Of a stretch of DNA of 64,000 nt, positions 1 to 64,000 are shown piece after piece. The stretch is from Bradyrhizobium stylosanthis (GTDB lineage Bacteria; Pseudomonadota; Alphaproteobacteria; Rhizobiales; Xanthobacteraceae), in NCBI RefSeq assembly GCF_001641335.1, contig NZ_LVEM01000005.1, positions 496,001 to 560,000 of the forward strand. Direction: 5' to 3'. A program made the position numbers and the translations under genes. The notes below the pieces were generated by a model that made no database searches, had not been told where the DNA came from, and saw only the letters and a list, made by a program, of their open reading frames with translations. Position 1 is the stretch's first letter; every line of letters begins with the position of its first letter.

Positions 1-31
1 ATGGGTTTCGCTGCGCTCTACCCATCCTACG
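1..31. repeat. Partial palindromic repeat (family A), right arm
   Basis: This is the right-hand arm of the inverted repeat seen complete at 715-803 and 1060-1149: an ATGGGTTTCGCTGCGCTC core followed by TACCCATCCTACG. The left arm would lie outside the window. It is non-coding; ORFs read through it are repeat-derived. Confidence 0.75.
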
Positions 32-166
32 AGCTACTACAAGGCAGACATCCACGCTTATGTGATCGTCCTGCAGGACATCAACCGCGAGCTCTGCAGA
101 AGGCTACGCCGTTCCGACGATCGGTTCGCGGGACGACTGGAGCGAGACGACGATTGATCGTGCGTA

Positions 167-202
167 GGATGGGTAGAGCGCAGCGAAACCCATCATGCCT
201 CG
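167..202. repeat. Palindromic repeat family A, left arm
   Basis: The left arm GTAGGATGGGTAGAGCGCAG is followed by CGAAACCCATCATGCC, as in the complete copies at 715-803 and 1060-1149. No right arm follows here. A further degenerate left arm lies at 351-384. Confidence 0.7.
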
Positions 203-217
203 GCATCGAACAAGTTT

Positions 218-305
218 GTAGCCCGGATGGAGCGAAGCGCAATCCGGGACGGCTGTGTCCACGGCGATCGATCCCGGATTACGCTTGCGCTCCATCCGGG
301 CTTCG
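218..305. repeat. Inverted repeat family B (TAGCCCGGATGGAGC type)
   Basis: The arm GTAGCCCGGATGGAGCGAAG is answered about 50 bases later by its approximate reverse complement GCTCCATCCGGGCTTCG, so the region can fold into a long imperfect hairpin. A minimal copy of the same family sits at 52334-52368. It is an intergenic repeat with no coding potential. Confidence 0.65.
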
Positions 306-350
306 CCACAGGACATCAGGTGAGTGACGAGAATTGATCGTGCGTAGCGG

Positions 351-384
351 GTAGGATGGGTAGAGCCCTTGCGAACCTATCATG
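351..384. repeat. Degenerate left arm of repeat family A
   Basis: GTAGGATGGGTAGAGC is followed by a diverged continuation (CCTTGCGAACCTATCATG). It differs from the complete copies at several positions and has no right arm. This suggests repeat decay in the first kilobase. Confidence 0.6.
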
Positions 385-420
385 ATTGTCATCGAGGTAA
401 GGCCCACCCCACGATGACGA

Positions 421-684
421 TCATGGCCGTCCAGCAGACGGATAGAACTGCGTTAGAAACTCGGCGATCTCGTGATCGTCTGCCTGCCAACGTGGCCCAC
501 GTTCGTTTCGCATCAGTGAGAGGCCGAGGAGTTCAAGCGGGCAATCGGCCACAAGCTCGAGCGTTCCTTTCTTCGCGATCCAGCGCTCTTCGCCGTCTCT
601 ATCGAGCGAATAGCCCAATTGGACGAGCGTGAGATACGCTGGAGCTTCCGTGTTGCCTGCTGCGGCAATGGTTTCTTGCGTCAT
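421..684 (-). CDS. Small conserved-looking hypothetical protein (87 aa)
   Basis: Unrecognised soluble protein of 87 residues. The start chosen is the ATG beginning MTQETIAAAG; longer versions read into the repeat at 715-803 and are rejected. The sequence is balanced and globular-looking (YLTLVQLGYSLDRDGEERW near the N-terminus, WQADDHEIAEFLTQFYPS at the C-terminus), unlike the arginine-rich shadow frames around it. There is no signal peptide, membrane segment or known motif. It stands alone among repeats, with only a weak GGGA-type ribosome-binding site upstream. It could be a small lineage-specific gene; no function is proposed. Confidence 0.5.
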   Translation of the reverse strand: MTQETIAAAGNTEAPAYLTLVQLGYSLDRDGEERWIAKKGTLELVADCPLELLGLSLMRNERGPRWQADDHEIAEFLTQFYPSAGRP

Positions 685-714
685 CTCATTCCCATGCCCA
701 TCGAGCTTAGTAAG

Positions 715-803
715 CGTAGGATGGATAGAGCATTTGCGAAACCCATCATGCCTCGGCACCGGCAGTGCCTCGATGGGTTTCGCTGCGCTCTACCCATCCT
801 ACG
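715..803. repeat. Complete palindromic repeat, family A
   Basis: An 89-base inverted repeat. The left arm CGTAGGATGGATAGAGC is answered by the right arm GCTCTACCCATCCTACG, with a short loop holding CCTCGGCACCGGCAGTGCCTC. It lies just upstream of the small ORF at 421-684. Confidence 0.8.
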
Positions 804-1059
804 AGCCGGTTTGCCGGCGCGGCTACAGCAGCGCCAATGAGTGCAGCGAGTTTCTATGAAGGCCGAAGGCAACGAGGCCGGAGAGAAGCAGCGCAGTCCC
901 AGTCACGATCAGGCAACACGCAATCACTATTGGAGCCTCGGGTTCGTCATCGATGACGAAGACGATAATAGATAAAATTTTACCGACAATCGAAAGGAAG
1001 AATTAACCTTACCTGGGCGGCCAGGTCGCCGGCATCCGGTCTTCGGATGGATCGGCGTG

Positions 1060-1149
1060 CGTAGGATGGGTAGAGCGCAGCGAAACCCATCATGCCTCGG
1101 CACCGAACAAGCCCTCGATGGGTTTCGCTTGCGCTCTACCCATCCTACG
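1060..1149. repeat. Complete palindromic repeat, family A
   Basis: Same element as 715-803, with arms CGTAGGATGGGTAGAGCGC and GCGCTCTACCCATCCTACG and the loop motif CATGCCTCGGCACCGAAC. Both complete copies are about 90 bases long, consistent with a mobile or amplified palindromic intergenic element. Confidence 0.8.
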
Positions 1150-1159
1150 AGCCTCAGAT

Positions 1160-1800
1160 GGATCGGCGGGGTTGTGTCCCCATGCATGCCGATCTGCCCG
1201 TCGGGCAAAACACCTCCAAGCCCCGTCAATCCCTCTCATCAAAAATATTCCACTTTACCGAAATTCGGAATCGCGGCATTCTCGCGCCATCCCGGTCCCC
1301 GGAGAGGGGCGATCGTACGTCGCAGCGAACGTGGATCGGGGTGCGGTGGACGCGGCTGCGTCGGGCACGCCAAGGCGGGACCAGGGCGAGATGAACCTCG
1401 TGAGGTCGGTCGGCGTGCAGACGGACGGCGTAGCCAGCGTACGGCAAAACCATGTGGTCCTGACCGTCGTTGCTACGGTCAAGCCTTGCGGAGATGGCTT
1501 TGGGCTCGACCGGGTCTGGAGACATCGCCAATTCGCGAGGCGACGGAGGCCAGAAGGAACTCGGCTCCGGGGAGAGCAGGCATAAGCCGTCAAACCACTG
1601 CGCAGGGAAGGCCGGGTGTTTCCGGCCCACCTGTCGTCCCGTCTGCGCATTTGCGTGTGCAAATCTTCGCGCAGCGGATCATGGGTGCCAGCCGGCACCC
1701 GGTCTTCCCTGCGCCCTCTTCACGGAAGAGGGACAAGGAACGAGCAAAACTCGGGCATCTCGAGCCGCGAGAATGCCGATCTGTGCGTGATTGAACCGAG
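1160..1800. repeat. Gene-less stretch resembling a degenerate dispersed repeat
   Basis: No frame here looks like a real protein. All open frames are rich in Arg, Pro, Ser and Cys and overlap each other on both strands. The segment begins with the motif GCCCGTCGGGCAAAACACC near 1197, which I recall as common in Bradyrhizobium intergenic repeats. It then continues as GC-rich sequence to tRNA-Thr. I infer a decayed dispersed repeat; copy number cannot be assessed from this window. Confidence 0.4.
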
Positions 1801-1805
1801 GAGAA

Positions 1806-1880
1806 TGGTGCTGCCAGACAGGATTGAACTGTCGACCTCTCCATTACCAATGGAGTGCTCTACCACTGAGCTACGGCAGC
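1806..1880 (-). tRNA. tRNA-Thr (anticodon GGT)
   Basis: On the minus strand the 75-base cloverleaf starts GCTGCCGTAGCTCAGTGG and ends GGCAGCACCA, so CCA is encoded. The acceptor stem GCTGCCG pairs with TGGCAGC. The anticodon stem CTCCA/TGGAG encloses the loop TTGGTAA, giving anticodon GGT (threonine, ACC/ACU). The T arm GACAG-TTCAATC-CTGTC is intact. Confidence 0.97.
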
Positions 1881-1931
1881 ATGTGCTGGGATCAGAATCG
1901 GCCGCCACAGGGGCCTAACCAAGCGGGCCGA

Positions 1932-1960
1932 TATCTGCCACAAGCCCCCCTCCTGTGCAA
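1932..1960 (-). promoter_or_regulatory. Possible promoter of tRNA-Thr
   Basis: Reading the minus strand, TTGCAC is followed after 17 bases by CAGATA, a passable sigma-70 -35/-10 pair about 50 bases upstream of the tRNA 5' end. The match is modest and no other promoter candidate was compared quantitatively. Confidence 0.35.
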
Positions 1961-2197
1961 GCTTGCAAGGCCGCTCAAAACGAGAAAATCGGGCCGATAT
2001 CGAGGCCAAAATGCCCGTTTTCGCTCGAAACAGCAGACTTTTCCCCGATTCGCGGGCCGATGTCCCCACCCAACTGGCCAGTTGGCCCGGGGCGCGGATT
2101 CGATCCATTTCGAGTTTCGCACGATCGGTCGCGTCCTGCCTCTTGAGCTGCCATGTTCGTTGGGCATGTTATGGCCGATCGCTGCGATGGACCTTCG

Positions 2198-2383
2198 ATG
2201 ACTGAGCGGAACGACAGAAGCGAGAAACAGGGCAGGGCCTCGCGGGACGACCGGCTGAAATCGGCGCTGCGCGAGAACCTGAAGCGGCGGAAGCTGCAGG
2301 CGCGCGAGCGCGCCGCCGCCGAGCCCTCGCAGGATGACGATGGTTCCCTAGATGAGGGGACCGCCGGCAAGATCGACGATTGA
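2198..2383 (+). CDS. Small charged hypothetical protein (61 aa)
   Basis: A 61-residue, strongly charged protein beginning MTERNDRSEKQ. The central basic helix (DRLKSALRENLKRRKLQARER) is followed by an acidic tail. I recognise this as a typical short conserved hypothetical of Bradyrhizobium-like genomes, without known function. Longer starts exist at 2153 and 2174 but add sequence that does not look conserved. There is no signal peptide or membrane segment. It precedes the flavoprotein gene at 2446 by about 60 bases in the same direction and may be co-transcribed. Its composition suggests nucleic-acid or protein binding, but that is only a guess. Confidence 0.55.
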   Translation: MTERNDRSEKQGRASRDDRLKSALRENLKRRKLQARERAAAEPSQDDDGSLDEGTAGKIDD

Positions 2384-2445
2384 AGACCGGCGATTGAAGT
2401 CCCGGCGAATGAAGGCCGGCAGCTGGATTTTTGGAATGGACGGGA

Positions 2446-4158
2446 ATGACGATGGCGCAGGACGAGGTGCAGAGAACCGACAGGGAAGCGCTGATGGCGC
2501 AATTCACGCGTCCCGAGCAGACCTTTCCGACGCTGACACCTGCCGAAATCGAGCGCCTGCGCCATTTCGGCGAGGTTCAGCACTATAAGGACGGCGTGCT
2601 GCTGTTCGAGACCGGCCAGCCCGGGCCGGGCATGTTCGTGGTGCTGGCGGGGCACGTCGCCGTCACCCAGCGCGACGGCCTCGGTCACGTCACCCCGGTG
2701 ATCGATCAGGGGCCGGGACAGTTTCTCGCCGAGCTCGGCCAGCTCTCGGGCCGGCCGGCGCTGGTCGACGGTCGCGCCGAGGGCGATGTCGAGGTGCTGC
2801 TGGTGCCGCCGGACCGGCTGCGCGCACTGCTGGTGGCCGAAGCCGAGCTCGGCGAGCGCATCATGCGCGCGCTGATCCTGCGCCGGGTCAACCTGATCCA
2901 GGGCGGCATCGGCGGCCCCGTGCTGATCGGGCCGTCGAACTCCGCCGGCGTGGTGCGCCTGCAGAGCTTTCTCACCCGCAACGGCCAGCCGCATCATCTG
3001 CTCGATCCCGCCAGCGAGCATGATGCCGCCGAGCTGATCGCGCGCTATTCGCCGAAGCCGGAGGATTGGCCGCTGGTCGTTACCGCCGGCGGCACGGTGC
3101 TGCGCAACCCCAGCGAGACCGAGCTCGGCCGCGCCATCGGCATGATCGGCGGTGCCAAGGACAACCGCATCTACGACGTCGCCATCGTCGGCTGCGGACC
3201 GGCGGGGCTCGCGACCGCGGTCTATGCGGCCTCGGAAGGTCTCTCGGTCGCCGTGGTCGACACCCGCGCCTTCGGCGGCCAGGCCGGCGCCAGCGCGCGC
3301 ATCGAGAACTATCTGGGTTTCCCGACCGGCATCTCCGGCCAGGCGCTGGCGGGCCGCGCCTTCACCCAGGCGCAGAAGTTCGGCGCCGAGATCATGATCC
3401 CGATGTCGGTGAGCTCGCTGGATTGCTCGCGCGCCAACGGCAGCTTCAAGCTGGCGCTGGATTGCGGCGACACCTTGCGTTCGCGCGCGGTGGTGGTCGC
3501 CAGCGGCGCGCGCTATCGCCGTCCCGACATCGAAAACCTCGACAAGTTCGAGGGCCGCGGCGTCTGGTACTGGGCATCCCCGGTCGAGGCGAAGCTGTGC
3601 GCCGGCGAAGAAGTGGCGCTGGTCGGCGCCGGCAATTCGGCGGGCCAGGCCGCGGTGTTCCTGTCGGGCCACGCCAAGCGCGTGCTGATGATCATCCGCG
3701 GCGGCGGCCTCGGGGCCAGCATGTCGCGCTATCTCATCGAGCGCATCGAAGCGACGCCGAACATCGAATTGATGTTCAACACCGAGATCACCGCGCTCGA
3801 GGGCGACGACACCTCGCTGCTGCGGCGGATCCGCTGGAAGAGCCGGCTGTCGGACGACGAGGACTCCGCCGACATCCGCAATCTCTTCCTGTTCGTCGGC
3901 GCCGATCCCGCCACCTCGTGGCTCGACGGCTGCGGCGTGACGCTCGATCGCGGCGGCTTCGTCGTCACGGGCGCGCAATCCGAGCTGAACCAGGGCAAGC
4001 TGGTGGCGCCGCTCGAGACCTCGGTACCCGGCGTCTACGCCGTCGGCGACGTCCGCTCCGGCTCGGTCAAGCGCGTCGGCGGTGCCATCGGCGAAGGCGC
4101 CCAGGTCGTGGCCTCCCTGCACGGCTATCTTGGCGACGCCGCAAAACCGGCGCTCTAA
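2446..4158 (+). CDS. Cyclic-nucleotide-binding domain / thioredoxin-reductase-like flavoprotein fusion
   Basis: About 570 residues in three parts. Residues ~25-140 look like a cNMP-binding beta-roll (DGVLLFETGQPGPGMFVVL, then a GQFLAELGQLSGRPALV stretch where the phosphate cassette falls). Residues ~155-225 form a linker domain. From ~235 there is an FAD-binding fold (AIVGCGPAGLATAVYAAS, then GGQAGASARIENYLGFP) and a NAD(P)H fold (VALVGAGNSAGQAAVF). It ends with the usual GDVRSGSVKRVGGAIGEGA FAD motif. The thioredoxin-reductase redox CxxC is absent: the corresponding place reads VWYWASPVEAKLC. It should therefore be a flavin NAD(P)H oxidoreductase gated by a small ligand, not a thioredoxin reductase. 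Alternative starts are TTG 2431 and ATG 2452; the GGACGGGA sequence does not decide between them. Confidence 0.85.
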   Translation: MTMAQDEVQRTDREALMAQFTRPEQTFPTLTPAEIERLRHFGEVQHYKDGVLLFETGQPGPGMFVVLAGHVAVTQRDGLGHVTPVIDQGPGQFLAELGQLSGRPALVDGRAEGDVEVLLVPPDRLRALLVAEAELGERIMRALILRRVNLIQGGIGGPVLIGPSNSAGVVRLQSFLTRNGQPHHLLDPASEHDAAELIARYSPKPEDWPLVVTAGGTVLRNPSETELGRAIGMIGGAKDNRIYDVAIVGCGPAGLATAVYAASEGLSVAVVDTRAFGGQAGASARIENYLGFPTGISGQALAGRAFTQAQKFGAEIMIPMSVSSLDCSRANGSFKLALDCGDTLRSRAVVVASGARYRRPDIENLDKFEGRGVWYWASPVEAKLCAGEEVALVGAGNSAGQAAVFLSGHAKRVLMIIRGGGLGASMSRYLIERIEATPNIELMFNTEITALEGDDTSLLRRIRWKSRLSDDEDSADIRNLFLFVGADPATSWLDGCGVTLDRGGFVVTGAQSELNQGKLVAPLETSVPGVYAVGDVRSGSVKRVGGAIGEGAQVVASLHGYLGDAAKPAL

Positions 4159-4265
4159 AAGCGTTTTCGAGCGAAGTGGATCCCCGGTTCGCGTCAAGAA
4201 AACGCGTCAAAACAAGAATCTAGAGGTTCGTTCCGATTCCATCGGAAGCGGAACGAGGCTCTCGT
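4155..4265. repeat. Intergenic repeat (AAGCGTTTTCGAGCGAAGTG type)
   Basis: Begins AAGCGTTTTCGAGCGAAGTG, continues through GGTTCGCGTCAAGAAAACGC and ends with a hairpin built from CGTTCCGATTCC and GGAAGCGGAACG. I recognise this as a widespread intergenic repeat of Rhizobiales genomes. It follows the flavoprotein stop codon directly, and its hairpin may also stop transcription. Confidence 0.6.
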
Positions 4266-4333
4266 CAAGGAGAAGGCAAGGGAATGGCAAGTCGAATGAG
4301 GCTTGCCATCTTGCCGGCAACTACAGACTATCC

Positions 4334-4445
4334 CCTCATCCTGAGGAGCCGCGACAGCGGCGTCTCGAAGGATGCAGGCCCGGAATAACGACCCGGGCCT
4401 CGATGGTTCGAGACGCGTGCTTCGCACGCTCCTCACCATGAGGAT
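4334..4445. repeat. Palindromic intergenic repeat (CCTCATCCTGAGGAG type)
   Basis: Starts CCTCATCCTGAGGAGCC and ends GCTCCTCACCATGAGGAT, with internal arms GCGTCTCGAAGGATGCAGG and GGTTCGAGACGC. The whole 110-base unit can fold back on itself. A shorter related copy (CTCCTGAGGGCC, GGCGTCTCGAAGGATG) lies at about 48538-48577. Confidence 0.65.
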
Positions 4446-4476
4446 CGACAAACAAAACGCCCAACGGGAGGACTAA

Positions 4477-4785
4477 ATGGCCGAACTCGTCGTGCTCTAC
4501 AAAACACCAAAAGACGCTGCCGCCTTCGACAAGCACTATGCCGAGACCCACATTCCGCTCGCCAAGAAACTGCCCGGCCTGAAGAACTACGCCGTCAGCA
4601 CCGGCCCGGTCGGCTCGCCCGCCGGTCCCTCAGGCGTTCACCTCGTCGCCATCCTCTCCTTCGACAGCGTGGCCGACATCCAGAAGGCCTTCGGCAGCGA
4701 CGCGGGCAAGGCGGCCGCGGGTGACGTGCCGAAATTCGCCAGCGGCGGCGCCGACCTCCTGATCTTCGACACCAAGAACGTGTGA
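4477..4785 (+). CDS. EthD family protein (102 aa)
   Basis: A 102-residue protein of the dimeric alpha/beta-barrel EthD family. The N-terminal strand AELVVLYKTPKDAAAFDKHY and the following H-I-P-L-A-K-K-L-P-G motif are characteristic; EthD proteins share the HxxHxPLAKKLPG-like signature. EthD-type proteins accompany cytochrome P450 systems for ether degradation or act as small hydroxylase or isomerase-like proteins; the actual role here is unknown. The start is supported by GGGAGG seven bases upstream. The gene is flanked by repeats and looks monocistronic. Confidence 0.85.
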   Translation: MAELVVLYKTPKDAAAFDKHYAETHIPLAKKLPGLKNYAVSTGPVGSPAGPSGVHLVAILSFDSVADIQKAFGSDAGKAAAGDVPKFASGGADLLIFDTKNV

Positions 4786-4849
4786 GACACGCACACAGCG
4801 TCTTGCCTGCGGCGAATTCGATTCAACTTTCGTCGCAAGTTTGCCGCTG

Positions 4850-4868
4850 TTTGCGACAACGGTGCAAA
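4850..4868. promoter_or_regulatory. Inverted repeat TTTGC-N9-GCAAA upstream of the membrane-protein gene
   Basis: TTTGCGACAACGGTGCAAA is a dyad with 5-base arms, about 125 bases upstream of the start at 4994. The spacing does not fit a FixK/FNR box. It could be an operator or chance. Confidence 0.2.
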
Positions 4869-4993
4869 TAATTCAGCCATGCGTTTGTCGATTCGCACGA
4901 CGGCGCATGGCTCCGCGCAAGCCTGTGACATTGCGTGAGTAGCCATTCGATGAGGGCCGTAATACCATCTCGCAGCTTCCCGGAGAGAGTGAG

Positions 4994-5503
4994 ATGATGT
5001 TTGGATTGAGCCTGTCTGCGATTACACTGATCCATGTCGTCATCAGCCTGATTGCGATCGTCGCCGGTTTCGTCGTGATGTTCGGCCTGCTCGGCTCGAA
5101 ATCGATGCCGGGCCTCACCGCGATCTTCCTGCTGTTCACTATCCTCACCAGCGCCACCGGCTTCCTGTTTCCGTTCAAGGAGCTGCTGCCCTCGCACATC
5201 ATCGGCATCATCTCGCTGGTGCTGCTCGCGATCGCCTGCCTCGCGCTCTACGGCATGAAACTCGCTGGCGTGTGGCGTCCGGTCTACATCGTGACCGCGA
5301 TGATCTCGCTCTATTTCAACGTCTTCGTGCTGGTGATCCAGTCGTTCCTGAAGATTCCGGCGCTTGCCGCGCTCGCGCCCGCCGTGCCGCCGGCGCCGCC
5401 CTCCGGTCCGGTGTTCGCCGTGGTGCAGGGCATCGTGCTGGTGTTTTTCGTGGTGCTGACGATCGGCGCCTGGCGCCGCTACAAGCCGATGACGTTTGCT
5501 TGA
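4994..5503 (+). CDS. Hypothetical integral membrane protein (169 aa, five TM segments)
   Basis: No family is recognised beyond an inner-membrane protein. Five hydrophobic helices are visible at about residues 5-30, 39-58, 66-88, 95-118 and 138-160, with a Pro/Ala-rich loop (APAVPPAPPSGP) before the last. The C-terminus is short and basic (WRRYKPMTFA). The start has GGAGAGAGTGAG just upstream; the next codon is also ATG. The protein is followed after about 115 bases by the alpha/beta hydrolase gene on the same strand, but the gap suggests separate transcription. Confidence 0.75.
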   Translation: MMFGLSLSAITLIHVVISLIAIVAGFVVMFGLLGSKSMPGLTAIFLLFTILTSATGFLFPFKELLPSHIIGIISLVLLAIACLALYGMKLAGVWRPVYIVTAMISLYFNVFVLVIQSFLKIPALAALAPAVPPAPPSGPVFAVVQGIVLVFFVVLTIGAWRRYKPMTFA

Positions 5504-5618
5504 ACGCACGTTTCCGGTCGATGCGTGGCATCGACCTCGTGATATCGCACAACCATCTCTGGATCACCGGCTCGCATCTTTGCGAGTCCCGGATTGATTT
5601 TCACTGAAGGAGCCATTC

Positions 5619-6443
5619 ATGCCCACCATCACCACCAAGGACGGCGTCGAGATTTTCTTCAAGGATTGGGGTTCTGGCCAGCCGATCGTGTTCAGCCATG
5701 GCTGGCCACTGTCGTCGGACGACTGGGACGCGCAGATGATGTATTTCGTCACGCGCGGCTATCGGGTCATCGCCCATGACCGCCGTGGCCACGGCCGCTC
5801 GTCGCAGGTCGCCGACGGTCACGACATGGATCATTACGCCGACGATCTCGCGGCGGTCACCGCGCATCTCGACCTCAAGAACGCCATCCATGTCGGCCAT
5901 TCCACCGGCGGCGGCGAAGTCGTGCACTACATCGCCCGTCACGGCGAGAGCCGCGTCGCCAAGGCGGCGATCCTCTCGGCGGTGCCGCCGCTGATGGTGC
6001 AGACCGCGGCCAATCCCGGCGGCCTGCCGAAGAGCGTGTTCGACGATCTCCAGAAGCAGCTCGCCGCCAGCCGCACGCAGTTCTATCGCGACCTCGCCTC
6101 CGGCCCGTTCTACGGCTTCAACCGTCCCGGCGCCAAGCCGTCGGAAGCGGTGATCCAGAACTGGTGGCGCCAGGGCATGATGGGCGGCGCGAAGGCGCAT
6201 TACGACGGCATCGTCGCGTTCTCGCAGACCGACTTCACCGAGGACCTGAAGAAGATCGACGTGCCAGTCCTGGTGATGCACGGCGACGACGACCAGATCG
6301 TGCCTTACGCCGATTCCGGTCCGCTCTCGGCCAAGCTGCTCAAGAAGGGCACCCTGAAGACCTACAAGGGATTCCCCCACGGCATGCCGACCACGCACGC
6401 CGAGACGATCAACGCGGACCTGCTGGCGTTCTTCAAGGAGTGA
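5619..6443 (+). CDS. Alpha/beta hydrolase, non-heme chloroperoxidase/esterase type
   Basis: A 274-residue alpha/beta hydrolase, the usual length for cofactor-free haloperoxidase/arylesterase enzymes. The nucleophile elbow is GHSTGGGE with Ser95. The acid residue falls in HGDDDQIVP (Asp223 or Asp225) and the catalytic His is His254 in [14 protein letters not shown]. The N-terminal [12 protein letters not shown] segment forms the oxyanion region, with Trp30 typical of this subfamily. Such enzymes hydrolyse esters and can perhydrolyse in the presence of peroxide; the natural substrate is unknown. The start has a strong GAAGGAG site. The gene is followed by a palindromic repeat, so it is probably monocistronic. 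Confidence 0.9.
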
Positions 6444-6455
6444 GGGACGCTGATC

Positions 6456-6600
6456 TTACCCTCTCCCCTTGTGGGAGAGGGTGGCTCGCCGCGGAGCGGC
6501 GAGACGGGTGAGGGGTCTGTCTCGGCGCGTGAGATCGTGGAGGCAAACCCCTCATCCGGCGCTTCGCGCCACCTTCTCCCACAAGGGGAGAAGGAAGAAG
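6456..6600. repeat. Palindromic intergenic repeat (CCTCTCCCCTTGTGGGAGAGG type)
   Basis: Two hairpin arms, CCTCTCCCCTTGTGGGAGAG and TTCTCCCACAAGGGGAGAAGG, flank GGCGAGACGGGTGAGGGG and CCCCTCATCCGGCGC, so the 145 bases form a long imperfect cruciform. It lies between the convergent hydrolase and TetR genes. A related copy is at 47330-47472. Confidence 0.7.
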
Positions 6601-6605
6601 GAGTC

Positions 6606-7247
6606 TCACTCCAATATCGCCCGGATCGCATCGAAGGTGCGCTTCACAAAAGCCTCCGGCTTCTCGCGCGCACCCTCGCCGATCCAGCTTTCGCCGCCGA
6701 CGCGCATCGCGCCGGTGGCGATCATCGCGACGAGGCGGGCCTTCTGCCGGTCGGATTTGCGCCCCGACCGCTGGGCCAGCCCTTCGGCAAGTGCGCGCTC
6801 CAGCTTTTCGTATTTGAGCTGGTCGCGGGCGTGGAGCGCCGGGTTGTCGCGCTTGAGCCGCGACATCGCGGCCGCCTCCGCGGGATCGATCCGCTTCACC
6901 GCCGCGGCGATCGCATTCTCGGCGGCGGTCAGCATGGACTCGTCGGCCGGACGCGCGAGGATCTCGGCGACCAGCGCGCTTGCCGCATCCTCCTGCCAGG
7001 CGGCGACGACGTCCTCCTTGGACGCGAAATAGTGGAAGAAGCTGCGGCGCGACATCTCCGCGCCGGCCGCGATGTCGTCGATGGTCGTGGCCTCGAAGCC
7101 GCGCTCCAGGAACAGCGCCATCGCCGCGCGCTTGAGCCGCTCGCGCGTCTGTTGCTGCTTGCGCTCGCGAAGGCCCGGCGCCGCCGGCGATTTCTCTCCC
7201 CGCGTCAATGGCTTGGCGCTTGTCCTGGCAGGCTTCGAAACCTTCAA
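6606..7247 (-). CDS. TetR family transcriptional regulator
   Basis: A 213-residue TetR repressor with a basic, disordered N-terminal extension of about 25 residues. The helix-turn-helix is at ~55-80 (TTIDDIAAGAEMSRRSFFHYF), a strongly conserved TetR DNA-binding sequence. The all-helical C-terminal ligand domain resembles the MftR-like TetR C-terminal class. It is divergent from the SDR gene at 7332, and the 84-base gap carries a 23-base palindrome at 7265-7287. It most likely represses the SDR gene and itself. The ligand is unknown. Confidence 0.9.
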   Translation of the reverse strand: MKVSKPARTSAKPLTRGEKSPAAPGLRERKQQQTRERLKRAAMALFLERGFEATTIDDIAAGAEMSRRSFFHYFASKEDVVAAWQEDAASALVAEILARPADESMLTAAENAIAAAVKRIDPAEAAAMSRLKRDNPALHARDQLKYEKLERALAEGLAQRSGRKSDRQKARLVAMIATGAMRVGGESWIGEGAREKPEAFVKRTFDAIRAILE

Positions 7248-7264
7248 ATTATTTCACCTCTTGC

Positions 7265-7287
7265 AAATTTGCACTCAGTGCACATTT
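7265..7287. promoter_or_regulatory. Probable TetR operator between divergent genes
   Basis: A 23-base inverted repeat centred on C7276. The arms AAATTTGCACT and AGTGCACATTT differ at one position only. The inner 13 bases TGCACTCAGTGCA are a perfect dyad, and a second perfect palindrome TGCAAATTTGCA overlaps at 7262-7273. The site is in the shared control region of the TetR gene (6606-7247) and the SDR gene (7332-8270). Confidence 0.7.
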
Positions 7288-7331
7288 AGACCCGTCGCGG
7301 GCCTTATTCCAGCCCCGAACGGAGACGCGGC

Positions 7332-8270
7332 ATGACCGACTGGAGCACGGCAGACATTTCCTCTCTCAGCGGCAAGACCGCGGTCGTGACCGGGGCCACG
7401 GGCGGCCTCGGTTACGAGACAGCGATGGCGCTGGCAGGCGCCGGTGCCATTGTCATACTCACGGGGCGCAACGACGCAAAGGGCCTGCGGGCGATCGAGA
7501 GCATCTGCGAGCGGTTTCCCAATGCGTTGATCGCCTATGAGCCTCTCGATCTCGCCAGCCTGTCCTCCGTCGCCGATTTCGCACGGCGCTTTGCCGCCAG
7601 CAACGAGCAGCTCGATCTCCTCGTCAACAATGCCGGCGTGATGGCGCTGCCGAAGCGGCAGCAGACCGAGGATGGTTTCGAGATGCAGCTCGGCACCAAC
7701 TATTTCGGCCATTACGCGCTGACGGCGCGCCTGCTGCCGCAGCTTCGCCGCGCCAGGGCACCGCGTGTCGTCAACCTCTCGAGCCTTGCGCACCGCTCCG
7801 GCGCGATCAATTTCAACGACCTGCAGGGCAAGCATTCCTACCGTCCCTGGCGCGCTTATTGCCAGTCCAAGCTCGCGATGCTGATGTTTGCCTTGGAATT
7901 GCAGCGGCGCAGCCTCGCTAGCGGCTGGGGTGTGACGAGCCTGGCCGCGCATCCCGGCTACGCGCGGACCGATCTCATTGCGAACGGGCCGGGCACCAGC
8001 TCGTTCCAGTCGCGGGTCGGCCGGTGGCTCCAGCCGCTGATGAGCCATTCCGCGGCCGAGGGCGCGTTGCCGACGCTGTTCGCCGCGACCTCGCCGGCCG
8101 CCGAGCCCGGCGGCTACTACGGTCCGAACGGCTTCTACGAGTTGAAGGGCCCGCCGGCGCCGGCGAAGATCATGCCGCAGGCGAAGGACTTCGCCGCGGC
8201 TGCCATGCTGTGGGATGTCTCGGCAACGTTGACCGGTGTATCCTTCGACGAGATCGCGGTCGCTGCATGA
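7332..8270 (+). CDS. Short-chain dehydrogenase/reductase
   Basis: A 312-residue SDR. The cofactor motif TGATGGLG is at residues ~20-27 after the SGKTAVV strand. NNAGVMA marks strand 4, the Ser is in NLSSLAHRSGAI, and the catalytic YxxxK is YCQSK (after YRPWRA). The length and the PNGFYELKG segment near the C-terminus match the retinol-dehydrogenase-like/oxidoreductase subgroup often controlled by a TetR gene. The gene is divergent from the TetR regulator at 6606-7247. The next gene starts 26 bases downstream, so the two are probably one operon. The substrate is unknown. Confidence 0.9.
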   Translation: MTDWSTADISSLSGKTAVVTGATGGLGYETAMALAGAGAIVILTGRNDAKGLRAIESICERFPNALIAYEPLDLASLSSVADFARRFAASNEQLDLLVNNAGVMALPKRQQTEDGFEMQLGTNYFGHYALTARLLPQLRRARAPRVVNLSSLAHRSGAINFNDLQGKHSYRPWRAYCQSKLAMLMFALELQRRSLASGWGVTSLAAHPGYARTDLIANGPGTSSFQSRVGRWLQPLMSHSAAEGALPTLFAATSPAAEPGGYYGPNGFYELKGPPAPAKIMPQAKDFAAAAMLWDVSATLTGVSFDEIAVAA

Positions 8271-8296
8271 GCCGCGACATCGTTGGAGACGTCGCG

Positions 8297-8956
8297 ATGC
8301 GAGTCATCATCTTCGGTGCGACCGGCATGGTCGGGCAGGGCGTCCTGCGCGAGTGCCTGATCGACCCCGGCATCGCGCGCGTGCTCGTGGTCGGCCGCAG
8401 CCCGACCGGCGTGCACGACCCCAAGCTCGCCGAGATCATCCACGACGACTTCCTGAATTACTCGGCGATCGAAGCAGAGCTCACCGGCTACGACGCCTGC
8501 TTTTTCTGCCTCGGCGTCTCCTCGATCGGCATGAGCGAGGAGCGCTACCGCCATCTCACCTACGACCTCACGCTCGCGGCTGCGACGACGCTGGCGCGGC
8601 TCAATCCGCAGATGACGTTCACCTATGTCACCGGCGCCGGCACCGATTCCACCGAGCAGGGGCCGCGGATGTGGGCGCGGGTCAAGGGCAAGACCGAGAA
8701 CGACCTGCTCAAGCTGCCGTTCAAGGCGGCCTACATGTTCCGGCCCGGCGCGATCCAGCCGCTGCATGGGGCCCGTTCCAAGACCGCCTGGGTGCAGGCG
8801 GTCTATACCGCAACCTCGCCGCTCTGGTCGGTGCTGCGCCGGATCTCGCCCACCCTCGTCACCTCGACCGAGCAGATGGGCCGCGCCATGATCCACGTCG
8901 CCCGGCAGGGGTATCCGCGGAAGGTGCTGGAAATGGCGGATATCAATGGCATCTAG
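8297..8956 (+). CDS. NAD(P)H-binding epimerase-like protein
   Basis: A 219-residue atypical Rossmann protein. The N-terminal glycine motif is RVIIFGATGMVGQGVL, followed by ACFFCLGVSSIGMSEERYR and the TYVTGAGTDSTEQG strand. This is the NmrA/HTATIP2-like NAD(P)-binding family seen in many Bradyrhizobium genomes, without a defined substrate. The start at 8297 has GGAG 9 bases upstream. An in-frame ATG at 8267 overlaps the SDR stop (ATGA) and is the alternative. It is likely co-transcribed with the SDR gene and so under the same TetR control. Confidence 0.85.
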   Translation: MRVIIFGATGMVGQGVLRECLIDPGIARVLVVGRSPTGVHDPKLAEIIHDDFLNYSAIEAELTGYDACFFCLGVSSIGMSEERYRHLTYDLTLAAATTLARLNPQMTFTYVTGAGTDSTEQGPRMWARVKGKTENDLLKLPFKAAYMFRPGAIQPLHGARSKTAWVQAVYTATSPLWSVLRRISPTLVTSTEQMGRAMIHVARQGYPRKVLEMADINGI

Positions 8957-9037
8957 CCGGCCAGGGCGTTAGTTGTGGGGAAATTTCCGCGCCTGCGCGC
9001 GTTGAACCCCATCCGCCCTGAAGGAGAAGCGCCGGCG

Positions 9038-9487
9038 ATGTCTCCCCAGCTCAAAATGATTGCGCTCGATGCCGACGATCTCGCCGTCATCTCCACCCAT
9101 GTCCAGGACGCCCGCGTGCAGGCTGCCGACATCGTCTGGCGGCAGGGGGAAAAGCGGCTGGTGGTCGGCATGAGCCGGCTGGACTGGGAGCAGACGCTGG
9201 ACGGGACGGCCGAGCCGCGCCGGCTGGTCGCCGCCCTCCGCTTCGACCGCGTGCTCGCCTGCAAATCGCGCAACATCGACCTGGGCGCGCCGGAGAAGGT
9301 CCTGGACCTCGTCGGCATCGAGTTTCACCCCCAGGACGGCCGCGCCGAGGAGCCCGGCGGCAGCGCCCTGCTGCTGTTCGCCGAAGGCGGCGCCATCCGG
9401 CTCGACGTCGAATGCCTGGAATGCGAGCTGACCGATCTCGGGATGGATGATTTGGGGACGGGCCTGGAGACCGAGGGGGAGGGGTGA
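9038..9487 (+). CDS. DUF2948 family protein
   Basis: A 149-residue protein of the DUF2948 family, recognised from LKMIALDADDLAVISTHVQDARV, the WRQGEKRLVVGMSRLDWE segment and the RLDVECLECELTDLG C-terminus. DUF2948 has no known activity, but in alphaproteobacteria the gene habitually precedes hisD, exactly as here. The start is chosen for the AAGGAG sequence upstream; a GTG at 8975 would add 21 unlikely residues. There is no signal peptide. Confidence 0.88.
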   Translation: MSPQLKMIALDADDLAVISTHVQDARVQAADIVWRQGEKRLVVGMSRLDWEQTLDGTAEPRRLVAALRFDRVLACKSRNIDLGAPEKVLDLVGIEFHPQDGRAEEPGGSALLLFAEGGAIRLDVECLECELTDLGMDDLGTGLETEGEG

Positions 9488-9638
9488 GGTGGTATGCCAA
9501 CGCCACGCATTCCGCCGCCGTCGCGGCGAAAACCGGGACCCGCCTTCCAAGGGTTGACGGCGGGGGGCCGCCGCGCCATTGAGCAGGGGCCCGGGTGAGC
9601 CAATCCGCCCCAAAGACCAGCCGGAAGCCAAGCCAGAA

Positions 9639-10930
<1,292 letters not shown>

Positions 10931-10934
<4 letters not shown>

Positions 10935-11428
10935 CAAAGCCGCCCGAACAGGACGACTCCAGCAATCGCATCGTCGCGGTCACCCTCGACGAGGACTCGA
11001 TCGGCCGTTCCGGGCCCGACATCGAGCACGAGCGCGCGATCGCGATCTACGACCTGATCGAGCAGAACCTGTTCGCGCCGGACGGCGCCGACGGGAAGGG
11101 GCCGTTCACGCTGCATATCGGCATCACCGGCAGCCGGCTGATGTTCGACATCCGCCGCGAGGACGGCACGCCCGTGGTCGCGCATCTGTTGTCGCTGACG
11201 CCGTTCCGGCGGATCGTGAAGGACTATTTCATGATCTGCGACAGCTACTACCAGGCGATCCGCACCGCGACGCCGGACAAGATCGAGGCCATCGACATGG
11301 GCCGCCGCGGCATCCATGACGAGGGATCGCGTACGCTCCAGGAGCGGCTGAAGGGCAAGGTGCGGGTCGACTTCGAGACCTCGCGCCGGCTGTTCACGCT
11401 CATCACTGTTCTGCATTGGAAAGGCTAA
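10931..11428 (+). CDS. UPF0262 family protein
   Basis: A 165-residue protein of the alphaproteobacterial UPF0262 family, recognised by [37 protein letters not shown] and [17 protein letters not shown]. The family has no assigned function but is almost always coupled to hisD, here by a 4-base overlap. It is soluble, with no signal. The phosphatase gene starts six bases after its stop, so all three are in one operon. Confidence 0.92.
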
Positions 11429-11434
11429 TCGCGG

Positions 11435-11902
11435 ATGGCTGCGCCCCCACGCGCAAGCAATCCGCAGTCGGTGCTGTTCGCTTGCGCGATGAACAGCGTG
11501 CGCTCGCCGATGGCCGAGAGCCTGCTGCAGCACATGTTTCCGCAGGGTCTCTATGTGAAGTCCGCCGGCGCCAGGAAGGGCGAGCTCGATCCGTTCGCGA
11601 TCGCCATCATGGCCGAGCTCGGCCAGGACATCTCCACCCACAAGCCGCAGACCTTCGAGGAGCTGGAGGACTGGGAGGGGCTGAACTTCGATCTCATCAT
11701 CACCCTCTCGCCCGAGGCGCATCACAAGGCGCTGGAGCTGACGCGCACGCTCGCCGCCGACGTCGAATACTGGCCGACACACGATCCCACCACGATCGAG
11801 GGCAGCCGCGACCAGAAACTCGCCGCCTATCGCGACGTCTGCGACCAGCTGCTGATGCGGATCCGACGCCGGTTTGCGAAGGTCGGCGCGGCGAGCGGGT
11901 AG
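11435..11902 (+). CDS. Low molecular weight protein-tyrosine phosphatase-like / arsenate-reductase-like protein
   Basis: A 155-residue member of the LMW-PTP/arsenate reductase superfamily. The phosphate loop is C17-A-M-N-S-V-R23-S, matching CX5R, preceded by the strand SVLFA and followed by PMAESLLQHMF. The general-acid region reads EYWPTHDPTTIEG. It likely acts on phosphotyrosine or a related oxyanion in the cytoplasm; the substrate cannot be read from sequence. Its place after UPF0262 is conserved in Rhizobiales. Confidence 0.88.
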   Translation: MAAPPRASNPQSVLFACAMNSVRSPMAESLLQHMFPQGLYVKSAGARKGELDPFAIAIMAELGQDISTHKPQTFEELEDWEGLNFDLIITLSPEAHHKALELTRTLAADVEYWPTHDPTTIEGSRDQKLAAYRDVCDQLLMRIRRRFAKVGAASG

Positions 11903-11947
11903 CATGAGGCGGGCGTAACACCCGCGTCACAGATCGAGGGCACAGCC

Positions 11948-12013
11948 ATGTCGGAAACCTCGAATCAGCAAAGTCCGGGTTCCCGGGTTGTGAAATCAGC
12001 CCCCTTCCGATAG
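11948..12013 (+). CDS. Possible 21-residue peptide ORF between the phosphatase gene and maf
   Basis: ATG to TAG encodes [20 protein letters not shown] plus Arg, with GAGGG about 10 bases upstream. It occupies the spot where infA stands in many Rhizobiales but shows no similarity to IF-1. It may be a leader peptide, a chance ORF or nothing. Confidence 0.2.
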
Positions 12014-12057
12014 GTTCCGCGCGCAATTCACCCCCTGCCTCATCCCCAAATCACCTG

Positions 12058-12687
12058 ATGCTCGGCCGCCCCAAATTCGTACTCGCCTCCGGTTCGCCGC
12101 GACGCCTGTCGCTGCTCAACCAGGCCGGCATCGAGCCGGACGCGCTCCGGCCGGCCGACGTCGACGAGACGCCGAAGCGGGGCGAGCTGCCGCGCGCCTG
12201 CGCCAACCGCCTCGCGCGGGCCAAGGCCGATGCGGCGCTCAAATCGGTGCAGCTCGACGACGAGCTGCGCGGCTCCTTCATCCTGTCCGCCGACACGGTG
12301 GTGGCGGTCGGCCGCCGCATCCTGCCCAAGGCCAACCTCGTGGACGAGGCCGCGCAGTGCCTGCGGCTGCTGTCGGGGCGCAACCATCGCGTCTACACCG
12401 CGATCTGCCTGGTCACGCCGCGCGAGGCCTTCCGCCAGCGTCTGGTCGAGACCCGCGTTCGCTTCAAGCGTCTCTCGGAGGACGACATCCAGGCCTATAT
12501 CGGCTCCGGCGAATGGCGCGGCAAAGCCGGCGGCTACGCGGTGCAGGGCATCGCCGGCTCGTTCGTGGTGAAGATGGTGGGGTCCTACACCAACGTCGTC
12601 GGCTTGCCGCTGTACGAGACCACGACGCTGCTCGGCGGCGAGGGCTTTCCGACCCGCTTCGGTTGGCTCAATTCCACCGCGGTGTGA
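12058..12687 (+). CDS. maf: Maf family nucleotide pyrophosphatase
   Basis: A 209-residue Maf protein, a house-cleaning nucleoside-triphosphate pyrophosphatase that hydrolyses modified or canonical NTPs to NMPs. Signatures are the N-terminal [16 protein letters not shown] loop, the catalytic SADTVVAVG (Asp of the DTVV motif), [12 protein letters not shown] and the [19 protein letters not shown] region with the GxAGAYxIQG-like motif. The ATG at 12058 begins right where the family starts, although no clear ribosome-binding site precedes it. YacG follows 155 bases downstream, as usual. Confidence 0.95.
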
Positions 12688-12842
12688 GCGCCGGGCGGCG
12701 CCGACAAAAACTTCGAAAACAACCCCATGCACAGTAGAATGGCCCGGCCGGACCCACGCGGCGGCGCATGTGCCGCCGTTGCGGGAACCCCTTCGCCGAC
12801 AGGCGCTTGAACGTGCTCACCGTGTAAAGCTGCGCGACACTC

Positions 12843-13025
12843 ATGGACGACCAGGTCAACAGGCCCGCCGGGCCGCTCAAAACCTGCCCGATCTGCGGCA
12901 AGCCGCAGGCGCAGGCCACCCGCCCGTTCTGCTCCTCGCGCTGCCGCGACGTCGATCTGAACCGCTGGTTGAAGGGCGGCTACGTCATCCCCGGCCGCGA
13001 CGACGAAGTCGATGATGTGGAATAA
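12843..13025 (+). CDS. yacG: DNA gyrase inhibitor YacG
   Basis: A 60-residue zinc protein that binds GyrB and inhibits gyrase. Zinc ligands are CPICGK (residues ~15-20) and CSSRCRDVDLNRWL (from ~30), the family pattern CxxC-x(n)-CxxxC. The tail is acidic (DDEVDDVE). The start ATG is the only sensible one. It follows maf in the conserved order, and the stop lies about 190 bases before tRNA-Phe. Confidence 0.93.
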   Translation: MDDQVNRPAGPLKTCPICGKPQAQATRPFCSSRCRDVDLNRWLKGGYVIPGRDDEVDDVE

Positions 13026-13143
13026 TTAAATAATATCAATTGCTTGAGCGGGCGATCGACGCACCCCGCGCGAGTCCCGGCCAGCGCGCCCCAGCTTGTA
13101 CACAGCCGGGGCGCGCCCGGCGAAACCTCTTGGCAAAGCCGGG

Positions 13144-13172
13144 TGGACAGGCAGCCCCGAGCCCACTATAAA
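13144..13172 (+). promoter_or_regulatory. Promoter of tRNA-Phe
   Basis: TGGACA, a 17-base spacer and TATAAA form a good sigma-70 promoter. The expected start point is about 33 bases before the tRNA 5' end at 13212. Confidence 0.65.
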
Positions 13173-13211
13173 CCGCCCGCTCGATGGGCTTTGGCCCCTC
13201 TCTTGGAGCAC

Positions 13212-13287
13212 GCCCAGGTAGCTCAGTTGGTAGAGCATGCGACTGAAAATCGCAGTGTCGGTGGTTCGATTCCGCCCCTGGGCACCA
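13212..13287 (+). tRNA. tRNA-Phe (anticodon GAA)
   Basis: 76 bases starting GCCCAGGTAGCTCAGTTGG and ending CCTGGGCACCA with encoded CCA. The anticodon stem GCGAC-T-GAAAA-TCGC presents GAA. The T arm GGTGG-TTCGATT-CCGCC is intact and the acceptor stem GCCCAGG/CCTGGGC is perfect. Confidence 0.98.
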
Positions 13288-13354
13288 TCCTCCCAAGCCC
13301 AAAACACGCGATAGCCGTTGACCGCCTTGCGGTCAGGGGAGCGGCAAGATCCGG

Positions 13355-14572
13355 TCAGCCCCGCCGTGCAAACACCAGCTGTCCGACGTCGATCTTTCCG
13401 GCTCTGAACCCTGCCTCGCAGTAGCACAGATAATATTCCCACATCCGGCGGAAGGGTTCGTCGAATCCCATCGAGGTCAGGTCGATCCAGGCCCGGCTGA
13501 AATTGTCGCGCCAGAGTGAGATCGTCCTGGCGTAGTCCTGCCCGAACACCCGCTCGCGAATGATAGGCATCTCGAAGCGCTCGCCGAGCGATCGCAGAAT
13601 GCTGGTCGAAGGCAGCATGCCGCCCGGAAAGATGTATCTCTGGATGAAGTCGACCCGTTGCCGATAGCTGCCGAAGAGCTCGTCGCGAACCGTGATGGCC
13701 TGGATGCCAGCCAGGCCGCCGGGCTTGAGCCGCTGCGTCAGCTGATTGAAATAGGCAGGCCAGAATTGCTCGCCGACGGCCTCGATCATCTCGATGGAGG
13801 CGATGCGGTCGAAGCGGCCGTCCTGGTCGCGATAATCCTGCAATCGGATCTCGACCTTTTCGGCGAGCCCGGCCTCGTGGATCCGGCGACGGGCAAAATC
13901 ATGCTGCTCCTTGCTGATCGTGAGTGCCAATACGTTGGCGCCGTAAGTCCTGGCGGCGAATTCAGCGAAGCCGCCCCAACCGCATCCGATCTCGAGCACG
14001 CTCTGACCGGGCTGCAATTCGATAGCCTTCGCCAGCTGCGCGTATTTGTGTTGTTGCGCGGCGGGGAGGTCGGCTGTCTCGGCCGGGAACAGAGCCGACG
14101 AGTAGGTCATGCTGGAATCGAGCCACGCTGCGAAGAACTCGTTTCCGAGATCGTAGTGCTTGTGGATGTTGTGCCTCGAGCCCTCCCTGGTATTGCGGCG
14201 GAGGCGATGAATCGCCCGCCGGCAGAGGCGAACCAGCATGTTCCCGGCGAAGGCGCTGTCGACCAGATCCTCGTTGAGACAGAATACGTAGAGAAGCTGG
14301 GCGAGATCGGGCGTGGTCCAGTCGCCCCGGATATAGGCCTCGGCCATGCCGATGTCGCCGCCGATAACGAGGCTGCGCGCGAATTTGTAGTTCTTCAGTT
14401 CGATCGAGGCCGACGGTCCCGGAAGCTGGCCACGCAACGTGACCATTCTCTGGTCGGGAAGGCGCACATGAAGGGTGCCGCACCGAAGTTGCGATGCAAG
14501 GCGCAAGGCAAGGCGGGCGAAGAACGGGACGCCATCAAATTGAACGGCTTGATGGGTGGCTGCCAGATCCAT
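13355..14572 (-). CDS. Cyclopropane-fatty-acid-synthase-like SAM methyltransferase
   Basis: A 405-residue member of the CfaS family. These act at the membrane surface on unsaturated acyl chains of phospholipids, using S-adenosylmethionine. HKHYDLGNEFFAAWLD (139-152) is the family signature, VLEIGCGWGGFAEFA (192-206) binds SAM, and IASIEMIEAVGEQFWPAYF and FIQRYIFPGGMLPS follow. It is the last gene of a three-gene operon with spacings of 3-4 bases after the FAD and DUF1365 genes. In Rhodobacter and Rhodopseudomonas, CfaS-like methylases of this kind (UfaM, FufM) make methylated or furan fatty acids under RpoE-ChrR control, so this is at least as likely as classical cyclopropanation. Confidence 0.9.
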   Translation of the reverse strand: MDLAATHQAVQFDGVPFFARLALRLASQLRCGTLHVRLPDQRMVTLRGQLPGPSASIELKNYKFARSLVIGGDIGMAEAYIRGDWTTPDLAQLLYVFCLNEDLVDSAFAGNMLVRLCRRAIHRLRRNTREGSRHNIHKHYDLGNEFFAAWLDSSMTYSSALFPAETADLPAAQQHKYAQLAKAIELQPGQSVLEIGCGWGGFAEFAARTYGANVLALTISKEQHDFARRRIHEAGLAEKVEIRLQDYRDQDGRFDRIASIEMIEAVGEQFWPAYFNQLTQRLKPGGLAGIQAITVRDELFGSYRQRVDFIQRYIFPGGMLPSTSILRSLGERFEMPIIRERVFGQDYARTISLWRDNFSRAWIDLTSMGFDEPFRRMWEYYLCYCEAGFRAGKIDVGQLVFARRG

Positions 14573-14575
14573 GGT

Positions 14576-15364
14576 TCAAATCTCGCGTTGCTTCAAACGA
14601 GGTACGTAGGGAACGCCCTTGAGCCAGAGCCGCATCGCTTCCCAGTGAATGGCCGCGATCACCTTGAACGTCAGGAGGGGAAGCCTGAAGAGCGCCGTCA
14701 AAAGGGTGTAGCTCGTCAGGGCACGACGTCGTCCGCAGAATGCTGCCGCAAACATCGCGCCCTGCGCGCCGATCTGCACGATCCTGACTTTCACATCCTG
14801 CCGAGGTGGAGAAACGCTGAAACGGTAATGCGTTTCCATCTCCATGAAGGGTGAAACGTAGAACGTCTTCGAATGGCGTTGGCGGACGACGCAGCTCGCG
14901 CCGTCCTCTTGCACCGGCAGGACGTAGGAATGCATCTCACCGAAGGTGTTGCGCACTTCGTAGATCAACAGCGCAAGATTGCCGGACGCGCCATAGCAGA
15001 AATAGATCGAGAGCGGGTTGAACACGTACCCCAGGACCTTGGGGTAACAGAGCAGGAGAACGCGGCCCCCGGCAAGGTCGACGCCGCGTTCGGCCGCGAG
15101 CTGCCGGGCGTATTGGCCGAGGCCCGCGCCCTTGCCGTCGCCGTGATCCCGCTCGTGAAAGCTGAAAGGCGCCGCTCGATTGATGCCGAACAGCCAGGAC
15201 TGGCGATCCGCTTCGTTCAGCCGGTCGAGGTCGATCAGCAGGCTCATCACGCGATAGGTGAACCTGTGCTGCACCGGCCGCCATCGCGCGTGCATCACCT
15301 TTCCCCAATAGAGCGCGGCGGGCGCTGTCGCATCATCGGCCCTGGCTGGTTTCGCTCCGGCCAT
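14576..15364 (-). CDS. DUF1365 domain-containing protein
   Basis: A 262-residue DUF1365 protein, recognised from YWGKVMHARWRPVQHRFTYR, the LLCYPKVLGYVFNPLSIYFC motif and KTFYVSPFMEMETHYRF. The family has no crystal-level assignment but co-occurs with an NAD/FAD amine-oxidase-like gene and a CfaS-like gene, as here, and is implicated in lipid modification. The start MAGAKPARAD at 15364 lies 4 bases after the upstream stop; a longer frame to 15595 overlaps that gene and is rejected. The next gene starts 3 bases downstream. It is a component of the putative fatty-acid-modifying operon at 13355-16682. Confidence 0.9.
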   Translation of the reverse strand: MAGAKPARADDATAPAALYWGKVMHARWRPVQHRFTYRVMSLLIDLDRLNEADRQSWLFGINRAAPFSFHERDHGDGKGAGLGQYARQLAAERGVDLAGGRVLLLCYPKVLGYVFNPLSIYFCYGASGNLALLIYEVRNTFGEMHSYVLPVQEDGASCVVRQRHSKTFYVSPFMEMETHYRFSVSPPRQDVKVRIVQIGAQGAMFAAAFCGRRRALTSYTLLTALFRLPLLTFKVIAAIHWEAMRLWLKGVPYVPRLKQREI

Positions 15365-15368
15365 CGCC

Positions 15369-16682
15369 TTACTCCGCGGCTTCGGCCAGCAGCGGATCCG
15401 GCTGACGCCATGGAACCTCGGTGCCAAGTGCCTCGGCAACGGAGATGCCGGCCTGCAAGCCATCCTCGTGAAAGCCGTAGCCGGTCCAGGCGCCGCAGAA
15501 CCAGGTTCGGTGACGCCCTTGAATCGCAACGAGTCGTCGCTGCGCCGCGAACGCAGCAAGGTCGTACTGCGGATGGGCGAAGGTGAATTTTCCAAACGTC
15601 AGATGGGCCGCGGGCTCGAACGGCGGGTTGAGGCTGACGAACAATGGTTTGCTGTCATCGATGCCCTGCAGCCGGTTCATCCAATAGGTCACCGCGACGT
15701 CGTTCTCGGCAGGCGTTTGCCGCGGCCAGCGCAGGAAGTTCCAGGATGCCCATGCCTGACGCCGCCGGGGCATGAGGCTGGGATCACGGTGAAGAAAGAT
15801 GGTGTTCGGGGCATATCGGATCGCCCCAAGGATGGAGCGCTCCTGGACGTCGGCGTCCGACATCGCCGCCAAGGCCTGGTCGCTGTGACAAGCCATCACC
15901 ACGGCGTCGTAAATCTCGACACCGCCGCGACTGTCGCGCACCGTCACGCCGTGTCCTCCCCGGTCGATCGACGTCACCGCGCAGCCTAGCCGAATGCTGT
16001 GCTTGAAAGAAGCGGTCAGCTTGTCGACATAGCGCCGGCTGCCACCCTCGACGGTCCGCCAGCGCGGGCGATCGAGGTGCAGGAGCCGGTGATTGTCGAA
16101 GAAGGCGACGAAGTTCTCCGCCGGAAACGACAGGATGTCGTCGGACGAGGACGACCAGATGGCCGCTCCCATCGGACCGAGGTAGTCGGAGAACAGGCGC
16201 GGCCCGAACGATTGCCGACGCAAATACTCGCCGAGCGTCAGAGCGTGCAGTTGGCCTGCACGCAAATCGGCCACGCTCTGCCTGTTGAAACGCACGACCT
16301 CCGCCAGCATCCGAATGTACGACGGCGATGCGAGGTTACGTGGTTGAGCGAACAGGCCGCAGGCCGTTTGCAGGGCGGTCTCGCCGCCACCGCGCCATTC
16401 GAACCGACCATGGTCGGCGGACAGGGCGAAGCTCATGGAAGTCTCGACGGTCTTCACGCCCAGATGCGTGAACAGCGACGTCAGTTGCGGGTAATTCGTC
16501 TCATTGAACACGATAAAGCCGACGTCGACGTCAATGGGCTCGCCGTCATAGTCGACGCGAACGGTATGGCTGTGCCCGCCCGGCTGCAACTCGCGCTCGT
16601 AAACGGTGACTGCGTAACGTTTCGACAGGAGCCACGCGGCGGCATTGCCGGCGATTCCCGTCCCGATCACGGCCAAACGCAT
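15369..16682 (-). CDS. FAD-dependent amine-oxidase-like oxidoreductase
   Basis: A 437-residue flavoprotein. The dinucleotide fold is at the extreme N-terminus (LAVIGTGIAGNAAAWLLSKR), followed by RELQPGGHSHTV, the second FAD contact. DVDVGFIVFNETNYP is a signature of the NAD/FAD-binding proteins that pair with DUF1365, and the C-terminal FCGAWTGYGFHEDGLQAG closes the FAD site. Family members are fatty-acid desaturase- or saturase-like rather than amine oxidases. It is first in the operon with DUF1365 and the CfaS-like methyltransferase. It is preceded by the TGATCC-N17-GTTTCC promoter at 16737-16765, so it is probably part of the RpoE-ChrR regulon. Confidence 0.9.
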   Translation of the reverse strand: MRLAVIGTGIAGNAAAWLLSKRYAVTVYERELQPGGHSHTVRVDYDGEPIDVDVGFIVFNETNYPQLTSLFTHLGVKTVETSMSFALSADHGRFEWRGGGETALQTACGLFAQPRNLASPSYIRMLAEVVRFNRQSVADLRAGQLHALTLGEYLRRQSFGPRLFSDYLGPMGAAIWSSSSDDILSFPAENFVAFFDNHRLLHLDRPRWRTVEGGSRRYVDKLTASFKHSIRLGCAVTSIDRGGHGVTVRDSRGGVEIYDAVVMACHSDQALAAMSDADVQERSILGAIRYAPNTIFLHRDPSLMPRRRQAWASWNFLRWPRQTPAENDVAVTYWMNRLQGIDDSKPLFVSLNPPFEPAAHLTFGKFTFAHPQYDLAAFAAQRRLVAIQGRHRTWFCGAWTGYGFHEDGLQAGISVAEALGTEVPWRQPDPLLAEAAE

Positions 16683-16736
16683 GCTCTTTCGCCCCCACTG
16701 CGGTACCGTCAGCTACGGCCCTTGAAGCAACCATCA

Positions 16737-16765
16737 GGAAACGTCCGGCGAGAGGGCCCGGATCA
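16737..16765 (-). promoter_or_regulatory. ECF-sigma (RpoE-like) promoter of the FAD/DUF1365/CfaS operon
   Basis: On the minus strand TGATCC is followed by exactly 17 bases and GTTTCC, about 55 bases upstream of the operon start. The same bipartite element with identical spacing lies before the rpoE-like gene, the second ECF gene and the DUF2177 gene. Confidence 0.75.
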
Positions 16766-16850
16766 CCTGCTCGTTGGCGGGAACGCGCCGCCGAGGGCGA
16801 AACCGCCGCCCGCAGGTGACGTATCGACAGAGGTCAATTCTGGTGAGGGC

Positions 16851-17657
16851 ATGATTATTCTGTACGTTCAGGCGATAGGTTGCATCGCGTTGGCCCTCTG
16901 CCTTTTGATGGGATTGGCCTGGGTCGTTCAGCAGCGCACGGGCAATTCCGGCTGGGTGGACGCCATCTGGTCCTACGCCACCGGCCTCGTGGGCGCCGCA
17001 GCAGCCCTATGGCCGCTTGACGACGGTTTGCCGGCCCGCCGGGTGCTCGTCGCAGTGCTGGTGCTGGTGTGGTCGGTGAGGCTTGGGACGCACATCGCGC
17101 GCCGCTCCGCAGCGGGGATCGACGATCCCCGCTATGCGAATTATGCGCGCGAATGGGGAGCCGCGGCGCCGCGCCGGATGTTCTTCTTCCTCCAATCACA
17201 GGCGCTGGTCTCGGTGCCGCTGCCATTCGCCGTGTTCCTCGCAGCGCACGCGCCGGCGCCTGGACTGCGGCCGCAGGACTATATCGGGATCGGCATCATT
17301 CTGGTTGCCGTCGCCGGCGAGGCAATGGCAGACCGGCAGCTGCGGCGCTTCAAGCTCCGCCCGTCCAACGCCGGCCGCGTTTGCGATATCGGCCTTTGGC
17401 GCTGGTCGCGTCATCCGAACTATTTCTTCGAATGGCTGGGATGGCTGGCTTATCCGGTCATCGCGCTATCGCCCGGATACCCTTGGGGGTGGGCCAGCCT
17501 GGCGGCGCCCGCGATCATGTACTGGATCCTCGTCCACGTGACCGGAATCCCGCCGCTCGAGCAGCAGATGCTGCAATCGCGCGGCGAGAGGTATCGCCAG
17601 TATCAGGCACGCACCAGCGCGTTTTTCCCCTGGCCGCCGCGACAGGCTCAGCGATGA
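16851..17657 (+). CDS. DUF1295 membrane protein (steroid-reductase/ICMT-like fold)
   Basis: A 268-residue integral membrane protein of the DUF1295 family, related to 3-oxo-5-alpha-steroid 4-dehydrogenases and isoprenylcysteine methyltransferases. Hydrophobic helices lie at about 4-22, 40-60, 64-82, 110-130, 145-163 and 185-225. The conserved cofactor-binding segment is GLWRWSRHPNYFFEWLGW. GERYRQYQARTSAFFPWPP is the typical C-terminus. It could reduce or methylate a lipid chain. The start ATG at 16851 is preceded by GTGAGGG; a far longer frame back to 15999 is antisense to the FAD gene. It is divergent from the lipid operon. Confidence 0.88.
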   Translation: MIILYVQAIGCIALALCLLMGLAWVVQQRTGNSGWVDAIWSYATGLVGAAAALWPLDDGLPARRVLVAVLVLVWSVRLGTHIARRSAAGIDDPRYANYAREWGAAAPRRMFFFLQSQALVSVPLPFAVFLAAHAPAPGLRPQDYIGIGIILVAVAGEAMADRQLRRFKLRPSNAGRVCDIGLWRWSRHPNYFFEWLGWLAYPVIALSPGYPWGWASLAAPAIMYWILVHVTGIPPLEQQMLQSRGERYRQYQARTSAFFPWPPRQAQR

Positions 17658-17725
17658 GCCAGTGTGCCGGCGCGAGGCGCTGCGGGCTGTTGGGGGGACC
17701 GCAGAGCCCCATGCGTGCGCCGATG

Positions 17726-17754
17726 TGATCCGCCATGCCTCGCGGATCGTTAAC
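17726..17754 (+). promoter_or_regulatory. ECF-sigma (RpoE-like) promoter of the DUF2177 gene
   Basis: TGATCC, 17 bases, then GTTAAC, on the plus strand 54 bases before the DUF2177 start. It matches the other three sites of the locus in both halves and spacing. Confidence 0.75.
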
Positions 17755-17807
17755 CCGGCGGACAATTCGACAAATCGGCTACGTGCTGCCCGACGGGAAA
17801 CGCGGAC

Positions 17808-18209
17808 ATGAACCTTCTCCTCACCTATCTGGCGGTGGCCGTCACCTTCGTTGCTGTCGACATGGCCTGGCTCACGACCATGGTCGACAGGCTGTATCGG
17901 CCGGTGATGGGCGATATGTTGCGGGCTCAGCCCAACCTGCCGGCCGCGGCCGCGTTCTACGTGTTGTATCCTGTCGGCCTGATCTGGTTTGCCGTGCTGC
18001 CTGCGCAGCAAGACGGCGGCGCACTGCGCGCTTTCACGTCCGGCCTGCTGCTCGGATGCTTCACATATGCGACCTACGATCTCACCAATCAGGCAACGCT
18101 GCGAAACTGGTCGACCGGACTGACCCTTGCGGACGTTTGCTGGGGATCGTTTCTCGCCGGCGTCAGTGCCTGGACCGGATTTCTTGTCGCTCAAAAGCTG
18201 TCGCACTGA
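17808..18209 (+). CDS. DUF2177 family membrane protein
   Basis: A 133-residue inner-membrane protein with four predicted helices (about 1-22, 46-64, 75-93, 105-128). Family-typical motifs are AVDMAWLTTMVDRLYRPVMGDML after helix 1 and YATYDLTNQATLRNW between helices 3 and 4. DUF2177 proteins are often found beside CfaS/DUF1365 genes and in ECF-ChrR regulons; their activity is unknown. An RpoE-type promoter lies at 17726-17754. The gene converges with the 18269-18571 gene. Confidence 0.9.
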   Translation: MNLLLTYLAVAVTFVAVDMAWLTTMVDRLYRPVMGDMLRAQPNLPAAAAFYVLYPVGLIWFAVLPAQQDGGALRAFTSGLLLGCFTYATYDLTNQATLRNWSTGLTLADVCWGSFLAGVSAWTGFLVAQKLSH

Positions 18210-18268
18210 ACCCGTGCGGGCCGCACTGTTGCAACGGAGCCGAGTTGACCGCGCATCAGCATGTCCAT

Positions 18269-18571
18269 TCAGGTTCGCTTCCGGCCTTCGAGCTGCTCGA
18301 ATGCTTCCCTGGTTTCCACGATCTTGTCCGACAGGGACTTGAACGCACTCCGAGCCTGCAGCTTTGACTCCTCGTCGAACAAGAGGCAGGCGAGATCGAG
18401 CAATTGATCGCTCATGCGCTCCATAGTGGCGAGCAGCCGATCGAAGCCGGCTGCAGGATCGTCGGCCACGATACGTTCGACTTCCTGCACAATCGCCTCG
18501 AGCCTTGCGGTCGAGGAGACAAGCCGGTTCTCGCGTCCGCGCGCGGGAAATTCGATGATCTTTGCGTCCAT
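18269..18571 (-). CDS. Small helical hypothetical protein downstream of an ECF sigma gene
   Basis: A soluble, almost wholly alpha-helical protein of 100 residues starting MDAKIIEFPARGREN. Residues ~18-95 look like two or three long amphipathic helices (ARLEAIVQEVERIVADD, RLLATMERMSDQLLDLA, ALKSLSDKIVETREAFEQL-like). No known domain, Cys, His motif or membrane segment is seen. It starts 20 bases after the stop of the ECF sigma gene at 18592 and so is very likely co-expressed. A soluble partner or anti-sigma-like role is a guess from position only. Confidence 0.65.
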   Translation of the reverse strand: MDAKIIEFPARGRENRLVSSTARLEAIVQEVERIVADDPAAGFDRLLATMERMSDQLLDLACLLFDEESKLQARSAFKSLSDKIVETREAFEQLEGRKRT

Positions 18572-18591
18572 ACAGGGCGTTCTCGCCGGCT

Positions 18592-19176
18592 TCAGGCCGC
18601 GGCCGATGCCGCAAGGCAATCCTTGCGCACCGCCAAAATGGTTCGGTGCAGCCAGGTCTTGATGGTGCCGACCGGCACGCCGAAGCGCCGAGACAGGCTC
18701 GCGCGGCTCTCGCCCTCGAGATAAGCCAGAGCGACCAGCCTGCGGCGATCTTCCGGCAAGCGGGCCAGTACTCCGCGGGCAATCGGTTCGGCGCTGACGT
18801 AATCGAAATCCTCGGTTGGTGACGGCCCGGCCGCTGCCGGGACCGCCAGCGCCTCGTCCAGTTCGACATTCGGTTGTCGTCTGGTCCGCAGATGATCAAT
18901 TGCGGTGTGCCGAACGATTGCGGACATCCAGGCCATGGCGGGTGCGCGTCCGGAATCGAACCGGGCAGCATTGCGCCAGACCTTCAAGAAAGTTTCCTGG
19001 AGGATATCGTCGACGTCGTGCGGTGCGGCCCCGACCGCCAGTGCAATTCTCCGCAGCCTGCCGCGTGTCAGCGTATGAAGCTCCGCGAAGGCACGTGTCT
19101 CGCCTTCGGAGACGCGTGCCAGCAGTTCGGACAATTTCTCGATCTGCGCCTGACTTGCCAGGCTTGAACAGGCCAT
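18592..19176 (-). CDS. ECF-type RNA polymerase sigma factor (second of the locus)
   Basis: A 194-residue group 4 sigma factor. Region 2 spans ~20-85: the core-binding DVDDILQETFLKVWRNAARFD is followed by PAMAWMSAIVRHTAIDHLRTRR. Region 4 spans ~135-185: LPEDRRRLVALAYLEGESRASLSRRFGVPVGTIKTWLHR. It has its own TGATCC-N17-GTTTCG promoter at 19201-19229, identical in type to the promoter of the rpoE-like gene. This suggests that the first sigma factor activates it, or that both recognise the same element. No dedicated anti-sigma gene follows; the next gene encodes the small helical protein. Confidence 0.93.
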   Translation of the reverse strand: MACSSLASQAQIEKLSELLARVSEGETRAFAELHTLTRGRLRRIALAVGAAPHDVDDILQETFLKVWRNAARFDSGRAPAMAWMSAIVRHTAIDHLRTRRQPNVELDEALAVPAAAGPSPTEDFDYVSAEPIARGVLARLPEDRRRLVALAYLEGESRASLSRRFGVPVGTIKTWLHRTILAVRKDCLAASAAA

Positions 19177-19200
19177 GTCCTGTCTCCCTTGCGCTTCCTA

Positions 19201-19229
19201 CGAAACGCTCCGGGCAACGGCCCGGATCA
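19201..19229 (-). promoter_or_regulatory. ECF-sigma (RpoE-like) promoter of the second ECF gene
   Basis: Minus-strand TGATCC-N17-GTTTCG lies 24 bases before the start codon, in the 79-base gap after chrR. Confidence 0.75.
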
Positions 19230-19255
19230 CTCGGGGGGAGAAGGACGATGCAGGA

Positions 19256-19897
19256 TCACAGCCGCACGAACGGCCCGATCAGTCGGCCGAGGAAACCGTT
19301 GATGCGCAGGTCGCCGGTCATGGCGACCAGGCAGACGCAGGGGCCTTCGTCGCCGACGATGGGACGGTGATCGATCTCGTCATCGCCGTAGTCGAAATCT
19401 CCGGGACCGTAGCGCCCGCCCTCGTGGCTGAAGCTGCCCTCGAGCACGAGCGTCAGTTCGGTGCCGGTGTGAGTGTGCTCGAGCATGCGCGAGCCTGGCG
19501 CTGACCGAAGCAGGAAGGCGCGCGCCTTGCCCGAACCGGACAGCTCGATCGGTCGCAGGCTGAGACCGGGCGCCACCCGCCGGCGCTTGCCGATGCGATA
19601 CTTTCGCAGCGCCGGCGGGAGAGTGTGGTCCGTGCCAGATGCGAGGGGAGGCGCGGCTGTCTCCTCCGAAGACTGGTGAATTCGCGACATCGCGCGGTCG
19701 AACGCATCCGGTGCGATCGGCACCGGCTCGACATCCTCCAACGCTGCGCCCGCGAGCTGTTCTATGGCCTGCACGAAGCGGGCGCAGCGCGGGCAGTCCG
19801 CCACATGGACTCCCACGACCAGCTGATGGGCCTCTTCCAGCTTGCCGGCCGCGAAATCGGCCAGAAGCTCTTCCGGCGGATGATGGCTGATCGTCAT
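19256..19897 (-). CDS. chrR: ChrR family zinc anti-sigma factor
   Basis: A 213-residue two-domain ChrR protein that holds its cognate ECF sigma factor inactive until singlet oxygen or organic peroxide triggers its turnover. The N-terminal zinc-binding anti-sigma domain has His6, His31, Cys35 and Cys38 (HVADCPRC). The C-terminal cupin has His141, His143 and Glu147 (LEHTHTGTELTL) and His177 (EIDHRP). As far as I recall these are the same residue numbers as the ligands described in Rhodobacter sphaeroides ChrR. The start overlaps the sigma gene stop by four bases (ATGA), as expected for an anti-sigma gene. Confidence 0.95.
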   Translation of the reverse strand: MTISHHPPEELLADFAAGKLEEAHQLVVGVHVADCPRCARFVQAIEQLAGAALEDVEPVPIAPDAFDRAMSRIHQSSEETAAPPLASGTDHTLPPALRKYRIGKRRRVAPGLSLRPIELSGSGKARAFLLRSAPGSRMLEHTHTGTELTLVLEGSFSHEGGRYGPGDFDYGDDEIDHRPIVGDEGPCVCLVAMTGDLRINGFLGRLIGPFVRL

Positions 19898-20490
19898 GCT
19901 TCTTCGTCCAAAATGTCTCGCAGCCGGTTCATCGCCAGCCTGATCCGTGACTTGACCGTCCCAAGCGGAATTCCAAGCGTGGTCGCGATTTCCGGGTGCG
20001 GCCTTTCCTCGATGAACGACAGCCTCACCACCATGGATTGCTCTGCCGAGAGCTGCTCGATGGCCGCCGCGATCCGTGCCGCATCCTGCACGCGCGACAT
20101 CAGGATATCGGCCGTTTCGGCTTGATCCGGCTCATCCGGCAGCTCGGAACAGGTTTGCAGCCGGTCTGCCCGCGCCCTGCGGCGGAACAAATCGATCCGC
20201 AGATTGCGTGCGATGGTAAATATCCAGGCGGGCGCGCCCGCTGTCGCAGGATCAAACTGGTGCGCCTTACGCCATATGGCAATCATGGTGTTTTGGGCGA
20301 TCTCTTCCGCCTCATCGGCGCTGCACCCGGCCTTGAGCATCAGCCCTTTGATGCGGGGCGCAAAATGCTCGAATAGCCGCTTGAAAGCCTCCCGGTCGCT
20401 ATCGGAGGCGACGCGTCCGATCAAATCAGCCCAGTTCACCGTTGCTTTCGGCCCTTTGCTCGCACCAATCGACAGCCGCGCCGCAACCAT
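19894..20490 (-). CDS. rpoE: RpoE-like ECF sigma factor, ChrR-controlled
   Basis: A 198-residue ECF sigma factor. NWADLIGRVASDSDREAF and LFEHFAPRIKGLMLKAGC match the R. sphaeroides RpoE N-terminus. Region 2 is EEIAQNTMIAIWRKAHQFDP with APAWIFTIARNLRIDLFRRR; region 4 ends ATTLGIPLGTVKSRIRLAM. It is translationally coupled to chrR. It controls the response to singlet oxygen in relatives. The start at 20490 fits family length; ATG 20550 has a better GAGG site and would add 20 residues. The promoter at 20579-20607 excludes the longest frame (20583), whose start would lie at or upstream of the transcription start. Confidence 0.93.
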   Translation of the reverse strand: MVAARLSIGASKGPKATVNWADLIGRVASDSDREAFKRLFEHFAPRIKGLMLKAGCSADEAEEIAQNTMIAIWRKAHQFDPATAGAPAWIFTIARNLRIDLFRRRARADRLQTCSELPDEPDQAETADILMSRVQDAARIAAAIEQLSAEQSMVVRLSFIEERPHPEIATTLGIPLGTVKSRIRLAMNRLRDILDEEA

Positions 20491-20578
20491 CCGGGTTAAC
20501 CTGGCCTCAGCCCGGATTGGCACCTCAAAAGCCCGGATAGCAGCGATCATAGCGCCTCGACAAGCGACCTCTTGGGAT

Positions 20579-20607
20579 GACAACGACCGGGGCCGGCCGC
20601 CGGATCA
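20579..20607 (-). promoter_or_regulatory. ECF-sigma (RpoE-like) autoregulatory promoter
   Basis: Minus-strand TGATCC-N17-GTTGTC upstream of the rpoE-chrR pair. It matches the elements at 16737, 17726 and 19201, consistent with positive autoregulation. Confidence 0.75.
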
Positions 20608-20665
20608 CTTGGGGAGGGCACATTGCTGCTTGTTCCGCGGCGTGATGGGCTCGGTGCCCCGCTTC

Positions 20666-20681
20666 TGGCACTCCGCTTGCT
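20666..20681 (+). promoter_or_regulatory. Sigma-54 (RpoN) -24/-12 promoter
   Basis: CTGGCACTCCGCTTGCT fits the consensus YTGGCAC-N5-TTGCW, with GG and GC exactly 12 bases apart. It is oriented toward the small gene at 20739, whose start codon is 58 bases downstream. Confidence 0.65.
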
Positions 20682-20738
20682 CAGTCACAGCCAAAGTCGG
20701 GCCCCGGCAGGGCGGCCCGTTTCAGGTTGAGGCAAGTG

Positions 20739-20987
20739 ATGCAGGAAGTGTCCCGTTCTGGTGCTGCCGGTGAACCCCGGCTCGATGGTCTGATCGCCGA
20801 TTTGTGGTGGCGTGTTCGGCTGCTCAACGCCGACATTCTCGAGGAAGAGGCCAAAGCCGGAGTGTTCGACGCGCAGCAGCCGGACTATCCGCTGCTGGCG
20901 CTGAACCTTCGCGCGCGGCGTGACAATCTGGTCTCGACGCTCGGCGTGCTCGAGCGGCGTGCGAGATCGGAGTCCGAAGCGGCCTGA
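20739..20987 (+). CDS. Small hypothetical protein (82 aa) with a sigma-54-type promoter
   Basis: An 82-residue soluble protein, unrecognised. The sequence LDGLIADLWWRVRLLNADIL and the following ALNLRARRDNLVSTLGVLERR suggest a helical hairpin. There is no signal peptide, Cys or metal motif. The ATG at 20739 is preceded by TTGAGG at good spacing; TTG 20727 and GTG 20736 are in frame upstream. It lies head-to-head with rpoE-chrR and tail-to-tail with the 238-residue protein gene. A near-perfect -24/-12 element at 20666 suggests nitrogen- or enhancer-binding-protein-dependent expression. Confidence 0.6.
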   Translation: MQEVSRSGAAGEPRLDGLIADLWWRVRLLNADILEEEAKAGVFDAQQPDYPLLALNLRARRDNLVSTLGVLERRARSESEAA

Positions 20988-21058
20988 GCCTCCGGTCCCT
21001 CCACCGGAAAGGTCGGCGACTTCGCCTTCCTGACCGGATCGCTCTGGCGCCGGCACCC

Positions 21059-21775
21059 CTACTTGATGGCGCTTGCCGCGGTGGCGGCCGTCTGGAGTGC
21101 GCTCGCAACGTCCTTGGCGATGGGCGCCAGCGGCGTTGCGATGAGGCCGGTGACCAGGAAGAAGACCAGGTTCTCCTGCGTGATGCCCCAGATCGACATG
21201 CCGGCGATTTCGCTCAGCACGACTGACGTCACCATGGCGAGGGACTTCGCGGCATTGCGATATTTCTGGTCGCCGCGCTCGTAGGCCTCGTCGATCACCG
21301 CCGTGAGCACGGATTCGAACTGTGCGAGAGCGCTGGTGTCTGCGGCAGCGGCCTCTCCTCCGTCGGCTTTCTTCTGCACCGCGGATTGCAGCGCGTCGGC
21401 ATCGACCGCCGCGACATTGGCGAGCGCCGCCGCATTGGCCTGCGACAGTGCAAGCTGGATGAGCGATTTGGCCTTGGCCTTCTGGTCGGGCTTTGCCGCG
21501 CCGTTGAGCCAGTCGCCTTTCAGCGTCCGCAGGATCGCGTGCTTGCCGAAGGGCGCCGGGTTCGAGGCGATCGCGTTCAGGAACGGGGCGAGCCCGTCTT
21601 CGATGTGGCCGAACCCGATATTGGAAGGCCCGCCGCGAAACATCTTTGTCGTGTCGACCAATCCCATGGACGCGCCGCCAAGCGCGCCGATGGCCGTGAC
21701 GAGATTCGCGAGATTCGACACGCCGCCGGTGAGCAGCGCGTGGATGACGCTCGTCGTGGGTTGGGTGACGTCCAT
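21059..21775 (-). CDS. Hypothetical protein with hydrophobic C-terminal segment (238 aa)
   Basis: Not recognised. Residues ~1-70 are Gly/Ala-rich (HALLTGGVSNLANLVTAIGAL and a GGASMGLVDTTKMFRGGPSN stretch), and ~75-160 form an Ala-rich helical region. Residues ~175-238 hold the hydrophobic segments SLAMVTSVVLSEIAGM and ENLVFFLVTGLIATPLAP, so it may sit in or insert into a membrane. It is the last gene of the apparent operon 25344-21059, 31 bases after the peptidoglycan-active protein gene. A holin-like or immunity-like role is conceivable from position but not shown by sequence. Confidence 0.6.
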   Translation of the reverse strand: MDVTQPTTSVIHALLTGGVSNLANLVTAIGALGGASMGLVDTTKMFRGGPSNIGFGHIEDGLAPFLNAIASNPAPFGKHAILRTLKGDWLNGAAKPDQKAKAKSLIQLALSQANAAALANVAAVDADALQSAVQKKADGGEAAAADTSALAQFESVLTAVIDEAYERGDQKYRNAAKSLAMVTSVVLSEIAGMSIWGITQENLVFFLVTGLIATPLAPIAKDVASALQTAATAASAIK

Positions 21776-21806
21776 TTCTTCCTCCAGGTCGACGTGTGGT
21801 CTGGCA

Positions 21807-23654
21807 TCAGGCCATGAGCGAATTGGCCTTGTGCAGCCGGTCGGCGATTTCCGCGGGTTGATTGGCCGGCCTTTCGACGAATCGCACGAAGGCGGTCACG
21901 GCTTGCTCGAGGTCCGTCGCCTTGACGAAGCTGGGGACCTTCTTGCAAACGCCGACGATGATGTCGGTGTTCTTGAGGGCGTCGCGCAGGTCACCCAACG
22001 CGTGGCCCACGCCGAGGCCGCTTCTCATGTTGAGCTGAAACAGCCCGATGCTGTCCTCTTTCGACGTGTGGGTTTCCTGGCCGGGATCGAGACTCGACTC
22101 CCGCCACGCATTGGCGACCGCCGTGATCTGATGGAGCCGGCCGAAGCCGGCGTCGGCAAAGGCCTTGATGATGATCTTGGCCGCATCCTGTTGCTGGGCA
22201 TTGAAGTGGCTGAGATTGATGTTGCCGACCGCAGCAGGTCCGGCGGCGGGCCCTGCCACGTCGAGCCAGCGGATCGCCGCGACGCGCGAGCGCGCATAGG
22301 TGCTCTCCTTCACCGCGTCCGACTGGTTGCCGCCCAGCAGCGTGATCGTGTTGGCGTCGCCCCTGACGTAGAGGGCGACGTGACCGGAGACATCGTGATT
22401 CTCAGTCGGCGCCAGCACCACGACCGCACCCGGCGGCGTGTTGGTGCCGTTGATCGGCAGCGCATCGCCCCAGTTCTTCCACGATGCCGCCAGTGCCGGA
22501 TTCGTTTTCGGCACGCTGGCGGCCACGACCGGATCGCCGCAGGTCTTCATGCAGAACGAGACGAAGGCCGCGCACCAGGGTGTCTGCGACGTATTGGTCG
22601 GGAAATTGATCGACTGGAAATATTTGAGGATCTCGGCGTCGCTGTTTCCGACGCCTTCCTTGATGTGCTTGCCTTCCTCCTGCCGGGCAATGTCGAACCA
22701 CGGCGCCTTACCCGAGCCGACGACTGCGGCAATGGTTTCCGGCGCGTGCTTGTTGATGAGATCGAAGGCGTCCTTCAGCCCCTGGGCGAACCTGGCGCTG
22801 ACGCCGTTGACGAAATCCGCAACCGTCTTCGCGTTGGCGTCGTTGGTGCCCGTCAGGCCGGGGCGCGCCTTGAACAGGGCGGCGATCTGGTCGTCGGCGA
22901 GGCCGGCCTTGGTCTTGAGAAAATCATTGAGCTTGCTGGCACCGTCGGTGCCGGCCGCCGGTGCCGCAGCCGCCGCATCCTGGCCTTTGTCCGCCGGCGT
23001 CGCAGCCGCCGCGGCGAGTGCGATCGCGACTTTCGGGCTGCCGGTCAGATAGGCGAGGAAGATTTCCAGATAGCTCGGCAGCGCAGGCTCGGCGTCGCTG
23101 CCCTCGCCCGCGGCCCGTTTCGCCTGCGTGATCGCCTTGGCATCCGTGAACATCGTGAACGCTGCGCCCCAGGCCTGGGCGAGATAGTCGTCCACGCTCC
23201 CCGTCCCGAAGCCGGCCGCGAGGTCGCCGCCATTGTCGAGGAACCTCTTCCATTCGGCGGTGCTGATCTGGCACGGACCGACGCCATCCGATCCCGGAAT
23301 CTTGGGGTCGGCATTCACCATCTTGTGGCCGGTATCCTGGGTCTCGAAGATCGCGCGCGCGATCACGTAATCGGCCGAGACGAACCATGGCGTCGTCTGT
23401 GGCAGCATATTCACGGCGCGTTCCGCGATGAGGCATTCGCGAACGAAGGCCACCTCACTCATGAGGTCGCGGCCCTTCACGGCGAGGCTTTCCTTCGCCA
23501 CCCATCCGGTCTGATCATCGACCTTGACCTCGATGAAGTCGCCCGAAACGTTTCCGGTGCCGACAACGATCATGTTTCCGGTCAAGCCGTCGATGGCCGT
23601 GCCGCCGGGCTTATCGAGCAGGTCGGGAAAACCCTTAACCAGATAAGTTGTCAT
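21807..23654 (-). CDS. Multidomain peptidoglycan-active protein (SH3 / transglycosylase-like / TIGR02594-CHAP-like)
   Basis: 615 residues, no signal peptide. Domain 1 (~1-65) is SH3-like (FIEVKVDDQTGWVAKESLAV). Domain 2 (~70-200) looks like a lysozyme/transglycosylase fold (ARAIFETQDTGHKM, then DGVGPCQISTAEWKRFL). An Ala-rich linker (200-310) follows. Domain 3 (~320-475) is the TIGR02594/CHAP-like amidase family: PWFDIARQEEGKHI, then TPWCAAFVSFCMK with the catalytic Cys, and HVALYVRGD with the His. Domain 4 (~485-610) resembles a phage-tail-lysozyme fold (ANAWRESSLDPGQETH, DSIGLFQLNMR). It lies 12 bases after the lipoprotein gene. Several wall-cleaving modules without a Sec signal suggest a lysis enzyme or secreted effector. 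Confidence 0.75.
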   Translation of the reverse strand: MTTYLVKGFPDLLDKPGGTAIDGLTGNMIVVGTGNVSGDFIEVKVDDQTGWVAKESLAVKGRDLMSEVAFVRECLIAERAVNMLPQTTPWFVSADYVIARAIFETQDTGHKMVNADPKIPGSDGVGPCQISTAEWKRFLDNGGDLAAGFGTGSVDDYLAQAWGAAFTMFTDAKAITQAKRAAGEGSDAEPALPSYLEIFLAYLTGSPKVAIALAAAAATPADKGQDAAAAAPAAGTDGASKLNDFLKTKAGLADDQIAALFKARPGLTGTNDANAKTVADFVNGVSARFAQGLKDAFDLINKHAPETIAAVVGSGKAPWFDIARQEEGKHIKEGVGNSDAEILKYFQSINFPTNTSQTPWCAAFVSFCMKTCGDPVVAASVPKTNPALAASWKNWGDALPINGTNTPPGAVVVLAPTENHDVSGHVALYVRGDANTITLLGGNQSDAVKESTYARSRVAAIRWLDVAGPAAGPAAVGNINLSHFNAQQQDAAKIIIKAFADAGFGRLHQITAVANAWRESSLDPGQETHTSKEDSIGLFQLNMRSGLGVGHALGDLRDALKNTDIIVGVCKKVPSFVKATDLEQAVTAFVRFVERPANQPAEIADRLHKANSLMA

Positions 23655-23666
23655 GGTGGACCTTCA

Positions 23667-25070
23667 TCACTGTTTCGGAGTTGCAGCCGGAGCCGCATTC
23701 GGAGTTGCACCTGGAGCTGGATTTGCAGCCCCATTTGTTGGAGCGGCGGGTGCGGCCGGTTTGGGTTTCAGCTTTCTCAGGCTGGCGATCAGGGCCGGGG
23801 TGGCTTGGGTGGGAGCATTGGGCACCAGGTCAAGTTGCCCCTGCTCGGTGCGAACCGCCCTGATCTTGTCGCGCAGCGTCTGCGAACCAAGCTTGGTCGT
23901 GTTTGGAATAGCGGCGCTGGGACCTGAGAGATTCAGGAGGTCTATGAAAGCGGCCAGGTTGGCGGCGTTGAGGGTGTTGCCGTCGGCATCCTGCAGCGTC
24001 GTATTGGCAAAAGTGAATTTCTCGAAGAAATTCAGCGCGTCGCCGCAGTCGGGCTGCGTGATGATGGAAAGCCGCTCGGTCTTGCTGATGACGTGGTCGG
24101 CCGTCGGCTTCGGCGTGCTCCGCGTCGCCTCATAGATGTCGACGAGCATCAGGGCCAGGGTTTTCCTGGGGAGTGCGCTCGTGACGGTGTTCTTGTCGAA
24201 GCACAGCGCGTTCAAGGCAAATTGTGCGTCCTCCTTGCTCAGGACCTTCTCGTCAAAGAACTGACTGAATTCCTCCGGAACCGGCGTGACCGGAGCGCGC
24301 GGCGGCTTCTGCACCAGGCTCGCCGGCGTGAACGGCACGCCCGCGCTCCTGGGTGAAATCAGCGAGCCCTTCTCCAGCCCGTCGGCGCCGTTGCGCTCGA
24401 ACGTGGCGATGGTGTTGTTGATCTCGGTCTCGATCGTCATCGGCATGCACAGGCGCAGATAGGAGCGCAGCGCATAGAGCGCGGCCGGCCTGCTGACGAT
24501 GGCGACCGGCTTGGTCGTGGCCGTGCCGATCAGCCGATCCCGATACTCCTTCTGCCGGCTCAGCACGACGGCCTGAATCGTCGAGTGCGGCATGGTGAGG
24601 ATCAGGCGCGACTGGACGTTGGTGAACGTTCCGGCCGCGAGCCCGAAGGCGGCACCGGCGATGGTGATCGGATTGGCGCCCACCCCGGTGGACCGCATGA
24701 TCGTCTGCGCCGTCGCGCTGGCCAGCGCCAGTTCGTTGAGCACCGGCTCGCGCGAGCGCTGCGCATCGTCGAGCCAGGCCAGATAGGCGTCGCAGCGCTG
24801 GTCGATGTCGTTCATGCCAGCCTGGACGAACAGCCACCACGTCGCCGCATCGTAGGGATTGGGGCCGCAGCTGGTGACGCCGTCGAAAGCCGTCGGCTGA
24901 ATTCCGGCCTGCTGGCAGATCTCGCCGACATAGGCGTTCTGCAAGTCGGTCTGCGCCGCGACATCGGCGGGATAGAGCCTGGTGCCGACGCCCTGCGTGG
25001 AGCTCAGGTCGCAGCCGGCGGAAAACAGCGCCATCGCGAGACACGCCGCCCACCTCACAACATAGCGCAT
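23667..25070 (-). CDS. Hypothetical lipoprotein (467 aa)
   Basis: The start MRYVVRWAACLAMALFSAGC gives a lipoprotein signal peptide with lipobox FSAGC, cleaved before Cys20. The mature protein is not recognised: NPYDAATWWLFVQAGMNDID, a Gly/Ala-rich membrane-like stretch ANPITIAGAAFGLAAGTF, and a Pro/Ala-rich tail of about 30 residues. Four Cys in the mature part may form disulfides. It is 13 bases after the 86-residue protein gene and 12 bases before the peptidoglycan-active protein gene. An envelope partner, or immunity protein, of the downstream enzyme is possible but only inferred from the operon. Confidence 0.75.
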   Translation of the reverse strand: MRYVVRWAACLAMALFSAGCDLSSTQGVGTRLYPADVAAQTDLQNAYVGEICQQAGIQPTAFDGVTSCGPNPYDAATWWLFVQAGMNDIDQRCDAYLAWLDDAQRSREPVLNELALASATAQTIMRSTGVGANPITIAGAAFGLAAGTFTNVQSRLILTMPHSTIQAVVLSRQKEYRDRLIGTATTKPVAIVSRPAALYALRSYLRLCMPMTIETEINNTIATFERNGADGLEKGSLISPRSAGVPFTPASLVQKPPRAPVTPVPEEFSQFFDEKVLSKEDAQFALNALCFDKNTVTSALPRKTLALMLVDIYEATRSTPKPTADHVISKTERLSIITQPDCGDALNFFEKFTFANTTLQDADGNTLNAANLAAFIDLLNLSGPSAAIPNTTKLGSQTLRDKIRAVRTEQGQLDLVPNAPTQATPALIASLRKLKPKPAAPAAPTNGAANPAPGATPNAAPAATPKQ

Positions 25071-25083
25071 GCACGCCCCCGTC

Positions 25084-25344
25084 TCAGCAAAGTGACTTGT
25101 CGTCGAAATCATCGCCTGGTGTTCCGGTCCTCGGCTCCTCGGAGTGCTCGTGCTCCCCCTCGGCAGCGTTCAAATTGGCCGTGACGATCGTGAAGGCGTC
25201 CTGGACGTCATCGACGACGTCGCGGCGGCCCGTGTTGATGTTGCGGATCTGCACCCGCCAGCGAGCCTTGCCGCTGCCGTCGAGCGCCTCCCGCCAGAAT
25301 CGCAGGATGAAAACCGGGTCAAGCAGTGGTCTTTGCAAGCTCAT
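25084..25344 (-). CDS. Small hypothetical protein (86 aa), first gene of the lipoprotein operon
   Basis: An 86-residue protein with LDPVFILRFWREALDGSGKARWRVQIRN-like N-terminal strands (in two parts), followed by NTGRRDVVDDVQDAFTIV and an acidic, His-containing tail. The pattern WRxxIR-N-x-x-TGxRxxxxDVxxAF recalls short Rhizobiales hypotheticals of unknown function. The start ATG at 25344 is clear. It stands 13 bases ahead of the lipoprotein gene and about 207 bases after the BTAD regulator stop. Confidence 0.6.
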   Translation of the reverse strand: MSLQRPLLDPVFILRFWREALDGSGKARWRVQIRNINTGRRDVVDDVQDAFTIVTANLNAAEGEHEHSEEPRTGTPGDDFDDKSLC

Positions 25345-25551
25345 GCCGCGACGTTGGCATGGTCCGAACTCGGAACGATCCGGCGGTGATCTCGGGATTG
25401 ACGGTGTCCAATCCCGGTCGGCCTGCGGACGGCTCGCGGAGAGATCGTCCGCCGATCACGGTGCCATCACGGCACGACCGCGCGGTCGCGCGGGCGCACG
25501 GCCGGCGTCGACCGCATTGGTTCTACGATGTCGCTGATAGTGAAGAAGTGC

Positions 25552-26373
25552 TCAGCTCAGGGAGCGCTGCCGGCCATCGGTGCCGAACAACCGCGCGCGC
25601 AAATGCTGCAGGGTTTCGACATCGTGCAGGTTTCTGATCTCTTCGATGGTCGCTCGCGTGGCCGGAAGCGGCGAGATGCCAAGCTCCTTCCGGATCAGGC
25701 CGATCCAATGATCGTAATATCGAATGGCGTCGTTGCGCCGCTCGTCGAGCGCGAGCACGATCAGGAGGTAGCGCACCAGCTCCTCCCTGTAGGGATCGAA
25801 GCGGAGTGCATGACGGGCGAGCTGGATGGCTTCGTGATGACGGCCCTGCTGTCCAAGATGCCGGACGACGGTGAGGGCGGTCTGGACGAAGACGGAATGG
25901 AGCCGCTCACGCTCCTCCAGCACCCAATCGGCTTCTTCTCCGTCCAGGAACGGTCCCTCGTACCGGTACAGGACCGACAGGATGTCCTTGATTTTGCACG
26001 GCTCGAGCTCGGCCACGGAGCTCAGCGTCGTCTGCGCGGTCTGCAGCAGGGCCCAGGTGTCGACGTCGAGCCAGGCGGACTTTTCCAGGATGGTCTCGGG
26101 GCCCACGGTCCTGAGATGGTTGTCCTTCGTGCATTCGGGTGACGACGCTAGCAGTTTCCGCAGGCGCCAGACCGCCGAGTTCATTGCCCGGCGCCCTCTC
26201 TCGGCGTCCATATCCGGCCAGAACAGGTCGATCAGTCTTTCGCGGCGATGCGGACGATCCGGGAAAGTGAAGAGAAAACCGGCCATCCGCCGCCCGGCTG
26301 GTCCGAGTTCTGCCCAAATATGTTCGTGGTTACTCGCAACTCGGCTGGACCCGAGCAGGCTGATCGTCAACAC
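25552..26373 (-). CDS. BTAD-domain (SARP-like) transcriptional regulator
   Basis: About 273 residues. The N-terminal ~95 residues form an OmpR-like winged helix as in SARP proteins (HRRERLIDLFWPDMDAERGR, AMNSAVWRLRKLL). Residues ~105-265 are the helical bacterial transcriptional activator domain, with a TPR-like fold (YEGPFLDGEEADWVLEERER, RHALRFDPYREELVRYLLIV, YYDHWIGLIRKELGISPLP). There is no NTPase domain. The GTG at 26373 has GGGGGCG upstream; TTG 26385 is the alternative. It is directly upstream of the operon 25344-21059 and likely its activator. An AT-rich control region with two TAAAAT repeats lies just upstream. Confidence 0.85.
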   Translation of the reverse strand: MLTISLLGSSRVASNHEHIWAELGPAGRRMAGFLFTFPDRPHRRERLIDLFWPDMDAERGRRAMNSAVWRLRKLLASSPECTKDNHLRTVGPETILEKSAWLDVDTWALLQTAQTTLSSVAELEPCKIKDILSVLYRYEGPFLDGEEADWVLEERERLHSVFVQTALTVVRHLGQQGRHHEAIQLARHALRFDPYREELVRYLLIVLALDERRNDAIRYYDHWIGLIRKELGISPLPATRATIEEIRNLHDVETLQHLRARLFGTDGRQRSLS

Positions 26374-26385
26374 GGCCGCCCCCAA

Positions 26386-26640
26386 CGCACACTTAAAATG
26401 GTCTTTTAGAAATTCACCCTAAAATTGTAGCCTGACGAAACTCTGCCGAGAGTCAAGCTCCCGATTGCAGATATATCTATGATTGTGTCTGCCGTGCATC
26501 GTGGGTCCGCCGGGAATACTCTTTTGGCCAAGGCAAGTTTGCCGGCGTTGCGAGGTTGTGCGAGGCCGTGATGCAACTCGCTGCCCGGCGTGATATCCTT
26601 GCCTCGGGACGGGATCGACCGTCCTCGCATCTGGAAAGGA
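26386..26640. other. AT-rich intergenic control region between divergent genes
   Basis: About 255 bases without a gene. The part next to the BTAD regulator (26390-26430) is unusually AT-rich and carries TAAAAT twice, 26 bases apart; another AT stretch lies at about 26463-26485. It must hold promoters of the BTAD gene (minus) and the secreted-protein gene at 26648 (plus). No clear -35/-10 pair stands out. Confidence 0.5.
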
Positions 26641-26647
26641 CATGGTC

Positions 26648-27154
26648 ATGACGTTGTCGTCACGCTTCGTTGCACGTCTTTCTGTCACGCTGCCGTCGGT
26701 CGCGCTCGTGCTGCTTTGCCAGGGCGGCGTGGCCATGTCGCAACCGACGCCCACGGACACCCAGATTCCGGGCATCGCGGTCGAGGCGCCGAAACAGACG
26801 ACGAAGCCGCACAAGCCGGCACATCGCGCCACGAGCCGCAGCACCAGGTCCGTCGCAACCTCGCCGGTCTCGGCAACGGTCCCGGCTGCACCGACGTCGG
26901 ATGCCGCGAAGCTCGCCAAACTCGCCGCCGCGACCGGCAGCTGTGTCGGTGGTTGCCAGTCGAGCTTCAAGACCGCCACTCAGCCCTGGGTCGGCTGTAA
27001 CGCGACGGGCGGCGTGTACTCGGCCACGTGCCGCAACGTCGGCAACTACAAGAGCTACGACGAGTGCAAGGAAGCCGGGCGCATCACCGGCTGGCGGTCG
27101 GGCGAGACCTCGGCCTATTGCAGCAGCGTGGCGCTGGCGGCGGGCTGGCGTTGA
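26648..27154 (+). CDS. Hypothetical secreted cysteine-containing protein (168 aa)
   Basis: An N-terminal signal peptide (SSRFVARLSVTLPSVALVLL) with a likely cleavage after AMS is followed by IPGIAVEAPKQ, a short motif common in Rhizobiales exported proteins. A Thr/Ser/Pro/Lys-rich linker (~40-85) follows. The C-terminal domain has six Cys (GSCVGGCQSSF, WVGCNATGGVY, TCRNVGNYKSYDECKEAG, YCSS), suggesting three disulfides. No family name is known to me. ATG 26648 is preferred because AAGGA sits at proper spacing; ATG 26642 is too close. Confidence 0.75.
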   Translation: MTLSSRFVARLSVTLPSVALVLLCQGGVAMSQPTPTDTQIPGIAVEAPKQTTKPHKPAHRATSRSTRSVATSPVSATVPAAPTSDAAKLAKLAAATGSCVGGCQSSFKTATQPWVGCNATGGVYSATCRNVGNYKSYDECKEAGRITGWRSGETSAYCSSVALAAGWR

Positions 27155-27291
27155 CGCGGGCTCAGGGGCGCACACGATTCACCCGCGCATCGATCGTCAC
27201 CGCGTGATCGTCGGCACATATCATTCCCGCCGATCGATCTAGCCTGATGTCAGGTGGCTCGCAGTGATCCACCGGGCAAAGGACCAGACTC

Positions 27292-27471
27292 ATGCGCAAT
27301 ACCATTCTCGTGGCTCTCGCGGCGATCACCGTGGCAGGCGTGGTGACGCCGTCGAGCGCGCGCACCATCGTCCGCGACCATCGCGATCCGCCTGTTGTGC
27401 GCGACCACCGCGATCAGCCGATCGTGCGGGACCATCGCAAGCAGCCCGAGATCCGTGATCACCGCCACTAA
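27292..27471 (+). CDS. Small secreted protein with VRDHR repeats (59 aa)
   Basis: A 59-residue protein starting MRNTILVALAAITVAGVVTP, a signal peptide cleaved near SSA/R. The mature part is almost entirely a tandem repeat: IVRDHRDPP, VVRDHRDQP, IVRDHRKQP, EIRDHRH. This His/Arg/Asp-rich periodic peptide may bind metal or polyanions; no function is known. Its AAAGGA site is about 13 bases upstream of the ATG. Periodicity, the signal peptide and codon use argue that it is real. Confidence 0.6.
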   Translation: MRNTILVALAAITVAGVVTPSSARTIVRDHRDPPVVRDHRDQPIVRDHRKQPEIRDHRH

Positions 27472-27558
27472 ACGCACCCCGGAGGCGGAGCCGAACCAGG
27501 CCGGTTCGGCTCCGCCTTGCGTTCATGCTCTCGAAGGGTGAGAGTTTCGCTGCGCGGC

Positions 27559-29679
27559 CTAGCGCGCCACCTTGGTGAGGTTGGCCAGGCTCGCCGCCAG
27601 CTCGTCGCTCCGGAATGGTTTCGTCAGCCGCGACAGATCCGGCGTGATGCCTTCGTTGTTGGCGTAGCCCGAGACGACGAGGATCTGGAGCTCGGGATAT
27701 TGCTTGCGCAGGGCGAGGCCGAGATCCGTGCCGCTCATGCCCGGCATGAGATGGTCGGTGACGAGCAGGTGCGGCCGAAGGCCCTGCCTGACATATTGAA
27801 GGGCGTCCTCTGCCGAGCCCGCCTCGACGACCCTGTAGCCGAGCTCGCTCAGCATCTCGGCGGTGCTCATGCGCACCAGCGGTTCGTCGTCCACGAGGAG
27901 TGCCGTGCCGGCGGCAAGCGGCTGCAGGCTCGGCTCGGGGATGGCATCGACCGTGCCTGGGGTCGCGTGGCTCACCGGCAGCCACAATTCCACCGTCGTC
28001 CCCGATGCCACGGCACTGGTGATCGTGAGTGCGCCGCCAAGCTGCGACGCAAGGCCGTGGACCATCGAGAGGCCGAGACCCGTGCCTTGTCCGACGCCCT
28101 TGGTCGAGAAGAACGGCTCGACCGCGTGAGCCAGCGTGTCCTCGTCCATGCCGATGCCGGTATCGACGACCGCGATGCAGACATAGGTGCCCGGCATCAG
28201 TCCCGATTCGTGCGGGCGTTCGACCCTGCGCGCCTTGGCCGAGATGCGCAGCTTGCCGCCGTCGGGCATGGCATCCCTCGCATTCACGCTGAGGTTCAGG
28301 ATCGCCATCTCGACCTGGTTGGGATCGGCCATCGCCTCGGGAAGGCCTTCCGGCGCGTCCACCGTCACCTGGATCTGCGGTCCGGTCGTGCTCGAGATCA
28401 GATCGCCCATGTCGGCGACGAGCCGGCTGATATCGACCGGCACGGCCTGGAGCGGTTGCCTGCGGGCGAAGGCGAGAAGCCGCTGCACCAGCGTCTTGGC
28501 GCGCTCGGCCGCCTGCGCCGCGCCGGCGATCAGGCGGTGCTCGCGCTCGCCGCCGATGCCCCTGCGCTGGAACATGTCGAGCAGGCCGACGATCGGCGTC
28601 AGAAGATTGTTGAAGTCGTGCGCGACGCCGCCGGTGAGCTGGCCCATGGCCTCCATCTTCTGGGCCTGGCGCAGCGCCTCCTCGGCCTGTGCGAGCCGCG
28701 CCTGTTCCTCGAGGCGATCGGTCACGTCCTTGCCGGTCAGGAACGCGCCGGTCCGCGTGCCGTCGGGCGCGCGCAGCGCCTCGAACTTCATCTCGAAGAC
28801 GCGGCGGTCGAAGCGGGCGTCGCCGAATTCCTCGATCGTGGTGAAGGCTTCGCCGCCGAGCGCGCGGCTCCAGATCGCCGTGGCCGCAGCGAGGTGCTCG
28901 GGCCGGTCGGCGAGGAATTCATGCAGGCGTTCGCCGACCCTCGGCCGCTTGCCGTAGATGCGCTCATAGGCATCGGCGCAGGAGGCGTTGATGGCGAGCC
29001 AGCGGTAGTCGAGATCGAGGGCCTGGATCTGCCCGTCGGTGGTTTCCACGATCGTGGCGAGCAGGTGCCGCTCGGCGGTGCGCTCGGCCACGCGCTGCTC
29101 GAGCGTGGCGTTGAGCTCCCTGTAGCGCGCCTCGCTGGCCCGCAGCTGGGTCTCGCCGAGAACGCGCTCGGTCGTCTCCGAGACGATGCAGAGCACGCCG
29201 CCGACCGAGCCGTCGTCGTCAGGTATGGCCGAGTAGGAGACGTCCCAGTAACTCGTTTCGCCGTAACCATGGCGCTCGACGTAGAAGGGGCGGTCCTTTG
29301 CGGCGAATGTTGTCCGCGTGTGGCGGACGCCGGCCAGCAGCGGTTCGAGATCGTCCCACAGCTCGCCCCAATTCTCGATCGCGGGGCGGCCGAGGGCGCG
29401 GGGATGATTGGCGCCGATGCCCGGCGCATAGGCGTCATTGTAGAGCGCGACGAAATCGGGCCCCCAGAACAGGACGATCTGGGCCTGCGCCGCCAGCAGC
29501 ATGCCAACCGTCGTCTTGAGGGCCTGGGACCAATGATCGGGGGAACCGAGCGGCGAGCGCGACCAGTCGAGGGCGCGCATCATCGCGCCCAGCTCGCCAC
29601 CGTCGGCGAGGAAGCTCACGTCAGTTGACTGCCGAGCGGCTTTCTCAGACAGCACCGGACTCCCCGCGACGCTAGACAT
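27559..29679 (-). CDS. Hybrid sensor histidine kinase with C-terminal receiver
   Basis: A 706-residue soluble hybrid kinase. PAS-like sensor regions lie at ~20-150 (VLFWGPDFVALYNDAYAPGI) and ~190-310 (IQALDLDYRWLAINASC, with ERVLGETQLRASEARY before it). The HisKA H-box GGVAHDFNNLLTPIV is at ~350. The ATPase domain carries NLSVNARDAMPDGG (N box), DTGIGM and GTGLGLSMVHGL. The receiver at ~585-700 has LVDDEP, the phosphoacceptor Asp in VTDHLMPGMSG and Lys in LTKPFRS. No membrane segment is present, so it senses a cytoplasmic signal. The start at 29679 has AAGG upstream; the longer frame to 30015 overlaps the divergent gene. No response regulator is adjacent. Confidence 0.92.
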   Translation of the reverse strand: MSSVAGSPVLSEKAARQSTDVSFLADGGELGAMMRALDWSRSPLGSPDHWSQALKTTVGMLLAAQAQIVLFWGPDFVALYNDAYAPGIGANHPRALGRPAIENWGELWDDLEPLLAGVRHTRTTFAAKDRPFYVERHGYGETSYWDVSYSAIPDDDGSVGGVLCIVSETTERVLGETQLRASEARYRELNATLEQRVAERTAERHLLATIVETTDGQIQALDLDYRWLAINASCADAYERIYGKRPRVGERLHEFLADRPEHLAAATAIWSRALGGEAFTTIEEFGDARFDRRVFEMKFEALRAPDGTRTGAFLTGKDVTDRLEEQARLAQAEEALRQAQKMEAMGQLTGGVAHDFNNLLTPIVGLLDMFQRRGIGGEREHRLIAGAAQAAERAKTLVQRLLAFARRQPLQAVPVDISRLVADMGDLISSTTGPQIQVTVDAPEGLPEAMADPNQVEMAILNLSVNARDAMPDGGKLRISAKARRVERPHESGLMPGTYVCIAVVDTGIGMDEDTLAHAVEPFFSTKGVGQGTGLGLSMVHGLASQLGGALTITSAVASGTTVELWLPVSHATPGTVDAIPEPSLQPLAAGTALLVDDEPLVRMSTAEMLSELGYRVVEAGSAEDALQYVRQGLRPHLLVTDHLMPGMSGTDLGLALRKQYPELQILVVSGYANNEGITPDLSRLTKPFRSDELAASLANLTKVAR

Positions 29680-29815
29680 GGGCGGCCTTGCCCACACTGA
29701 GCCCGTATTTCGAGGACTCGACGGCCGACAACGCCCGGCACGGCTTCCAGTTCCATTCCGGTAGTTTTGCGCCGGCCTTGTGCTATTGCTGCCCCCGCAA
29801 CGATGCGAGGTCCCC

Positions 29816-30478
29816 ATGCTCCCCATTCCCGCCGACATCTTCACAGAGCCCGAGGACGTCTCGCCCGACGCCCTTGCCAATCTCGGCCCGCTTCGCCGCC
29901 TCGCCGGAACGTGGCAGGCGAACAAGGGGATCGACATCAATCCGAAGGCGGAGGGGCCGGAGCGGCGGACCTTCATCGAGCACATCCGGATGGACCCGAT
30001 CGACCCCCAGGCCAACGGGCCGCAGCTGTTCTATGGCCTACGCTATCACATCCACATCAACACGCCGGAAGAGGACATCACCTTCCACGATCAGGTCGGC
30101 TACTGGCTGTGGGAGCCAGCGACCGGGCTGATCATGCAGACGCTGGCGATCCCGCGCGGGCAGGTGCTGCTGGCCTCCGGCAAGGCCGGACCGGACGACA
30201 GGAAGATCGCGGTCACCGCCAAGCGCGGCGACACTGCTTACGGCATCTGCTCGACCGACTTCCTGGAACAGGCCTTCCGCACCGACTCCTATCGCTGCGA
30301 CATCACCTTCAACGACGACGGCAGCTGGACCTACCTGATCCAGACCGAGTTGTTCGTCCGCGGCGCGCCGTTCAACCATCATGACACCAACACGCTTCAG
30401 CTCATCGCGCCGCCGAAGCTCAACCCGCTCGCCGTGATCGTGAACGATCGCGCCAAGAGTGGTGGGTCCGCGAGCTGA
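29816..30478 (+). CDS. Nitrobindin-like heme-binding beta-barrel (FABP family, DUF1794)
   Basis: A 220-residue protein of the FABP-like/nitrobindin family. The hallmark GTW turn is in LGPLRRLAGTWQANKGID. Later strands include LFYGLRYHIHINTPEEDITFHD, VGYWLWEPATGLIMQTLAIPR and SWTYLIQTELFVRG. Nitrobindins bind ferric heme and react with nitric oxide or peroxynitrite; heme binding here is inferred from family only. GAGG lies eight bases before ATG 29816, while an in-frame TTG or CTG further upstream is weaker. It is followed 20 bases later by the RibD-C reductase gene, so likely an operon. Confidence 0.8.
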   Translation: MLPIPADIFTEPEDVSPDALANLGPLRRLAGTWQANKGIDINPKAEGPERRTFIEHIRMDPIDPQANGPQLFYGLRYHIHINTPEEDITFHDQVGYWLWEPATGLIMQTLAIPRGQVLLASGKAGPDDRKIAVTAKRGDTAYGICSTDFLEQAFRTDSYRCDITFNDDGSWTYLIQTELFVRGAPFNHHDTNTLQLIAPPKLNPLAVIVNDRAKSGGSAS

Positions 30479-30498
30479 GACGCTGTCCGGAGATTTGC

Positions 30499-31209
30499 AT
30501 GAAGCCGTATGTCATCTGCCTGATGCACTCGAGCCTCGATGGCCGCACCCATCCGAGCCGCTGGCGCCCCAAGGGCGCCGGCACGGACTGGTTCGAGAAG
30601 ATCCATGAGGAGCTCGGCGGCGATGCCTGGGTGATCGGCCGCGTCACCGGGTCGGAATTCGCCAAGGGCAAGCCCTATCCCGAAGCCTCGGGCGAAAAGC
30701 TTCCGCGCGAAAACTGGTTCGCGCGGCGCGATGCCAAGACCTATGGCGTCGTGCTCGATGCGCAGGGCAAGATCGGCTGGGGCCGTTCCGACATCGGCGG
30801 CGACCCGATCGTGGCAGTGCTGACCGAGAGCGTGCCGGATTCGCATCTCGCAGGGCTGCGCGGCGAGGGCGTGTCCTACATCTTCGCGGGCAAGTCCGAG
30901 ATCGATCTGACGCTGGCGCTCGATATCCTCAACCGCGAGCTGGGGGTGAAGCGGTTGCTGGTCGAGGGCGGCGGCGTTGCCAATGGCGCCTTCCTGCGTG
31001 CCGGCCTCATCGACGAGTTCAACCTCATCCTCAGCCCCGCCATCGACGGCGCCAGCGGCGCGCCGTTCGTGTTCGACTCGACGGCTGCGGACGGCGGCAA
31101 GCGCGCGCCGCTCACCGCGATGACGCTGGAGAGCGTGCGGGAGCTCGGCGGCGGCGTCCTGCTGCTGCGCTATCTGATCAAGAACGATCCGCACGATTTG
31201 GCCGGGTGA
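30499..31209 (+). CDS. RibD C-terminal-domain (dihydrofolate-reductase-like) protein
   Basis: A 236-residue NADPH-dependent reductase of the RibD_C/DHFR superfamily. It begins with MKPYVICLMHSSLDGRTHPS, and the substrate/NADPH signature is GVKRLLVEGGGVANGAFL with LIDEFNLILSPAIDG after it. As a stand-alone RibD_C protein it lacks the deaminase half of RibD, so a direct riboflavin role is not assured. The gene lies between the nitrobindin-like and amine-oxidase genes with short gaps (20 and 10 bases), suggesting one transcript. Confidence 0.88.
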   Translation: MKPYVICLMHSSLDGRTHPSRWRPKGAGTDWFEKIHEELGGDAWVIGRVTGSEFAKGKPYPEASGEKLPRENWFARRDAKTYGVVLDAQGKIGWGRSDIGGDPIVAVLTESVPDSHLAGLRGEGVSYIFAGKSEIDLTLALDILNRELGVKRLLVEGGGVANGAFLRAGLIDEFNLILSPAIDGASGAPFVFDSTAADGGKRAPLTAMTLESVRELGGGVLLLRYLIKNDPHDLAG

Positions 31210-31219
31210 AGCGCCGGTC

Positions 31220-32491
31220 ATGTCTGACATCTCAGAGCACATCGTCATTGTCGGTGCGGGGGCGGCCGGCCTGGTCGCGGCGCGCGAGCTTGCGCGCCGC
31301 GGCAAGAAGGTGACCATCCTCGAAGCACGCGAGCGCTGCGGCGGGCGCATCCATCCGCTGCCGGCGGAGCAGTTCGGCTACCCCGCCGATGGCGGCGCCG
31401 AATTCATCCATGGCGAGGCGCCGGTCACGCGCGCTCTGCTGCGCGAGGCGGGGCTGTCGTGCCAGGAGATCGAAGGCACGCAATGGAGCTTTGACGGCAC
31501 GGGGCTCTCGCACGAGGAACGCCACGATCCGCATGAAGCGGAGCTGCACGCCGTGCTCAGGGAGCTGAAGGACGATCTCACTGTCGCCGATTTCCTGCGC
31601 CGGCATTTTGCCGGGCCCGAATATGGCCGGCTGCGCTATTCCATCGAGCGCATGGTCGAAGGCTACGATGCGGCCGATCCCGAGCGCGCCTCGATCCTGG
31701 CGTTGCGCGAGGAATGGATGGACGGCGGGCATCATTCGCAGGCGCGGATCGTCGGCGGCTATGGCGCGCTGATCGAATTTCTGGTGGAGGAGTGCCGTAG
31801 GCACGGCGCCACGATCCGCCTGGGCTGCGCGGTGTCGGCGCTCGCGGAGGAGCGCGGCGTGCTCGCGGTCCGCTGCACCAATGGCGAAGCGCACGGCTGC
31901 GATCGCGCGATCGTCACCGTTCCGCTGCCGTTGTTGCGGGACATCGCTCTGCCGGCATCTGCGCGGACCAAGGCCGCTGCCGCCGGCGACATCGGCTTCG
32001 GCTGCGTGATCAAGATCCTGCTGCGCTTCGCGCGGCCATGGTGGCGGGAGCAGAGGCAGGATCTTGCAGACATGACCTTCCTGCTGTCGGAGCAGGCCAT
32101 CCCGGTGTGGTGGACGCGCTATCCGGACCAGCATCCCGTGCTCACCGGCTGGTTCGGCGGGCCCCGGACGGCGGGGCTGTCGCATCTAGATGAGCGGGGG
32201 CTGGTCGAGGCGGGGCTCTCTTCGCTTGCCGCGATCTTCGGCCTGCCTCACGACGACGTTGCGCGCGAGCTTGTGACCGGGACGGCGACCAATTGGGGAC
32301 ACGATCCCTTCGCGCGCGGCGCCTATTCCTGGGCAACGCCGAAGACGCGCGCGGCGCAGACGATCCTCGCCGGCGCCGACGGCCCTGTGCTCTTTTCCGG
32401 CGAAGCGCTCTATCGCGGCCGCGACATGGGGACGGTCGAGGCGGCGCTGGCGAGCGGACTGCAGACGGCGGGGATGATTTTACGCGGGTAG
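31220..32491 (+). CDS. Flavin-containing amine oxidase family protein
   Basis: A 423-residue flavoprotein. The N-terminal HIVIVGAGAAGLVAARELAR with EARERCGGRIHPL binds FAD. FGYPADGGAEFIHGEAP is typical of polyamine/monoamine-oxidase-like enzymes. The C-terminal VLFSGEALYRGRDMGTVEAAL closes the FAD site. There is no signal peptide, so it is cytoplasmic. The substrate is unknown, but the family oxidises amines (polyamines, tryptophan) or related compounds. It ends the apparent operon 29816-32491; a GC-rich hairpin at ~32500-32535 follows. Confidence 0.88.
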   Translation: MSDISEHIVIVGAGAAGLVAARELARRGKKVTILEARERCGGRIHPLPAEQFGYPADGGAEFIHGEAPVTRALLREAGLSCQEIEGTQWSFDGTGLSHEERHDPHEAELHAVLRELKDDLTVADFLRRHFAGPEYGRLRYSIERMVEGYDAADPERASILALREEWMDGGHHSQARIVGGYGALIEFLVEECRRHGATIRLGCAVSALAEERGVLAVRCTNGEAHGCDRAIVTVPLPLLRDIALPASARTKAAAAGDIGFGCVIKILLRFARPWWREQRQDLADMTFLLSEQAIPVWWTRYPDQHPVLTGWFGGPRTAGLSHLDERGLVEAGLSSLAAIFGLPHDDVARELVTGTATNWGHDPFARGAYSWATPKTRAAQTILAGADGPVLFSGEALYRGRDMGTVEAALASGLQTAGMILRG

Positions 32492-32536
32492 GTCTCTCGC
32501 CACGGCCGGGACAAGCCGGCCGTGGCGGGCCGGCAA

Positions 32537-32562
32537 ATGAAAGGCCCGCATCGCTGCGGGCC
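32537..32562 (-). terminator. Rho-independent terminator of the His-rich protein gene
   Basis: On the minus strand GGCCCGCA-GCGA-TGCGGGCC, an 8-bp GC stem with a 4-base loop, is followed by TTTCATTT. It lies directly after the stop codon of 32570-32884. A second stem (CCACGGCCGG/CCGGCCGTGG) at ~32500-32525 may serve the opposite, plus-strand gene. Confidence 0.65.
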
Positions 32563-32569
32563 GTTCAGG

Positions 32570-32884
32570 TCACCAGCGGCCGCCGCCGAAGCCGAAGCTC
32601 ACGCTCGGACCGCCGCCGTAATATCCGTAAGGTCCACCGCCGTAATAGCCGTGGTGCCGCGGGTAATAGCCGTAGCTGCGGTAATGCGGGCGATGGTAGC
32701 CGTGGTGGTGCTGGCGCCAGTGATGTTGATGGCGGTGGCCATGATGATGGTGCCTGTGCTGCGCGCTGATGTCGGTCGGCGCCCGCGCGTTTTGCTTCGC
32801 GCTTGTGTTGTTGGCCGCGTTTGCCGCCGATCCGCCGGCAAGCGCCGCAGCACCGATAGCGATCGCGGCAATGAGATACTTCAT
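32570..32884 (-). CDS. Secreted His/Gly/Tyr-rich protein (104 aa)
   Basis: MKYLIAAIAIGAAALAGGSA is a signal peptide, cleaved near ANA. The mature part has a cluster of histidines (HRHHHHGHRHQHHW and RQHHHGYHRPHYR) and then a Tyr/Gly-rich tail (YYGGGPYGYYGGGP, SVSFGFGGGRW). Low complexity and the His clusters suggest envelope metal (Ni, Zn, Cu) binding or a structural role; no family is named. The start at 32884 removes ten extra upstream residues of the longer frame. The terminator follows immediately. Confidence 0.75.
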   Translation of the reverse strand: MKYLIAAIAIGAAALAGGSAANAANNTSAKQNARAPTDISAQHRHHHHGHRHQHHWRQHHHGYHRPHYRSYGYYPRHHGYYGGGPYGYYGGGPSVSFGFGGGRW

Positions 32885-33046
32885 GTCGTCACTCCAGTTG
32901 ATGTCGTGTGACAACAGATGGGTGTTCGATGCGTTCCGGCGAGTGCGGGCGTCGAAACGACGCAGCGTGCGCGGCTTGCGCGATGCGAATGAACGCGCGT
33001 TGTGGGATTTATTGTCGCATCGCCTGGATTGACCGCGCCGTTGCCA

Positions 33047-33616
33047 TCACTTCGCCGCGAACGATGCGATCACGTCGGCGGTCGTGACGATGCGCGCGAA
33101 TTCGCCGTTGAGATTCGACAGCGTCATCGCATGGATCGCTTCGGCGGAATGCGCATCGCCGTCGGGACCGATCCGGTCGAACGTCCAGGTCGCATCGCGC
33201 ACGAGGCGCGCATCGAAGCCGAGATTGCCGGCCATCCGCGTCGTCGTCTCCACGCAATGATTGGTGGTGGCGCCGCAGATGACGAGCGTTGTGATGCCGG
33301 CCTCGCGCAGGCGCGCCTCGAGGTCGGTGCCGATGAAGGCGCTGTTGACGCGCTTGACGATGACGGGCTCGCCGCCCTGTTCGCGTGCCTCGTCCTTGAC
33401 GGCATAGCCGGAGCGCGATGGCAGGAACGAGGAGTTCGGCCTGGTGCCTTCGTGGCGGATGTGGAAGATCGGCGCGCGGCTGGTCCGGAACGCCGCGAGC
33501 AGATCGACGATGCGCGCGACCGCGTCGGGATTGTTGCGCCGCTTGCCCGCCGCCTCCCATTCATCGAATGCGCGCTGGACGTCGACGACGATGAGGGCGG
33601 GGAGGGGCGTGGGCAT
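33047..33616 (-). CDS. Cysteine hydrolase, isochorismatase-like family
   Basis: A 189-residue isochorismatase-like hydrolase. The catalytic triad is Asp12 (LIVVDVQRAFDEW), a Lys in VIVKRVNSAFIGT and the nucleophilic Cys in VICGATTNHCVETTTRMAG, with the usual cis-peptide turn GATTN. Such enzymes hydrolyse amides (nicotinamide, N-carbamoyl compounds) or isochorismate; the substrate here is unassigned. The start MPTPLPALIV at 33616 fits family length, whereas the frame continuing to 33841 is repeat-derived. Confidence 0.9.
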   Translation of the reverse strand: MPTPLPALIVVDVQRAFDEWEAAGKRRNNPDAVARIVDLLAAFRTSRAPIFHIRHEGTRPNSSFLPSRSGYAVKDEAREQGGEPVIVKRVNSAFIGTDLEARLREAGITTLVICGATTNHCVETTTRMAGNLGFDARLVRDATWTFDRIGPDGDAHSAEAIHAMTLSNLNGEFARIVTTADVIASFAAK

Positions 33617-33711
33617 GGTGGGAGGCTTTCGGGCTTGCTTGGCGTACGCACTATGCGAGGCGATCGTCACGAGGCAATGCCGATTTTCCCTCGTTTCGCG
33701 ACGGCTCACGT

Positions 33712-33850
33712 GCCCCGGACGCAGTGCAGCGTCTCTCGACGATGCACTGCAGAGCCGGGGCCCACGTTTCGAAGCGCGCCGTCGTGGCATGGGTCCCAGC
33801 TCTGCGGAGCAGCGCTGCGCGCTGCACCGCGTCCGGGACACCAGAGTGGA
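33712..33850. repeat. Inverted repeat (CCCGGACGCAGTGCAGCGTC type)
   Basis: CCCCGGACGCAGTGCAGCG at the left is answered by CGCTGCACCGCGTCCGGGACA at the right, with an inner hairpin CAGCGTCTCTCGACGATGCACTGC. It is another Bradyrhizobium-type intergenic palindrome and explains the spurious ORFs upstream of the hydrolase gene. Confidence 0.65.
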
Positions 33851-33869
33851 AGGGCTACGAACCTCCTCC

Positions 33870-34217
33870 TCACGGATGCGGATCGGGAAAGTCGTGGCGT
33901 TCGGAGAGCGCGGCTAGGATCGCATCCTTGTCGGCGATGAAGGCACGGCCCTGATGGCTGCCGGTCTGGTGCGGCGAAGTCGTCCCGTCTGCCAGGACAA
34001 GCAGGGGCAGCGACTGATTTTCCGCGCTGACCAGCGCGATCACCGCCTGTCTCGGTTTGGGCCAGGCAATGCGCTCGACGTCGAGGCTTTCGGCAAGGGT
34101 CGGAAACGAGGCGAGCACGCCCTCGATCAGCGCGCAATGCCAGCAATAGAAGAGTTGCCCCGGATAGGCCGGGTCCTCGAAGCCGGGTCGCAGCAGGAAC
34201 AGGCGGTCGCGAATCAT
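33870..34217 (-). CDS. DUF3088 family protein (115 aa)
   Basis: A 115-residue protein of the DUF3088 family: RLFLLRPGFEDPAYPGQLFYC followed at once by WHCALIEGVL, giving a CxxC in a thioredoxin-like N-terminal position, then LPLLVLADG. The fold is probably thioredoxin-like, but no reaction is known. The start MIRDRLFLL at 34217 matches the family; the longer frame extends through the promoter of the divergent ligase gene. Confidence 0.8.
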   Translation of the reverse strand: MIRDRLFLLRPGFEDPAYPGQLFYCWHCALIEGVLASFPTLAESLDVERIAWPKPRQAVIALVSAENQSLPLLVLADGTTSPHQTGSHQGRAFIADKDAILAALSERHDFPDPHP

Positions 34218-34329
34218 GGATCGCTCCGGGGCATGGCCGCCTTGCTGAGGATCAAGGCAGGAGGGACTGGCCGGCCTAGTGTCGAAGTCCCAGATTGAGG
34301 TGGAATCAATCGGGCCAGGAAAGGACGCC

Positions 34330-36144
34330 ATGCCGGGGCCGGTCAGTCAACCGCAGACGCTCGCAGACGTCAGGACACTGCCGGAGCTGCTGCGCTGGCG
34401 CATCAAGGCGACGCCCGCGGCGGAAGCCTATCGCCATTTCGACACCAGGGCCGTCCGCTGGGTCAGCCAGTCCTGGCACGAGATCGACGCGGAATTCGAG
34501 ACCTGGCGGCGGGCGCTTGCGGCCGAGGGCCTCGCGCCGGGTGAGCGCGTCGCCATCCTGATGCCGAACGGCATTCCGCACATTGCGATGGACCAGGCGG
34601 CGCTGTCGCGTGGGCTCGTCCCGGTGCCGATGCATGCGGTCGACAACCCCGATAGCATCGCCTACATCCTCGCCGATTCCGGCGCGCTGCTGCTGTTCGT
34701 GGATACGCTTGAGCGCTGGCAGGCGATTGTCGCCACCGGCCAGCCGCTCGATCATCTCAAGCGCGTCGTCTGCGCCGATGCAGGCGGACTCATCACGCCT
34801 GATGCGCGCATCGTCGGGCTCGACCACTGGCTGGCACAAGCACCGGTCGCAACCGCGCCGCTGACCGATGTCGCAGTGGGGCCGAACGATCTTGCCGCCA
34901 TCGTCTATACCTCCGGCACGACCGGGCGGCCGAAGGGCGTGATGCTGTCCCACGACAACGTGATCGCCAATGTGCAGGCGATCGCGCGGCGGATCGCCGC
35001 CGAACCGCACGATGTCTTCCTGTCCTTCCTGCCGCTGTCGCACACCTTCGAACGTACCGGCGGCTATTACTATCCGATCGCCGCGGGGGCCTGCGTCGCC
35101 TATGCGCGCTCTGTGCCGCTGTTGTCGGAAGATCTGCGGCACGTGCGGCCGACGGTGCTGATCTCGGTGCCGCGGATCTATGAGCGCATCTACGCGCTGA
35201 TCATGCAGCGTCGCGCATCGGGTCGAGCCATCGAGCGGGTGCTGCTCGACCTCACGATCGCCGTCGGCGGCCGGCGCTTCGATGCGCAGCAGCGGCGCGG
35301 CCCGCCGCCGCTGCTGGATCGGCTGCTCTGGCCGCTGCTGAAGCGGCTCGTCGCCGACAAGGTGCTGGCGCAGCTCGGCGGCAGGCTGCGCGTTGCGGTC
35401 TCCGGCGGCGCGCCGATCGCCGAGCCGGTCATTCGCCTGTTCCTCGCGCTGGGCCTCGACGTCCTCCAGGGCTACGGCATGACTGAAACCTCGCCGGTGG
35501 TTTCCGTCAACACGCCCGAGGACAACGATCCGCATTCGGTCGGCCATGTGCTCGACGGTGTCGAGGTCAGGCTGGGCGAGAATGACGAGCTGCTGGTCCG
35601 CGGCCGCAGCGTGATGCTCGGCTACTGGCGCAAGCCCGACGAGACCCGCCGCGTCAAGCAAGCCGACGGTTGGCTGCATACCGGCGATCAGGCGCGCATC
35701 GAGAACGGCCGCATCACCATCACCGGCCGCATCAAGGACATTCTCGTTACATCCACCGGTGAGAAGATCGCGCCGGTGGATCTGGAGACCGCGATCCTCG
35801 CCGATCCCCTTTTCGAGCAGGCGCTGGTGGTCGGCGAGCAGCGCCCCTTCCTCACCGCGCTGGTCGTACTCAACGCCAAGGCCTGGGCGCAGGAGAAGGA
35901 AACCTTGGCTGCGAGCGGCAAGCAAGGCGGCGCGGCGGAGCGGGCCGCGCTGCTGGCGCGGATCGCGGCGGCTGTGAAAGCCTATCCGTCCTATGCGACG
36001 CCGCGCGCGGTGTGGTGGACGCTGGAGCCCTGGACCATCGCCAGCGGTCTGCTGACGCCGACGCTGAAGAACAAGCGCCCCGCGCTCGAGCGCCGCTTCG
36101 CGAGCGAGATCGATCAGATCTACGCGAAGAAGCCGCGACAATAA
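34330..36144 (+). CDS. AMP-dependent long-chain acyl-CoA synthetase
   Basis: A 604-residue adenylate-forming ligase of the long-chain acyl-CoA synthetase (FadD15-like) class. The P-loop AAIVYTSGTTGRPKGVMLSH is at ~195-215. The fatty-acid gate region DVFLSFLPLSHTFERTGGYY matches FAA-type ligases, and QGYGMTETSPVVSV and WLHTGDQARI with GRIKDILVT complete the set. It converts a free fatty acid, ATP and CoA to acyl-CoA. ATG 34330 has AGGAAAGGA at proper spacing and is preferred over GTG 34279. It stands 105 bases ahead of the oleate hydratase gene, a functional link through unsaturated fatty acids. Confidence 0.93.
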   Translation: MPGPVSQPQTLADVRTLPELLRWRIKATPAAEAYRHFDTRAVRWVSQSWHEIDAEFETWRRALAAEGLAPGERVAILMPNGIPHIAMDQAALSRGLVPVPMHAVDNPDSIAYILADSGALLLFVDTLERWQAIVATGQPLDHLKRVVCADAGGLITPDARIVGLDHWLAQAPVATAPLTDVAVGPNDLAAIVYTSGTTGRPKGVMLSHDNVIANVQAIARRIAAEPHDVFLSFLPLSHTFERTGGYYYPIAAGACVAYARSVPLLSEDLRHVRPTVLISVPRIYERIYALIMQRRASGRAIERVLLDLTIAVGGRRFDAQQRRGPPPLLDRLLWPLLKRLVADKVLAQLGGRLRVAVSGGAPIAEPVIRLFLALGLDVLQGYGMTETSPVVSVNTPEDNDPHSVGHVLDGVEVRLGENDELLVRGRSVMLGYWRKPDETRRVKQADGWLHTGDQARIENGRITITGRIKDILVTSTGEKIAPVDLETAILADPLFEQALVVGEQRPFLTALVVLNAKAWAQEKETLAASGKQGGAAERAALLARIAAAVKAYPSYATPRAVWWTLEPWTIASGLLTPTLKNKRPALERRFASEIDQIYAKKPRQ

Positions 36145-36249
36145 CGTCGACGTGATTTTCGCCTCTCGTCTCGCTTGATCCAGCGCAACTTTGCCTGCAC
36201 CCCGCCATGCAATGTCGCTTCGAACGTGGAATTGCAATCGAGGCAGGTC

Positions 36250-37809
36250 ATGAAGGCGTATTTCATCGGTGGTGGCATCGGATCGCTCGCGGGCGCGGCG
36301 TTCCTGGTTCGCGACGCCCAGCTGCCGGGGCGCGATATCGTGATCTACGAGGCGCAGCCGCTGGTTGGCGGCAGCCTCGACGGTGCGCTGCTCGCAAGCG
36401 GTGCCTATTCGCTGCGCGGCGGGCGCATGCTCACCACCGATCACTACGAATGCACCTGGGACCTGCTGTCGAGCATTCCCTCGCTCGAACATCCCGGCCT
36501 CAGCGTGCGCGACGAGACCATCGCGTTCAACCTGGAGAATCCGGCGCATTCGCAAGCGCGGCTGGTCGACCGCAACCGCTTCAAGATCGACGTCACCCAT
36601 ATGGGCTTTTCGGCGCGCGACCGGCTCGAGCTGCTGCGGCTCACCGAGGCCTCGGAGGAGACGCTCGGCAACAGCCGCATCACCGACTGGTTGTCGCCGA
36701 AATTCTTCGAGTCGAATTTCTGGTACATGTGGCAGACCACCTTCGCCTTCCAGCCTTGGCACAGCGCGGTCGAGCTGAAGCGCTATCTGCACCGCTTCAT
36801 GAACGAGTTTCCGCGCATCGAGACCCTCGCGGGCGTCAAGCGCACGGTCTACAATCAATATGACGCGATCGTGCGGCCGCTCGCCGATTGGCTGAAGCGG
36901 CAGGGCGTGCAGTTCGTGCGCGGTACCCGCGTCACCGACATGACGCTCGAGGACGAGGGCGGGCGCGTCCGTGTCCGCCAGCTCATGCTCGACCGCGATG
37001 GCCGTAGCGCCAATGTCCGTCTCGAGGACGGCGACCTCGTGTTCTTCCAGAACGGCTCGATGACGGATGCCTCGAGCCTGGGCACCATGACCGAGCCGCC
37101 GCCACACCTGACCAAAAAAGACAGCCAGGGCTGGGCGCTGTGGGAGAGTATCGCGCAAGGACATCCCGAATTCGGCGACCCGTCCGCGTTCAACACCTCG
37201 ATTCCCGAATCCTACTGGCTGTCCTTCACGGTCACCTGCCGCGACTCGGGCTTCTTCGACAAGATGGAGGCGTTCTCCGGCAACAGGGCCGGCACCGGCG
37301 GGCTGGTCACGTTCAGGGATTCCAACTGGCTGATGTCGGTGGTGCTGTATCACCAGCCGCATTTCGCGGGCCAACCGAAGGACGTGCAGGTGTTCTGGGG
37401 TTACGCGCTGCATCCCGATCGCGTCGGCAATTTCGTCGGAAAGCCGATGTCCGATTGCGGCGGCGCCGACATCCTGCACGAGCTGTGCGGGCACCTGAAT
37501 TTCGATCGTGCATTGTTCGAGACTGCGACCTGCATTCCCTGCCGCATGCCCTACATCACCAGCATGTTCATGCCGCGCAATCTGACCGACCGGCCGCTGC
37601 CGGTGCCCAAAAATTCGGTCAACCTTGCCTTCGTCAGCCAGTTCGTCGAGATACCCGACGACGTCGTCTTCACCGTCGAATATTCGGTGCGCGCGGCGCA
37701 GATGGCCGTCTATCAGCTGATGAAGCTCGACCGGCCGGTGCCGCCGGTGACCCGTCACGACAAGTCGCTCGCGGTGATCTTCGCGACGCTGGAGAAAGCG
37801 TTCGCATGA
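36250..37809 (+). CDS. ohyA: Oleate hydratase
   Basis: A 519-residue FAD-dependent fatty acid double-bond hydratase that adds water to the cis-9 bond of oleate to give 10-hydroxystearate. The FAD motif FIGGGIGSLAGAAFLVRD opens the protein. GGSLDGALLASGAYSLRGGR and HYECTWDLLSSIPSLE follow; Glu67 corresponds to the proposed catalytic Glu. NFWYMWQTTFAFQPWHSA, SFTVTCRDSGFFDKMEAFSG and CRMPYITSMFMPR complete the family set. No signal peptide is present. The ATG at 36250 has GAGG upstream; the longer frame from 36175 is rejected. It may detoxify host unsaturated fatty acids. Confidence 0.95.
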   Translation: MKAYFIGGGIGSLAGAAFLVRDAQLPGRDIVIYEAQPLVGGSLDGALLASGAYSLRGGRMLTTDHYECTWDLLSSIPSLEHPGLSVRDETIAFNLENPAHSQARLVDRNRFKIDVTHMGFSARDRLELLRLTEASEETLGNSRITDWLSPKFFESNFWYMWQTTFAFQPWHSAVELKRYLHRFMNEFPRIETLAGVKRTVYNQYDAIVRPLADWLKRQGVQFVRGTRVTDMTLEDEGGRVRVRQLMLDRDGRSANVRLEDGDLVFFQNGSMTDASSLGTMTEPPPHLTKKDSQGWALWESIAQGHPEFGDPSAFNTSIPESYWLSFTVTCRDSGFFDKMEAFSGNRAGTGGLVTFRDSNWLMSVVLYHQPHFAGQPKDVQVFWGYALHPDRVGNFVGKPMSDCGGADILHELCGHLNFDRALFETATCIPCRMPYITSMFMPRNLTDRPLPVPKNSVNLAFVSQFVEIPDDVVFTVEYSVRAAQMAVYQLMKLDRPVPPVTRHDKSLAVIFATLEKAFA

Positions 37810-37843
37810 ACCGGGACGGCGTCGCCGGCACATACGGCAGTTG

Positions 37844-39700
37844 CTAGCGCGCCGCTGCCAGCGGCAGGCTGACGTGAAAGACGGCGCCGCCTCCCGGCGC
37901 GTTTTCGGCCCAGATGCGGCCGCCATGCGCCTCGATGATCGTATGCGCGATCGAGAGGCCGATGCCCATTCCTTGCGCCTTGGTCGTGAAGAACGGCTTG
38001 AAGATCTCGGTGACCTTGTCAGCGAGGATGCCGTCGCCCGTGTCGGCGATCGAGACGACGGCCAGATTGCCGTCGGCGAGACTGGTGCGGCCGACGACGC
38101 GGCGCCGATCGTCGGGAAGATGGGCCACGGCGTCCATGCCGTTCACGACGAGATTCAGGATCGCCTGCTGGAGCTGAACCTTGTCGCCTTTCACGCGGAT
38201 CTCCGCGGACGACGGCTGCGTCACGAGCTCGACATCATGGGTCAGGGCCTGCACGGAGAGAAAGCGGAAGACCTCGCCGACCGTCGCATTGAGGTCGAGC
38301 TCGCGCCGTTCGGTCGGGTCCCGCTTCAGGAATGAGCGCAGCCGGCCGATGACTTCGGCCGCCCGCTGATCGTCGCGGCGGATGTGGTCCAGTATGTCCT
38401 TGATCTCCCGGAGGTCGGGCGTTGGATGCTTCAAGATCTGCTGGGCCGTTTCGGCATTGATGAGGATGGCGGCGAGCGGCTGGTTTAGCTCGTGGGCGAG
38501 CGAGACGGACATTTCTCCCGCAGTCGCGCGGCGGTTCATGTGGGCGAGCTCGGACATGCGCTGGCGTGCCTCGACCTCGGCGACGAAGCGCAAGCGGCGC
38601 TCGCGCAGCAGGACGGTGATCATCAGCGCCTGCACCAGCATCACGCTCGCAACGATCAGGGAGTGCCAGTAGTACTGCGCCCAGAAGCTCGGTTCGCGGA
38701 AACGAATCTCGCTGCCGGGCGGCAGATTGGTTTCGTCCACGTTCCAGCGTTTCAGCTCTCGCGAATCGAAGACCGGCTTCACGTTATTCCCGCCGAACGG
38801 TGCGATGCTCTGGGGCGATTCGCCATCGAGGATCCGCATCGCCAGTTCGCCGGCTTCCCGGCCGATGATTTCGGGCAGCAGCAGGAAGCCGCCCACGCCC
38901 GCCCGTCCGAGGAACGTGTCCGACGTGATGATGATCGGGCGGTTCGCATTCTCGGCGACGCGCGCAAGCGCCGCCGCAGGGGAGTAATAGGTGCCTTCGC
39001 CGTCGGAATACATCGCCGAGGTCAGGATCGCCGAGCGGTCGGGCAGGGCAGCGACCTGCTTGCGGACGTCGCGCAGCACCGCTCCGGAGAGGTCGGTGAC
39101 TTCGAGATCGGGCATTGCCGCCGCGAAGTCCTGCTTCCAGTGCCCGTATGTCAGCGGATTCTTCCAGGCCTCGCCCACCAGGACGACGCGGGTCAGGTCG
39201 GGAACGACGGCGCGCGCGGCCGTCAGGAGCTGTGCCGGTCTCACCCTTGCGAAGACGGCGGTGGAGTTGGGCAGAAACAGCGCGCGCGTCTCCGGCAGAT
39301 CGGGCACGAAGCCGTAGACGACCGGTGCGGCCGGCCAGATCTCCTGCTTCCGCCGCTGCAGGAATTTCGCCGACGAGACGCCGATCGAGACGATGACGTC
39401 GATTGGCCGCTGCGCGTATTTGGTCTTGAGGTGACCGATCAGGCTCTCTTCGTAATCCTGTCCCGGGAAGCGGGCGAGATCGAGGCTCTCGCCGAAGATC
39501 ACCGTGTGGGCATTTCCGTTCTGCTTCGCGGCGGCGCGGATGCCGGCAAAGATCTCAAGATAGAAGGGTGAGCGGAAATCGGCTTCTTCCAGCACCAGGA
39601 TCGAACGCTGTCTCGAGCCGTCGGCTGCGATGCATTCACGCGACAGGCTAGCGAGCAGGCAGACGATCAGTATGCGCACGAGCCCGGCGATCACTCGCAT
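37844..39700 (-). CDS. Sensor histidine kinase with periplasmic ABC-type substrate-binding-like domain
   Basis: A 618-residue membrane kinase. The signal/anchor is VIAGLVRILIVCLLASL (~3-20). A periplasmic region ~25-330 looks like an ABC sugar/peptide-binding (PBP1-like) fold (DVIVSIGVSSAKFLQ, PIIITSDTFLG). A second membrane helix YWHSLIVASVMLVQALMITVL (~350-370) follows. The kinase core has SLAHELNQPLAAILIN (H box), AILNLVVNGMDAV (N box), DTGDGI and GMGIGLSIAHTIIEAHGG. There is no receiver and no adjacent response regulator, so the cognate regulator is elsewhere. The ligand is unknown. Confidence 0.9.
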   Translation of the reverse strand: MRVIAGLVRILIVCLLASLSRECIAADGSRQRSILVLEEADFRSPFYLEIFAGIRAAAKQNGNAHTVIFGESLDLARFPGQDYEESLIGHLKTKYAQRPIDVIVSIGVSSAKFLQRRKQEIWPAAPVVYGFVPDLPETRALFLPNSTAVFARVRPAQLLTAARAVVPDLTRVVLVGEAWKNPLTYGHWKQDFAAAMPDLEVTDLSGAVLRDVRKQVAALPDRSAILTSAMYSDGEGTYYSPAAALARVAENANRPIIITSDTFLGRAGVGGFLLLPEIIGREAGELAMRILDGESPQSIAPFGGNNVKPVFDSRELKRWNVDETNLPPGSEIRFREPSFWAQYYWHSLIVASVMLVQALMITVLLRERRLRFVAEVEARQRMSELAHMNRRATAGEMSVSLAHELNQPLAAILINAETAQQILKHPTPDLREIKDILDHIRRDDQRAAEVIGRLRSFLKRDPTERRELDLNATVGEVFRFLSVQALTHDVELVTQPSSAEIRVKGDKVQLQQAILNLVVNGMDAVAHLPDDRRRVVGRTSLADGNLAVVSIADTGDGILADKVTEIFKPFFTTKAQGMGIGLSIAHTIIEAHGGRIWAENAPGGGAVFHVSLPLAAAR

Positions 39701-39842
39701 TGTTGCACTCTCGGCCCCGCCTCCGGTTGCAATCGCACCTCCTCGATGAGGACGCGCGCGAGAGCATACAAGCCTGACCTGGAGTTTCAACGGAGCGATG
39801 CGCAGCCGACAGTGCTATCACGCAATGCGGGGCGAAGTGCCG

Positions 39843-40445
39843 CTACTTGAACGGGTCCTGGATCGACGGCGACGATTGCCGGATACGGCGCACGCTCACC
39901 GGCGTACCGTCGGAGACGAACAGCAGTTCATATCGGCGGCCTTCATTGTCGGTCGCCGTGCAGGTGACGTCGTTCACCTTCTTCGCAGCGAAGTTGCCGG
40001 TCTGGCGGCAAATGCCGGTGGAGGCCTGTTCGGCCGGTACCGGCAGACCGTCGACCTTGGGCCGGTCCTTGGAGTTGAGCAGCATGCGGTCGATCGGCAG
40101 TTCATAGGAATTGTCGTCGGCACGCTTGCCGTTCTCGCCGGAGAACGACACGACGTGGTTCTCGTCGTTCGGATCGTCCACGGCGACTGCGAAATTGACC
40201 CGGCCCTTGTCGGCATGGGCGTAGGCCACGGCCTTGCAGGCGAAGGTGCGGCCCGCGACCGTCAGCGTCTTGCAGTGGCCGGACATCAGCGCCAGCAGGT
40301 CGATCAAGGCGGTCTGCTGTGCCGGCGGATTGTTGACCGCAATGGGCTTGGAATCTTCGGCGAAACAAGGACTTGTCCAAGCACTTGCCGAAGCCACGGC
40401 GAACGCTGTGAGGGTTGCTGCGAGGACCGGTCGGCAGAGGCGCAT
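39843..40445 (-). CDS. Hypothetical secreted protein (200 aa)
   Basis: A signal peptide (LCRPVLAATLTAFAVASASA, cleaved near CFA/E) opens the 200-residue protein. The mature part has several Cys (GHCKTLTVAGRTFACKA, STGICRQTGNF, VTCTATDNEGRRYELLFVSDG) and mixed alpha/beta composition, with no recognised family. A longer start at 40505 (MKRTFAAIP) is possible but would bury the signal. The region 40446-40659 upstream holds only its promoter and the end of the CoA-transferase-like operon. Confidence 0.7.
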   Translation of the reverse strand: MRLCRPVLAATLTAFAVASASAWTSPCFAEDSKPIAVNNPPAQQTALIDLLALMSGHCKTLTVAGRTFACKAVAYAHADKGRVNFAVAVDDPNDENHVVSFSGENGKRADDNSYELPIDRMLLNSKDRPKVDGLPVPAEQASTGICRQTGNFAAKKVNDVTCTATDNEGRRYELLFVSDGTPVSVRRIRQSSPSIQDPFK

Positions 40446-40659
40446 CGTCAGGCTCGTATGCCAGTGGACCACGGATAACGGGATCGCGGCGAAGGTCCGC
40501 TTCATAACCATCGGATCGCAGATTGGTTGCGATCCGGTTCGCGCTGCCGTCTGGAATACCACCGCACCATCCCCTGGCGATTCGTCCAAATCGCCCCATC
40601 GTCCCGGCGGGCACTTGCCGCCAGGCCGGTGTTTTTTTCGTGGCGAAGGCGGATGGCGG

Positions 40660-41403
40660 TTACGCCGCCTGCTTCATGGTCCGGGCGAAAGCGGGATAAG
40701 TCTCGGCGAGCTCGTCGAGAATTTTTCCGTGCAGCAGCTCCAGGGTGGCGGCGTCGGGCCGCGGTGTCTCGCGCACGACCTCCGGCTCGGCATAGTCGAA
40801 GCCGGTATTCTCCCGGATGTCGGCCGGCGTGAACGGCGCATGCACGGAGCGCAAGGCGAACCCGCCTGCGTCGCGATCGAAATCGAACAGCGCCATGTTG
40901 GTCAGAAGCGCGTAGGGACCACCGCGGCGGGATACCTCAGGGGTAACCGCCCTGGCGCTGACGAAGTCGACCTTCGGCACGAACACGCGCGGTGAATGCT
41001 CCTCGCGAAACAGGATCACGCGCGGGATCAGGTGATAGAGATAGGCCGAGCCGAACGAGCCGGGCCAGCGCACGTCGGTCTTCGGGTAGTCACCGGTACC
41101 GACGAGGTTGATGTTGCCCGCGCCGTCGATCTGGCCGCCGCCGAGGAAGAACGCGTCGACCCGGCCCTGCGCGGCGCAGTCGAACAGCTCGACGCCGCCA
41201 TTGGTGAAGAAGTTGTGCCGCTGCGATCCCAGGATCGAGATACGCACCGGCGGCTTGCCGTCGCGTTCGTTGCGCGCGCGCAGCAGCATGGCGCCGGCCG
41301 CCGGTATCGGCGACGACGCGCCGACCGCGACGTGGCGGATGCCGTCGAGCAGATCGGCGATGGTGGCGATGAGGATTTCGCGGCGTTCGTGTTCGGAAGC
41401 CAT
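40660..41403 (-). CDS. CoA-transferase-like protein, subunit B
   Basis: A 247-residue protein of the class I CoA-transferase beta-chain type (glutaconate/3-oxoadipate CoA-transferase-like, similar in build to IpdB). Features are HVAVGASSPIPAAGAMLLRAR, VDAFFLGGGQIDGAGNINLVG and SRRGGPYALLTNMALFDFDRD. The catalytic Glu of true CoA-transferases (ENG/ESG motif) is not seen; the equivalent region reads ILGSQRHNFFTNGGVELFD. It starts four bases past the end of subunit A. A retro-Claisen hydrolase role, as in IpdAB, is possible; otherwise a CoA transferase. Confidence 0.82.
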   Translation of the reverse strand: MASEHERREILIATIADLLDGIRHVAVGASSPIPAAGAMLLRARNERDGKPPVRISILGSQRHNFFTNGGVELFDCAAQGRVDAFFLGGGQIDGAGNINLVGTGDYPKTDVRWPGSFGSAYLYHLIPRVILFREEHSPRVFVPKVDFVSARAVTPEVSRRGGPYALLTNMALFDFDRDAGGFALRSVHAPFTPADIRENTGFDYAEPEVVRETPRPDAATLELLHGKILDELAETYPAFARTMKQAA

Positions 41404-41407
41404 GGTG

Positions 41408-42226
41408 TCAGGCCACCTGCTTGCGATGGGACAGGAACGTCGAGAGATAGGCGCGGAAGCCGTCCTCGCTGCGCGCCATCGCCGTGTAGCGCGCGATCTC
41501 GGCCTCGTCGGCGGGATATTCGTCCCAGAGCGCCAGCGGCCATGCGCCGCTCTCCGCCACCGCGATGGCGTCGACATAGATCGAGGGCAGCACGCCGGCA
41601 GCGGACTCTTCGGTCTCGAACAGATCGTGGTCGACGATGCGCTCGACGGTGACCAGCGTACGCCTGGCGGCATAGGCCATGGTGGCGAGCTCGCGGAAGC
41701 GGCCGATCCTGACATTGCCGGCACGGTCGGCCTCCGGCGCATGAAACAGCGCGACGTCGGGCTTGATCGCCGGCACTACCACCACCTTGCGCGGTTCGCC
41801 GACCGGACTGTCGATCACCTTCCAGTCGGGCCGCACCTCGAGCAGATCGCTGCCGATGATGCCGGCGATCGGCATGAAGGGCACGCCATGCTGCGCCGCG
41901 ATCAGGCCGGCGTGAATCGCGGGGCAGGTGGCATCGCGGAGCGTCACGGTGCCGGCTCGCACCGCAGCGCCGAAACGCGGCGCGCCGCCGGCTTCGCCGA
42001 GCGAGATGGCGCTGGTCTCGAGCGTCTTGACCGCGCCGGCACCGATCAGGAGATCGGCCTGCATGCCGCTGATGGGGACGCAGACCAGATGAAGATCGTC
42101 GATGCCGGCCGAGATGATCGCCGCGGTCGCGGCCATCGCGACGCCGGAACGGTCCACGGGAACGGCGAGCGTTTGCCCTGATGCCACGCGCGCGGCCAGC
42201 GCTTCCAGCGCAACGATCTCGGTCAT
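41408..42226 (-). CDS. CoA-transferase-like protein, subunit A
   Basis: A 272-residue partner of the 40660 gene, with the alpha-chain fold: VASGQTLAVPVDRSGVAM, LHLVCVPISGMQADLLIGAGAV, EAGGAPRFGAAVRAG and PAIKPDVALFHAPEADRAGNV. The characteristic G-G-x-P loop is present (AGGAP), as in glutaconate CoA-transferase A and IpdA. The two subunits act together in the cytoplasm on a dicarboxylyl- or ring-opened acyl-CoA. It starts 31 bases after the TPR-like gene and about 50 bases before its upstream neighbour, in a long minus-strand run. Confidence 0.85.
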   Translation of the reverse strand: MTEIVALEALAARVASGQTLAVPVDRSGVAMAATAAIISAGIDDLHLVCVPISGMQADLLIGAGAVKTLETSAISLGEAGGAPRFGAAVRAGTVTLRDATCPAIHAGLIAAQHGVPFMPIAGIIGSDLLEVRPDWKVIDSPVGEPRKVVVVPAIKPDVALFHAPEADRAGNVRIGRFRELATMAYAARRTLVTVERIVDHDLFETEESAAGVLPSIYVDAIAVAESGAWPLALWDEYPADEAEIARYTAMARSEDGFRAYLSTFLSHRKQVA

Positions 42227-42257
42227 GGGCGTCCTCCGGTGTTTTTTTGATCCTGCC

Positions 42258-43571
42258 TCAAGCCATCGCCGCCTGCCAGCGCGTATCGCGCATGGAGGGA
42301 CGGCGGTGCAGGCGGGCGTCGAGCAGGGTGCGCGCGCGCGAGAGGTCGCCGCTGCGCATCAGCGCGACGATGAAGGTGTCCTCGATCAGCTCGCGCTGGG
42401 CATGGCTGCCGCCGATGCGGACGACTTCGCCAAGGACGGGCGCGAGCGCTTGCACGCAGGCCGCATGATCCTCATCCGCGAAGGCTGCGAGCGCCCGGCA
42501 GATCGCCGGCACCACGGGGCCGGCCGGCAGCTTGCCCTCGGCGAGGCGCTGCTCGATGACAGCAAGCCGGGCGGCAAGCGCCTCGCGATTCTGCGTTGCG
42601 GCGGCGAACAACGCCATGTGGACGTCGGCGAACGGCAGGCTCGATTTCGGGAACAGTTTTTGTGCGGCGCTGTCTGCTTCCGCCCACAGCGCCCGCGGCA
42701 CGGAATGACCGTAGGCCGCAAGGCGCCAGAGCAGCGAGGCGCTGTCGGTGACGATGTTGAGCGGCGGGGCCTGCGTCGCCGAAGGCTGCAGCACGTCGGC
42801 GTAGATCCTGAGCGCCTTCGCCGCATCGCCGTGCTCAAGCGCGCCGAGCGCCTGGTGCCAGAGGATGTGGCCGTGCAGGATGCCGGCGCGGCCGTAAGTG
42901 GGGATCCAGTCATCGACGAGGCGGTCCGCCTCGTCGATAGAGCCGTCCTCGAACATCGCGTGCAGCACCGCGTGCGCGGCGTGGGCGTTGGCGCGGCGCA
43001 GGTTGAAGCCACGCTCGGTGACGGCGCGGCCGCGCGCGACGTCGCCGTTCTCGGTCATCGCCCAGCCGGACATGGTGAGGAACCACCAGTCCTCGTCGTA
43101 GTGCCGCGCGACGCGCTCGCACAGCTCGTGCCTTGCGCGGTCGTGGTCGGGCATGCCCGAGAAGGCGAACAGGCCGAAGGCGCCGAGCGGCAGCGACAGC
43201 ACCACGGCATCGCGCGGCCATGCCTCGACATGCCGGGACATCGCGGCGATGGCGTCGGGCAGCCGGCCCTCGATCGCGAGCGCCAGCGTCTCGACATGCG
43301 AGCGCTCGCGCTCGGTGCCGCGCGTGGCGACGATCTCTCTCGCTCGCGCGGCCTTCTGCCGCGCGAGGTCGCCCTGCTGGTAGAAGGCATGCACGCGGGC
43401 GCGGGCGATCTGGGCGAGCGCGAAATCCGGATCCGCCGCAATCGCACGTTCCAGCGTTTCCGCCGTACCGGTCCAGCCCGCGAGCATGAGGTCGACGCCC
43501 TCGCGATAGGCGGATGCCGCCTCGTCGGATGCGGTGGAAAGCGGCAGTCCGTAGCGATCCTCATGCGCCAT
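42258..43571 (-). CDS. Tetratricopeptide repeat protein of the TTC38 type
   Basis: A 437-residue soluble protein built of helical TPR-like repeats (TLERAIAADPDFALAQIAR, AHAAHAVLHAMFEDGSIDEA, GILHGHILWHQALGALEHGD, SHAQRELIEDTFIVALMRSG). The AHAVLHAMFE and HILWHQAL motifs match TTC38-family proteins. No signal peptide or enzyme motif is present. Function unknown; the family often sits with oxidoreductases. It lies 15 bases after the aldo/keto reductase gene and 31 before the CoA-transferase-like pair, so a four-gene operon (44597-40660) is likely. Confidence 0.85.
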   Translation of the reverse strand: MAHEDRYGLPLSTASDEAASAYREGVDLMLAGWTGTAETLERAIAADPDFALAQIARARVHAFYQQGDLARQKAARAREIVATRGTERERSHVETLALAIEGRLPDAIAAMSRHVEAWPRDAVVLSLPLGAFGLFAFSGMPDHDRARHELCERVARHYDEDWWFLTMSGWAMTENGDVARGRAVTERGFNLRRANAHAAHAVLHAMFEDGSIDEADRLVDDWIPTYGRAGILHGHILWHQALGALEHGDAAKALRIYADVLQPSATQAPPLNIVTDSASLLWRLAAYGHSVPRALWAEADSAAQKLFPKSSLPFADVHMALFAAATQNREALAARLAVIEQRLAEGKLPAGPVVPAICRALAAFADEDHAACVQALAPVLGEVVRIGGSHAQRELIEDTFIVALMRSGDLSRARTLLDARLHRRPSMRDTRWQAAMA

Positions 43572-43586
43572 CGTGGTCTCCCGATG

Positions 43587-44597
43587 TTACGTCGTCCGCG
43601 CGCGGCGGCCCTCGATCGGATAGGCCGGGTCGTTGTAGCCCGGCGTTGACGGATGGCCCGGAACGACCAGCCGGTCGACAAGCGCTTCGTCATCGGCGGT
43701 GAAGCGATAGTCGAGCGCGCTGATGTAGCCGTCCCATTGTTCCTCGGTGCGCGGCCCCGCGACGATCGAGGAGACGAAAGCGGAGTTCAGCACCCAGCCG
43801 ACCGCGAACTGGCCGGCGGTGATGCCCTTCCTCTCGGCGTGAGCCTTGATCTCCTGCGCGAGCTGGAGCGATTCCGGCCGCCATTCCGTCTGCATCATGC
43901 GGGTGTCGTTGCGGCCCGCGCGCGTCTCCTTGTCGGGGGCTGCGTCGGGCCTGTACTTGCCGGTGAGCACGCCGCGCGCGAGCGGGCTGTAGGGCACGAT
44001 GCCGAGACCGTAATAGGAGCAGGCCGGAAAGTGCTCGACCTCGGGCATGCGGTTCATCGCGTTGTAATAGGGCTGGCTCACCGCGGGACGGTCGATGCCG
44101 AGCCGGTCGCAGATGTTGCAGATCTCGGCGACACGCCAGGCGCGGTAGTTCGAGACGCCGAAATAGCGCACCTTGCCTGCACGGATCAGATCACCCATCG
44201 CGCGCACCGTCTCCTCCAGCGGCGTCGCGTGGTCTTCCTTGTGCAGATAGTAGACGTCGATGTGCTCGGTGCCGAGCCGCTTCAGGCTTTCGTCGGCGGC
44301 CTGCAGCACCCAGCGCCGCGACAGCCCGACGCGGTTGGGATCGTCGCCCATGGGATTGGCAAGCTTCGTCGCGAGCACCCAGGATTGGCGATTGCCGGCG
44401 ATGGCGCGGCCGACGACTTCCTCGGACGCGCCCTTCGAATAGGCGTCGGCGGTGTCGATGAAATTGATGCCGGCCCCGCGCGCCTTGTCGATGATCCTTT
44501 TCGATGCGGCCTCATCGGTCGGCCCGCCGAACATCATGGTGCCCAGGCAGATCGGCGAGACCTTCAGGCCGGTGCGGCCGAGCTGGCGGTATTGCAT
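43587..44597 (-). CDS. Aldo/keto reductase
   Basis: A 336-residue NADPH-dependent aldo/keto reductase. The catalytic tetrad is visible: Asp and Tyr in NFIDTADAYSKG, Lys in VLATKLANPMG, His in DVYYLHKEDHATPLEE. LGRTGLKVSPICLGTMMFGG is the standard N-terminus, and AVGWVLNSAFVSSIVAGPRTEEQ the NADPH-binding C-terminal region. It likely reduces aldehydes or ketones in the cytoplasm. It is first in a tight minus-strand cluster with the TPR protein and the CoA-transferase-like pair. The substrate is unknown. Confidence 0.93.
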   Translation of the reverse strand: MQYRQLGRTGLKVSPICLGTMMFGGPTDEAASKRIIDKARGAGINFIDTADAYSKGASEEVVGRAIAGNRQSWVLATKLANPMGDDPNRVGLSRRWVLQAADESLKRLGTEHIDVYYLHKEDHATPLEETVRAMGDLIRAGKVRYFGVSNYRAWRVAEICNICDRLGIDRPAVSQPYYNAMNRMPEVEHFPACSYYGLGIVPYSPLARGVLTGKYRPDAAPDKETRAGRNDTRMMQTEWRPESLQLAQEIKAHAERKGITAGQFAVGWVLNSAFVSSIVAGPRTEEQWDGYISALDYRFTADDEALVDRLVVPGHPSTPGYNDPAYPIEGRRARTT

Positions 44598-44645
44598 GGG
44601 CTATTTCCTCGATACTTCGATGGAGGGCACCATAGCCGCCCAGTC

Positions 44646-44735
44646 CCGTCATTGCGAGCGCAGCGAAGCAATCCAGAGATGCGTCCGCGGAAAGATGCTG
44701 GATTGCTTCGCTGCGCTCGCAATGACGGTGTGGAT
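44646..44735. repeat. Inverted repeat (CGTCATTGCGAGCGCAGCGAAG type)
   Basis: GTCATTGCGAGCGCAGCGAA and its near-reverse complement TTCGCTGCGCTCGCAATGAC are 40 bases apart, with TCCAGAGATGCGTCC between. This is a classical intergenic palindrome of Bradyrhizobium and relatives. Confidence 0.75.
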
Positions 44736-44755
44736 GGAGTCGCGCCCAAACCTCT

Positions 44756-44880
44756 ACCGTCGTCCCGGCGAAGGCCGGGACCCATAGCCACCGAATTTGG
44801 TTTGGCGAAGACGCGTGGTGACCAGCGCGCGCAACATTCCCTCCTGGGGGTATGGGTCCCGGCCTTCGCCGGGACGACAC
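44756..44880. repeat. Inverted repeat (CGTCGTCCCGGCGAAGGCCG type)
   Basis: Arms GTCGTCCCGGCGAAGGCCGG and CCGGCCTTCGCCGGGACGAC enclose about 85 bases. Diverged copies of the same family lie at 53204-53325 and 61888-62026, where the arms read GGCGAAAGCCAGG. Confidence 0.75.
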
Positions 44881-44906
44881 GGAGTGTGTGGCGCAGAGCG
44901 GGTGGC

Positions 44907-45344
44907 CTACCCCGGCCCCTTCAAGATCTTGAACACGCCATTCGCCATCACGATGCAGCGATCATCCACCATCACCTCGGTGCTCATGAAGATCAGGCTG
45001 CGGGTCGAGCGCACCACGCGGGGGCGGGAGATCAGGATGTCGCCGATCTGGCCAGCTTCGACGAAATGGGTGTCGAGCTGCACCGTCGCCATGTATTCCT
45101 TGCCGGAGCTGTAGCGGGCGGCCATGCCGCAGGTGCGGTCGGCGAAGGTCATCATCACGCCGCCCTGGACCATGCCGCGGCGATTGTGGTGCTTGTCCTC
45201 GGTGGCGAGTGCGAATTCGTAATGGCCGTCGACCTTGCGCTCCCACAACGGGCCGATCAGGTGCATGAAGCCGGTGGTCTCCAGGATGCTCCAGCCCTCT
45301 GATTTGAGCCTTGCGGCGACCTTGCTCGTCATCTCTCCGTCCAT
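44907..45344 (-). CDS. PaaI-type hotdog thioesterase
   Basis: A 145-residue hotdog-fold protein. The hotdog/PaaI signature is HHNRRGMVQGGVMMTFADRTCGMAA, followed by YMATVQLDTHFVEAGQIGDILISR. These enzymes hydrolyse aromatic or short acyl-CoA thioesters. The start M-D-G-E-M-T-S at 45344 is chosen; ATG 45332 would drop 4 residues. The longer frame to 45566 is antisense to the divergent Nudix gene and rejected. Repeats at 44646-44880 follow downstream. Confidence 0.85.
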   Translation of the reverse strand: MDGEMTSKVAARLKSEGWSILETTGFMHLIGPLWERKVDGHYEFALATEDKHHNRRGMVQGGVMMTFADRTCGMAARYSSGKEYMATVQLDTHFVEAGQIGDILISRPRVVRSTRSLIFMSTEVMVDDRCIVMANGVFKILKGPG

Positions 45345-45402
45345 CCCTGCAACGCTGTCTCTCCTCGTTTCATCAGATGCGGTCCTGGTGTAGTCAAGCA
45401 TC

Positions 45403-46029
45403 ATGAGAGCTTTCGACGATGCCACCAGACGGAATATCGCAGAGGCCTGCGCCGCATTCGCGCGGCTGCCCGAGATGGCCGAGCCATCGGCGCTGAAGCG
45501 CGCCGCGGTGGTGCTGGCGCTGACCGAATCCAGCGACCGCGACGACACCGCCTTCCTGCTCACCAAGCGCGCATCGAGTCTTCGTTCGCATCGCGGTCAA
45601 TGGGCGCTGCCGGGCGGTCGCTGCGATGCCGGCGAGACGCCGGTGGAGGCGGCGCTGCGCGAGCTTGATGAAGAGCTCGCGCTCAAGCTTTCAGCCGCCG
45701 ACGTGCTCGGCACGCTCGACGACTATCCGACACGCTCGGGCTATCTGATCACGCCGGTCGTGGTCTGGGCCGCCGACAGTGCTGCAATCAGGCCGAACCC
45801 GGACGAGGTGGCCTCGGTCCATCGCATCGCGCTCGATACGATCGAGCGCGACGAGGCCTTCGATTTCACCGCCATCCCCGAAAGCGCCCGCCGCGTCATC
45901 CGCTTCCATCACCAGATGAGCCTGATCCATGCGCCGACGGCCGCCTTGATCTACCAGTTCCGCGAGGTGCTGGCGGGACGGCACACCCGCGTCACCGACC
46001 TGGAACAGCCGGTTTTCGCTTGGAAGTGA
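45403..46029 (+). CDS. Nudix hydrolase, CoA pyrophosphatase-like
   Basis: A 208-residue Nudix enzyme. The Nudix box GRCDAGETPVEAALRELDEE matches GX5EX7REUXEEXGU. SLRSHRGQWALPGGRCD precedes it, and the family extension LGTLDDYPTRSGYLITPVVVW follows. This matches the CoA-diphosphatase/NudL-type subfamily that cleaves CoA or acyl-CoA to phosphopantetheine and 3',5'-ADP. It is divergent from the thioesterase, which handles acyl-CoA, a possible functional pairing. The start M-R-A-F at 45403 is the earliest in-frame ATG. Confidence 0.9.
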   Translation: MRAFDDATRRNIAEACAAFARLPEMAEPSALKRAAVVLALTESSDRDDTAFLLTKRASSLRSHRGQWALPGGRCDAGETPVEAALRELDEELALKLSAADVLGTLDDYPTRSGYLITPVVVWAADSAAIRPNPDEVASVHRIALDTIERDEAFDFTAIPESARRVIRFHHQMSLIHAPTAALIYQFREVLAGRHTRVTDLEQPVFAWK

Positions 46030-46101
46030 GGCAAAGGACGAAAAAATAAGGTAAACGGCACGTTAACGTGACGGTTACCGGATGCCTGCTAAGAGGGCGG
46101 C

Positions 46102-47316
46102 ATGCATCATTCGATTCGAAACTCGCTGACGCTGGTTCCGCTCGCGTTTCTGCTGCTCGCGCCTGCCGCGCGCGGCGGCGAGGCCGACGCGCTGCCGCCG
46201 TTCGTCCGCAATGCCAATGCCCAGCTGCTGTCGCAGTTCTTTGCGCAGGGCGGGGCCTCGCCCGCAGTGCTGGAATATCGCCGCAAGCTGCAGGAGTATC
46301 AGGCGGCGCGCGCGGCCTTCGACGAGGAGGCCGGCGCCTATTGGAGCCAGATCTCCGAGAAGCGGAGAGGCCGCAACGCCAAGCGGCGTAGCGGTCAGCA
46401 GGTCACGCTCGATGACTATGTGCTGGAGCATCCGCCGCTCTATACCGGGCCGAAGCGGCCGGTGAATCCGGAGCCGGAGGAGACGCCGGAGCGCCCGACC
46501 AGAAAGCCGATCCCCGTCGTTTCCGATCTGCTGCGCGCGGCGCAGGAGCTCTACCAGTTCACGCCGCAGCGGCCGTCCAGCGAGGTCGAGTTCAAGCGCG
46601 CCTATGCGCGCTACGCGCTGGCATCGGGACTGACGCGCGAGCAGGCGGTGCGGGTCTATTCGTTCGAGACCGGCGGCACCGGCAGCTACGACGTGCAGGC
46701 GGGCATCGAGCACGGCGGCAAGCGCGCGATCTCGACGGCGATGGGGTACAACCAGCTGCTCACCACCAACAGCGTCGAGCTGCTGGCCGAGCAGGGCCAT
46801 GAGTTCATCCGCGCGCTGTCGGATAAGGTGGCGCGGACCTCGGGCCCGGCGCGCCAGGGGCTCGAGCACAAGCTCGCGGTGCTGAAGAAAATGGTGGCGC
46901 ACGCGAAATCGGTGCCCGACACTTGGTCGGAGCACGAGAAGATCGGCAACACTGCGCAGGGCTGGGCCATGCATGCGATGGTGCTCGATATCGACATCGG
47001 GCCGATGCTGCAGACCCACAAGCTGCTGACGTCGGTGCTGTTCGCCCGCGCCAAGGGTTACAGCCGTCCGCTCAGCGCGGCCGAGCTGGAGATGATGAAC
47101 CTCACTGGCGACGGCACCGGCCTCGACATGGTGACGATGCCGCAGGCGATGCGGGAGCAGGTGCCGACCTCGAACTTCTTCCAGCGCGGCGGCTACGAGC
47201 GCAACCCGGTCGCGATCCGTCACAACACGGTGGCCAAGCTGCTGGCGGTGACCGACGATCGGATGGACTCGAACAGCAGCAAACCCGGTGCAAGGGAGCT
47301 GGCAGGGGCGTTCTAG
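46102..47316 (+). CDS. Exported lytic-transglycosylase-like protein
   Basis: 404 residues with a signal peptide (LTLVPLAFLLLAPAARG, cleaved near residue 25). A Pro/Arg/Glu-rich linker (~80-150) follows. The region ~170-260 resembles a lysozyme-like transglycosylase fold: VRVYSFETGGTGSYDVQAG with a candidate catalytic Glu, then ISTAMGYNQLLTTNSVELLAEQG, where GY-Q-L recalls the GLMQ motif. The remainder is helical. It probably cleaves glycan strands in the periplasm. The assignment is from motifs, and no closer family is known to me. The start M-H-H-S at 46102 has GGCGGC upstream. Confidence 0.75.
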   Translation: MHHSIRNSLTLVPLAFLLLAPAARGGEADALPPFVRNANAQLLSQFFAQGGASPAVLEYRRKLQEYQAARAAFDEEAGAYWSQISEKRRGRNAKRRSGQQVTLDDYVLEHPPLYTGPKRPVNPEPEETPERPTRKPIPVVSDLLRAAQELYQFTPQRPSSEVEFKRAYARYALASGLTREQAVRVYSFETGGTGSYDVQAGIEHGGKRAISTAMGYNQLLTTNSVELLAEQGHEFIRALSDKVARTSGPARQGLEHKLAVLKKMVAHAKSVPDTWSEHEKIGNTAQGWAMHAMVLDIDIGPMLQTHKLLTSVLFARAKGYSRPLSAAELEMMNLTGDGTGLDMVTMPQAMREQVPTSNFFQRGGYERNPVAIRHNTVAKLLAVTDDRMDSNSSKPGARELAGAF

Positions 47317-47329
47317 GACGGTGCTGCTT

Positions 47330-47472
47330 GCTTCACCTCTCCCCGCTTGCGGGGAGAGGTCGGATTGCATCGAAGATGCAATCCGGGTGAGGGGTACAGG
47401 TCCCTCGACCATCTCATGCGTGGAGAGAGGCCCCTCACCCCAACCCTCTCCCCGTAAGAACGGGGCGAGGGA
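47330..47472. repeat. Palindromic intergenic repeat (CCTCTCCCCGCTTGCGGGGAG type)
   Basis: CACCTCTCCCCGCTTGCGGG forms a stem with CGGGGAGAGGT, then GGGTGAGGGG pairs with CCCCTCACCCC, and a second CTCTCCCCGTAAGAACGGGGCGAG hairpin closes it. It is a variant of the 6456-6600 element and may double as a bidirectional terminator between the convergent genes. Confidence 0.7.
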
Positions 47473-47491
47473 GCGCACCGTGACCTTGCCC

Positions 47492-47794
47492 CTATTGATC
47501 CGACCCGAACTTGAACTTGCCGTCGCCTTCGAGATACGGGCCGCTGCGCATGTAGAGCTGGCCGTTGTGGCCGATGAAGAACAGCGTGCCTTTCGGCACC
47601 TTCTTGGCGCCCTTCAGCAGCTCGCCGGCATTGCTGGTGCCCATCTTGTAGGAATAGGTCTTGCCGTCCTTGTCATAGGCATAGCCGGTGTCGGGCTTGA
47701 GCTCCCAGGGCGTTGCCGCGGTTTGCGCCAACGCGGGTGCTGCGAATGCCGCGAGCGCGGCTGCGATTGCAAATGTCTTCGTTGAAAATGCCAT
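47492..47794 (-). CDS. Hypothetical small secreted protein (100 aa)
   Basis: MAFSTKTFAIAAALAAFAAP plus ALAQ is a signal peptide. The mature part is about 75 residues: TPWELKPDTGYAYDKDGKTY, YKMGTSNAGELLKGAKKVPK, GTLFFIGHNGQLYMRSG and a PYLEGDGKFKFGSDQ tail. It looks like a small beta-rich periplasmic domain, common as a hypothetical protein in Bradyrhizobium. The start at 47794 has GGGGAGG at the right distance. It is divergent from the gene at 47988. Confidence 0.75.
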   Translation of the reverse strand: MAFSTKTFAIAAALAAFAAPALAQTAATPWELKPDTGYAYDKDGKTYSYKMGTSNAGELLKGAKKVPKGTLFFIGHNGQLYMRSGPYLEGDGKFKFGSDQ

Positions 47795-47987
47795 GTTTTC
47801 CATCCTCCCCATCCTTGGGGCCCGTCTTGAACAAATCACGAACGGCATTTTCGGGTCAATTCGCAAAACGCCGCAGCGCATCACGTCTTGCCCAGCAGTT
47901 TGTGATTTTCCCTTCGTCCCCTCGCGACTATGTTCCGCTTTCCGTCTAGAACGCAATTCGACAAAAATATTGGTGGGGATGATTCGG

Positions 47988-48467
47988 ATGCGCCATGTGA
48001 TCAAACTTTGCTGGGCTGCTGCATTGTCGCTGACGGCGCTGGCGCCGGCTGCCCGGGCCGACGACTACCAGCTCAGCCATAACCAGCGGATTTCCTGCAG
48101 CCGCGGCCTTGCCCCGGGCAAGCTGAACACGGCTACCTGCAAGTCCTACACCTATCTCTTCAACACCAGGACCTCGGAATATTTCCGCTGCCAGGTCTCG
48201 CTGGCGCTGACCCGCGACAACAAGGAGGTCATCAACGTCCAGACCGACGGCGGCTGCACCAAGAAGCCGCGCATCTTCGAGACCGACGGCCATTACGATT
48301 TCGACGCCACCGAGACCGAGCCGCCGAACACCAACTCGTTCTTCGGCCCCGGCGGCTACTCGATCTGGGCTGCCGACATGAACGCGCAGAAGATCCGCGG
48401 CTGCATCACCATCTCCTCCGGCCTCGGCTCGGACATCTCCAAGTGCCTGGATATGACCTTCCAGTGA
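47988..48467 (+). CDS. Hypothetical secreted cysteine protein (159 aa)
   Basis: A signal peptide (LCWAAALSLTALAPAARA, cleaved before DDYQL) is followed by a cysteine-bearing domain: NQRISCSRG, LNTATCKSYTYLF, FRCQVSLALTRDN, DGGCTKKP and RGCITISSGLGSDISKCLDM. Six Cys suggest three disulfides. No family is recognised. GGTGGGG lies about nine bases before ATG 47988; ATG 47979 is the alternative. The palindromic element at 48474 follows. Confidence 0.75.
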   Translation: MRHVIKLCWAAALSLTALAPAARADDYQLSHNQRISCSRGLAPGKLNTATCKSYTYLFNTRTSEYFRCQVSLALTRDNKEVINVQTDGGCTKKPRIFETDGHYDFDATETEPPNTNSFFGPGGYSIWAADMNAQKIRGCITISSGLGSDISKCLDMTFQ

Positions 48468-48473
48468 GGGTGT

Positions 48474-48600
48474 TCTCCCTTCCCCGCTTGCGGGGGAGGG
48501 CCGTCGCCTATGAGCCCGGCCGGGTCTGAGCCAGCGCCTCCTGAGGGCCCGCCGCAGGCGGGCGTCTCGAAGGATGTGCCGCGGACGGCTGCGCCACCTC
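48474..48600. repeat. Composite intergenic repeat
   Basis: A short hairpin (CCTTCCCCGCTTGCGGGGGAGG) is followed by TCCTGAGGGCCCGCCGCAGG and CGTCTCGAAGGATG, the pieces also seen in the 4334-4445 element. It looks like two truncated repeat families joined end to end. Confidence 0.55.
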
Positions 48601-48732
48601 GCCGCACCCGCCGGGTTCCCAAAAGCCGAGCCGGAACGGCCATTTACCGCAGTCCTGTTTTGCCTTTTGGATGGGTTGACCCGCCTGCCTCATCCGGCCA
48701 ATTTCGCCGCCGGTTTGGGGAGTACAACAACC

Positions 48733-49680
48733 ATGAAACGTTCGATTTTCGGCGTGGCCGCGGCTTTTGCTCTGGCGGCGTCGGCACCTTGCGCGCATGC
48801 GCAATCCTTCATCAACGTGCTGACCGGCGGCACCTCCGGCGTCTACTATCCGCTCGGCGTCGCGATCGGGAAGATCTACGGCGACAAGATCCCGAACGTG
48901 AAGACGCAGGTGCAGGCGACCAAGGCGTCGGTCGAGAACCTGATCCTGCTGCAGCAGGGCCGCGGCGAGCTGGCGTTCACGCTCGGTGACTCGCTGAAGG
49001 CCGCCTGGGAGGGCGAGGAAGAAGCCGGCTTCAAGACCAAGCTGGACAAGCTGCGCACCATCGGCGCGATCTATCCGAACTACATCCAGATCGTCGCCAC
49101 CGCCGAAAGCGGCATCAAGACGCTCGCGGACCTCAAGGGCAAGAGCCTGTCGGTCGGCGCGCCGAAGTCGGGCACCGAGCTGAACTCGCGCGCGATCCTC
49201 GGTGCCGCCGGCATGAGCTACAAGGACCTCGGCAAGGTCGAGTACCTGCCGTTCGCCGAATCCGTCGATCTCATGAAGAACCGCCAGCTCGGGGCGACCC
49301 TTCAGTCGGCCGGCCTTGGCGTGGCCTCGCTGAAGGACCTCTCGACCTCGGCCTCGATCACTGTCGTGTCGGTGCCGAAAGAGACCGTCGACAAGATCGG
49401 CCCGCCCTTCATCTCGGCGACCATTCCCGCCAACACCTATACCGGCCAGGACAAGGACGTGCCGACCGCGGCCGTGGTCAATTATCTCGTGACCTCTTCG
49501 GCCGTCTCCGACGACCTCGCCTACCAGATGACGAAGCTGGTGTTCGAGTCGCTGCCGGAATTGCAGAATGCACATGCGGCGGGCAAGGAGATCAAGCTCG
49601 AGACCGCCGCCACCGGCAGCCCGGTTCCGCTGCACCCCGGCGCGATCCGCTATTACAAGGAAAAGGGGCTGATCAAGTAA
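48733..49680 (+). CDS. TAXI family TRAP transporter solute-binding protein
   Basis: A 315-residue periplasmic binding protein. MKRSIFGVAAAFALAASAPC plus AHA is the signal peptide. NVLTGGTSGVYYPLGVAIG and the following AFTLGDSLKAAWEGEEEAGF and SVGAPKSGTELNSRAILGAAG are TAXI-TRAP signatures. The bound ligand is unknown (TAXI proteins bind small organic acids such as 2-oxoglutarate or glutamate). It precedes the fused permease by 163 bases, a gap that contains a palindromic repeat, and it belongs with the DUF1850 gene in the usual TAXI trio. Confidence 0.93.
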   Translation: MKRSIFGVAAAFALAASAPCAHAQSFINVLTGGTSGVYYPLGVAIGKIYGDKIPNVKTQVQATKASVENLILLQQGRGELAFTLGDSLKAAWEGEEEAGFKTKLDKLRTIGAIYPNYIQIVATAESGIKTLADLKGKSLSVGAPKSGTELNSRAILGAAGMSYKDLGKVEYLPFAESVDLMKNRQLGATLQSAGLGVASLKDLSTSASITVVSVPKETVDKIGPPFISATIPANTYTGQDKDVPTAAVVNYLVTSSAVSDDLAYQMTKLVFESLPELQNAHAAGKEIKLETAATGSPVPLHPGAIRYYKEKGLIK

Positions 49681-49696
49681 GGTCGGCTACCGCAGC

Positions 49697-49790
49697 GGGG
49701 CGTCATGGCCGGGCTCGTCCCGGCCATCCACGTTCTAAGGCGAGGCAAGAAAGATCGTGGATGCCCGGGACAAGCCCGGGCATGACGGTG
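49697..49790. repeat. Inverted repeat (GTCATGGCCGGGCTCGTCCCG type)
   Basis: GCGTCATGGCCGGGCTCGTC is answered by GGACAAGCCCGGGCATGACG after about 50 bases. Copies at 56622-56715 and 58232-58322 share the arms and the CATCCA loop. It sits inside the TRAP operon between the binding protein and the permease. Confidence 0.75.
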
Positions 49791-49843
49791 CGGATGGACC
49801 GTGCCAATGTCATAAGACGTGATGCTGGGCTGAGGACGATTTG

Positions 49844-51961
49844 ATGCTGGAAAAGGCAGAGGGCGCCGCTGCGCCCGACAAGGTCAAGGTCGAGTTCGAC
49901 AATTTCGAGCACGGCTTCCCCGAAGGCTTTGGCCCGGGCTGGTGGGGCACGCTCGCCTACTGGATCGGCATCGCGTTTGCGACCTTCCAGCTCTATGTCG
50001 CCGCCTTCAACTATCTGCCGAGCCAGGTGGTGCGCGGCGTCCATGTCGGCTTCCTCGTACTGCTCACCTTCGGCCTGATCGCCAACTTCACCGCCAAGAG
50101 CAATGCCGGCCGTGCGCTCGGCTGGGTGATCGGCGGTGCCGGCTTCTTCTGCGGGCTCTATCAGTGGATCTTCTATGCCGATCTGATCGCGCGCGACGGC
50201 GATCCGACCCGGCTCGACCTCGTGGTCGGCACGGTGCTCGCGGTGCTGATCTTCGAGGGCACGCGGCGGCTGATGGGCGCGGCGCTGCCGCTGATGTGCG
50301 GCGCCTGCTTGCTCTACTGGTTCTTCGGGCAATACCTGCCGTCGCCGCTCAACCATCGCGGCTATGACTTCGACCAGATCGTCACGCATCTGTCGTTCGG
50401 CACCGAAGGCTTCTACGGCGTGCCGATCTACGTCTCGGCGACCTACATCTTCCTGTTCATCCTGTTCGGCTCGTTCCTGGAGCGCGCCGGCATGATCCAG
50501 CTCTTCACCGACGTCTCTCTCGGCCTGTTCGGCCGCACCCGCGGCGGTCCCGCCAAGGTCGCGGTGTTCGCCTCGGGCATGATGGGCACGATTTCCGGCT
50601 CGGGTGTCGCCAACGTCGTCACCGTCGGTCAGTTCACGATTCCCCTGATGATCAGGTTCGGCTACCGCCGCGCCTTCGCGGCGGGCGTCGAAGCCACGGC
50701 CTCGATGGGCGGCCAGATCATGCCGCCGGTGATGGGCGCGGTCGCCTTCATTATGGCGGAGACGCTCGGCGTCCAGTACTCGGAGATCGTCAAGGCGGCG
50801 GCGATCCCGGCGATCCTCTATTTCGCGTCGGCGTTCTGGATGGTGCATCTCGAAGCCGGCAAGCACGGCCTCGTCGGCATGAAGCGTTCGGAGATCCCGA
50901 GCGCGTGGAGGGCGCTGGTAACGCGCTGGTACCTGGTGCTGCCGCTCGCCGCCCTCGTCTACATGCTGTTCGAGGGCTTTACCCCCCTCTATGCCGGCAG
51001 CATGGGTCTCGCGCTCACCGTGACGCTGATCCTCGGCACCGCCATCACGATGGGCGCGTCCTCGATGGTGATCCGCATCATCTTCTGGGTCGGGCTTGCG
51101 CTCGTCGTCGCCGCGCTGTCGCGCGACGGTCTCCAGATCGTGCCCGTTGCGAGCGTCGTGGTCGGGCTGATCGTGATCACCGCGTTCGTCCGTGGCGGAT
51201 TCAAGGCCCTGCGCGAGTGCCGCGACGCACTGGCCGAGAGCGCGAAATCCGCCATCACCGTCGGCATGGCCTGCGCCATCGTCGGCGTCATCATCGGCAT
51301 GATGTCGCAGACCGGCGTCGGCACCATCTTCGGCAGCTGGGTGATCGGGCTCGGCGAGAAGAGCCTGTTCCTGGCGCTGATCATGACCATGCTGCTGTCG
51401 ATCCTGCTCGGCACCGGCATTCCGACCATCCCGACCTACATCATCACCGCCGCGCTTGCAGCGCCGGCGCTGGCCAAGCTCGGCGTGCCCCTGATCGCGA
51501 GCCACATGTTCGCGTTCTACTACGGCATCATGGCCGATCTCTCGCCGCCGGTGGCGCTTGCCGCGCTCGCCGCAGCGCCGATCGCCAAGGAGAACCCGGA
51601 CAAGATCGGCTGGGAGGCGATGCGTATCGCGCTCGCCGGCTATGTCATCCCCTTCATCTTCGTCTATTCGCCGGCGCTGATGTTGCAGACGGGCGATCCC
51701 ATGGCGGCCAAGCTCGGCTTCTACGGCGCGGTGGCGCTGGCGACCGTGAAGGCGCTGGTGGCGATCGCGCTGTTCGGCATGGTCGCGATCGGCTTCCTGT
51801 TCACGCGGCTGACGCTGGTCGAGCGCCTTGTCGCGCTCGGCGCCGCGTTCTGCCTGCTCGGCGACTTCGCCTTCAGCGACACCGCGGGCTTCGTGCTCTC
51901 CGCGGCCCTCGTGCTGTGGCAGTGGCGTCAGCGGCCGCCGGCGCCGGTCGAGGCGGTGTGA
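49844..51961 (+). CDS. TRAP transporter fused permease (TAXI type)
   Basis: A 705-residue inner-membrane protein, the TAXI-type fusion of DctQ- and DctM-like subunits. It carries about 18 hydrophobic segments. Family motifs include GMMGTISGSGVANVVTVGQFTIPLM, GGQIMPPVMGAVAFIMAETL and GTGIPTIPTYIITAALAAPAL, in order. It imports a small carboxylate with the periplasmic protein at 48733. The start is ATG 49844, after TGAGGACG; the preceding TTG 49841 is not needed. Its stop overlaps the DUF1850 GTG start by four bases. Confidence 0.94.
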   Translation: MLEKAEGAAAPDKVKVEFDNFEHGFPEGFGPGWWGTLAYWIGIAFATFQLYVAAFNYLPSQVVRGVHVGFLVLLTFGLIANFTAKSNAGRALGWVIGGAGFFCGLYQWIFYADLIARDGDPTRLDLVVGTVLAVLIFEGTRRLMGAALPLMCGACLLYWFFGQYLPSPLNHRGYDFDQIVTHLSFGTEGFYGVPIYVSATYIFLFILFGSFLERAGMIQLFTDVSLGLFGRTRGGPAKVAVFASGMMGTISGSGVANVVTVGQFTIPLMIRFGYRRAFAAGVEATASMGGQIMPPVMGAVAFIMAETLGVQYSEIVKAAAIPAILYFASAFWMVHLEAGKHGLVGMKRSEIPSAWRALVTRWYLVLPLAALVYMLFEGFTPLYAGSMGLALTVTLILGTAITMGASSMVIRIIFWVGLALVVAALSRDGLQIVPVASVVVGLIVITAFVRGGFKALRECRDALAESAKSAITVGMACAIVGVIIGMMSQTGVGTIFGSWVIGLGEKSLFLALIMTMLLSILLGTGIPTIPTYIITAALAAPALAKLGVPLIASHMFAFYYGIMADLSPPVALAALAAAPIAKENPDKIGWEAMRIALAGYVIPFIFVYSPALMLQTGDPMAAKLGFYGAVALATVKALVAIALFGMVAIGFLFTRLTLVERLVALGAAFCLLGDFAFSDTAGFVLSAALVLWQWRQRPPAPVEAV

Positions 51962-52335
51962 GCCTCTGCCTCGCAACAGCCGGGGCCACGAAGGCGTTGG
52001 CGCTGTCGGCGTTCACACTTGTCTGGACGCATTCGATCGCGAAGGTGGACTGGCAGGAAGACTGGCGCGTCACGCCTGCCGGCCTCGAGCTGGTGCAAGC
52101 CCGCGTCAAGGGCACCGGCCCCGGCATGGAGCCGCCGCCCGAGGCGCGGCTGGTCGACGGCTGGTTTCAATGGAAGCCGCAGCGCGCACCGATGCCGGAG
52201 GTGGTGCTCGGCAATTCCGGCGCGGCGGGCGAATGGCGGCTGTGCCATGAGGGAAGCTGCCAGACGCTTTCGGAGATTGTCGGCCATCCCGTCGGTGCTA
52301 ACGTCACGACCATGAAAGTTTGCAGCGATCCGTAG
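51958..52335 (+). CDS. DUF1850 domain protein (TAXI-TRAP partner)
   Basis: 125 residues starting with GTG that overlaps the permease stop (GTGA). It is a DUF1850 protein: ALSAFTLVWTHSIAKVDWQED, TPAGLELVQARVKGTGPGMEPP and GGWRLCHEGSC-like features. The N-terminal hydrophobic segment may be a signal or anchor. DUF1850 genes accompany TAXI-TRAP permeases; its role (substrate handling or assembly) is unproven. Translational coupling supports co-synthesis. Confidence 0.85.
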   Translation: MSLCLATAGATKALALSAFTLVWTHSIAKVDWQEDWRVTPAGLELVQARVKGTGPGMEPPPEARLVDGWFQWKPQRAPMPEVVLGNSGAAGEWRLCHEGSCQTLSEIVGHPVGANVTTMKVCSDP

Positions 52336-52368
52336 CCCGGATATCGCTGCGCTCATCCGGGCTACAAC
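52334..52368. repeat. Short inverted repeat, family B
   Basis: GTAGCCCGGATATCGC and GCTCATCCGGGCTAC pair in a 35-base hairpin directly at the DUF1850 stop. It could end transcription weakly, and is the minimal form of the repeat at 218-305. Confidence 0.7.
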
Positions 52369-52389
52369 GAAGAATAAGAGGAGACCACG

Positions 52390-53196
52390 ATGGATCGGCT
52401 CAAGGGCAAGGTTGCGATGGTGGTGGGGGCCGGCTCGATCGGACCCGGCTGGGGCAATGGCAAGGCGACCGCGGTGACCTTCGCACGCGAAGGTGCGCAG
52501 GTGTTTTGCGTCGATCGCAACGGTGCGGCCGCCGAGGAGACTGCGAAGATCATCACCGGCGAGGGCGGCAAGGCGACGGCGTTCACCGCCGATGTTTCGC
52601 GGGCGAGTGAGATCGAGGCGATGGTGGCGGGGTGCCTGAAGGCCTATGGCCGCATCGACGTGCTCGACAACAATGTCGGCATCGCCGAGATGGGCAGCGT
52701 CGTCGACGTCGCGGAGGAGAGCTGGGATCGCGTCTTCACCGTCAACCTCAAGAGCTCCTATCTCGCCATGAAGCACGTCATCCCCGTGATGGTGAAGCAG
52801 GGCGGCGGCTCGATCATCAACATCTCCTCGATCGCCTCGATCCGCCATGTCGGGATTTCCTACGTCAGCTACAACGCCAGCAAGGCGGCGATGAACCAGC
52901 TGACGCGCTCCACCGCGATCGAGTTCGCGAAGAACCATGTGCGGGTGAATGCGATCCTGCCCGGCTTGATGAAGACGCCGATGGTGGAGCACTCCGCAGG
53001 TCTTGCCAACAGCTACGCCAAGGGCGACGTCGAGGCGATGTGGCGCGCCCGCGATGCGCAGGTGCCGATGGGCCACATGGGCGAAGCCTGGGACGTCGCG
53101 AATGCCGCGCTGTTCCTGGCATCGGACGAGTCGAAATATGTGACGGGTATCGAGCTGGTGGTGGACGGCGGCATCACCTGCAAGGCGGGGGCGTAG
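52390..53196 (+). CDS. Short-chain dehydrogenase/reductase
   Basis: A 268-residue classical SDR. The cofactor motif is VVGAGSIGPGWGNGKAT (a GxGxxGxG variant). DNNVGIAE replaces the usual NNAG. INISSIASIRH carries the catalytic Ser, and YVSYNASKAAMNQL gives the YxxxK. YVTGIELVVDGGITCKAG is the standard C-terminus. The family is 3-oxoacyl-ACP/glucose-dehydrogenase-like, substrate unknown. It is 55 bases after the DUF1850 gene, separated by a small hairpin. Confidence 0.9.
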   Translation: MDRLKGKVAMVVGAGSIGPGWGNGKATAVTFAREGAQVFCVDRNGAAAEETAKIITGEGGKATAFTADVSRASEIEAMVAGCLKAYGRIDVLDNNVGIAEMGSVVDVAEESWDRVFTVNLKSSYLAMKHVIPVMVKQGGGSIINISSIASIRHVGISYVSYNASKAAMNQLTRSTAIEFAKNHVRVNAILPGLMKTPMVEHSAGLANSYAKGDVEAMWRARDAQVPMGHMGEAWDVANAALFLASDESKYVTGIELVVDGGITCKAGA

Positions 53197-53203
53197 CTTC
53201 TCG

Positions 53204-53325
53204 TCGCCCTGGCGAAAGCCAGGGCCCAGAACCACCGAGCTTGGTTTGGCGAAGATTCGTGGTTGTCGGTCCGCTCCGACAACCAGCATTCGGGGTAATG
53301 GGTCCTGGCTTTCGCCAGGATGACA
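53204..53325. repeat. Inverted repeat (CCTGGCGAAAGCCAGG type)
   Basis: CGCCCTGGCGAAAGCCAGGG and TCCTGGCTTTCGCCAGGATG flank a 75-base interior with GGTAATGGGTC. It is the same family as 44756-44880 and 61888-62026. Confidence 0.75.
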
Positions 53326-53328
53326 TCA

Positions 53329-54102
53329 TCACTGGGCCAGCGCCAAAATACCGCCGGCGAACGAATGCCACGCGGCCGTCTCGCTGATCGGCCAGTTCAA
53401 GACCTTCACCGCCAGCATCGCGAGCGTGCCGTAGATGTAGACCGGATGCACGCGGCCCTCGGTGCGCCAGTCGCGCACCATGGCGACGACGAGCAGGAGC
53501 GAGGCGACCACGGCCGGCGCGATGGTGACGGGCACCGGGGGTGGGCCGGGCGGTCCGGGAGGCGCGAGGAAGGTCAGGAACCAGCGCGCGATCGCGGCGT
53601 CGAGGATCGAGACCGCGGCGAGCAGCATCAGGCGCTTGTGAACTTCGGGCCTGCGCGTGTTCATGATTCCGAGCACGAAGACGATTGCGAAGAACGCGAT
53701 GCCGGTCATCGGTACGATGGAGAAGACGATGCCGGCATCTTTCTGCCCGAGCGCAGCGGAGTGCTGCATCACGTGCACCGAGGCGAGGAAGCCGAAGATC
53801 GTCATCGCGGTCGCGAGCGAGACGCCGGCAATGCCGAGGGAGCGGTGATTGACCACGCGGCCCGAGGCCGCGAGCCAGGTCTGGATCACGAAGTAGAGAG
53901 ACCATGTGAAGAACAACAGGCCGTGAAAATGAATCACGGGGCTTGCAGAGAACGTCCGGTGAGCGAGCGGCACCCAATAGGTCGGCGCGAAACCGAGGAA
54001 AGCCGTGGCCGCGCAAGCCAGGGCCATGTGGAAATAAAAATATCGTGCAGGCGACGCATCACGCGCGCGTACACGACGGTCGTCGATCAGGGTTGTCATC
54101 AA
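53329..54102 (-). CDS. Hypothetical multi-pass membrane protein (257 aa)
   Basis: An inner-membrane protein with about seven helices (AALACAATAFLGFAPTYWV, GLLFFTWSLYFVIQTWLAA, SLGIAGVSLATAMTIFGFL, IVPMTGIAFFAIVFVLGIM, RLMLLAAVSILDAAIARWF, VVASLLLVVAMVRD, YGTLAMLAVKVLNW). Two His motifs (VIHFHGLLF, RSLGI after VNH) are suggestive of heme or metal contacts but not diagnostic. The family is not recognised. The start is ATG 54102, with ATG 54099 as the next codon. It is convergent with the SDR gene, across a repeat. Confidence 0.75.
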   Translation of the reverse strand: MMTTLIDDRRVRARDASPARYFYFHMALACAATAFLGFAPTYWVPLAHRTFSASPVIHFHGLLFFTWSLYFVIQTWLAASGRVVNHRSLGIAGVSLATAMTIFGFLASVHVMQHSAALGQKDAGIVFSIVPMTGIAFFAIVFVLGIMNTRRPEVHKRLMLLAAVSILDAAIARWFLTFLAPPGPPGPPPVPVTIAPAVVASLLLVVAMVRDWRTEGRVHPVYIYGTLAMLAVKVLNWPISETAAWHSFAGGILALAQ

Positions 54103-54186
54103 GGATGAGTCTGGAGGGCTGGGGTTTGGTTCAAATCCGATGTCGTCCCCGGCTTAGCGCGCAATTGCGCGGCGAGATTGTCGGAT

Positions 54187-55731
54187 TCAGCCTCCTGCGC
54201 TCAATTCCGCGCGATCCAGCTCCGCCTCGAGCCGATGGAAGGCGTCGTCGCCGATCACCTCGGTGGCGCGGAGGTCGAACAGGGATTGGCGCGCGGCCAC
54301 GATGGCGCGGCGGCGCAGCGGATCGGCGGGCAGCTCGCCGCTGGCGATGCCGCCGTTCGGATCGGTCTCGGCCTGCATCAGGAGGGCGCGGTATTCGAGC
54401 CGCAGGATTTCCGCCTCTTCCGACGGATCGCTTTCGATCGCATCGAGCGCCGCGCGATAGGCCACCGCACGGCCGCTCGCAACTTCGACGCCGACGGGAT
54501 CGTCGTCCTTCAAATTGAAGGCGAGGATCAGCGGCCGCAGCGTCAGGCCCTGGATGATGAGCGACCCCAGCACCACGGCAAAGGCGATGAAGACGATGAA
54601 GTCGCGATAGGGGAAGTTCTCCGGCAGCGCGAAGGCGGTGGCCAGCGTGACGAGGCCGCGCATGCCGCACCAGGAGATGATGAGGCCGCCTTTCGGCGAA
54701 GCGACCTGCTTCGGGTCCTTGGGATGATAGAGGTTGTGCGCGATCAGCACACGCAATGTCGTGCGATAGAACGTCACCCAGGACAGGCGCACCAGGACGA
54801 CGGTGAGCAGGATCCAGGCCGCCGCCACGCAATATTCCCAGCGCACGTCGGTATCCAGCCGCGTCCAGATCGGCCGCATCTGCATGCCGATCAGCATGAA
54901 GGCGAGCACGTTGAGCACGAATACCGTCGTCTCCCACACGGCATAGGACGGCACCCGCAGCCGCGCCGGCATGCGCTCGCCTGCGGTGCGCGCCAGGGCG
55001 ATGGCATAGACGACGATGGTGAGGATGCCGGAGAGGCCGAGATGCTCGGCGGCGATCCAGATCAGGAAGGTGGTGGCGAACTGGACGATGATCGCGCTCG
55101 GCGCCTCCGTCACCCGTTCCATGATGGGCGGAATGATGCGGGCCGCGACGAGGCCGGCGATGACGCTGCCGACCAGCGCCAGCGCCATGGTCGGCGCGAC
55201 CTGGCTCCAGCTCAGATGCTCGGTGACGACCGCACCGACGGCGATGCGATAGATCAGCAGCGCGCTGGCGTCGTTGAGCAGGCTTTCGCCCTCCAGCACC
55301 TTCACCATGCGATGGGGCAGCTTGACCTGGCTGAGGATCGCGACCGCGGCCGCGGCATCCGGCGGCGCCACGATGGCGCCCAGCGCAATGGCGGCAGCCC
55401 AGGGCATGTCGGGCATCAGCCGGTGCGCGACGAAGGCAACGCCCGCTGTGGTCAGGCCGACTGCGGCGACCACCAGGGTCGAGACCGGAACCCAGTTGTT
55501 GCGGAGATCCCGCAGCGAGGTGTCGAACGCGGCATCGAGCAGGACCGGTGCGACAAAAAGCGCCAAGGCGAGGTCAGGCTCCAGCGTCCAGGTCGGGCTG
55601 TGCGGGACGAAAGCGATCAGCGCGCCGCCGATGGCGAGAAAGGTCGGGTAGGGGACCTTGATCCGCCGCGCCAGCGCCGATAATGCAACGGCGCCGAGCA
55701 GCAGCGCGATGATCCATTCGAATGTCGACAC
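54187..55731 (-). CDS. CPA1 family Na+/H+ antiporter
   Basis: A 514-residue monovalent cation/proton antiporter with about 12 helices in the first ~420 residues and a cytoplasmic tail (~100 residues, acidic and helical). The functional core is VAPPDAAAAVAILSQVKLPHR (with the Asp of the ND-type site), then LEGESLLNDASALLIYRIAV, where Asn-Asp are the ion-binding pair of CPA1 proteins. It exchanges Na+ (or K+) for H+. GTG 55731 follows GGGGACGATT and is preferred; GTG 55764 would add 11 residues without a ribosome-binding site. Confidence 0.9.
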   Translation of the reverse strand: MSTFEWIIALLLGAVALSALARRIKVPYPTFLAIGGALIAFVPHSPTWTLEPDLALALFVAPVLLDAAFDTSLRDLRNNWVPVSTLVVAAVGLTTAGVAFVAHRLMPDMPWAAAIALGAIVAPPDAAAAVAILSQVKLPHRMVKVLEGESLLNDASALLIYRIAVGAVVTEHLSWSQVAPTMALALVGSVIAGLVAARIIPPIMERVTEAPSAIIVQFATTFLIWIAAEHLGLSGILTIVVYAIALARTAGERMPARLRVPSYAVWETTVFVLNVLAFMLIGMQMRPIWTRLDTDVRWEYCVAAAWILLTVVLVRLSWVTFYRTTLRVLIAHNLYHPKDPKQVASPKGGLIISWCGMRGLVTLATAFALPENFPYRDFIVFIAFAVVLGSLIIQGLTLRPLILAFNLKDDDPVGVEVASGRAVAYRAALDAIESDPSEEAEILRLEYRALLMQAETDPNGGIASGELPADPLRRRAIVAARQSLFDLRATEVIGDDAFHRLEAELDRAELSAGG

Positions 55732-55834
55732 AATCGTCCCCGAAACCGCTTTGGTTGGCGCCACAAGCTAGCACCAATCCGGCCGTATGATGGATAGTGC
55801 GTCCTCAAAGCAAGACATTCCCACCGCAACAAGC

Positions 55835-56599
55835 ATGCGTTTTCAAAAACTCATCCAATGGTCGGTGGCCGCGATGCTCTCGGCCCTTTCGGCCGGCGCG
55901 GCCCTCGGTGCGACCGGCGGCGAGCCCGCGGCCGTCGCGCAGGTCGATATCGCGCCGTGCCTGGCGGCCACGGCCGCCGACGACATGGACAAGGCGAATG
56001 CCGCCTGCGCGGCCGTGATCGACAACGAGAAGACGGCGAAGGCGGACCTGGTCAAGGCGCTGGTCGCGCGCGGTGCGCTGCTGGCGCGGCACGACCAGAT
56101 CGATCGTGCCATTGCCGACGACAGCCGCGCCCTCCAGCTCGACCCCACGCTCGCCGACGTCTTCAACGCGCGCGGCGAGCTCTGGTTGAAGAAGGGCGAC
56201 AAGCCGAAGGCCGTGCAGGATTTCGGCGCCGCGCTCAAGATCGATCCCAACCACGAGAAGGCCAAGGCCAATCACAAGGCGATGGCGCGCGAGCTGGAGC
56301 GGATCGGCGCGCAGATGGCGGTCGCCGGCAAGCCCAGCTTCAATTGCGTCCGCGCCTCCCGCGCCGTGGAGAAGGCGATCTGCAGGGATCGCGAGCTCGC
56401 AGATCTCGACCGCGAGATCTTCGGGTCGAACGCGCGCGCGGTCCGGGAGGCGCGCAATCCCGCGGAGGCCAAGGCGCTGCAGCGCGAGCAGGACGAGTTC
56501 ATCGCCCGCCGCAATGCGGGATATGGCCGGCCGGGCTACGACCTGAAGAAGGCGATGCAGGAGCGCCTGCAGCGGATCAACGGCGTGGACGGGTATTGA
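55835..56599 (+). CDS. Exported TPR protein with LprI-like C-terminal domain (paralogue 1)
   Basis: MRFQKLIQWSVAAMLSALSA plus GAALG is a signal peptide; an upstream frame to 55787 lacks sense. Residues ~25-150 hold two to three TPR units (LVARGALLARHDQIDRAIAD, FNARGELWLKKGDKPKAV). Residues ~170-254 are a lysozyme-inhibitor-LprI-like (DUF1311) domain: FNCVRASRAVEKAICRDRE, LADLDREIFGSNARAV and a RRNAGYGRPGYDL tail. The two Cys likely form a disulfide. It is tandem with the larger paralogue at 56786. A periplasmic role is inferred; the ligand is unknown. Confidence 0.8.
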   Translation: MRFQKLIQWSVAAMLSALSAGAALGATGGEPAAVAQVDIAPCLAATAADDMDKANAACAAVIDNEKTAKADLVKALVARGALLARHDQIDRAIADDSRALQLDPTLADVFNARGELWLKKGDKPKAVQDFGAALKIDPNHEKAKANHKAMARELERIGAQMAVAGKPSFNCVRASRAVEKAICRDRELADLDREIFGSNARAVREARNPAEAKALQREQDEFIARRNAGYGRPGYDLKKAMQERLQRINGVDGY

Positions 56600-56621
56600 G
56601 TTTCTCCGCCTCGTAGGAGGT

Positions 56622-56715
56622 CGTCATCCCCGGGCTTGTCCCGCGCATCCAGTTTTCCGGGGCTGCGGCCAAGGCGTGGATGGCCGGGACATGCCCGGCC
56701 ATGACGGCGTGGACC
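56622..56715. repeat. Inverted repeat (GTCATCCCCGGGCTTGTCCCG type)
   Basis: CGTCATCCCCGGGCTTGTCC and GGACATGCCCGGCCATGACG flank an interior with GGGGCTGCGGCC. Same family as 49697-49790 and 58232-58322. It separates the two TPR-LprI paralogues. Confidence 0.75.
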
Positions 56716-56785
56716 CGCCCCGAAATTGAACCCATGCCTTCCCCGCGGCGACAACGATGAAACCTGTTGTCACGGAGCCTTCCCG

Positions 56786-58171
56786 ATGTGCGGCACGCAT
56801 CCTTCCGCGCAAGCGTTCCCGTTTGCCAAATCCTCGCTGCGCACCTTTCTCTTCAGCGCGGCCATGAGCCTCGTTCTCGCAGGCCCGGCCTCAGCTGCCG
56901 TCGACTGCGTCGCGGGCAGCAAGGCCGCCCCGGCCGAGCTGATTGCGTCCTGCACGGCCGTCATCGACCAGACCGCAAATCCGGCCTCGGATCGCGCCGC
57001 CGCGCTGCTGGTGCGCGCCGACGCCAATGCGCGGACCTCGGGCGGCCTGACCCAGGCGCTGCGCGATATCGACCGCGCCATCGCGCTCGACGGCAAGAAT
57101 GCAAAAGCCTGGCGCCTGCGCGGCGATCTCCTGCGCGAGGCCGGCGGAGACCTCAACCGCGCCGCTTCCGATCTCAGCAAGGCGATCGAGCTCGATCCGC
57201 AGGATGCGGAGGCCTTTGAGCTGCGCGGCGTGGTCTACACCACTCAGCGCCGGCTCGACCGCGCGCTCGCCGATTACGACCAGGCGATCAAGCTGAAACC
57301 GGACAATGCGCAGGCCTGGTCCGACCGCGGCGTGACCTATTATCTCGGCGGCGACAACGACAAGGCGATCCGCGATCTCAGCGAGGCGCTGCGGCTCGAT
57401 CCGAACCGGCCGCGCAGCTACACCAATCGCGGCGCGGCCTACAAGAAGCTTGGTCAGCTCGACAAGGCGGTCGCGGACGACGGCGAGGCGATCAGGCTTG
57501 ATCCGAAGGTCCCCGAATATTACGACAATCGCGGCCTGACGCTGGCCGCGATGGCCCAGTACGACAAGGCGATCGCCGATTACGACCAGGCGTTGCGACT
57601 GGCGCCGAAGCCGAACTTCTTCACCAATCGCGGCGATTCCTATCAGATGAAGGGCGAGCTCGGAGCGGCGCTGAGCGACTACGAATCCGCGCTGAAGGTC
57701 GATCCGAATTTCGCGCAGACCTATAACAACCGCGCCGTGCTCTACAAGAAGATGGGCGAGCGCAGGAAGGCGCTGGCCGACTACGAGGCCGCGCTGAGGC
57801 TCGATCCCGGCAACGATAACGCCGCCAACGGCCGCCGCATCATGATCGCGGAGATCGCGAAATTCGGCGACGCCCCGCAGCGGCCGCTCGCGGCGAATTC
57901 GGGCAATGGTCCGTCGTTCGAATGCGCGACCGCCAGGCGCGAGGTCGAGAAGGTGATCTGCGCCGATCCGCAACTCGGCGTGCTCGACCGCCAGATCGCC
58001 GAGACTTACGAGCGCGTGCTGAAATCCGCGAACAAGAGCTCGGCGAGCTACCTGCGCAAGACCCAGCGCGACTTCCTCTCCACCCGCAACGCCAGCTTCG
58101 GCCGCCCGGGCTACGATCTCCGGAAGATCATGCAGGAACGGTTGCAGAAGCTGAACGCGATGGAGAGCTAG
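56786..58171 (+). CDS. Exported TPR protein with LprI-like C-terminal domain (paralogue 2)
   Basis: 461 residues. The signal peptide (FAKSSLRTFLFSAAMSLVLA, cleaved near ASAA) is followed by about eight TPR units from ~65 to ~365 (AFELRGVVYTTQRRLDRALA, SYTNRGAAYKKLGQLDKAVA, TYNNRAVLYKKMGERRKALA). An LprI-like domain starts ~380: FECATARREVEKVICADPQ, LGVLDRQIAETYERVLKSAN, with a TRNASFGRPGYDL tail almost identical to paralogue 1. The start at 56786 precedes the signal; 56726 is longer and less likely. The paralogues differ mainly in the number of TPRs. Confidence 0.83.
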   Translation: MCGTHPSAQAFPFAKSSLRTFLFSAAMSLVLAGPASAAVDCVAGSKAAPAELIASCTAVIDQTANPASDRAAALLVRADANARTSGGLTQALRDIDRAIALDGKNAKAWRLRGDLLREAGGDLNRAASDLSKAIELDPQDAEAFELRGVVYTTQRRLDRALADYDQAIKLKPDNAQAWSDRGVTYYLGGDNDKAIRDLSEALRLDPNRPRSYTNRGAAYKKLGQLDKAVADDGEAIRLDPKVPEYYDNRGLTLAAMAQYDKAIADYDQALRLAPKPNFFTNRGDSYQMKGELGAALSDYESALKVDPNFAQTYNNRAVLYKKMGERRKALADYEAALRLDPGNDNAANGRRIMIAEIAKFGDAPQRPLAANSGNGPSFECATARREVEKVICADPQLGVLDRQIAETYERVLKSANKSSASYLRKTQRDFLSTRNASFGRPGYDLRKIMQERLQKLNAMES

Positions 58172-58231
58172 GCGGGCTCTTCGCCTCTCGCCGCCTGTCG
58201 TGGGAAATCGTAAATTTGCATCGGTACGAGA

Positions 58232-58322
58232 TCGTCATGCCTGGGCTTGTCCCGGGCATCCACGTTCTTCGCGCCCGCACCAAGACGTGGATGGCCGGGA
58301 CAAGCCCGGCCATGACGCCGTG
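58232..58322. repeat. Inverted repeat (GTCATGCCTGGGCTTGTCCCG type)
   Basis: CGTCATGCCTGGGCTTGTCC and GGACAAGCCCGGCCATGACG flank an interior with CATCCACGTTC. Third copy of the 49697 and 56622 family. Confidence 0.75.
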
Positions 58323-58506
58323 AAAGCTTCCGAGTCCCGCAAGAACGGGAAGAGGGAGAACGTCCCCTGTTCTTTTCGGCTTGAACCGCGGCCCGTTCCC
58401 GGGAAAATAGCTCTCAAACAAGGCCGGCATTTGATCCGGGTCATGGCGGGACACCTGTCCTGCCACATGGTCAGGGCCAGGCAATAAAGGGAACGGGAGC
58501 GCGGGA

Positions 58507-60429
58507 ATGAACGTCCGAGGGAACGCCCAGGGGAAGAGTCTCTATCACGAGGTCCATGCGCGCTCGCTGGCCGATCCCCAGGGTTTCTGGGCCGAGGCAG
58601 CCACGGAGATCGACTGGATCGAGACGCCGAAGACGATCTTCGACGCCTCCCAGGGCGTCTACGGCCGCTGGTTCACCGGGGGCGTCGTCAACACCTGCTA
58701 CAACGCGCTCGACCGCCACGTCGAGCGCGGCCGCGCCGATCAGGTCGCGCTGATCCACGATTCGCCGCTCACGGGTTCGATCACCAAGCTGACCTATGCC
58801 GAGCTCCTGGGCGAGGTGCAGGCGCTCGGCGCCATCATGCAGGATTTCGGCGTCGCCAAGGGCGACCGCGTCATTCTCTACATGCCGATGGTGCCGGAAG
58901 CGGTGGTCGCGATGCTCGCCTGCGCGCGGATCGGCGCGGTGCATTCGGTGGTGTTCGGTGGCTTTGCCGCAAAGGAGCTTGCCACGCGCATCGACGATGC
59001 GCAGCCGAAACTCATTCTCTCGGCGAGCTGCGGCATCGAGCCCGGCCGTATCGTGCAGTACAAGCCGCTGCTCGACGAAGCCATCAGGCTGGCCGGCAGC
59101 AAGCCGAAGGCCTGCATCGTGCTGCAGCGTCCGCAGCTCACCTGCGACCTGACGCCGGGCCGCGACTATGATTGGGCGAGCCTGCGCCGCAAGGCGATGA
59201 ACGACGGCAAGAAGGCGGGTTGCGTGCCCGTCGCCGCCACCGATCCGCTCTACATCCTCTACACCTCGGGCACGACGGGCATCCCCAAGGGCGTCGTGCG
59301 CGACAATGGCGGCCATTTGGTCGCGGTGAAATGGTCGATGTTCAACCTCTATGGCGTCAAGCCGGGCGAGGTCTGGTGGTGCGGCTCCGACATCGGCTGG
59401 GTGGTCGGCCACAGCTACATCATCTACGGCCCGCTGCTGCATGGCGCGACCTCGATCATGTACGAGGGCAAGCCGGTCGGCACGCCCGATGCGGGCGCGT
59501 TCTGGCGCGTCATCAGCGAGCACAAGGCGGTCGCCTTGTTCACTGCGCCGACCGCGTTCCGCGCGATCCGGAAAGAGGATCCGGAAGGCAAATTCATCCG
59601 GCAATACGATCTGTCGAAATTCCGCACGCTGTTCCTCGCCGGCGAGCGCGCCGATCCGCCGACGGTCGAATGGGCGGAGCAGCAGCTGAAGGTGCCGGTC
59701 ATCGACCATTGGTGGCAGACCGAAACCGGCTGGTGCATCGCCGGCAATCCGGTCGGACTCGGCATGCTGCCGGTGAAGCACGGCTCGCCGACGGTGCCGA
59801 TGCCGGGCTACCAGGTCGACGTGGTCGATGAGGCGGCAAAGCCGGTGCCAGCGAACACCATGGGCTCGATAGTGATAAAACTGCCGATGCCGCCGGGATG
59901 CCTGCCGACGCTGTGGAATCAGGACGCGCGCTTCAAGGAGGCGTACCTCAGCGAATTCCCCGGCTATTACAAAACCTCGGACGCCGGTTACAAGGACGAG
60001 GACGGCTATGTCTTCGTGATGGGCCGCACCGACGACATCATCAACGTCGCAGGCCATCGCCTCTCCACCGGCGGCATGGAAGAGATCCTGGCCTCGCACC
60101 CCGATGTTGCCGAATGCGCCGTGCTCGGCGTCAAGGATGCGATCAAGGGCGAGGTGCCCTGCGGCTTCCTGGTGCTCAAGGCCGGCGTGAAGCGCGCGCC
60201 TGCCGAGATCGAGAAGGAGATCGTCGCGCTGGTGCGCGACCGGCTCGGCCCGGTCGCCGCCTTCAAGCTCGCCATCACCGTCGGCCGCCTGCCCAAGACG
60301 CGCTCGGGCAAGATCCTGCGCGGCACCATCAAGAAGATCGCCGATGGCGAGACCTGGACCATGCCGGCGACGATCGAGGATCCCAAGGTGCTGGACGAGA
60401 TCGGCGAGGCGCTGAAGCGGCGGGTGTGA
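58507..60429 (+). CDS. prpE: Propionyl-CoA synthetase
   Basis: A 640-residue adenylate-forming ligase of the acetate/propionate class. LYILYTSGTTGIPKGVVRDN is the P-loop; GSDIGWVVGHSYIIYGPLLHG and the VIDHWWQTETGW motif fit PrpE. The C-terminal TRSGKILRGTI holds the catalytic Lys, which in relatives is inactivated by acetylation. It activates propionate (or acetate) with ATP and CoA in the cytoplasm. The start M-N-V-R-G-N at 58507 is the first in-frame ATG; the GAACGGGAGCGCGGGA sequence lies upstream. No methylcitrate genes are adjacent, so it stands alone. Confidence 0.93.
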   Translation: MNVRGNAQGKSLYHEVHARSLADPQGFWAEAATEIDWIETPKTIFDASQGVYGRWFTGGVVNTCYNALDRHVERGRADQVALIHDSPLTGSITKLTYAELLGEVQALGAIMQDFGVAKGDRVILYMPMVPEAVVAMLACARIGAVHSVVFGGFAAKELATRIDDAQPKLILSASCGIEPGRIVQYKPLLDEAIRLAGSKPKACIVLQRPQLTCDLTPGRDYDWASLRRKAMNDGKKAGCVPVAATDPLYILYTSGTTGIPKGVVRDNGGHLVAVKWSMFNLYGVKPGEVWWCGSDIGWVVGHSYIIYGPLLHGATSIMYEGKPVGTPDAGAFWRVISEHKAVALFTAPTAFRAIRKEDPEGKFIRQYDLSKFRTLFLAGERADPPTVEWAEQQLKVPVIDHWWQTETGWCIAGNPVGLGMLPVKHGSPTVPMPGYQVDVVDEAAKPVPANTMGSIVIKLPMPPGCLPTLWNQDARFKEAYLSEFPGYYKTSDAGYKDEDGYVFVMGRTDDIINVAGHRLSTGGMEEILASHPDVAECAVLGVKDAIKGEVPCGFLVLKAGVKRAPAEIEKEIVALVRDRLGPVAAFKLAITVGRLPKTRSGKILRGTIKKIADGETWTMPATIEDPKVLDEIGEALKRRV

Positions 60430-60462
60430 CGCCGTCGCCGCTCTCTCATCGAGATTCCGGTG

Positions 60463-60575
60463 TCGTCGCCCGGCTTGACCGGGCGACCCAGTACGCCGCG
60501 GCCGCCATCGTGTGACCCAGTGTCTGCCGCCGAGTGCTGGATTCCCCGCCTTCGCGGGGCATGACTGCGCGTGGG
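60463..60575. repeat. Composite intergenic repeat with two hairpins
   Basis: GTCGTCGCCCGGCTTGACCG pairs with CGGGCGACCCAG in a first hairpin (~60463-60492). TGCTGGATTCCCCGCCTTCG and the following CGGGGCATGAC form a second. The pieces resemble, without matching, the other palindromic families. Confidence 0.5.
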
Positions 60576-60645
60576 GGAACAGCATGCAGGGACTTACAAT
60601 CTCCGCATTCCGCGCTAAACAGGGGCGGACAACAAGGGACCCTCG

Positions 60646-60915
60646 ATGCCACTCGCCATCGCGCCACGCCTGCTCGCAGCCGTCACTCTCGCCGTCGCGC
60701 TCTCCGCCTGCTCGGCGCGCTATCAGACGCCGGTGGCGGTGGGCGGCGACGATGACGACGCGGTCTGCCAGAGCCGCGGCTATGCGCAGGGCTCGCCGGA
60801 ATACGTGGCCTGCCGCAAGGACCGCGACGTCCAGCGCAATGCCGCAACCGCGCGCGCCGATCGCCGCCAGCGCGATCTCGGCGAGTACATGCTGAACCAT
60901 CCCGATCGGCCGTAA
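60646..60915 (+). CDS. Small hypothetical lipoprotein (89 aa)
   Basis: PRLLAAVTLAVALSACSARY gives a lipoprotein signal with lipobox LSAC (Cys22). The mature peptide is short and charged (GGDDDDAVCQSRGYAQGSPE, then YVACRKDRDVQRNAATARAD and a Pro-rich end). Two further Cys may pair. No family is recognised. The start M-P-L-A at 60646 is good. Confidence 0.72.
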   Translation: MPLAIAPRLLAAVTLAVALSACSARYQTPVAVGGDDDDAVCQSRGYAQGSPEYVACRKDRDVQRNAATARADRRQRDLGEYMLNHPDRP

Positions 60916-61017
60916 GCACGGGCGCGGAATTATCATGCCGCGCCATTCCGCCCGCAATCGCGCATCACGTGACACATCTGCAACGCGACGGCCAAATCGT
61001 GTCGCGTTTGTCCTGAT

Positions 61018-61031
61018 TTGATCGGCGTCAA
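61018..61031. promoter_or_regulatory. FixK/FNR-type box upstream of ompW
   Basis: TTGATCGGCGTCAA fits TTGA-N6-TCAA, the FixK2/FNR dyad. It is 75 bases before the ompW start codon. At the usual -40.5 position a transcript would start near 61065. Confidence 0.6.
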
Positions 61032-61106
61032 ATCCTTCACCATTGCCTTTCTGCTCTGACGCTCACGTCGCGCAACGACGCGCGGCTATGGCTGAAGGGG
61101 AATGCA

Positions 61107-61853
61107 ATGGACGGAACGATAAGAAACTGGGCGCGGCTCGCGACACTCGGCGCGATGCTCGCGGGGACCTTTGCCTCGGCGCGGGCTGCCGATTTGCCCG
61201 TTTACAAGAAGGCGCCGCCGCCTGTGGAGGCATTGAATCCCTGGATGGTGCGCCTGCGCGTGCTCGGCGTGTTGCCGGATGCGGGCGGCTCCACCGTCAA
61301 TGTCGCGGGCGTGCCGTCGCTGTCGTCGCCGAACTCCGGCCTCTCGATCAGCGATCAGGTCGTGCCCGAGCTCGACATCAGCTATTTCTTCACGAAGAAC
61401 ATCGCGGCGGAATTGATCCTCGGCGTGACCCGGCACTCGATCAGCGGCACCGGCTCACTCGCGAGCCTGCCGATCGGCAAGACCACGCTGCTGCCGCCGA
61501 CGCTGACGCTGCAATATCACTTCGACAATTTCGGCGCGTTCAAGCCGTATATCGGCGCAGGCGTGAACTACACTGTGTTCTTCAACAATTCCGCGGCGAA
61601 TGCGCCGGCCGCCATCGCCGGCCCGCCCGCGATCGTCGCCACCACCACGAACCTGCACGTCAGCAACGCGTGGGGCGGCGCGGTGCAGTTCGGCTTCGAC
61701 TACATGCTCGACCGGCACTGGGGTCTCAACGTCGACGTCAAGAAGCTCTGGCTGCGGCCGGATTATTCAGCGACCGTCAGCGGCCTGCCGGTGACCGGCA
61801 CCGCGCATATCGATCCGTGGCTGGTCGGCGCCGGTGTGACGTACAAGTTCTGA
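61107..61853 (+). CDS. ompW: OmpW family outer membrane protein
   Basis: A 248-residue OmpW-type eight-stranded barrel. The signal peptide (LATLGAMLAGTFASARA, cleaved near AA/DLP) is followed by a short Lys/Pro segment and alternating strands (PWMVRLRVLGVLPDAGG, TTLLPPTLTLQYHFDNFGAF, KPYIGAGVNYTVFF, NVDVKKLWLRPDYS), ending with the C-terminal Phe (GAGVTYKF) needed by the Bam machinery. OmpW forms narrow channels for small hydrophobic compounds. A FixK/FNR box at 61018 suggests induction at low oxygen, as for ompW of enteric bacteria. The start has AAGGGGAATGCA upstream. Confidence 0.93.
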   Translation: MDGTIRNWARLATLGAMLAGTFASARAADLPVYKKAPPPVEALNPWMVRLRVLGVLPDAGGSTVNVAGVPSLSSPNSGLSISDQVVPELDISYFFTKNIAAELILGVTRHSISGTGSLASLPIGKTTLLPPTLTLQYHFDNFGAFKPYIGAGVNYTVFFNNSAANAPAAIAGPPAIVATTTNLHVSNAWGGAVQFGFDYMLDRHWGLNVDVKKLWLRPDYSATVSGLPVTGTAHIDPWLVGAGVTYKF

Positions 61854-61887
61854 GGGACGGCGGAGTTAGGGACGCACACTGCTTCCC

Positions 61888-62026
61888 CAACGTCGTCCTG
61901 GCGAAAGCCAGGACCCATACCGCGTGATCCATCGGTTACGTACAGTCGAAGTACCGGACGACGAGCCTTCGCCAAACGCCTCCCTGGGGTAATGGGTCCT
62001 GGCTTTCGCCAGGACGACGGCGGAGA
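61888..62026. repeat. Inverted repeat (CGTCCTGGCGAAAGCCAGGAC type)
   Basis: GTCGTCCTGGCGAAAGCCAG and CTGGCTTTCGCCAGGACGAC flank about 90 bases with GGGTAATGGGTC. Third member of the 44756 and 53204 family. It lies between the convergent ompW and trcR genes. Confidence 0.78.
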
Positions 62027-62034
62027 GAGTTCGC

Positions 62035-62073
62035 GCAAAAACAAAAAACGCGGCGGGTTTTCCCGCCGCGTTT
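62035..62073 (-). terminator. Rho-independent terminator of trcR
   Basis: On the minus strand AACGCGGCGGG and CCCGCCGCGTT form an 11-bp GC stem with a 4-base loop, followed by a T-rich run (TTTTTTGTTTTTG). It lies about 30 bases after the trcR stop codon. Confidence 0.85.
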
Positions 62074-62100
62074 GCATGCGATGACCAGGGAGAGGGGAGA

Positions 62101-62796
62101 CTACTCTTCCTCGTCCTCCTGCTTCTTGCCGCCGAGCGTCTTCAGCTTGGCGAACACGGCGTCGACGTTGAGGTCGTCGCTGGATTTCTCCGCCGGCTCG
62201 AACTCGTCCTTCTTGGTGGTCTCGGAGGCCGGCAGCAGGGTGGCGCCGCCATAGGCTGCGTCGATCGGCTTTTCCTTGGCCGCGCGCGCCACTTCGAAAT
62301 CGAGCTCGATCTGCGAGCAGAGGCCGAGGGTGACCGGGTCGATCGGGGTCAGCTGGGAGGTGTTCCAGTGGGTGCGGTCGCGGACGCTGGCGATCGTGCT
62401 CTTGGTGGTGCCGACCAGGCGCATGACCTGGGCGTCCTTGAGCTCGGGATGGCTGCGCAGCAGCCAGAGGATGGCGCTGGGGCGCTCGTGGCGGCGCGAG
62501 ACCGGGGTGTAGCGCGGGCCCTTGCGCTTGGGCTGCGGCGGCAGCACCACCTTGCTCTCCTGCAGGCGGAGCCGGTAATCCGGGTTATTCTCGCCCTTCT
62601 CGATCTCCTCGCGGGTCAGCTGGCCGTTGGAGAGGGGGTCCATGCCCTTGATGCCCTGGGCGGCGTCGCCGTCGGCAATGGCGCGTACCTCGAGGGGATG
62701 CATTTTGGTGAAATCGGCGACCTGGTCGAAGGTCAGCGCGGTGTTGTCGAGCAGCCAGACGGCGGTCGCCTTGGGCATCAGAGGTGCGTTGCTCAT
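62101..62796 (-). CDS. trcR: Cell cycle transcriptional regulator TrcR (DUF1013)
   Basis: A 231-residue protein of the DUF1013/TrcR family. LLDNTALTFDQVADFTKMHP and LEVRAIADGDAAQGIKGMDP start the conserved domain; RPSAILWLLRSHPELKDAQV and GTTKSTIASVRDRTHWNTSQ form the HTH-like region. The tail is acidic and Lys/Glu-rich. TrcR helps RNA polymerase at promoters of cell-cycle genes (in Caulobacter). AAAGGAG at good spacing supports ATG 62796. A sigma-70-like promoter at 62875-62903 and the terminator at 62035 bound the transcript. Confidence 0.95.
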   Translation of the reverse strand: MSNAPLMPKATAVWLLDNTALTFDQVADFTKMHPLEVRAIADGDAAQGIKGMDPLSNGQLTREEIEKGENNPDYRLRLQESKVVLPPQPKRKGPRYTPVSRRHERPSAILWLLRSHPELKDAQVMRLVGTTKSTIASVRDRTHWNTSQLTPIDPVTLGLCSQIELDFEVARAAKEKPIDAAYGGATLLPASETTKKDEFEPAEKSSDDLNVDAVFAKLKTLGGKKQEDEEE

Positions 62797-62874
62797 GGCA
62801 AATCTCCTTTGTGCTTCGCCCACCCCTCTGGAGGCGAAACCGGTGGTCATCAGCGATGACAGGGAATTCGCGCT

Positions 62875-62903
62875 ATATAAGCCCGGAGGGGGTAGCCACG
62901 CAA
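62875..62903 (-). promoter_or_regulatory. Candidate promoter of trcR
   Basis: On the minus strand TTGCGT, 17 bases, TTATAT, followed by AGCGCGAATTCC, about 80 bases before the trcR start. The TATATA region is the only AT-rich patch in the divergent control region. Confidence 0.45.
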
Positions 62904-63050
62904 TGGTTCTGCTATAGATAGTGCCTTGACAGCGCCCGAAAGGGGGCCCAATTCCCTCTCTAGTCCCGTAAGCCCGTACCTAAGCCCTATTCATCCATCC
63001 GACCGCTTTCCCGCCCATTTGGCGAGGTGATTCGGTCCCGAGATCGCTCA

Positions 63051-64000
63051 ATGTCAGCCAAACCAGACCTCAAGATCGTGCTTTGTTCTCCCCGCGGCTT
63101 CTGTGCCGGGGTGGTCCGGGCGATCGACACCGTGGAACGGGCGCTCGATAAGTACGGCGCCCCCGTCTATGTTCGCCATGAGATTGTGCACAACAAATAC
63201 GTCGTCGACGGGTTGAAAAAGAAGGGTGCCATCTTCGTCGAGGAGCTGGCGGAAATCCCGGAAAACACGACCGCGCCGGTGGTGTTCTCGGCCCATGGCG
63301 TGCCGAAATCGGTTCCGGCCGACGCCCAGTCCCGCAATCTGTTCTCGCTGGACGCGACCTGCCCGCTGGTGACCAAGGTGCACCGCGAGGCCGCGATCCA
63401 CTTCAAGCGCGGCCGCGAGATCTTCCTGATCGGCCATTCGCATCACCCCGAGGTGGTCGGCACGCTCGGCCAGCTCCCGGTCGGCGCCGTGACCCTGATC
63501 GAGACCGCCGAGGACGCCAAGACCATCAATCCGAAGGACCCGAACAACCTGGCCTTCGTGACCCAGACCACGCTGTCGATCGACGACACCGCGGAGATCG
63601 TGGCGCTGCTCAAGGAGCGCTTCCCGAACATCAACGGGCCGCACAAGGAAGACATCTGCTACGCCACCACCAACCGCCAGCTCGCGGTGAAGAAGGTGGC
63701 GCCGGTGGTCGATGCGCTGATCGTTGTCGGCGCGCCGAACTCGTCGAACTCGCAGCGCCTGCGCGAGGTCGCCGAGCGCGAGGGCTGCAGGATCGCGGTG
63801 CTGGCGCAGCGCGCCACCGACATCGACTGGACCAAGTTCGGCAACATCGCGAGCCTCGGCATCACCGCGGGCGCGTCCGCGCCGGAAGTGATCGTCGAGG
63901 AGATCATGGACGCCTTCGCCGAGCGCTACACGCTGCATGTGGAGACGGTCTCGGCCGCGGAAGAGAACGAGTTCTTCCCGCTGCCGCGTCAGGTGCGCCC
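63051..64000 (+). CDS. ispH: 4-hydroxy-3-methylbut-2-enyl diphosphate reductase (partial at window end)
   Basis: The first 316 residues of IspH, the [4Fe-4S] enzyme making IPP and DMAPP in the last step of the MEP isoprenoid pathway. Cluster Cys12 ([11 protein letters not shown]), Cys104 ([11 protein letters not shown]) and a third in [11 protein letters not shown] are present, as are the diphosphate-binding His residues ([30 protein letters not shown]). The Glu of the active site falls in [10 protein letters not shown]-type context. It runs past the window; the start ATG follows the non-coding interval 62797-63050 shared with trcR. Confidence 0.97.

Follow-up and report, generated by a model that had tools for sequence, protein, structure and literature searches.

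A predicted furan fatty acid operon beside rpoE-chrR in Bradyrhizobium stylosanthis, with putative promoters that differ between lineages

Introduction

In Rhodopseudomonas palustris CGA009, the genes RPA2571 (ufaD), RPA2570 (ufaO, encoding a DUF1365 protein) and RPA2569 (ufaM) have been tested experimentally. According to the accessible text, deletion of RPA2571-2570-2569 abolished 9M5-FuFA and the same genes sufficed in R. sphaeroides (Lemke et al. 2020, PMC7380195). In R. sphaeroides itself, the UfaD, UfaO and UfaM activities belong to RSP1091-1087 and RSP2144, under an ECF11 sigma factor with the zinc anti-sigma factor ChrR; there ufaM lies at a separate locus, RSP1087-1089 are dispensable, and the second-tier sigma factor is RpoHII (accessible parts of PMC7380195 and PMC6852236). 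The consensus for RpoE-type sites is given as TGATCC-N16-CGTA in the accessible text of PMC5507510.

Here we analyzed 64,000 nucleotides from Bradyrhizobium stylosanthis (contig NZ_LVEM01000005.1, positions 496,001 to 560,000), here referred to as the window, in which the three families of the R. palustris set occur in the same order. Relatives are already known to have the pathway, and what is new here is its predicted regulatory wiring. In a literature search of titles and abstract starts, the matches listed contained nothing on furan lipids of Bradyrhizobium, on ufaD promoters of the second class, or on an ECF sigma gene that adjoins chrR and is driven by RpoE. A search for Bradyrhizobium together with furan fatty acid listed nothing on bacterial lipids, judged by titles and abstracts.

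Identification of the operon genes

The operon consists of three genes, listed here with the predicted functions:

13355..14572, minus strand: ufaM, predicted SAM-dependent acyl methylase of the UfaM class, 405 aa (PF02353; residues at Cfa positions; tree)
14576..15364, minus strand: ufaO, predicted DUF1365 oxygen-inserting protein, 262 aa (PF07103; order as RPA2570)
15369..16682, minus strand: ufaD, predicted FAD amine-oxidase-like fatty-acyl desaturase, 437 aa (PF01593; order as RPA2571)

The open reading frames leave 4 nt between ufaD and ufaO (15365-15368) and 3 nt between ufaO and ufaM (14573-14575). The start of ufaO was set at ATG 15364 from an alignment with 73 relatives, while the mechanical ORF list begins at TTG 15595. 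In Pfam, UfaD matched Amino_oxidase (PF01593, E 2.4e-21), UfaO matched DUF1365 (PF07103, E 1.5e-81) and UfaM matched CMAS (PF02353, E 2.8e-85); UfaD also carries GxGxxG at its N-terminus. These results bear out the first-pass annotation, which had described one operon of FAD amine-oxidase-like, DUF1365 and CfaS-like proteins with 3-4-base spacing. Its proposal that the three families fit UfaD, UfaO and UfaM also agrees with the data, as families and order are those of RPA2571-2569, and the window proteins share 67, 61 and 60% identity, with equal gene order, with those of Rhodopseudomonas pseudopalustris DSM 123 (L125), which stood in for CGA009 when orthology to the R. palustris set was judged. 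Because families and order match that tested set, the amine oxidase would be UfaD, the desaturase, and the DUF1365 protein would be UfaO, which carries out the oxygen step.

In 76 of the 80 named loci, ufaD, ufaO and ufaM directly adjoin one another. The exceptions are L144 (no ufaD, at a contig edge), L138 (no complete ufaM ORF), L178 (a short ufaO ORF) and L183 (no adjacent methylase). Across 10 lineage-A loci, UfaD identity is 82-93%. We consider it very probable that 13355-16682 is ufaD-ufaO-ufaM and that it makes methylated furan fatty acids of the 9M5-FuFA type on phospholipid acyl chains.

The methylase and other readings of the operon

The third gene encodes a CMAS-family protein, for which E. 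coli Cfa (6bqc) is the solved structure with the best sequence match. On these grounds the operon might yield cyclopropane or simple methyl-branched fatty acids, with a Cfa synthase as third gene and two unrelated helpers. The window protein retains Glu239, Ile268 and Tyr317 of Cfa, but has Gln for His266, Ala for His240, Ser for Cys139 and Glu for Gly236, which gives S139/E236/A240/Q266 (residues 139, 239, 266, 268 and 317 are those which we take to bind bicarbonate in Cfa). At positions 139/236/240/266, all 131 ufa-locus proteins have S or A/E/A/Q (127 are distinct and 128 lie directly behind ufaO; R. sphaeroides UfaM was outside the alignment), while all nine Cfa-type proteins, E. coli Cfa among them, have C/G/H/H. 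RSP1089 of R. sphaeroides is presumably CfaS-like. Ala240 was seen in ufa-locus proteins only; Gln266 also occurs in three other CMAS proteins (L003, L004 and L224), so it is not ufa-specific by itself. The tree likewise places the operon-borne methylases, the window UfaM included, apart from the Cfa-type proteins, and the same genome encodes a separate Cfa-type protein with Cys/His/His (L001, G000:C1:1935900). Since 131/131 have Ala and Gln at 240 and 266 where 9/9 Cfa-type proteins have His, we assign the third gene to the UfaM class of methylases and not to the cyclopropane synthases, and a cyclopropane or methyl-branched product of this operon is highly improbable. The residue pattern provides a sequence test for telling the two classes apart, and the exchange may be what makes the product a methylated trans-alkene rather than a cyclopropane.

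We give even less credence to a role of the flavoprotein and the DUF1365 protein in another redox pathway (carotenoid, hydroxysqualene or amine oxidation), with the methylase a neighbour by chance. The best match of UfaD among solved structures is indeed the amine oxidase LkcE (E 1.8e-34), and there are sub-cut-off matches to the HpnE and CrtD models, but the contiguity of the three genes described above argues against chance. Moreover, the R. palustris orthologues were tested (PMC7380195, accessible text), and in Arabidopsis one protein, AT3G23510, is similar to both UfaD and UfaM (PMC10940516, accessible text).

Predicted RpoE-type promoters and the linked sigma factors

The operon is followed on its upstream side by these features:

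16740..16765, minus strand: predicted RpoE-type promoter of ufaDOM, TGATCC-N16-CGTT, conserved in relatives
16798..16823, plus strand: predicted second-class promoter before the DUF1295 gene, CGAAACC-N15-CGTA (GAAAC-N16-CGTA), conserved
16851..17657, plus strand: DUF1295 membrane protein, possible accessory (PF06966, E 1.1e-66)
17726..17751, plus strand: predicted RpoE-type promoter of the DUF2177 gene, TGATCC-N16-CGTT, conserved in relatives
17808..18209, plus strand: DUF2177 membrane protein, possible accessory (PF09945, E 1.3e-41)
18269..18619, minus strand: small protein of 116 aa with an uncertain start; its frame overlaps the end of the ECF2 gene
18592..19176, minus strand: ECF2, second ECF sigma factor, 194 aa (Sigma70_r2 and r4_2)
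19204..19229, minus strand: predicted RpoE-type promoter of ECF2, TGATCC-N16-CGTT, conserved, also in 12/12 further loci
19256..19897, minus strand: chrR, zinc anti-sigma factor, 213 aa (TIGR02451, 179 bits over cut-off)
19894..20550, minus strand: rpoE, ECF11-type sigma factor (Sigma70_r2/r4_2), 4-base overlap with chrR
20582..20607, minus strand: predicted RpoE-type promoter of rpoE-chrR (predicted autoregulation), TGATCC-N16-CGTT, conserved in relatives

For rpoE we chose the start ATG 20550; the ORF list begins at TTG 20583. In ChrR, the eight positions that carry the ligands in R. sphaeroides (6, 31, 35, 38, 141, 143, 147 and 177) are occupied by His, Cys or Glu; position 6 (His6) is presumably a zinc ligand. 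RpoE-type sites, here mostly ending in CGTT, stand ahead of rpoE-chrR, ufaD, the DUF2177 gene and the second ECF gene in the window and in 9/9 intact related (lineage-A) loci, with spacers that diverge among these loci. Before ufaD, such a site lies at 71-148 nt in 11/11 close relatives (10 distinct, L092 and L171 being the same locus), again with a diverging spacer. The single RpoE-type promoter that had been proposed ahead of the operon was located, as TGATCC-N16-CGTT at 16765-16740 of the minus strand and conserved in relatives.

With up to one mismatch to TGATCC-N16-CGTA allowed, the window has eight N16 sites: the four promoter sites, and four others at 12056, 14265, 20123 and 61925 that we took as chance. 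Ten shuffles gave 0 to 6 such sites. The case rests on conservation and not on the count. In the whole genome, perfect TGATCC-N16-CGTW was found at 30 sites, four of them at the ufa locus, against 5 for the reversed pattern. Of the 26 off-locus sites, 17 fall inside ORFs by crude ORF calling, and one of the nine remaining has a LemA-family gene (L057) 30 nt downstream. The rpoE-chrR pair, the zinc ligands of ChrR and the sites before rpoE and ufaD fit an RpoE-ChrR (ECF11) regulon, as far as sequence can tell. Singlet oxygen would inactivate ChrR and release RpoE, and the promoters suggest that freed RpoE would transcribe rpoE-chrR, ufaDOM, the DUF2177 gene and the second ECF sigma gene.

In 12/12 further loci, rpoE, chrR and ECF2 again form a triplet that carries both RpoE-type sites, and ECF2 is preceded by such a site in all 22 loci examined (the window, nine and twelve). 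The conserved sites before rpoE-chrR and ECF2 therefore lead us to predict a sigma-to-sigma cascade from RpoE to ECF2 in the window lineage, where the second tier is an ECF sigma gene adjoining chrR, in contrast to the RpoHII of R. sphaeroides. In B. japonicum of the same genus, EcfQ and EcfF-OsrA are also ECF sigma factors responsive to ROS or singlet oxygen; however, no anti-sigma gene is linked to EcfQ, the control of which is described as unknown, the motif used by EcfF is GTAAC-N14-15-CG, and neither sigma factor is described as adjoining rpoE-chrR in the accessible text (PMC3420878). The small protein at 18269..18619 has no Pfam family; it was found at 53-78% identity in 9/9 intact lineage-A loci and was not detected in L258-L269.

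A predicted second promoter class

In the site before the DUF1295 gene, GAAAC and CGTA are invariant in the window and in 9/9 intact lineage-A loci. TGAAACY-N15/16-CGTA lies upstream of ufaD in 45/45 Rhodopseudomonas-type operons (shuffled 0.01), none of which has an RpoE-type site within 300 nt of ufaD (CGA009 was outside this set). The window operon, in contrast, has an RpoE-type site and adjoins rpoE-chrR, the second ECF sigma gene and the DUF1295 and DUF2177 genes. The first-pass annotation had placed R. palustris, too, under RpoE-ChrR control; this could not be upheld, because it is for R. sphaeroides that the accessible literature reports control by ChrR, and because the count for Rhodopseudomonas-type operons was the 0/45 above. 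The Rhodopseudomonas-type lineage takes in many Bradyrhizobium.

The same motif also stands ahead of DUF1295-fufM-class and DUF2177 genes in Rhodopseudomonas-type genomes. Genome-wide, loose YGAAAC-N16-CGTA was not above control (10 against 31 in G000, 16 against 20 in G086), and the strict TGAAACY-N15/16-CGTA gave 33 sites in total against 17 in the control over five genomes; many single sites are therefore chance, and we base our reading on those that are conserved. For none of the Sigma70_r2 genes (20 in G108 and 21 in G153) was the strict motif found in the roughly 260 nt upstream. We take TGAAAC-N16-CGTA to be similar to the B. subtilis sigma-W consensus.

Which sigma factor would read this class? 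ECF2 is one candidate: it would read GAAAC-N16/17-CGTA, and a cascade would run from RpoE through ECF2 to DUF1295 in the window or to ufaDOM in the Rhodopseudomonas type. The RpoE-type site before ECF2 in every locus examined and the second motif before DUF1295, beside ECF2, in 10/10 are consistent with this. Yet no ChrR was seen in 24 of the 38 Rhodopseudomonas-type genomes examined, although the motif is present in 45/45 ufaD upstream regions, and three inferred Rhodopseudomonas rpoE-chrR loci are without ECF2 behind chrR. ChrR is present in 9/9 genomes with an ECF2 match and in 5/29 others, 15 of these 29 having been picked for the lack of such a match in a search that scored at most 28 candidates per genome, so that ECF2 absence in a genome is no proof. 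Because of the 24/38, ECF2 is probably not the reader of the Rhodopseudomonas-type motif, and we regard the cascade through it to these promoters as unlikely. A heat-shock (RpoH1 or RpoH2) promoter is a weaker candidate still. The singlet-oxygen response of R. sphaeroides uses an RpoE-RpoHII cascade (PMC6852236, accessible text), and some sites have a TATCT-like end in common with the S. meliloti RpoH2 consensus CTTGCC-N15-16-CCTATCT (PMC4843759, accessible text). But in the 45 sites TGAAAC is preceded by C 26 times, by T 15 times, and by A and G twice each, so that most are without the RpoH TTG; the spacing and the fixed CGTA differ; and rpoH2 is absent from many R. palustris strains according to the same accessible text.

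We lean, with some reserve, toward a reading in which furan-lipid synthesis in Hyphomicrobiales would be run by two different sigma factors, with promoters exchanged before the same genes. On this view, the RpoE of the window lineage would act directly on ufaDOM and the DUF2177 gene, with a chrR-linked ECF sigma factor in addition. In the Rhodopseudomonas type, another sigma factor would act at TGAAACY-N15/16-CGTA on ufaDOM, DUF1295-fufM and DUF2177, often without ChrR.

Possible accessory proteins and proposed chemistry

A role of the DUF1295 and DUF2177 proteins had also been suggested. All that ties these possible accessory proteins to the pathway is the promoter classes in common and, for DUF1295, also the FufM-class neighbour: in 3/3 lineage-B genomes examined, a FufM-class gene has a DUF1295 orthologue (63-67%) upstream of it. 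However, lineage C DUF1295 genes have neither promoter class (0/29), which makes it less likely that DUF1295 is generally linked to either sigma factor. DUF2177 identity is 83-94% in nine lineage-A loci. The window genome also encodes a putative FufM orthologue (G000:C19:370370-371062), with 62-63% identity to two Rhodopseudomonas proteins that were themselves inferred to be FufM; the class also occurs in G024, without a UfaO match.

In the proposed pathway, UfaM would transfer a SAM methyl to cis-vaccenoyl chains, ending in the methylated trans-alkene 11Me-12t-18:1. The flavin amine-oxidase-like UfaD would convert this to the conjugated methyl diene 11Me-10t,12t-18:2 and pass electrons to O2, as studies of R. 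sphaeroides and of R. palustris suggest, and UfaO would add O2 and close the furan ring. The masses balance, as diene methyl ester (308.3) plus O2 (32.0) equals furan (322.2) plus water (18.0); they come from the accessible text of PMC7380195, with 308.3 derived from the 312.2 of the product in which both double bonds are hydrogenated. UfaO therefore should in principle need no reductant, which becomes a testable question. The furan lipid would then act as a quencher of oxidants, and ChrR turnover may in turn be subject to feedback from it, as reported for R. sphaeroides.

The AF2 model of UfaO (pLDDT 82.7, pTM 0.81) has a beta-barrel and a C-terminal helix, which could hold an acyl chain. The UfaO sequence had no match in the PDB up to E 10. 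For a calycin (lipocalin/FABP-like) fold, we looked for a closed up-and-down beta-barrel with a match well above background; the fold matches were weak, with a best Foldseek E of 2.2e-3 and a best Z of 8.1 (rmsd 4.5, 133 aligned, 8% identity), and a designed transmembrane barrel scores 7.9. Nitrobindin-like heme proteins are among the barrels matched by the model.

Conclusions

By its predicted promoters, the on-switch of the operon differs between lineages, and the window operon is tied to two linked stress regulators. These results would extend a tested antioxidant membrane-lipid pathway to a nitrogen-fixing genus, and they make the signal and the sigma factor that switch furan lipids on outside Rhodobacter testable. 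If the reading with two sigma factors is true, furan lipids of the Rhodopseudomonas type would respond to a signal other than singlet oxygen.

The ufa operon and its gene assignments

The three-gene set runs from 16682 to 13355 (-) in the window (G000:C18:496001-560000, within an 8.8-Mb genome), with intergenic gaps of 4 and 3 bases.

first gene, (-): flavin amine-oxidase-like protein, 437 residues, assigned as UfaD
second gene, (-): DUF1365 protein, 262 residues, assigned as UfaO
third gene, (-): CMAS-family methyltransferase, 405 residues, assigned as UfaM

Open reading frames and domain families of 13355-16682 bear out the families, coordinates and spacing of the first-pass annotation, and also its proposal that they fit the furan fatty acid pathway. 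The gene order is that of the R. palustris set RPA2571-RPA2570-RPA2569, whose consecutive locus tags are given by Lemke et al. 2020 (PMC7380195); in that study its deletion removed 9M5-FuFA, and the set was sufficient in R. sphaeroides. The proteins share 67, 61 and 60% identity with those of R. pseudopalustris DSM 123 (L125), which stands in for the CGA009 and R. sphaeroides proteins as the measure of orthology. Moreover, ufaD, ufaO and ufaM were contiguous in 76 of the best 80 among 578 stretches confirmed in a named-genome search with a DUF1365 alignment. On this contiguity, identity and order we assign the amine oxidase as UfaD, DUF1365 as UfaO, two steps that the annotation had left unassigned, and the methyltransferase as UfaM; by orthology, each step of the operon is placed in an already known pathway. 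A tRNA-Phe (GAA) gene at 13212-13287 (+), just downstream of the operon end, may mark a cassette boundary or the place where a cassette integrated.

UfaM and the other CMAS proteins

We take RSP1089 of R. sphaeroides to be CfaS-like. This gene is reported as dispensable although within the operon, while ufaM (RSP2144) lies elsewhere in that genome (PMC7380195), so the third window gene needed a separate test. We aligned 159 CMAS proteins, 131 of them from ufa loci (127 distinct sequences, and 128 with a confirmed position immediately after ufaO). In E. coli Cfa numbering, all 131 carry Gln for His266, Ala for His240 and Glu for Gly236, and Cys139 is replaced by Ser in 126 and Ala in five; Glu239, Ile268 and Tyr317 are retained throughout. 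His266, His240, Cys139 and Gly236 are present in 9/9 proteins of the Cfa type, among them E. coli Cfa and L001 of the window genome. Gln266 also occurs outside ufa loci, in two further window-genome proteins (L003, L004) and in L224 of G086, a genome of the same genus that carries the operon too; among the 159, Ala240 is confined to ufa-locus proteins. In the tree, the window methyltransferase groups with operon-borne Rhodopseudomonas proteins, separate from the Cfa type. This placement and the residues at 240, 266, 139 and 236 argue against a cyclopropane synthase. Since His266 and Cys139 of Cfa help to hold the bicarbonate base, the exchange fits a product that would lose its proton elsewhere, giving a methylated alkene.

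According to Lemke et al., R. palustris has two further CMAS-type genes (PMC7380195), and we infer that a third CMAS class is FufM, this class being the divergent one. In the window genome this class is represented by C19:370370-371062, which shares 62-63% identity with two of the four members from genomes G108, G028, G067 and G089, taken to be Rhodopseudomonas from the UfaO of G108 (L098, 86% to L125) and from reaction-centre genes. As the class is also present in G024, a genome lacking any UfaO match, and shows variable active-site residues, a dimethyl product can be predicted only tentatively for the window genome.

Structure and chemistry of UfaO

The UfaO sequence matched no solved structure up to E 10. 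An AlphaFold2 model (74 sequences; mean pLDDT 82.7, pTM 0.81) is rich in strands, with a C-terminal helix at 218-248. Foldseek with this model gave no match at E <= 0.001 (best 2.2e-3), and in a second structural comparison barrels ranked first, headed by FABP-like Ycf58 (Z 8.1, rmsd 4.5, 133 aligned), then OlmO spirocyclase (Z 8.0), a designed transmembrane barrel (7.9) and nitrobindins (6.8-7.9); this ranking is no more than suggestive of a barrel-type fold. Invariant residues include H33, D73, Y107, N116, Y121, R138, N139, K166, F173, R194 and H240, and H25, H74, H145, W241 and E242 are nearly invariant.

Reported masses are 312.2 once two double bonds are hydrogenated and 322.2 for the furan ester (PMC7380195). 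With the diene at 308 (312.2 minus hydrogenation), diene + O2 balances furan + H2O, so the UfaO step would not require outside electrons, in agreement with the authors' remark that reductant addition was unnecessary (PMC7380195). The proposed overall change equals that of a synthetic route in which diene and singlet oxygen form an endoperoxide that is dehydrated to furan (PMC10777415); UfaO would convert diene and O2 to furan and water.

RpoE-type sites and a second sigma gene

The window was scanned with the RpoE consensus TGATCC-N16-CGTA, which comes from another bacterium, P. syringae (PMC5507510); eight N16 sites lay within one mismatch, against 0 to 6 in ten shuffles. Four of these eight, all reading TGATCC-N16-CGTT, stand before genes of the locus:

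20607: before rpoE-chrR
19229: before the second ECF sigma gene (ECF2)
16765: before ufaD, where the annotation had proposed an RpoE-type promoter
17726: before the DUF2177 gene

All four, with differing spacers, are retained in nine named relatives whose contigs cover the whole locus (36/36; three TGATCT, one ending CGTC, one CGTA); a tenth, L175, was cut short and dropped. The residues identified as zinc ligands in R. sphaeroides ChrR are present in the window protein.

UfaO was found in 55 of 117 genomes of the genus. By its identity, which defines the lineages, 17 belong to the window lineage (at least 69%; G192 with an internal stop), 28 to the Rhodopseudomonas type (59-65%), and 10 fall at 44-57%. 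ECF2 with at least 77% identity was found in 16 genomes, each of them one of those 17; the remaining one, G134, is a draft of about 720 contigs with 89% completeness. Twelve more genomes have ECF2 at 49-58%, in each case 72-162 nt after rpoE-chrR, and RpoE-type sites precede both rpoE and ECF2 in 12/12 of these loci. From this linkage and these sites, RpoE is predicted to drive the second sigma factor. The sigma-to-sigma step would resemble that of R. sphaeroides, where RpoE drives RpoHII (PMC6852236), but the second sigma here is an ECF sigma.

Several side observations were made. In L258, a photolyase-related (PF04244) gene (6284-7861, +) follows ECF2 in place of a 116-residue protein. Away from the locus, the clearest further candidate is L057 (G000:C17:718458), where a LemA-family gene has a perfect RpoE-type site 30 nt upstream. 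A TspO-like gene, its family judged by eye, diverges from rpoE-chrR with its own site (L295, 1470, +). In three inferred Rhodopseudomonas genomes (L296, L297, L298) such a site precedes a stretch divergent from rpoE that may contain a very short gene starting MSVFRKLNGME or similar, as read by eye. L160 (near 16619, -), L179 (near 13898, -), L153 (near 15124, -) and L194 (near 20462, -) encode ChrR-like proteins whose genes have an RpoE-type site 37-54 nt upstream; no rpoE match lay beside them at the cut-off used, and their four N-terminal stretches lack the zinc anti-sigma domain's Cys-x-x-Cys. The ChrR-like gene of Bosea (L160) is followed by a photolyase-related gene and one for a short-chain dehydrogenase.

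A proposed exchange of two promoter classes

Within 300 nt upstream of ufaD, RpoE-type sites were found in 12/12 window-lineage sequences (11 distinct), 28/36 of lineage C, made up of further family loci (UfaD 45-55%), and 0/45 of the Rhodopseudomonas type (UfaD 60-70%; 42 distinct). A second class, TGAAACY-N15/16-CGTA, stands before all 45 Rhodopseudomonas-type genes, 54 to 68 nt from the start (0.01 expected per shuffled set; 33 distinct 15-nt spacers, mean identity 39%), and before 0/12 and 0/36 in the window lineage and lineage C. Forty other named sequences with UfaD below 60% (Mesorhizobium, Bosea, Roseibium and others) have the second class in eight and RpoE-type sites in five, one having both.

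Three genomes of the Rhodopseudomonas type were examined further (G108, G064, G153); in each, the second class also precedes a DUF2177 gene and a DUF1295 gene that is itself followed by the FufM-class gene. A matching GAAAC-N16-CGTA lies before DUF1295 in 10/10 window-lineage loci. In lineage C, RpoE-type sites precede rpoE (27/27) and DUF2177 (20/31), and DUF1295 has neither class (29/29). This distribution across lineages and genes suggests that two promoter classes have been swapped upstream of much of the same gene set. Of five genomes searched, four, the window genome among them, also have a second-class site upstream of a conserved protein, whose G153 copy matched no Pfam family.

L307:9561-9767 (-), G000:C16:411311: 69-residue protein; also in L245, L278 and L286

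Both kinds of site overlap before a photolyase-looking gene in Rhizobium johnstonii 3841 (L179) and before ufaD in Roseibium (L194).

As to the sigma factor that reads the second class, ECF2 is unlikely, because 24 of 38 Rhodopseudomonas-type genomes examined show no ChrR. The 14 with ChrR comprise 9/9 genomes with an ECF2 hit and 5/29 others, 15 of these 29 being genus genomes picked for absence of that hit; G093, of lineage C and excluded from the count, shows none either. Three Rhodopseudomonas rpoE-chrR loci, moreover, have no second sigma behind chrR. RpoH is also an unlikely reader. The strict motif was found upstream of 0/41 sigma genes in two genomes.

The novelty is the wiring around the operon, not the enzymes. 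A specialist would expect the latter, but not the chrR-linked second sigma or the apparent promoter-class exchange, both of which are directly testable.
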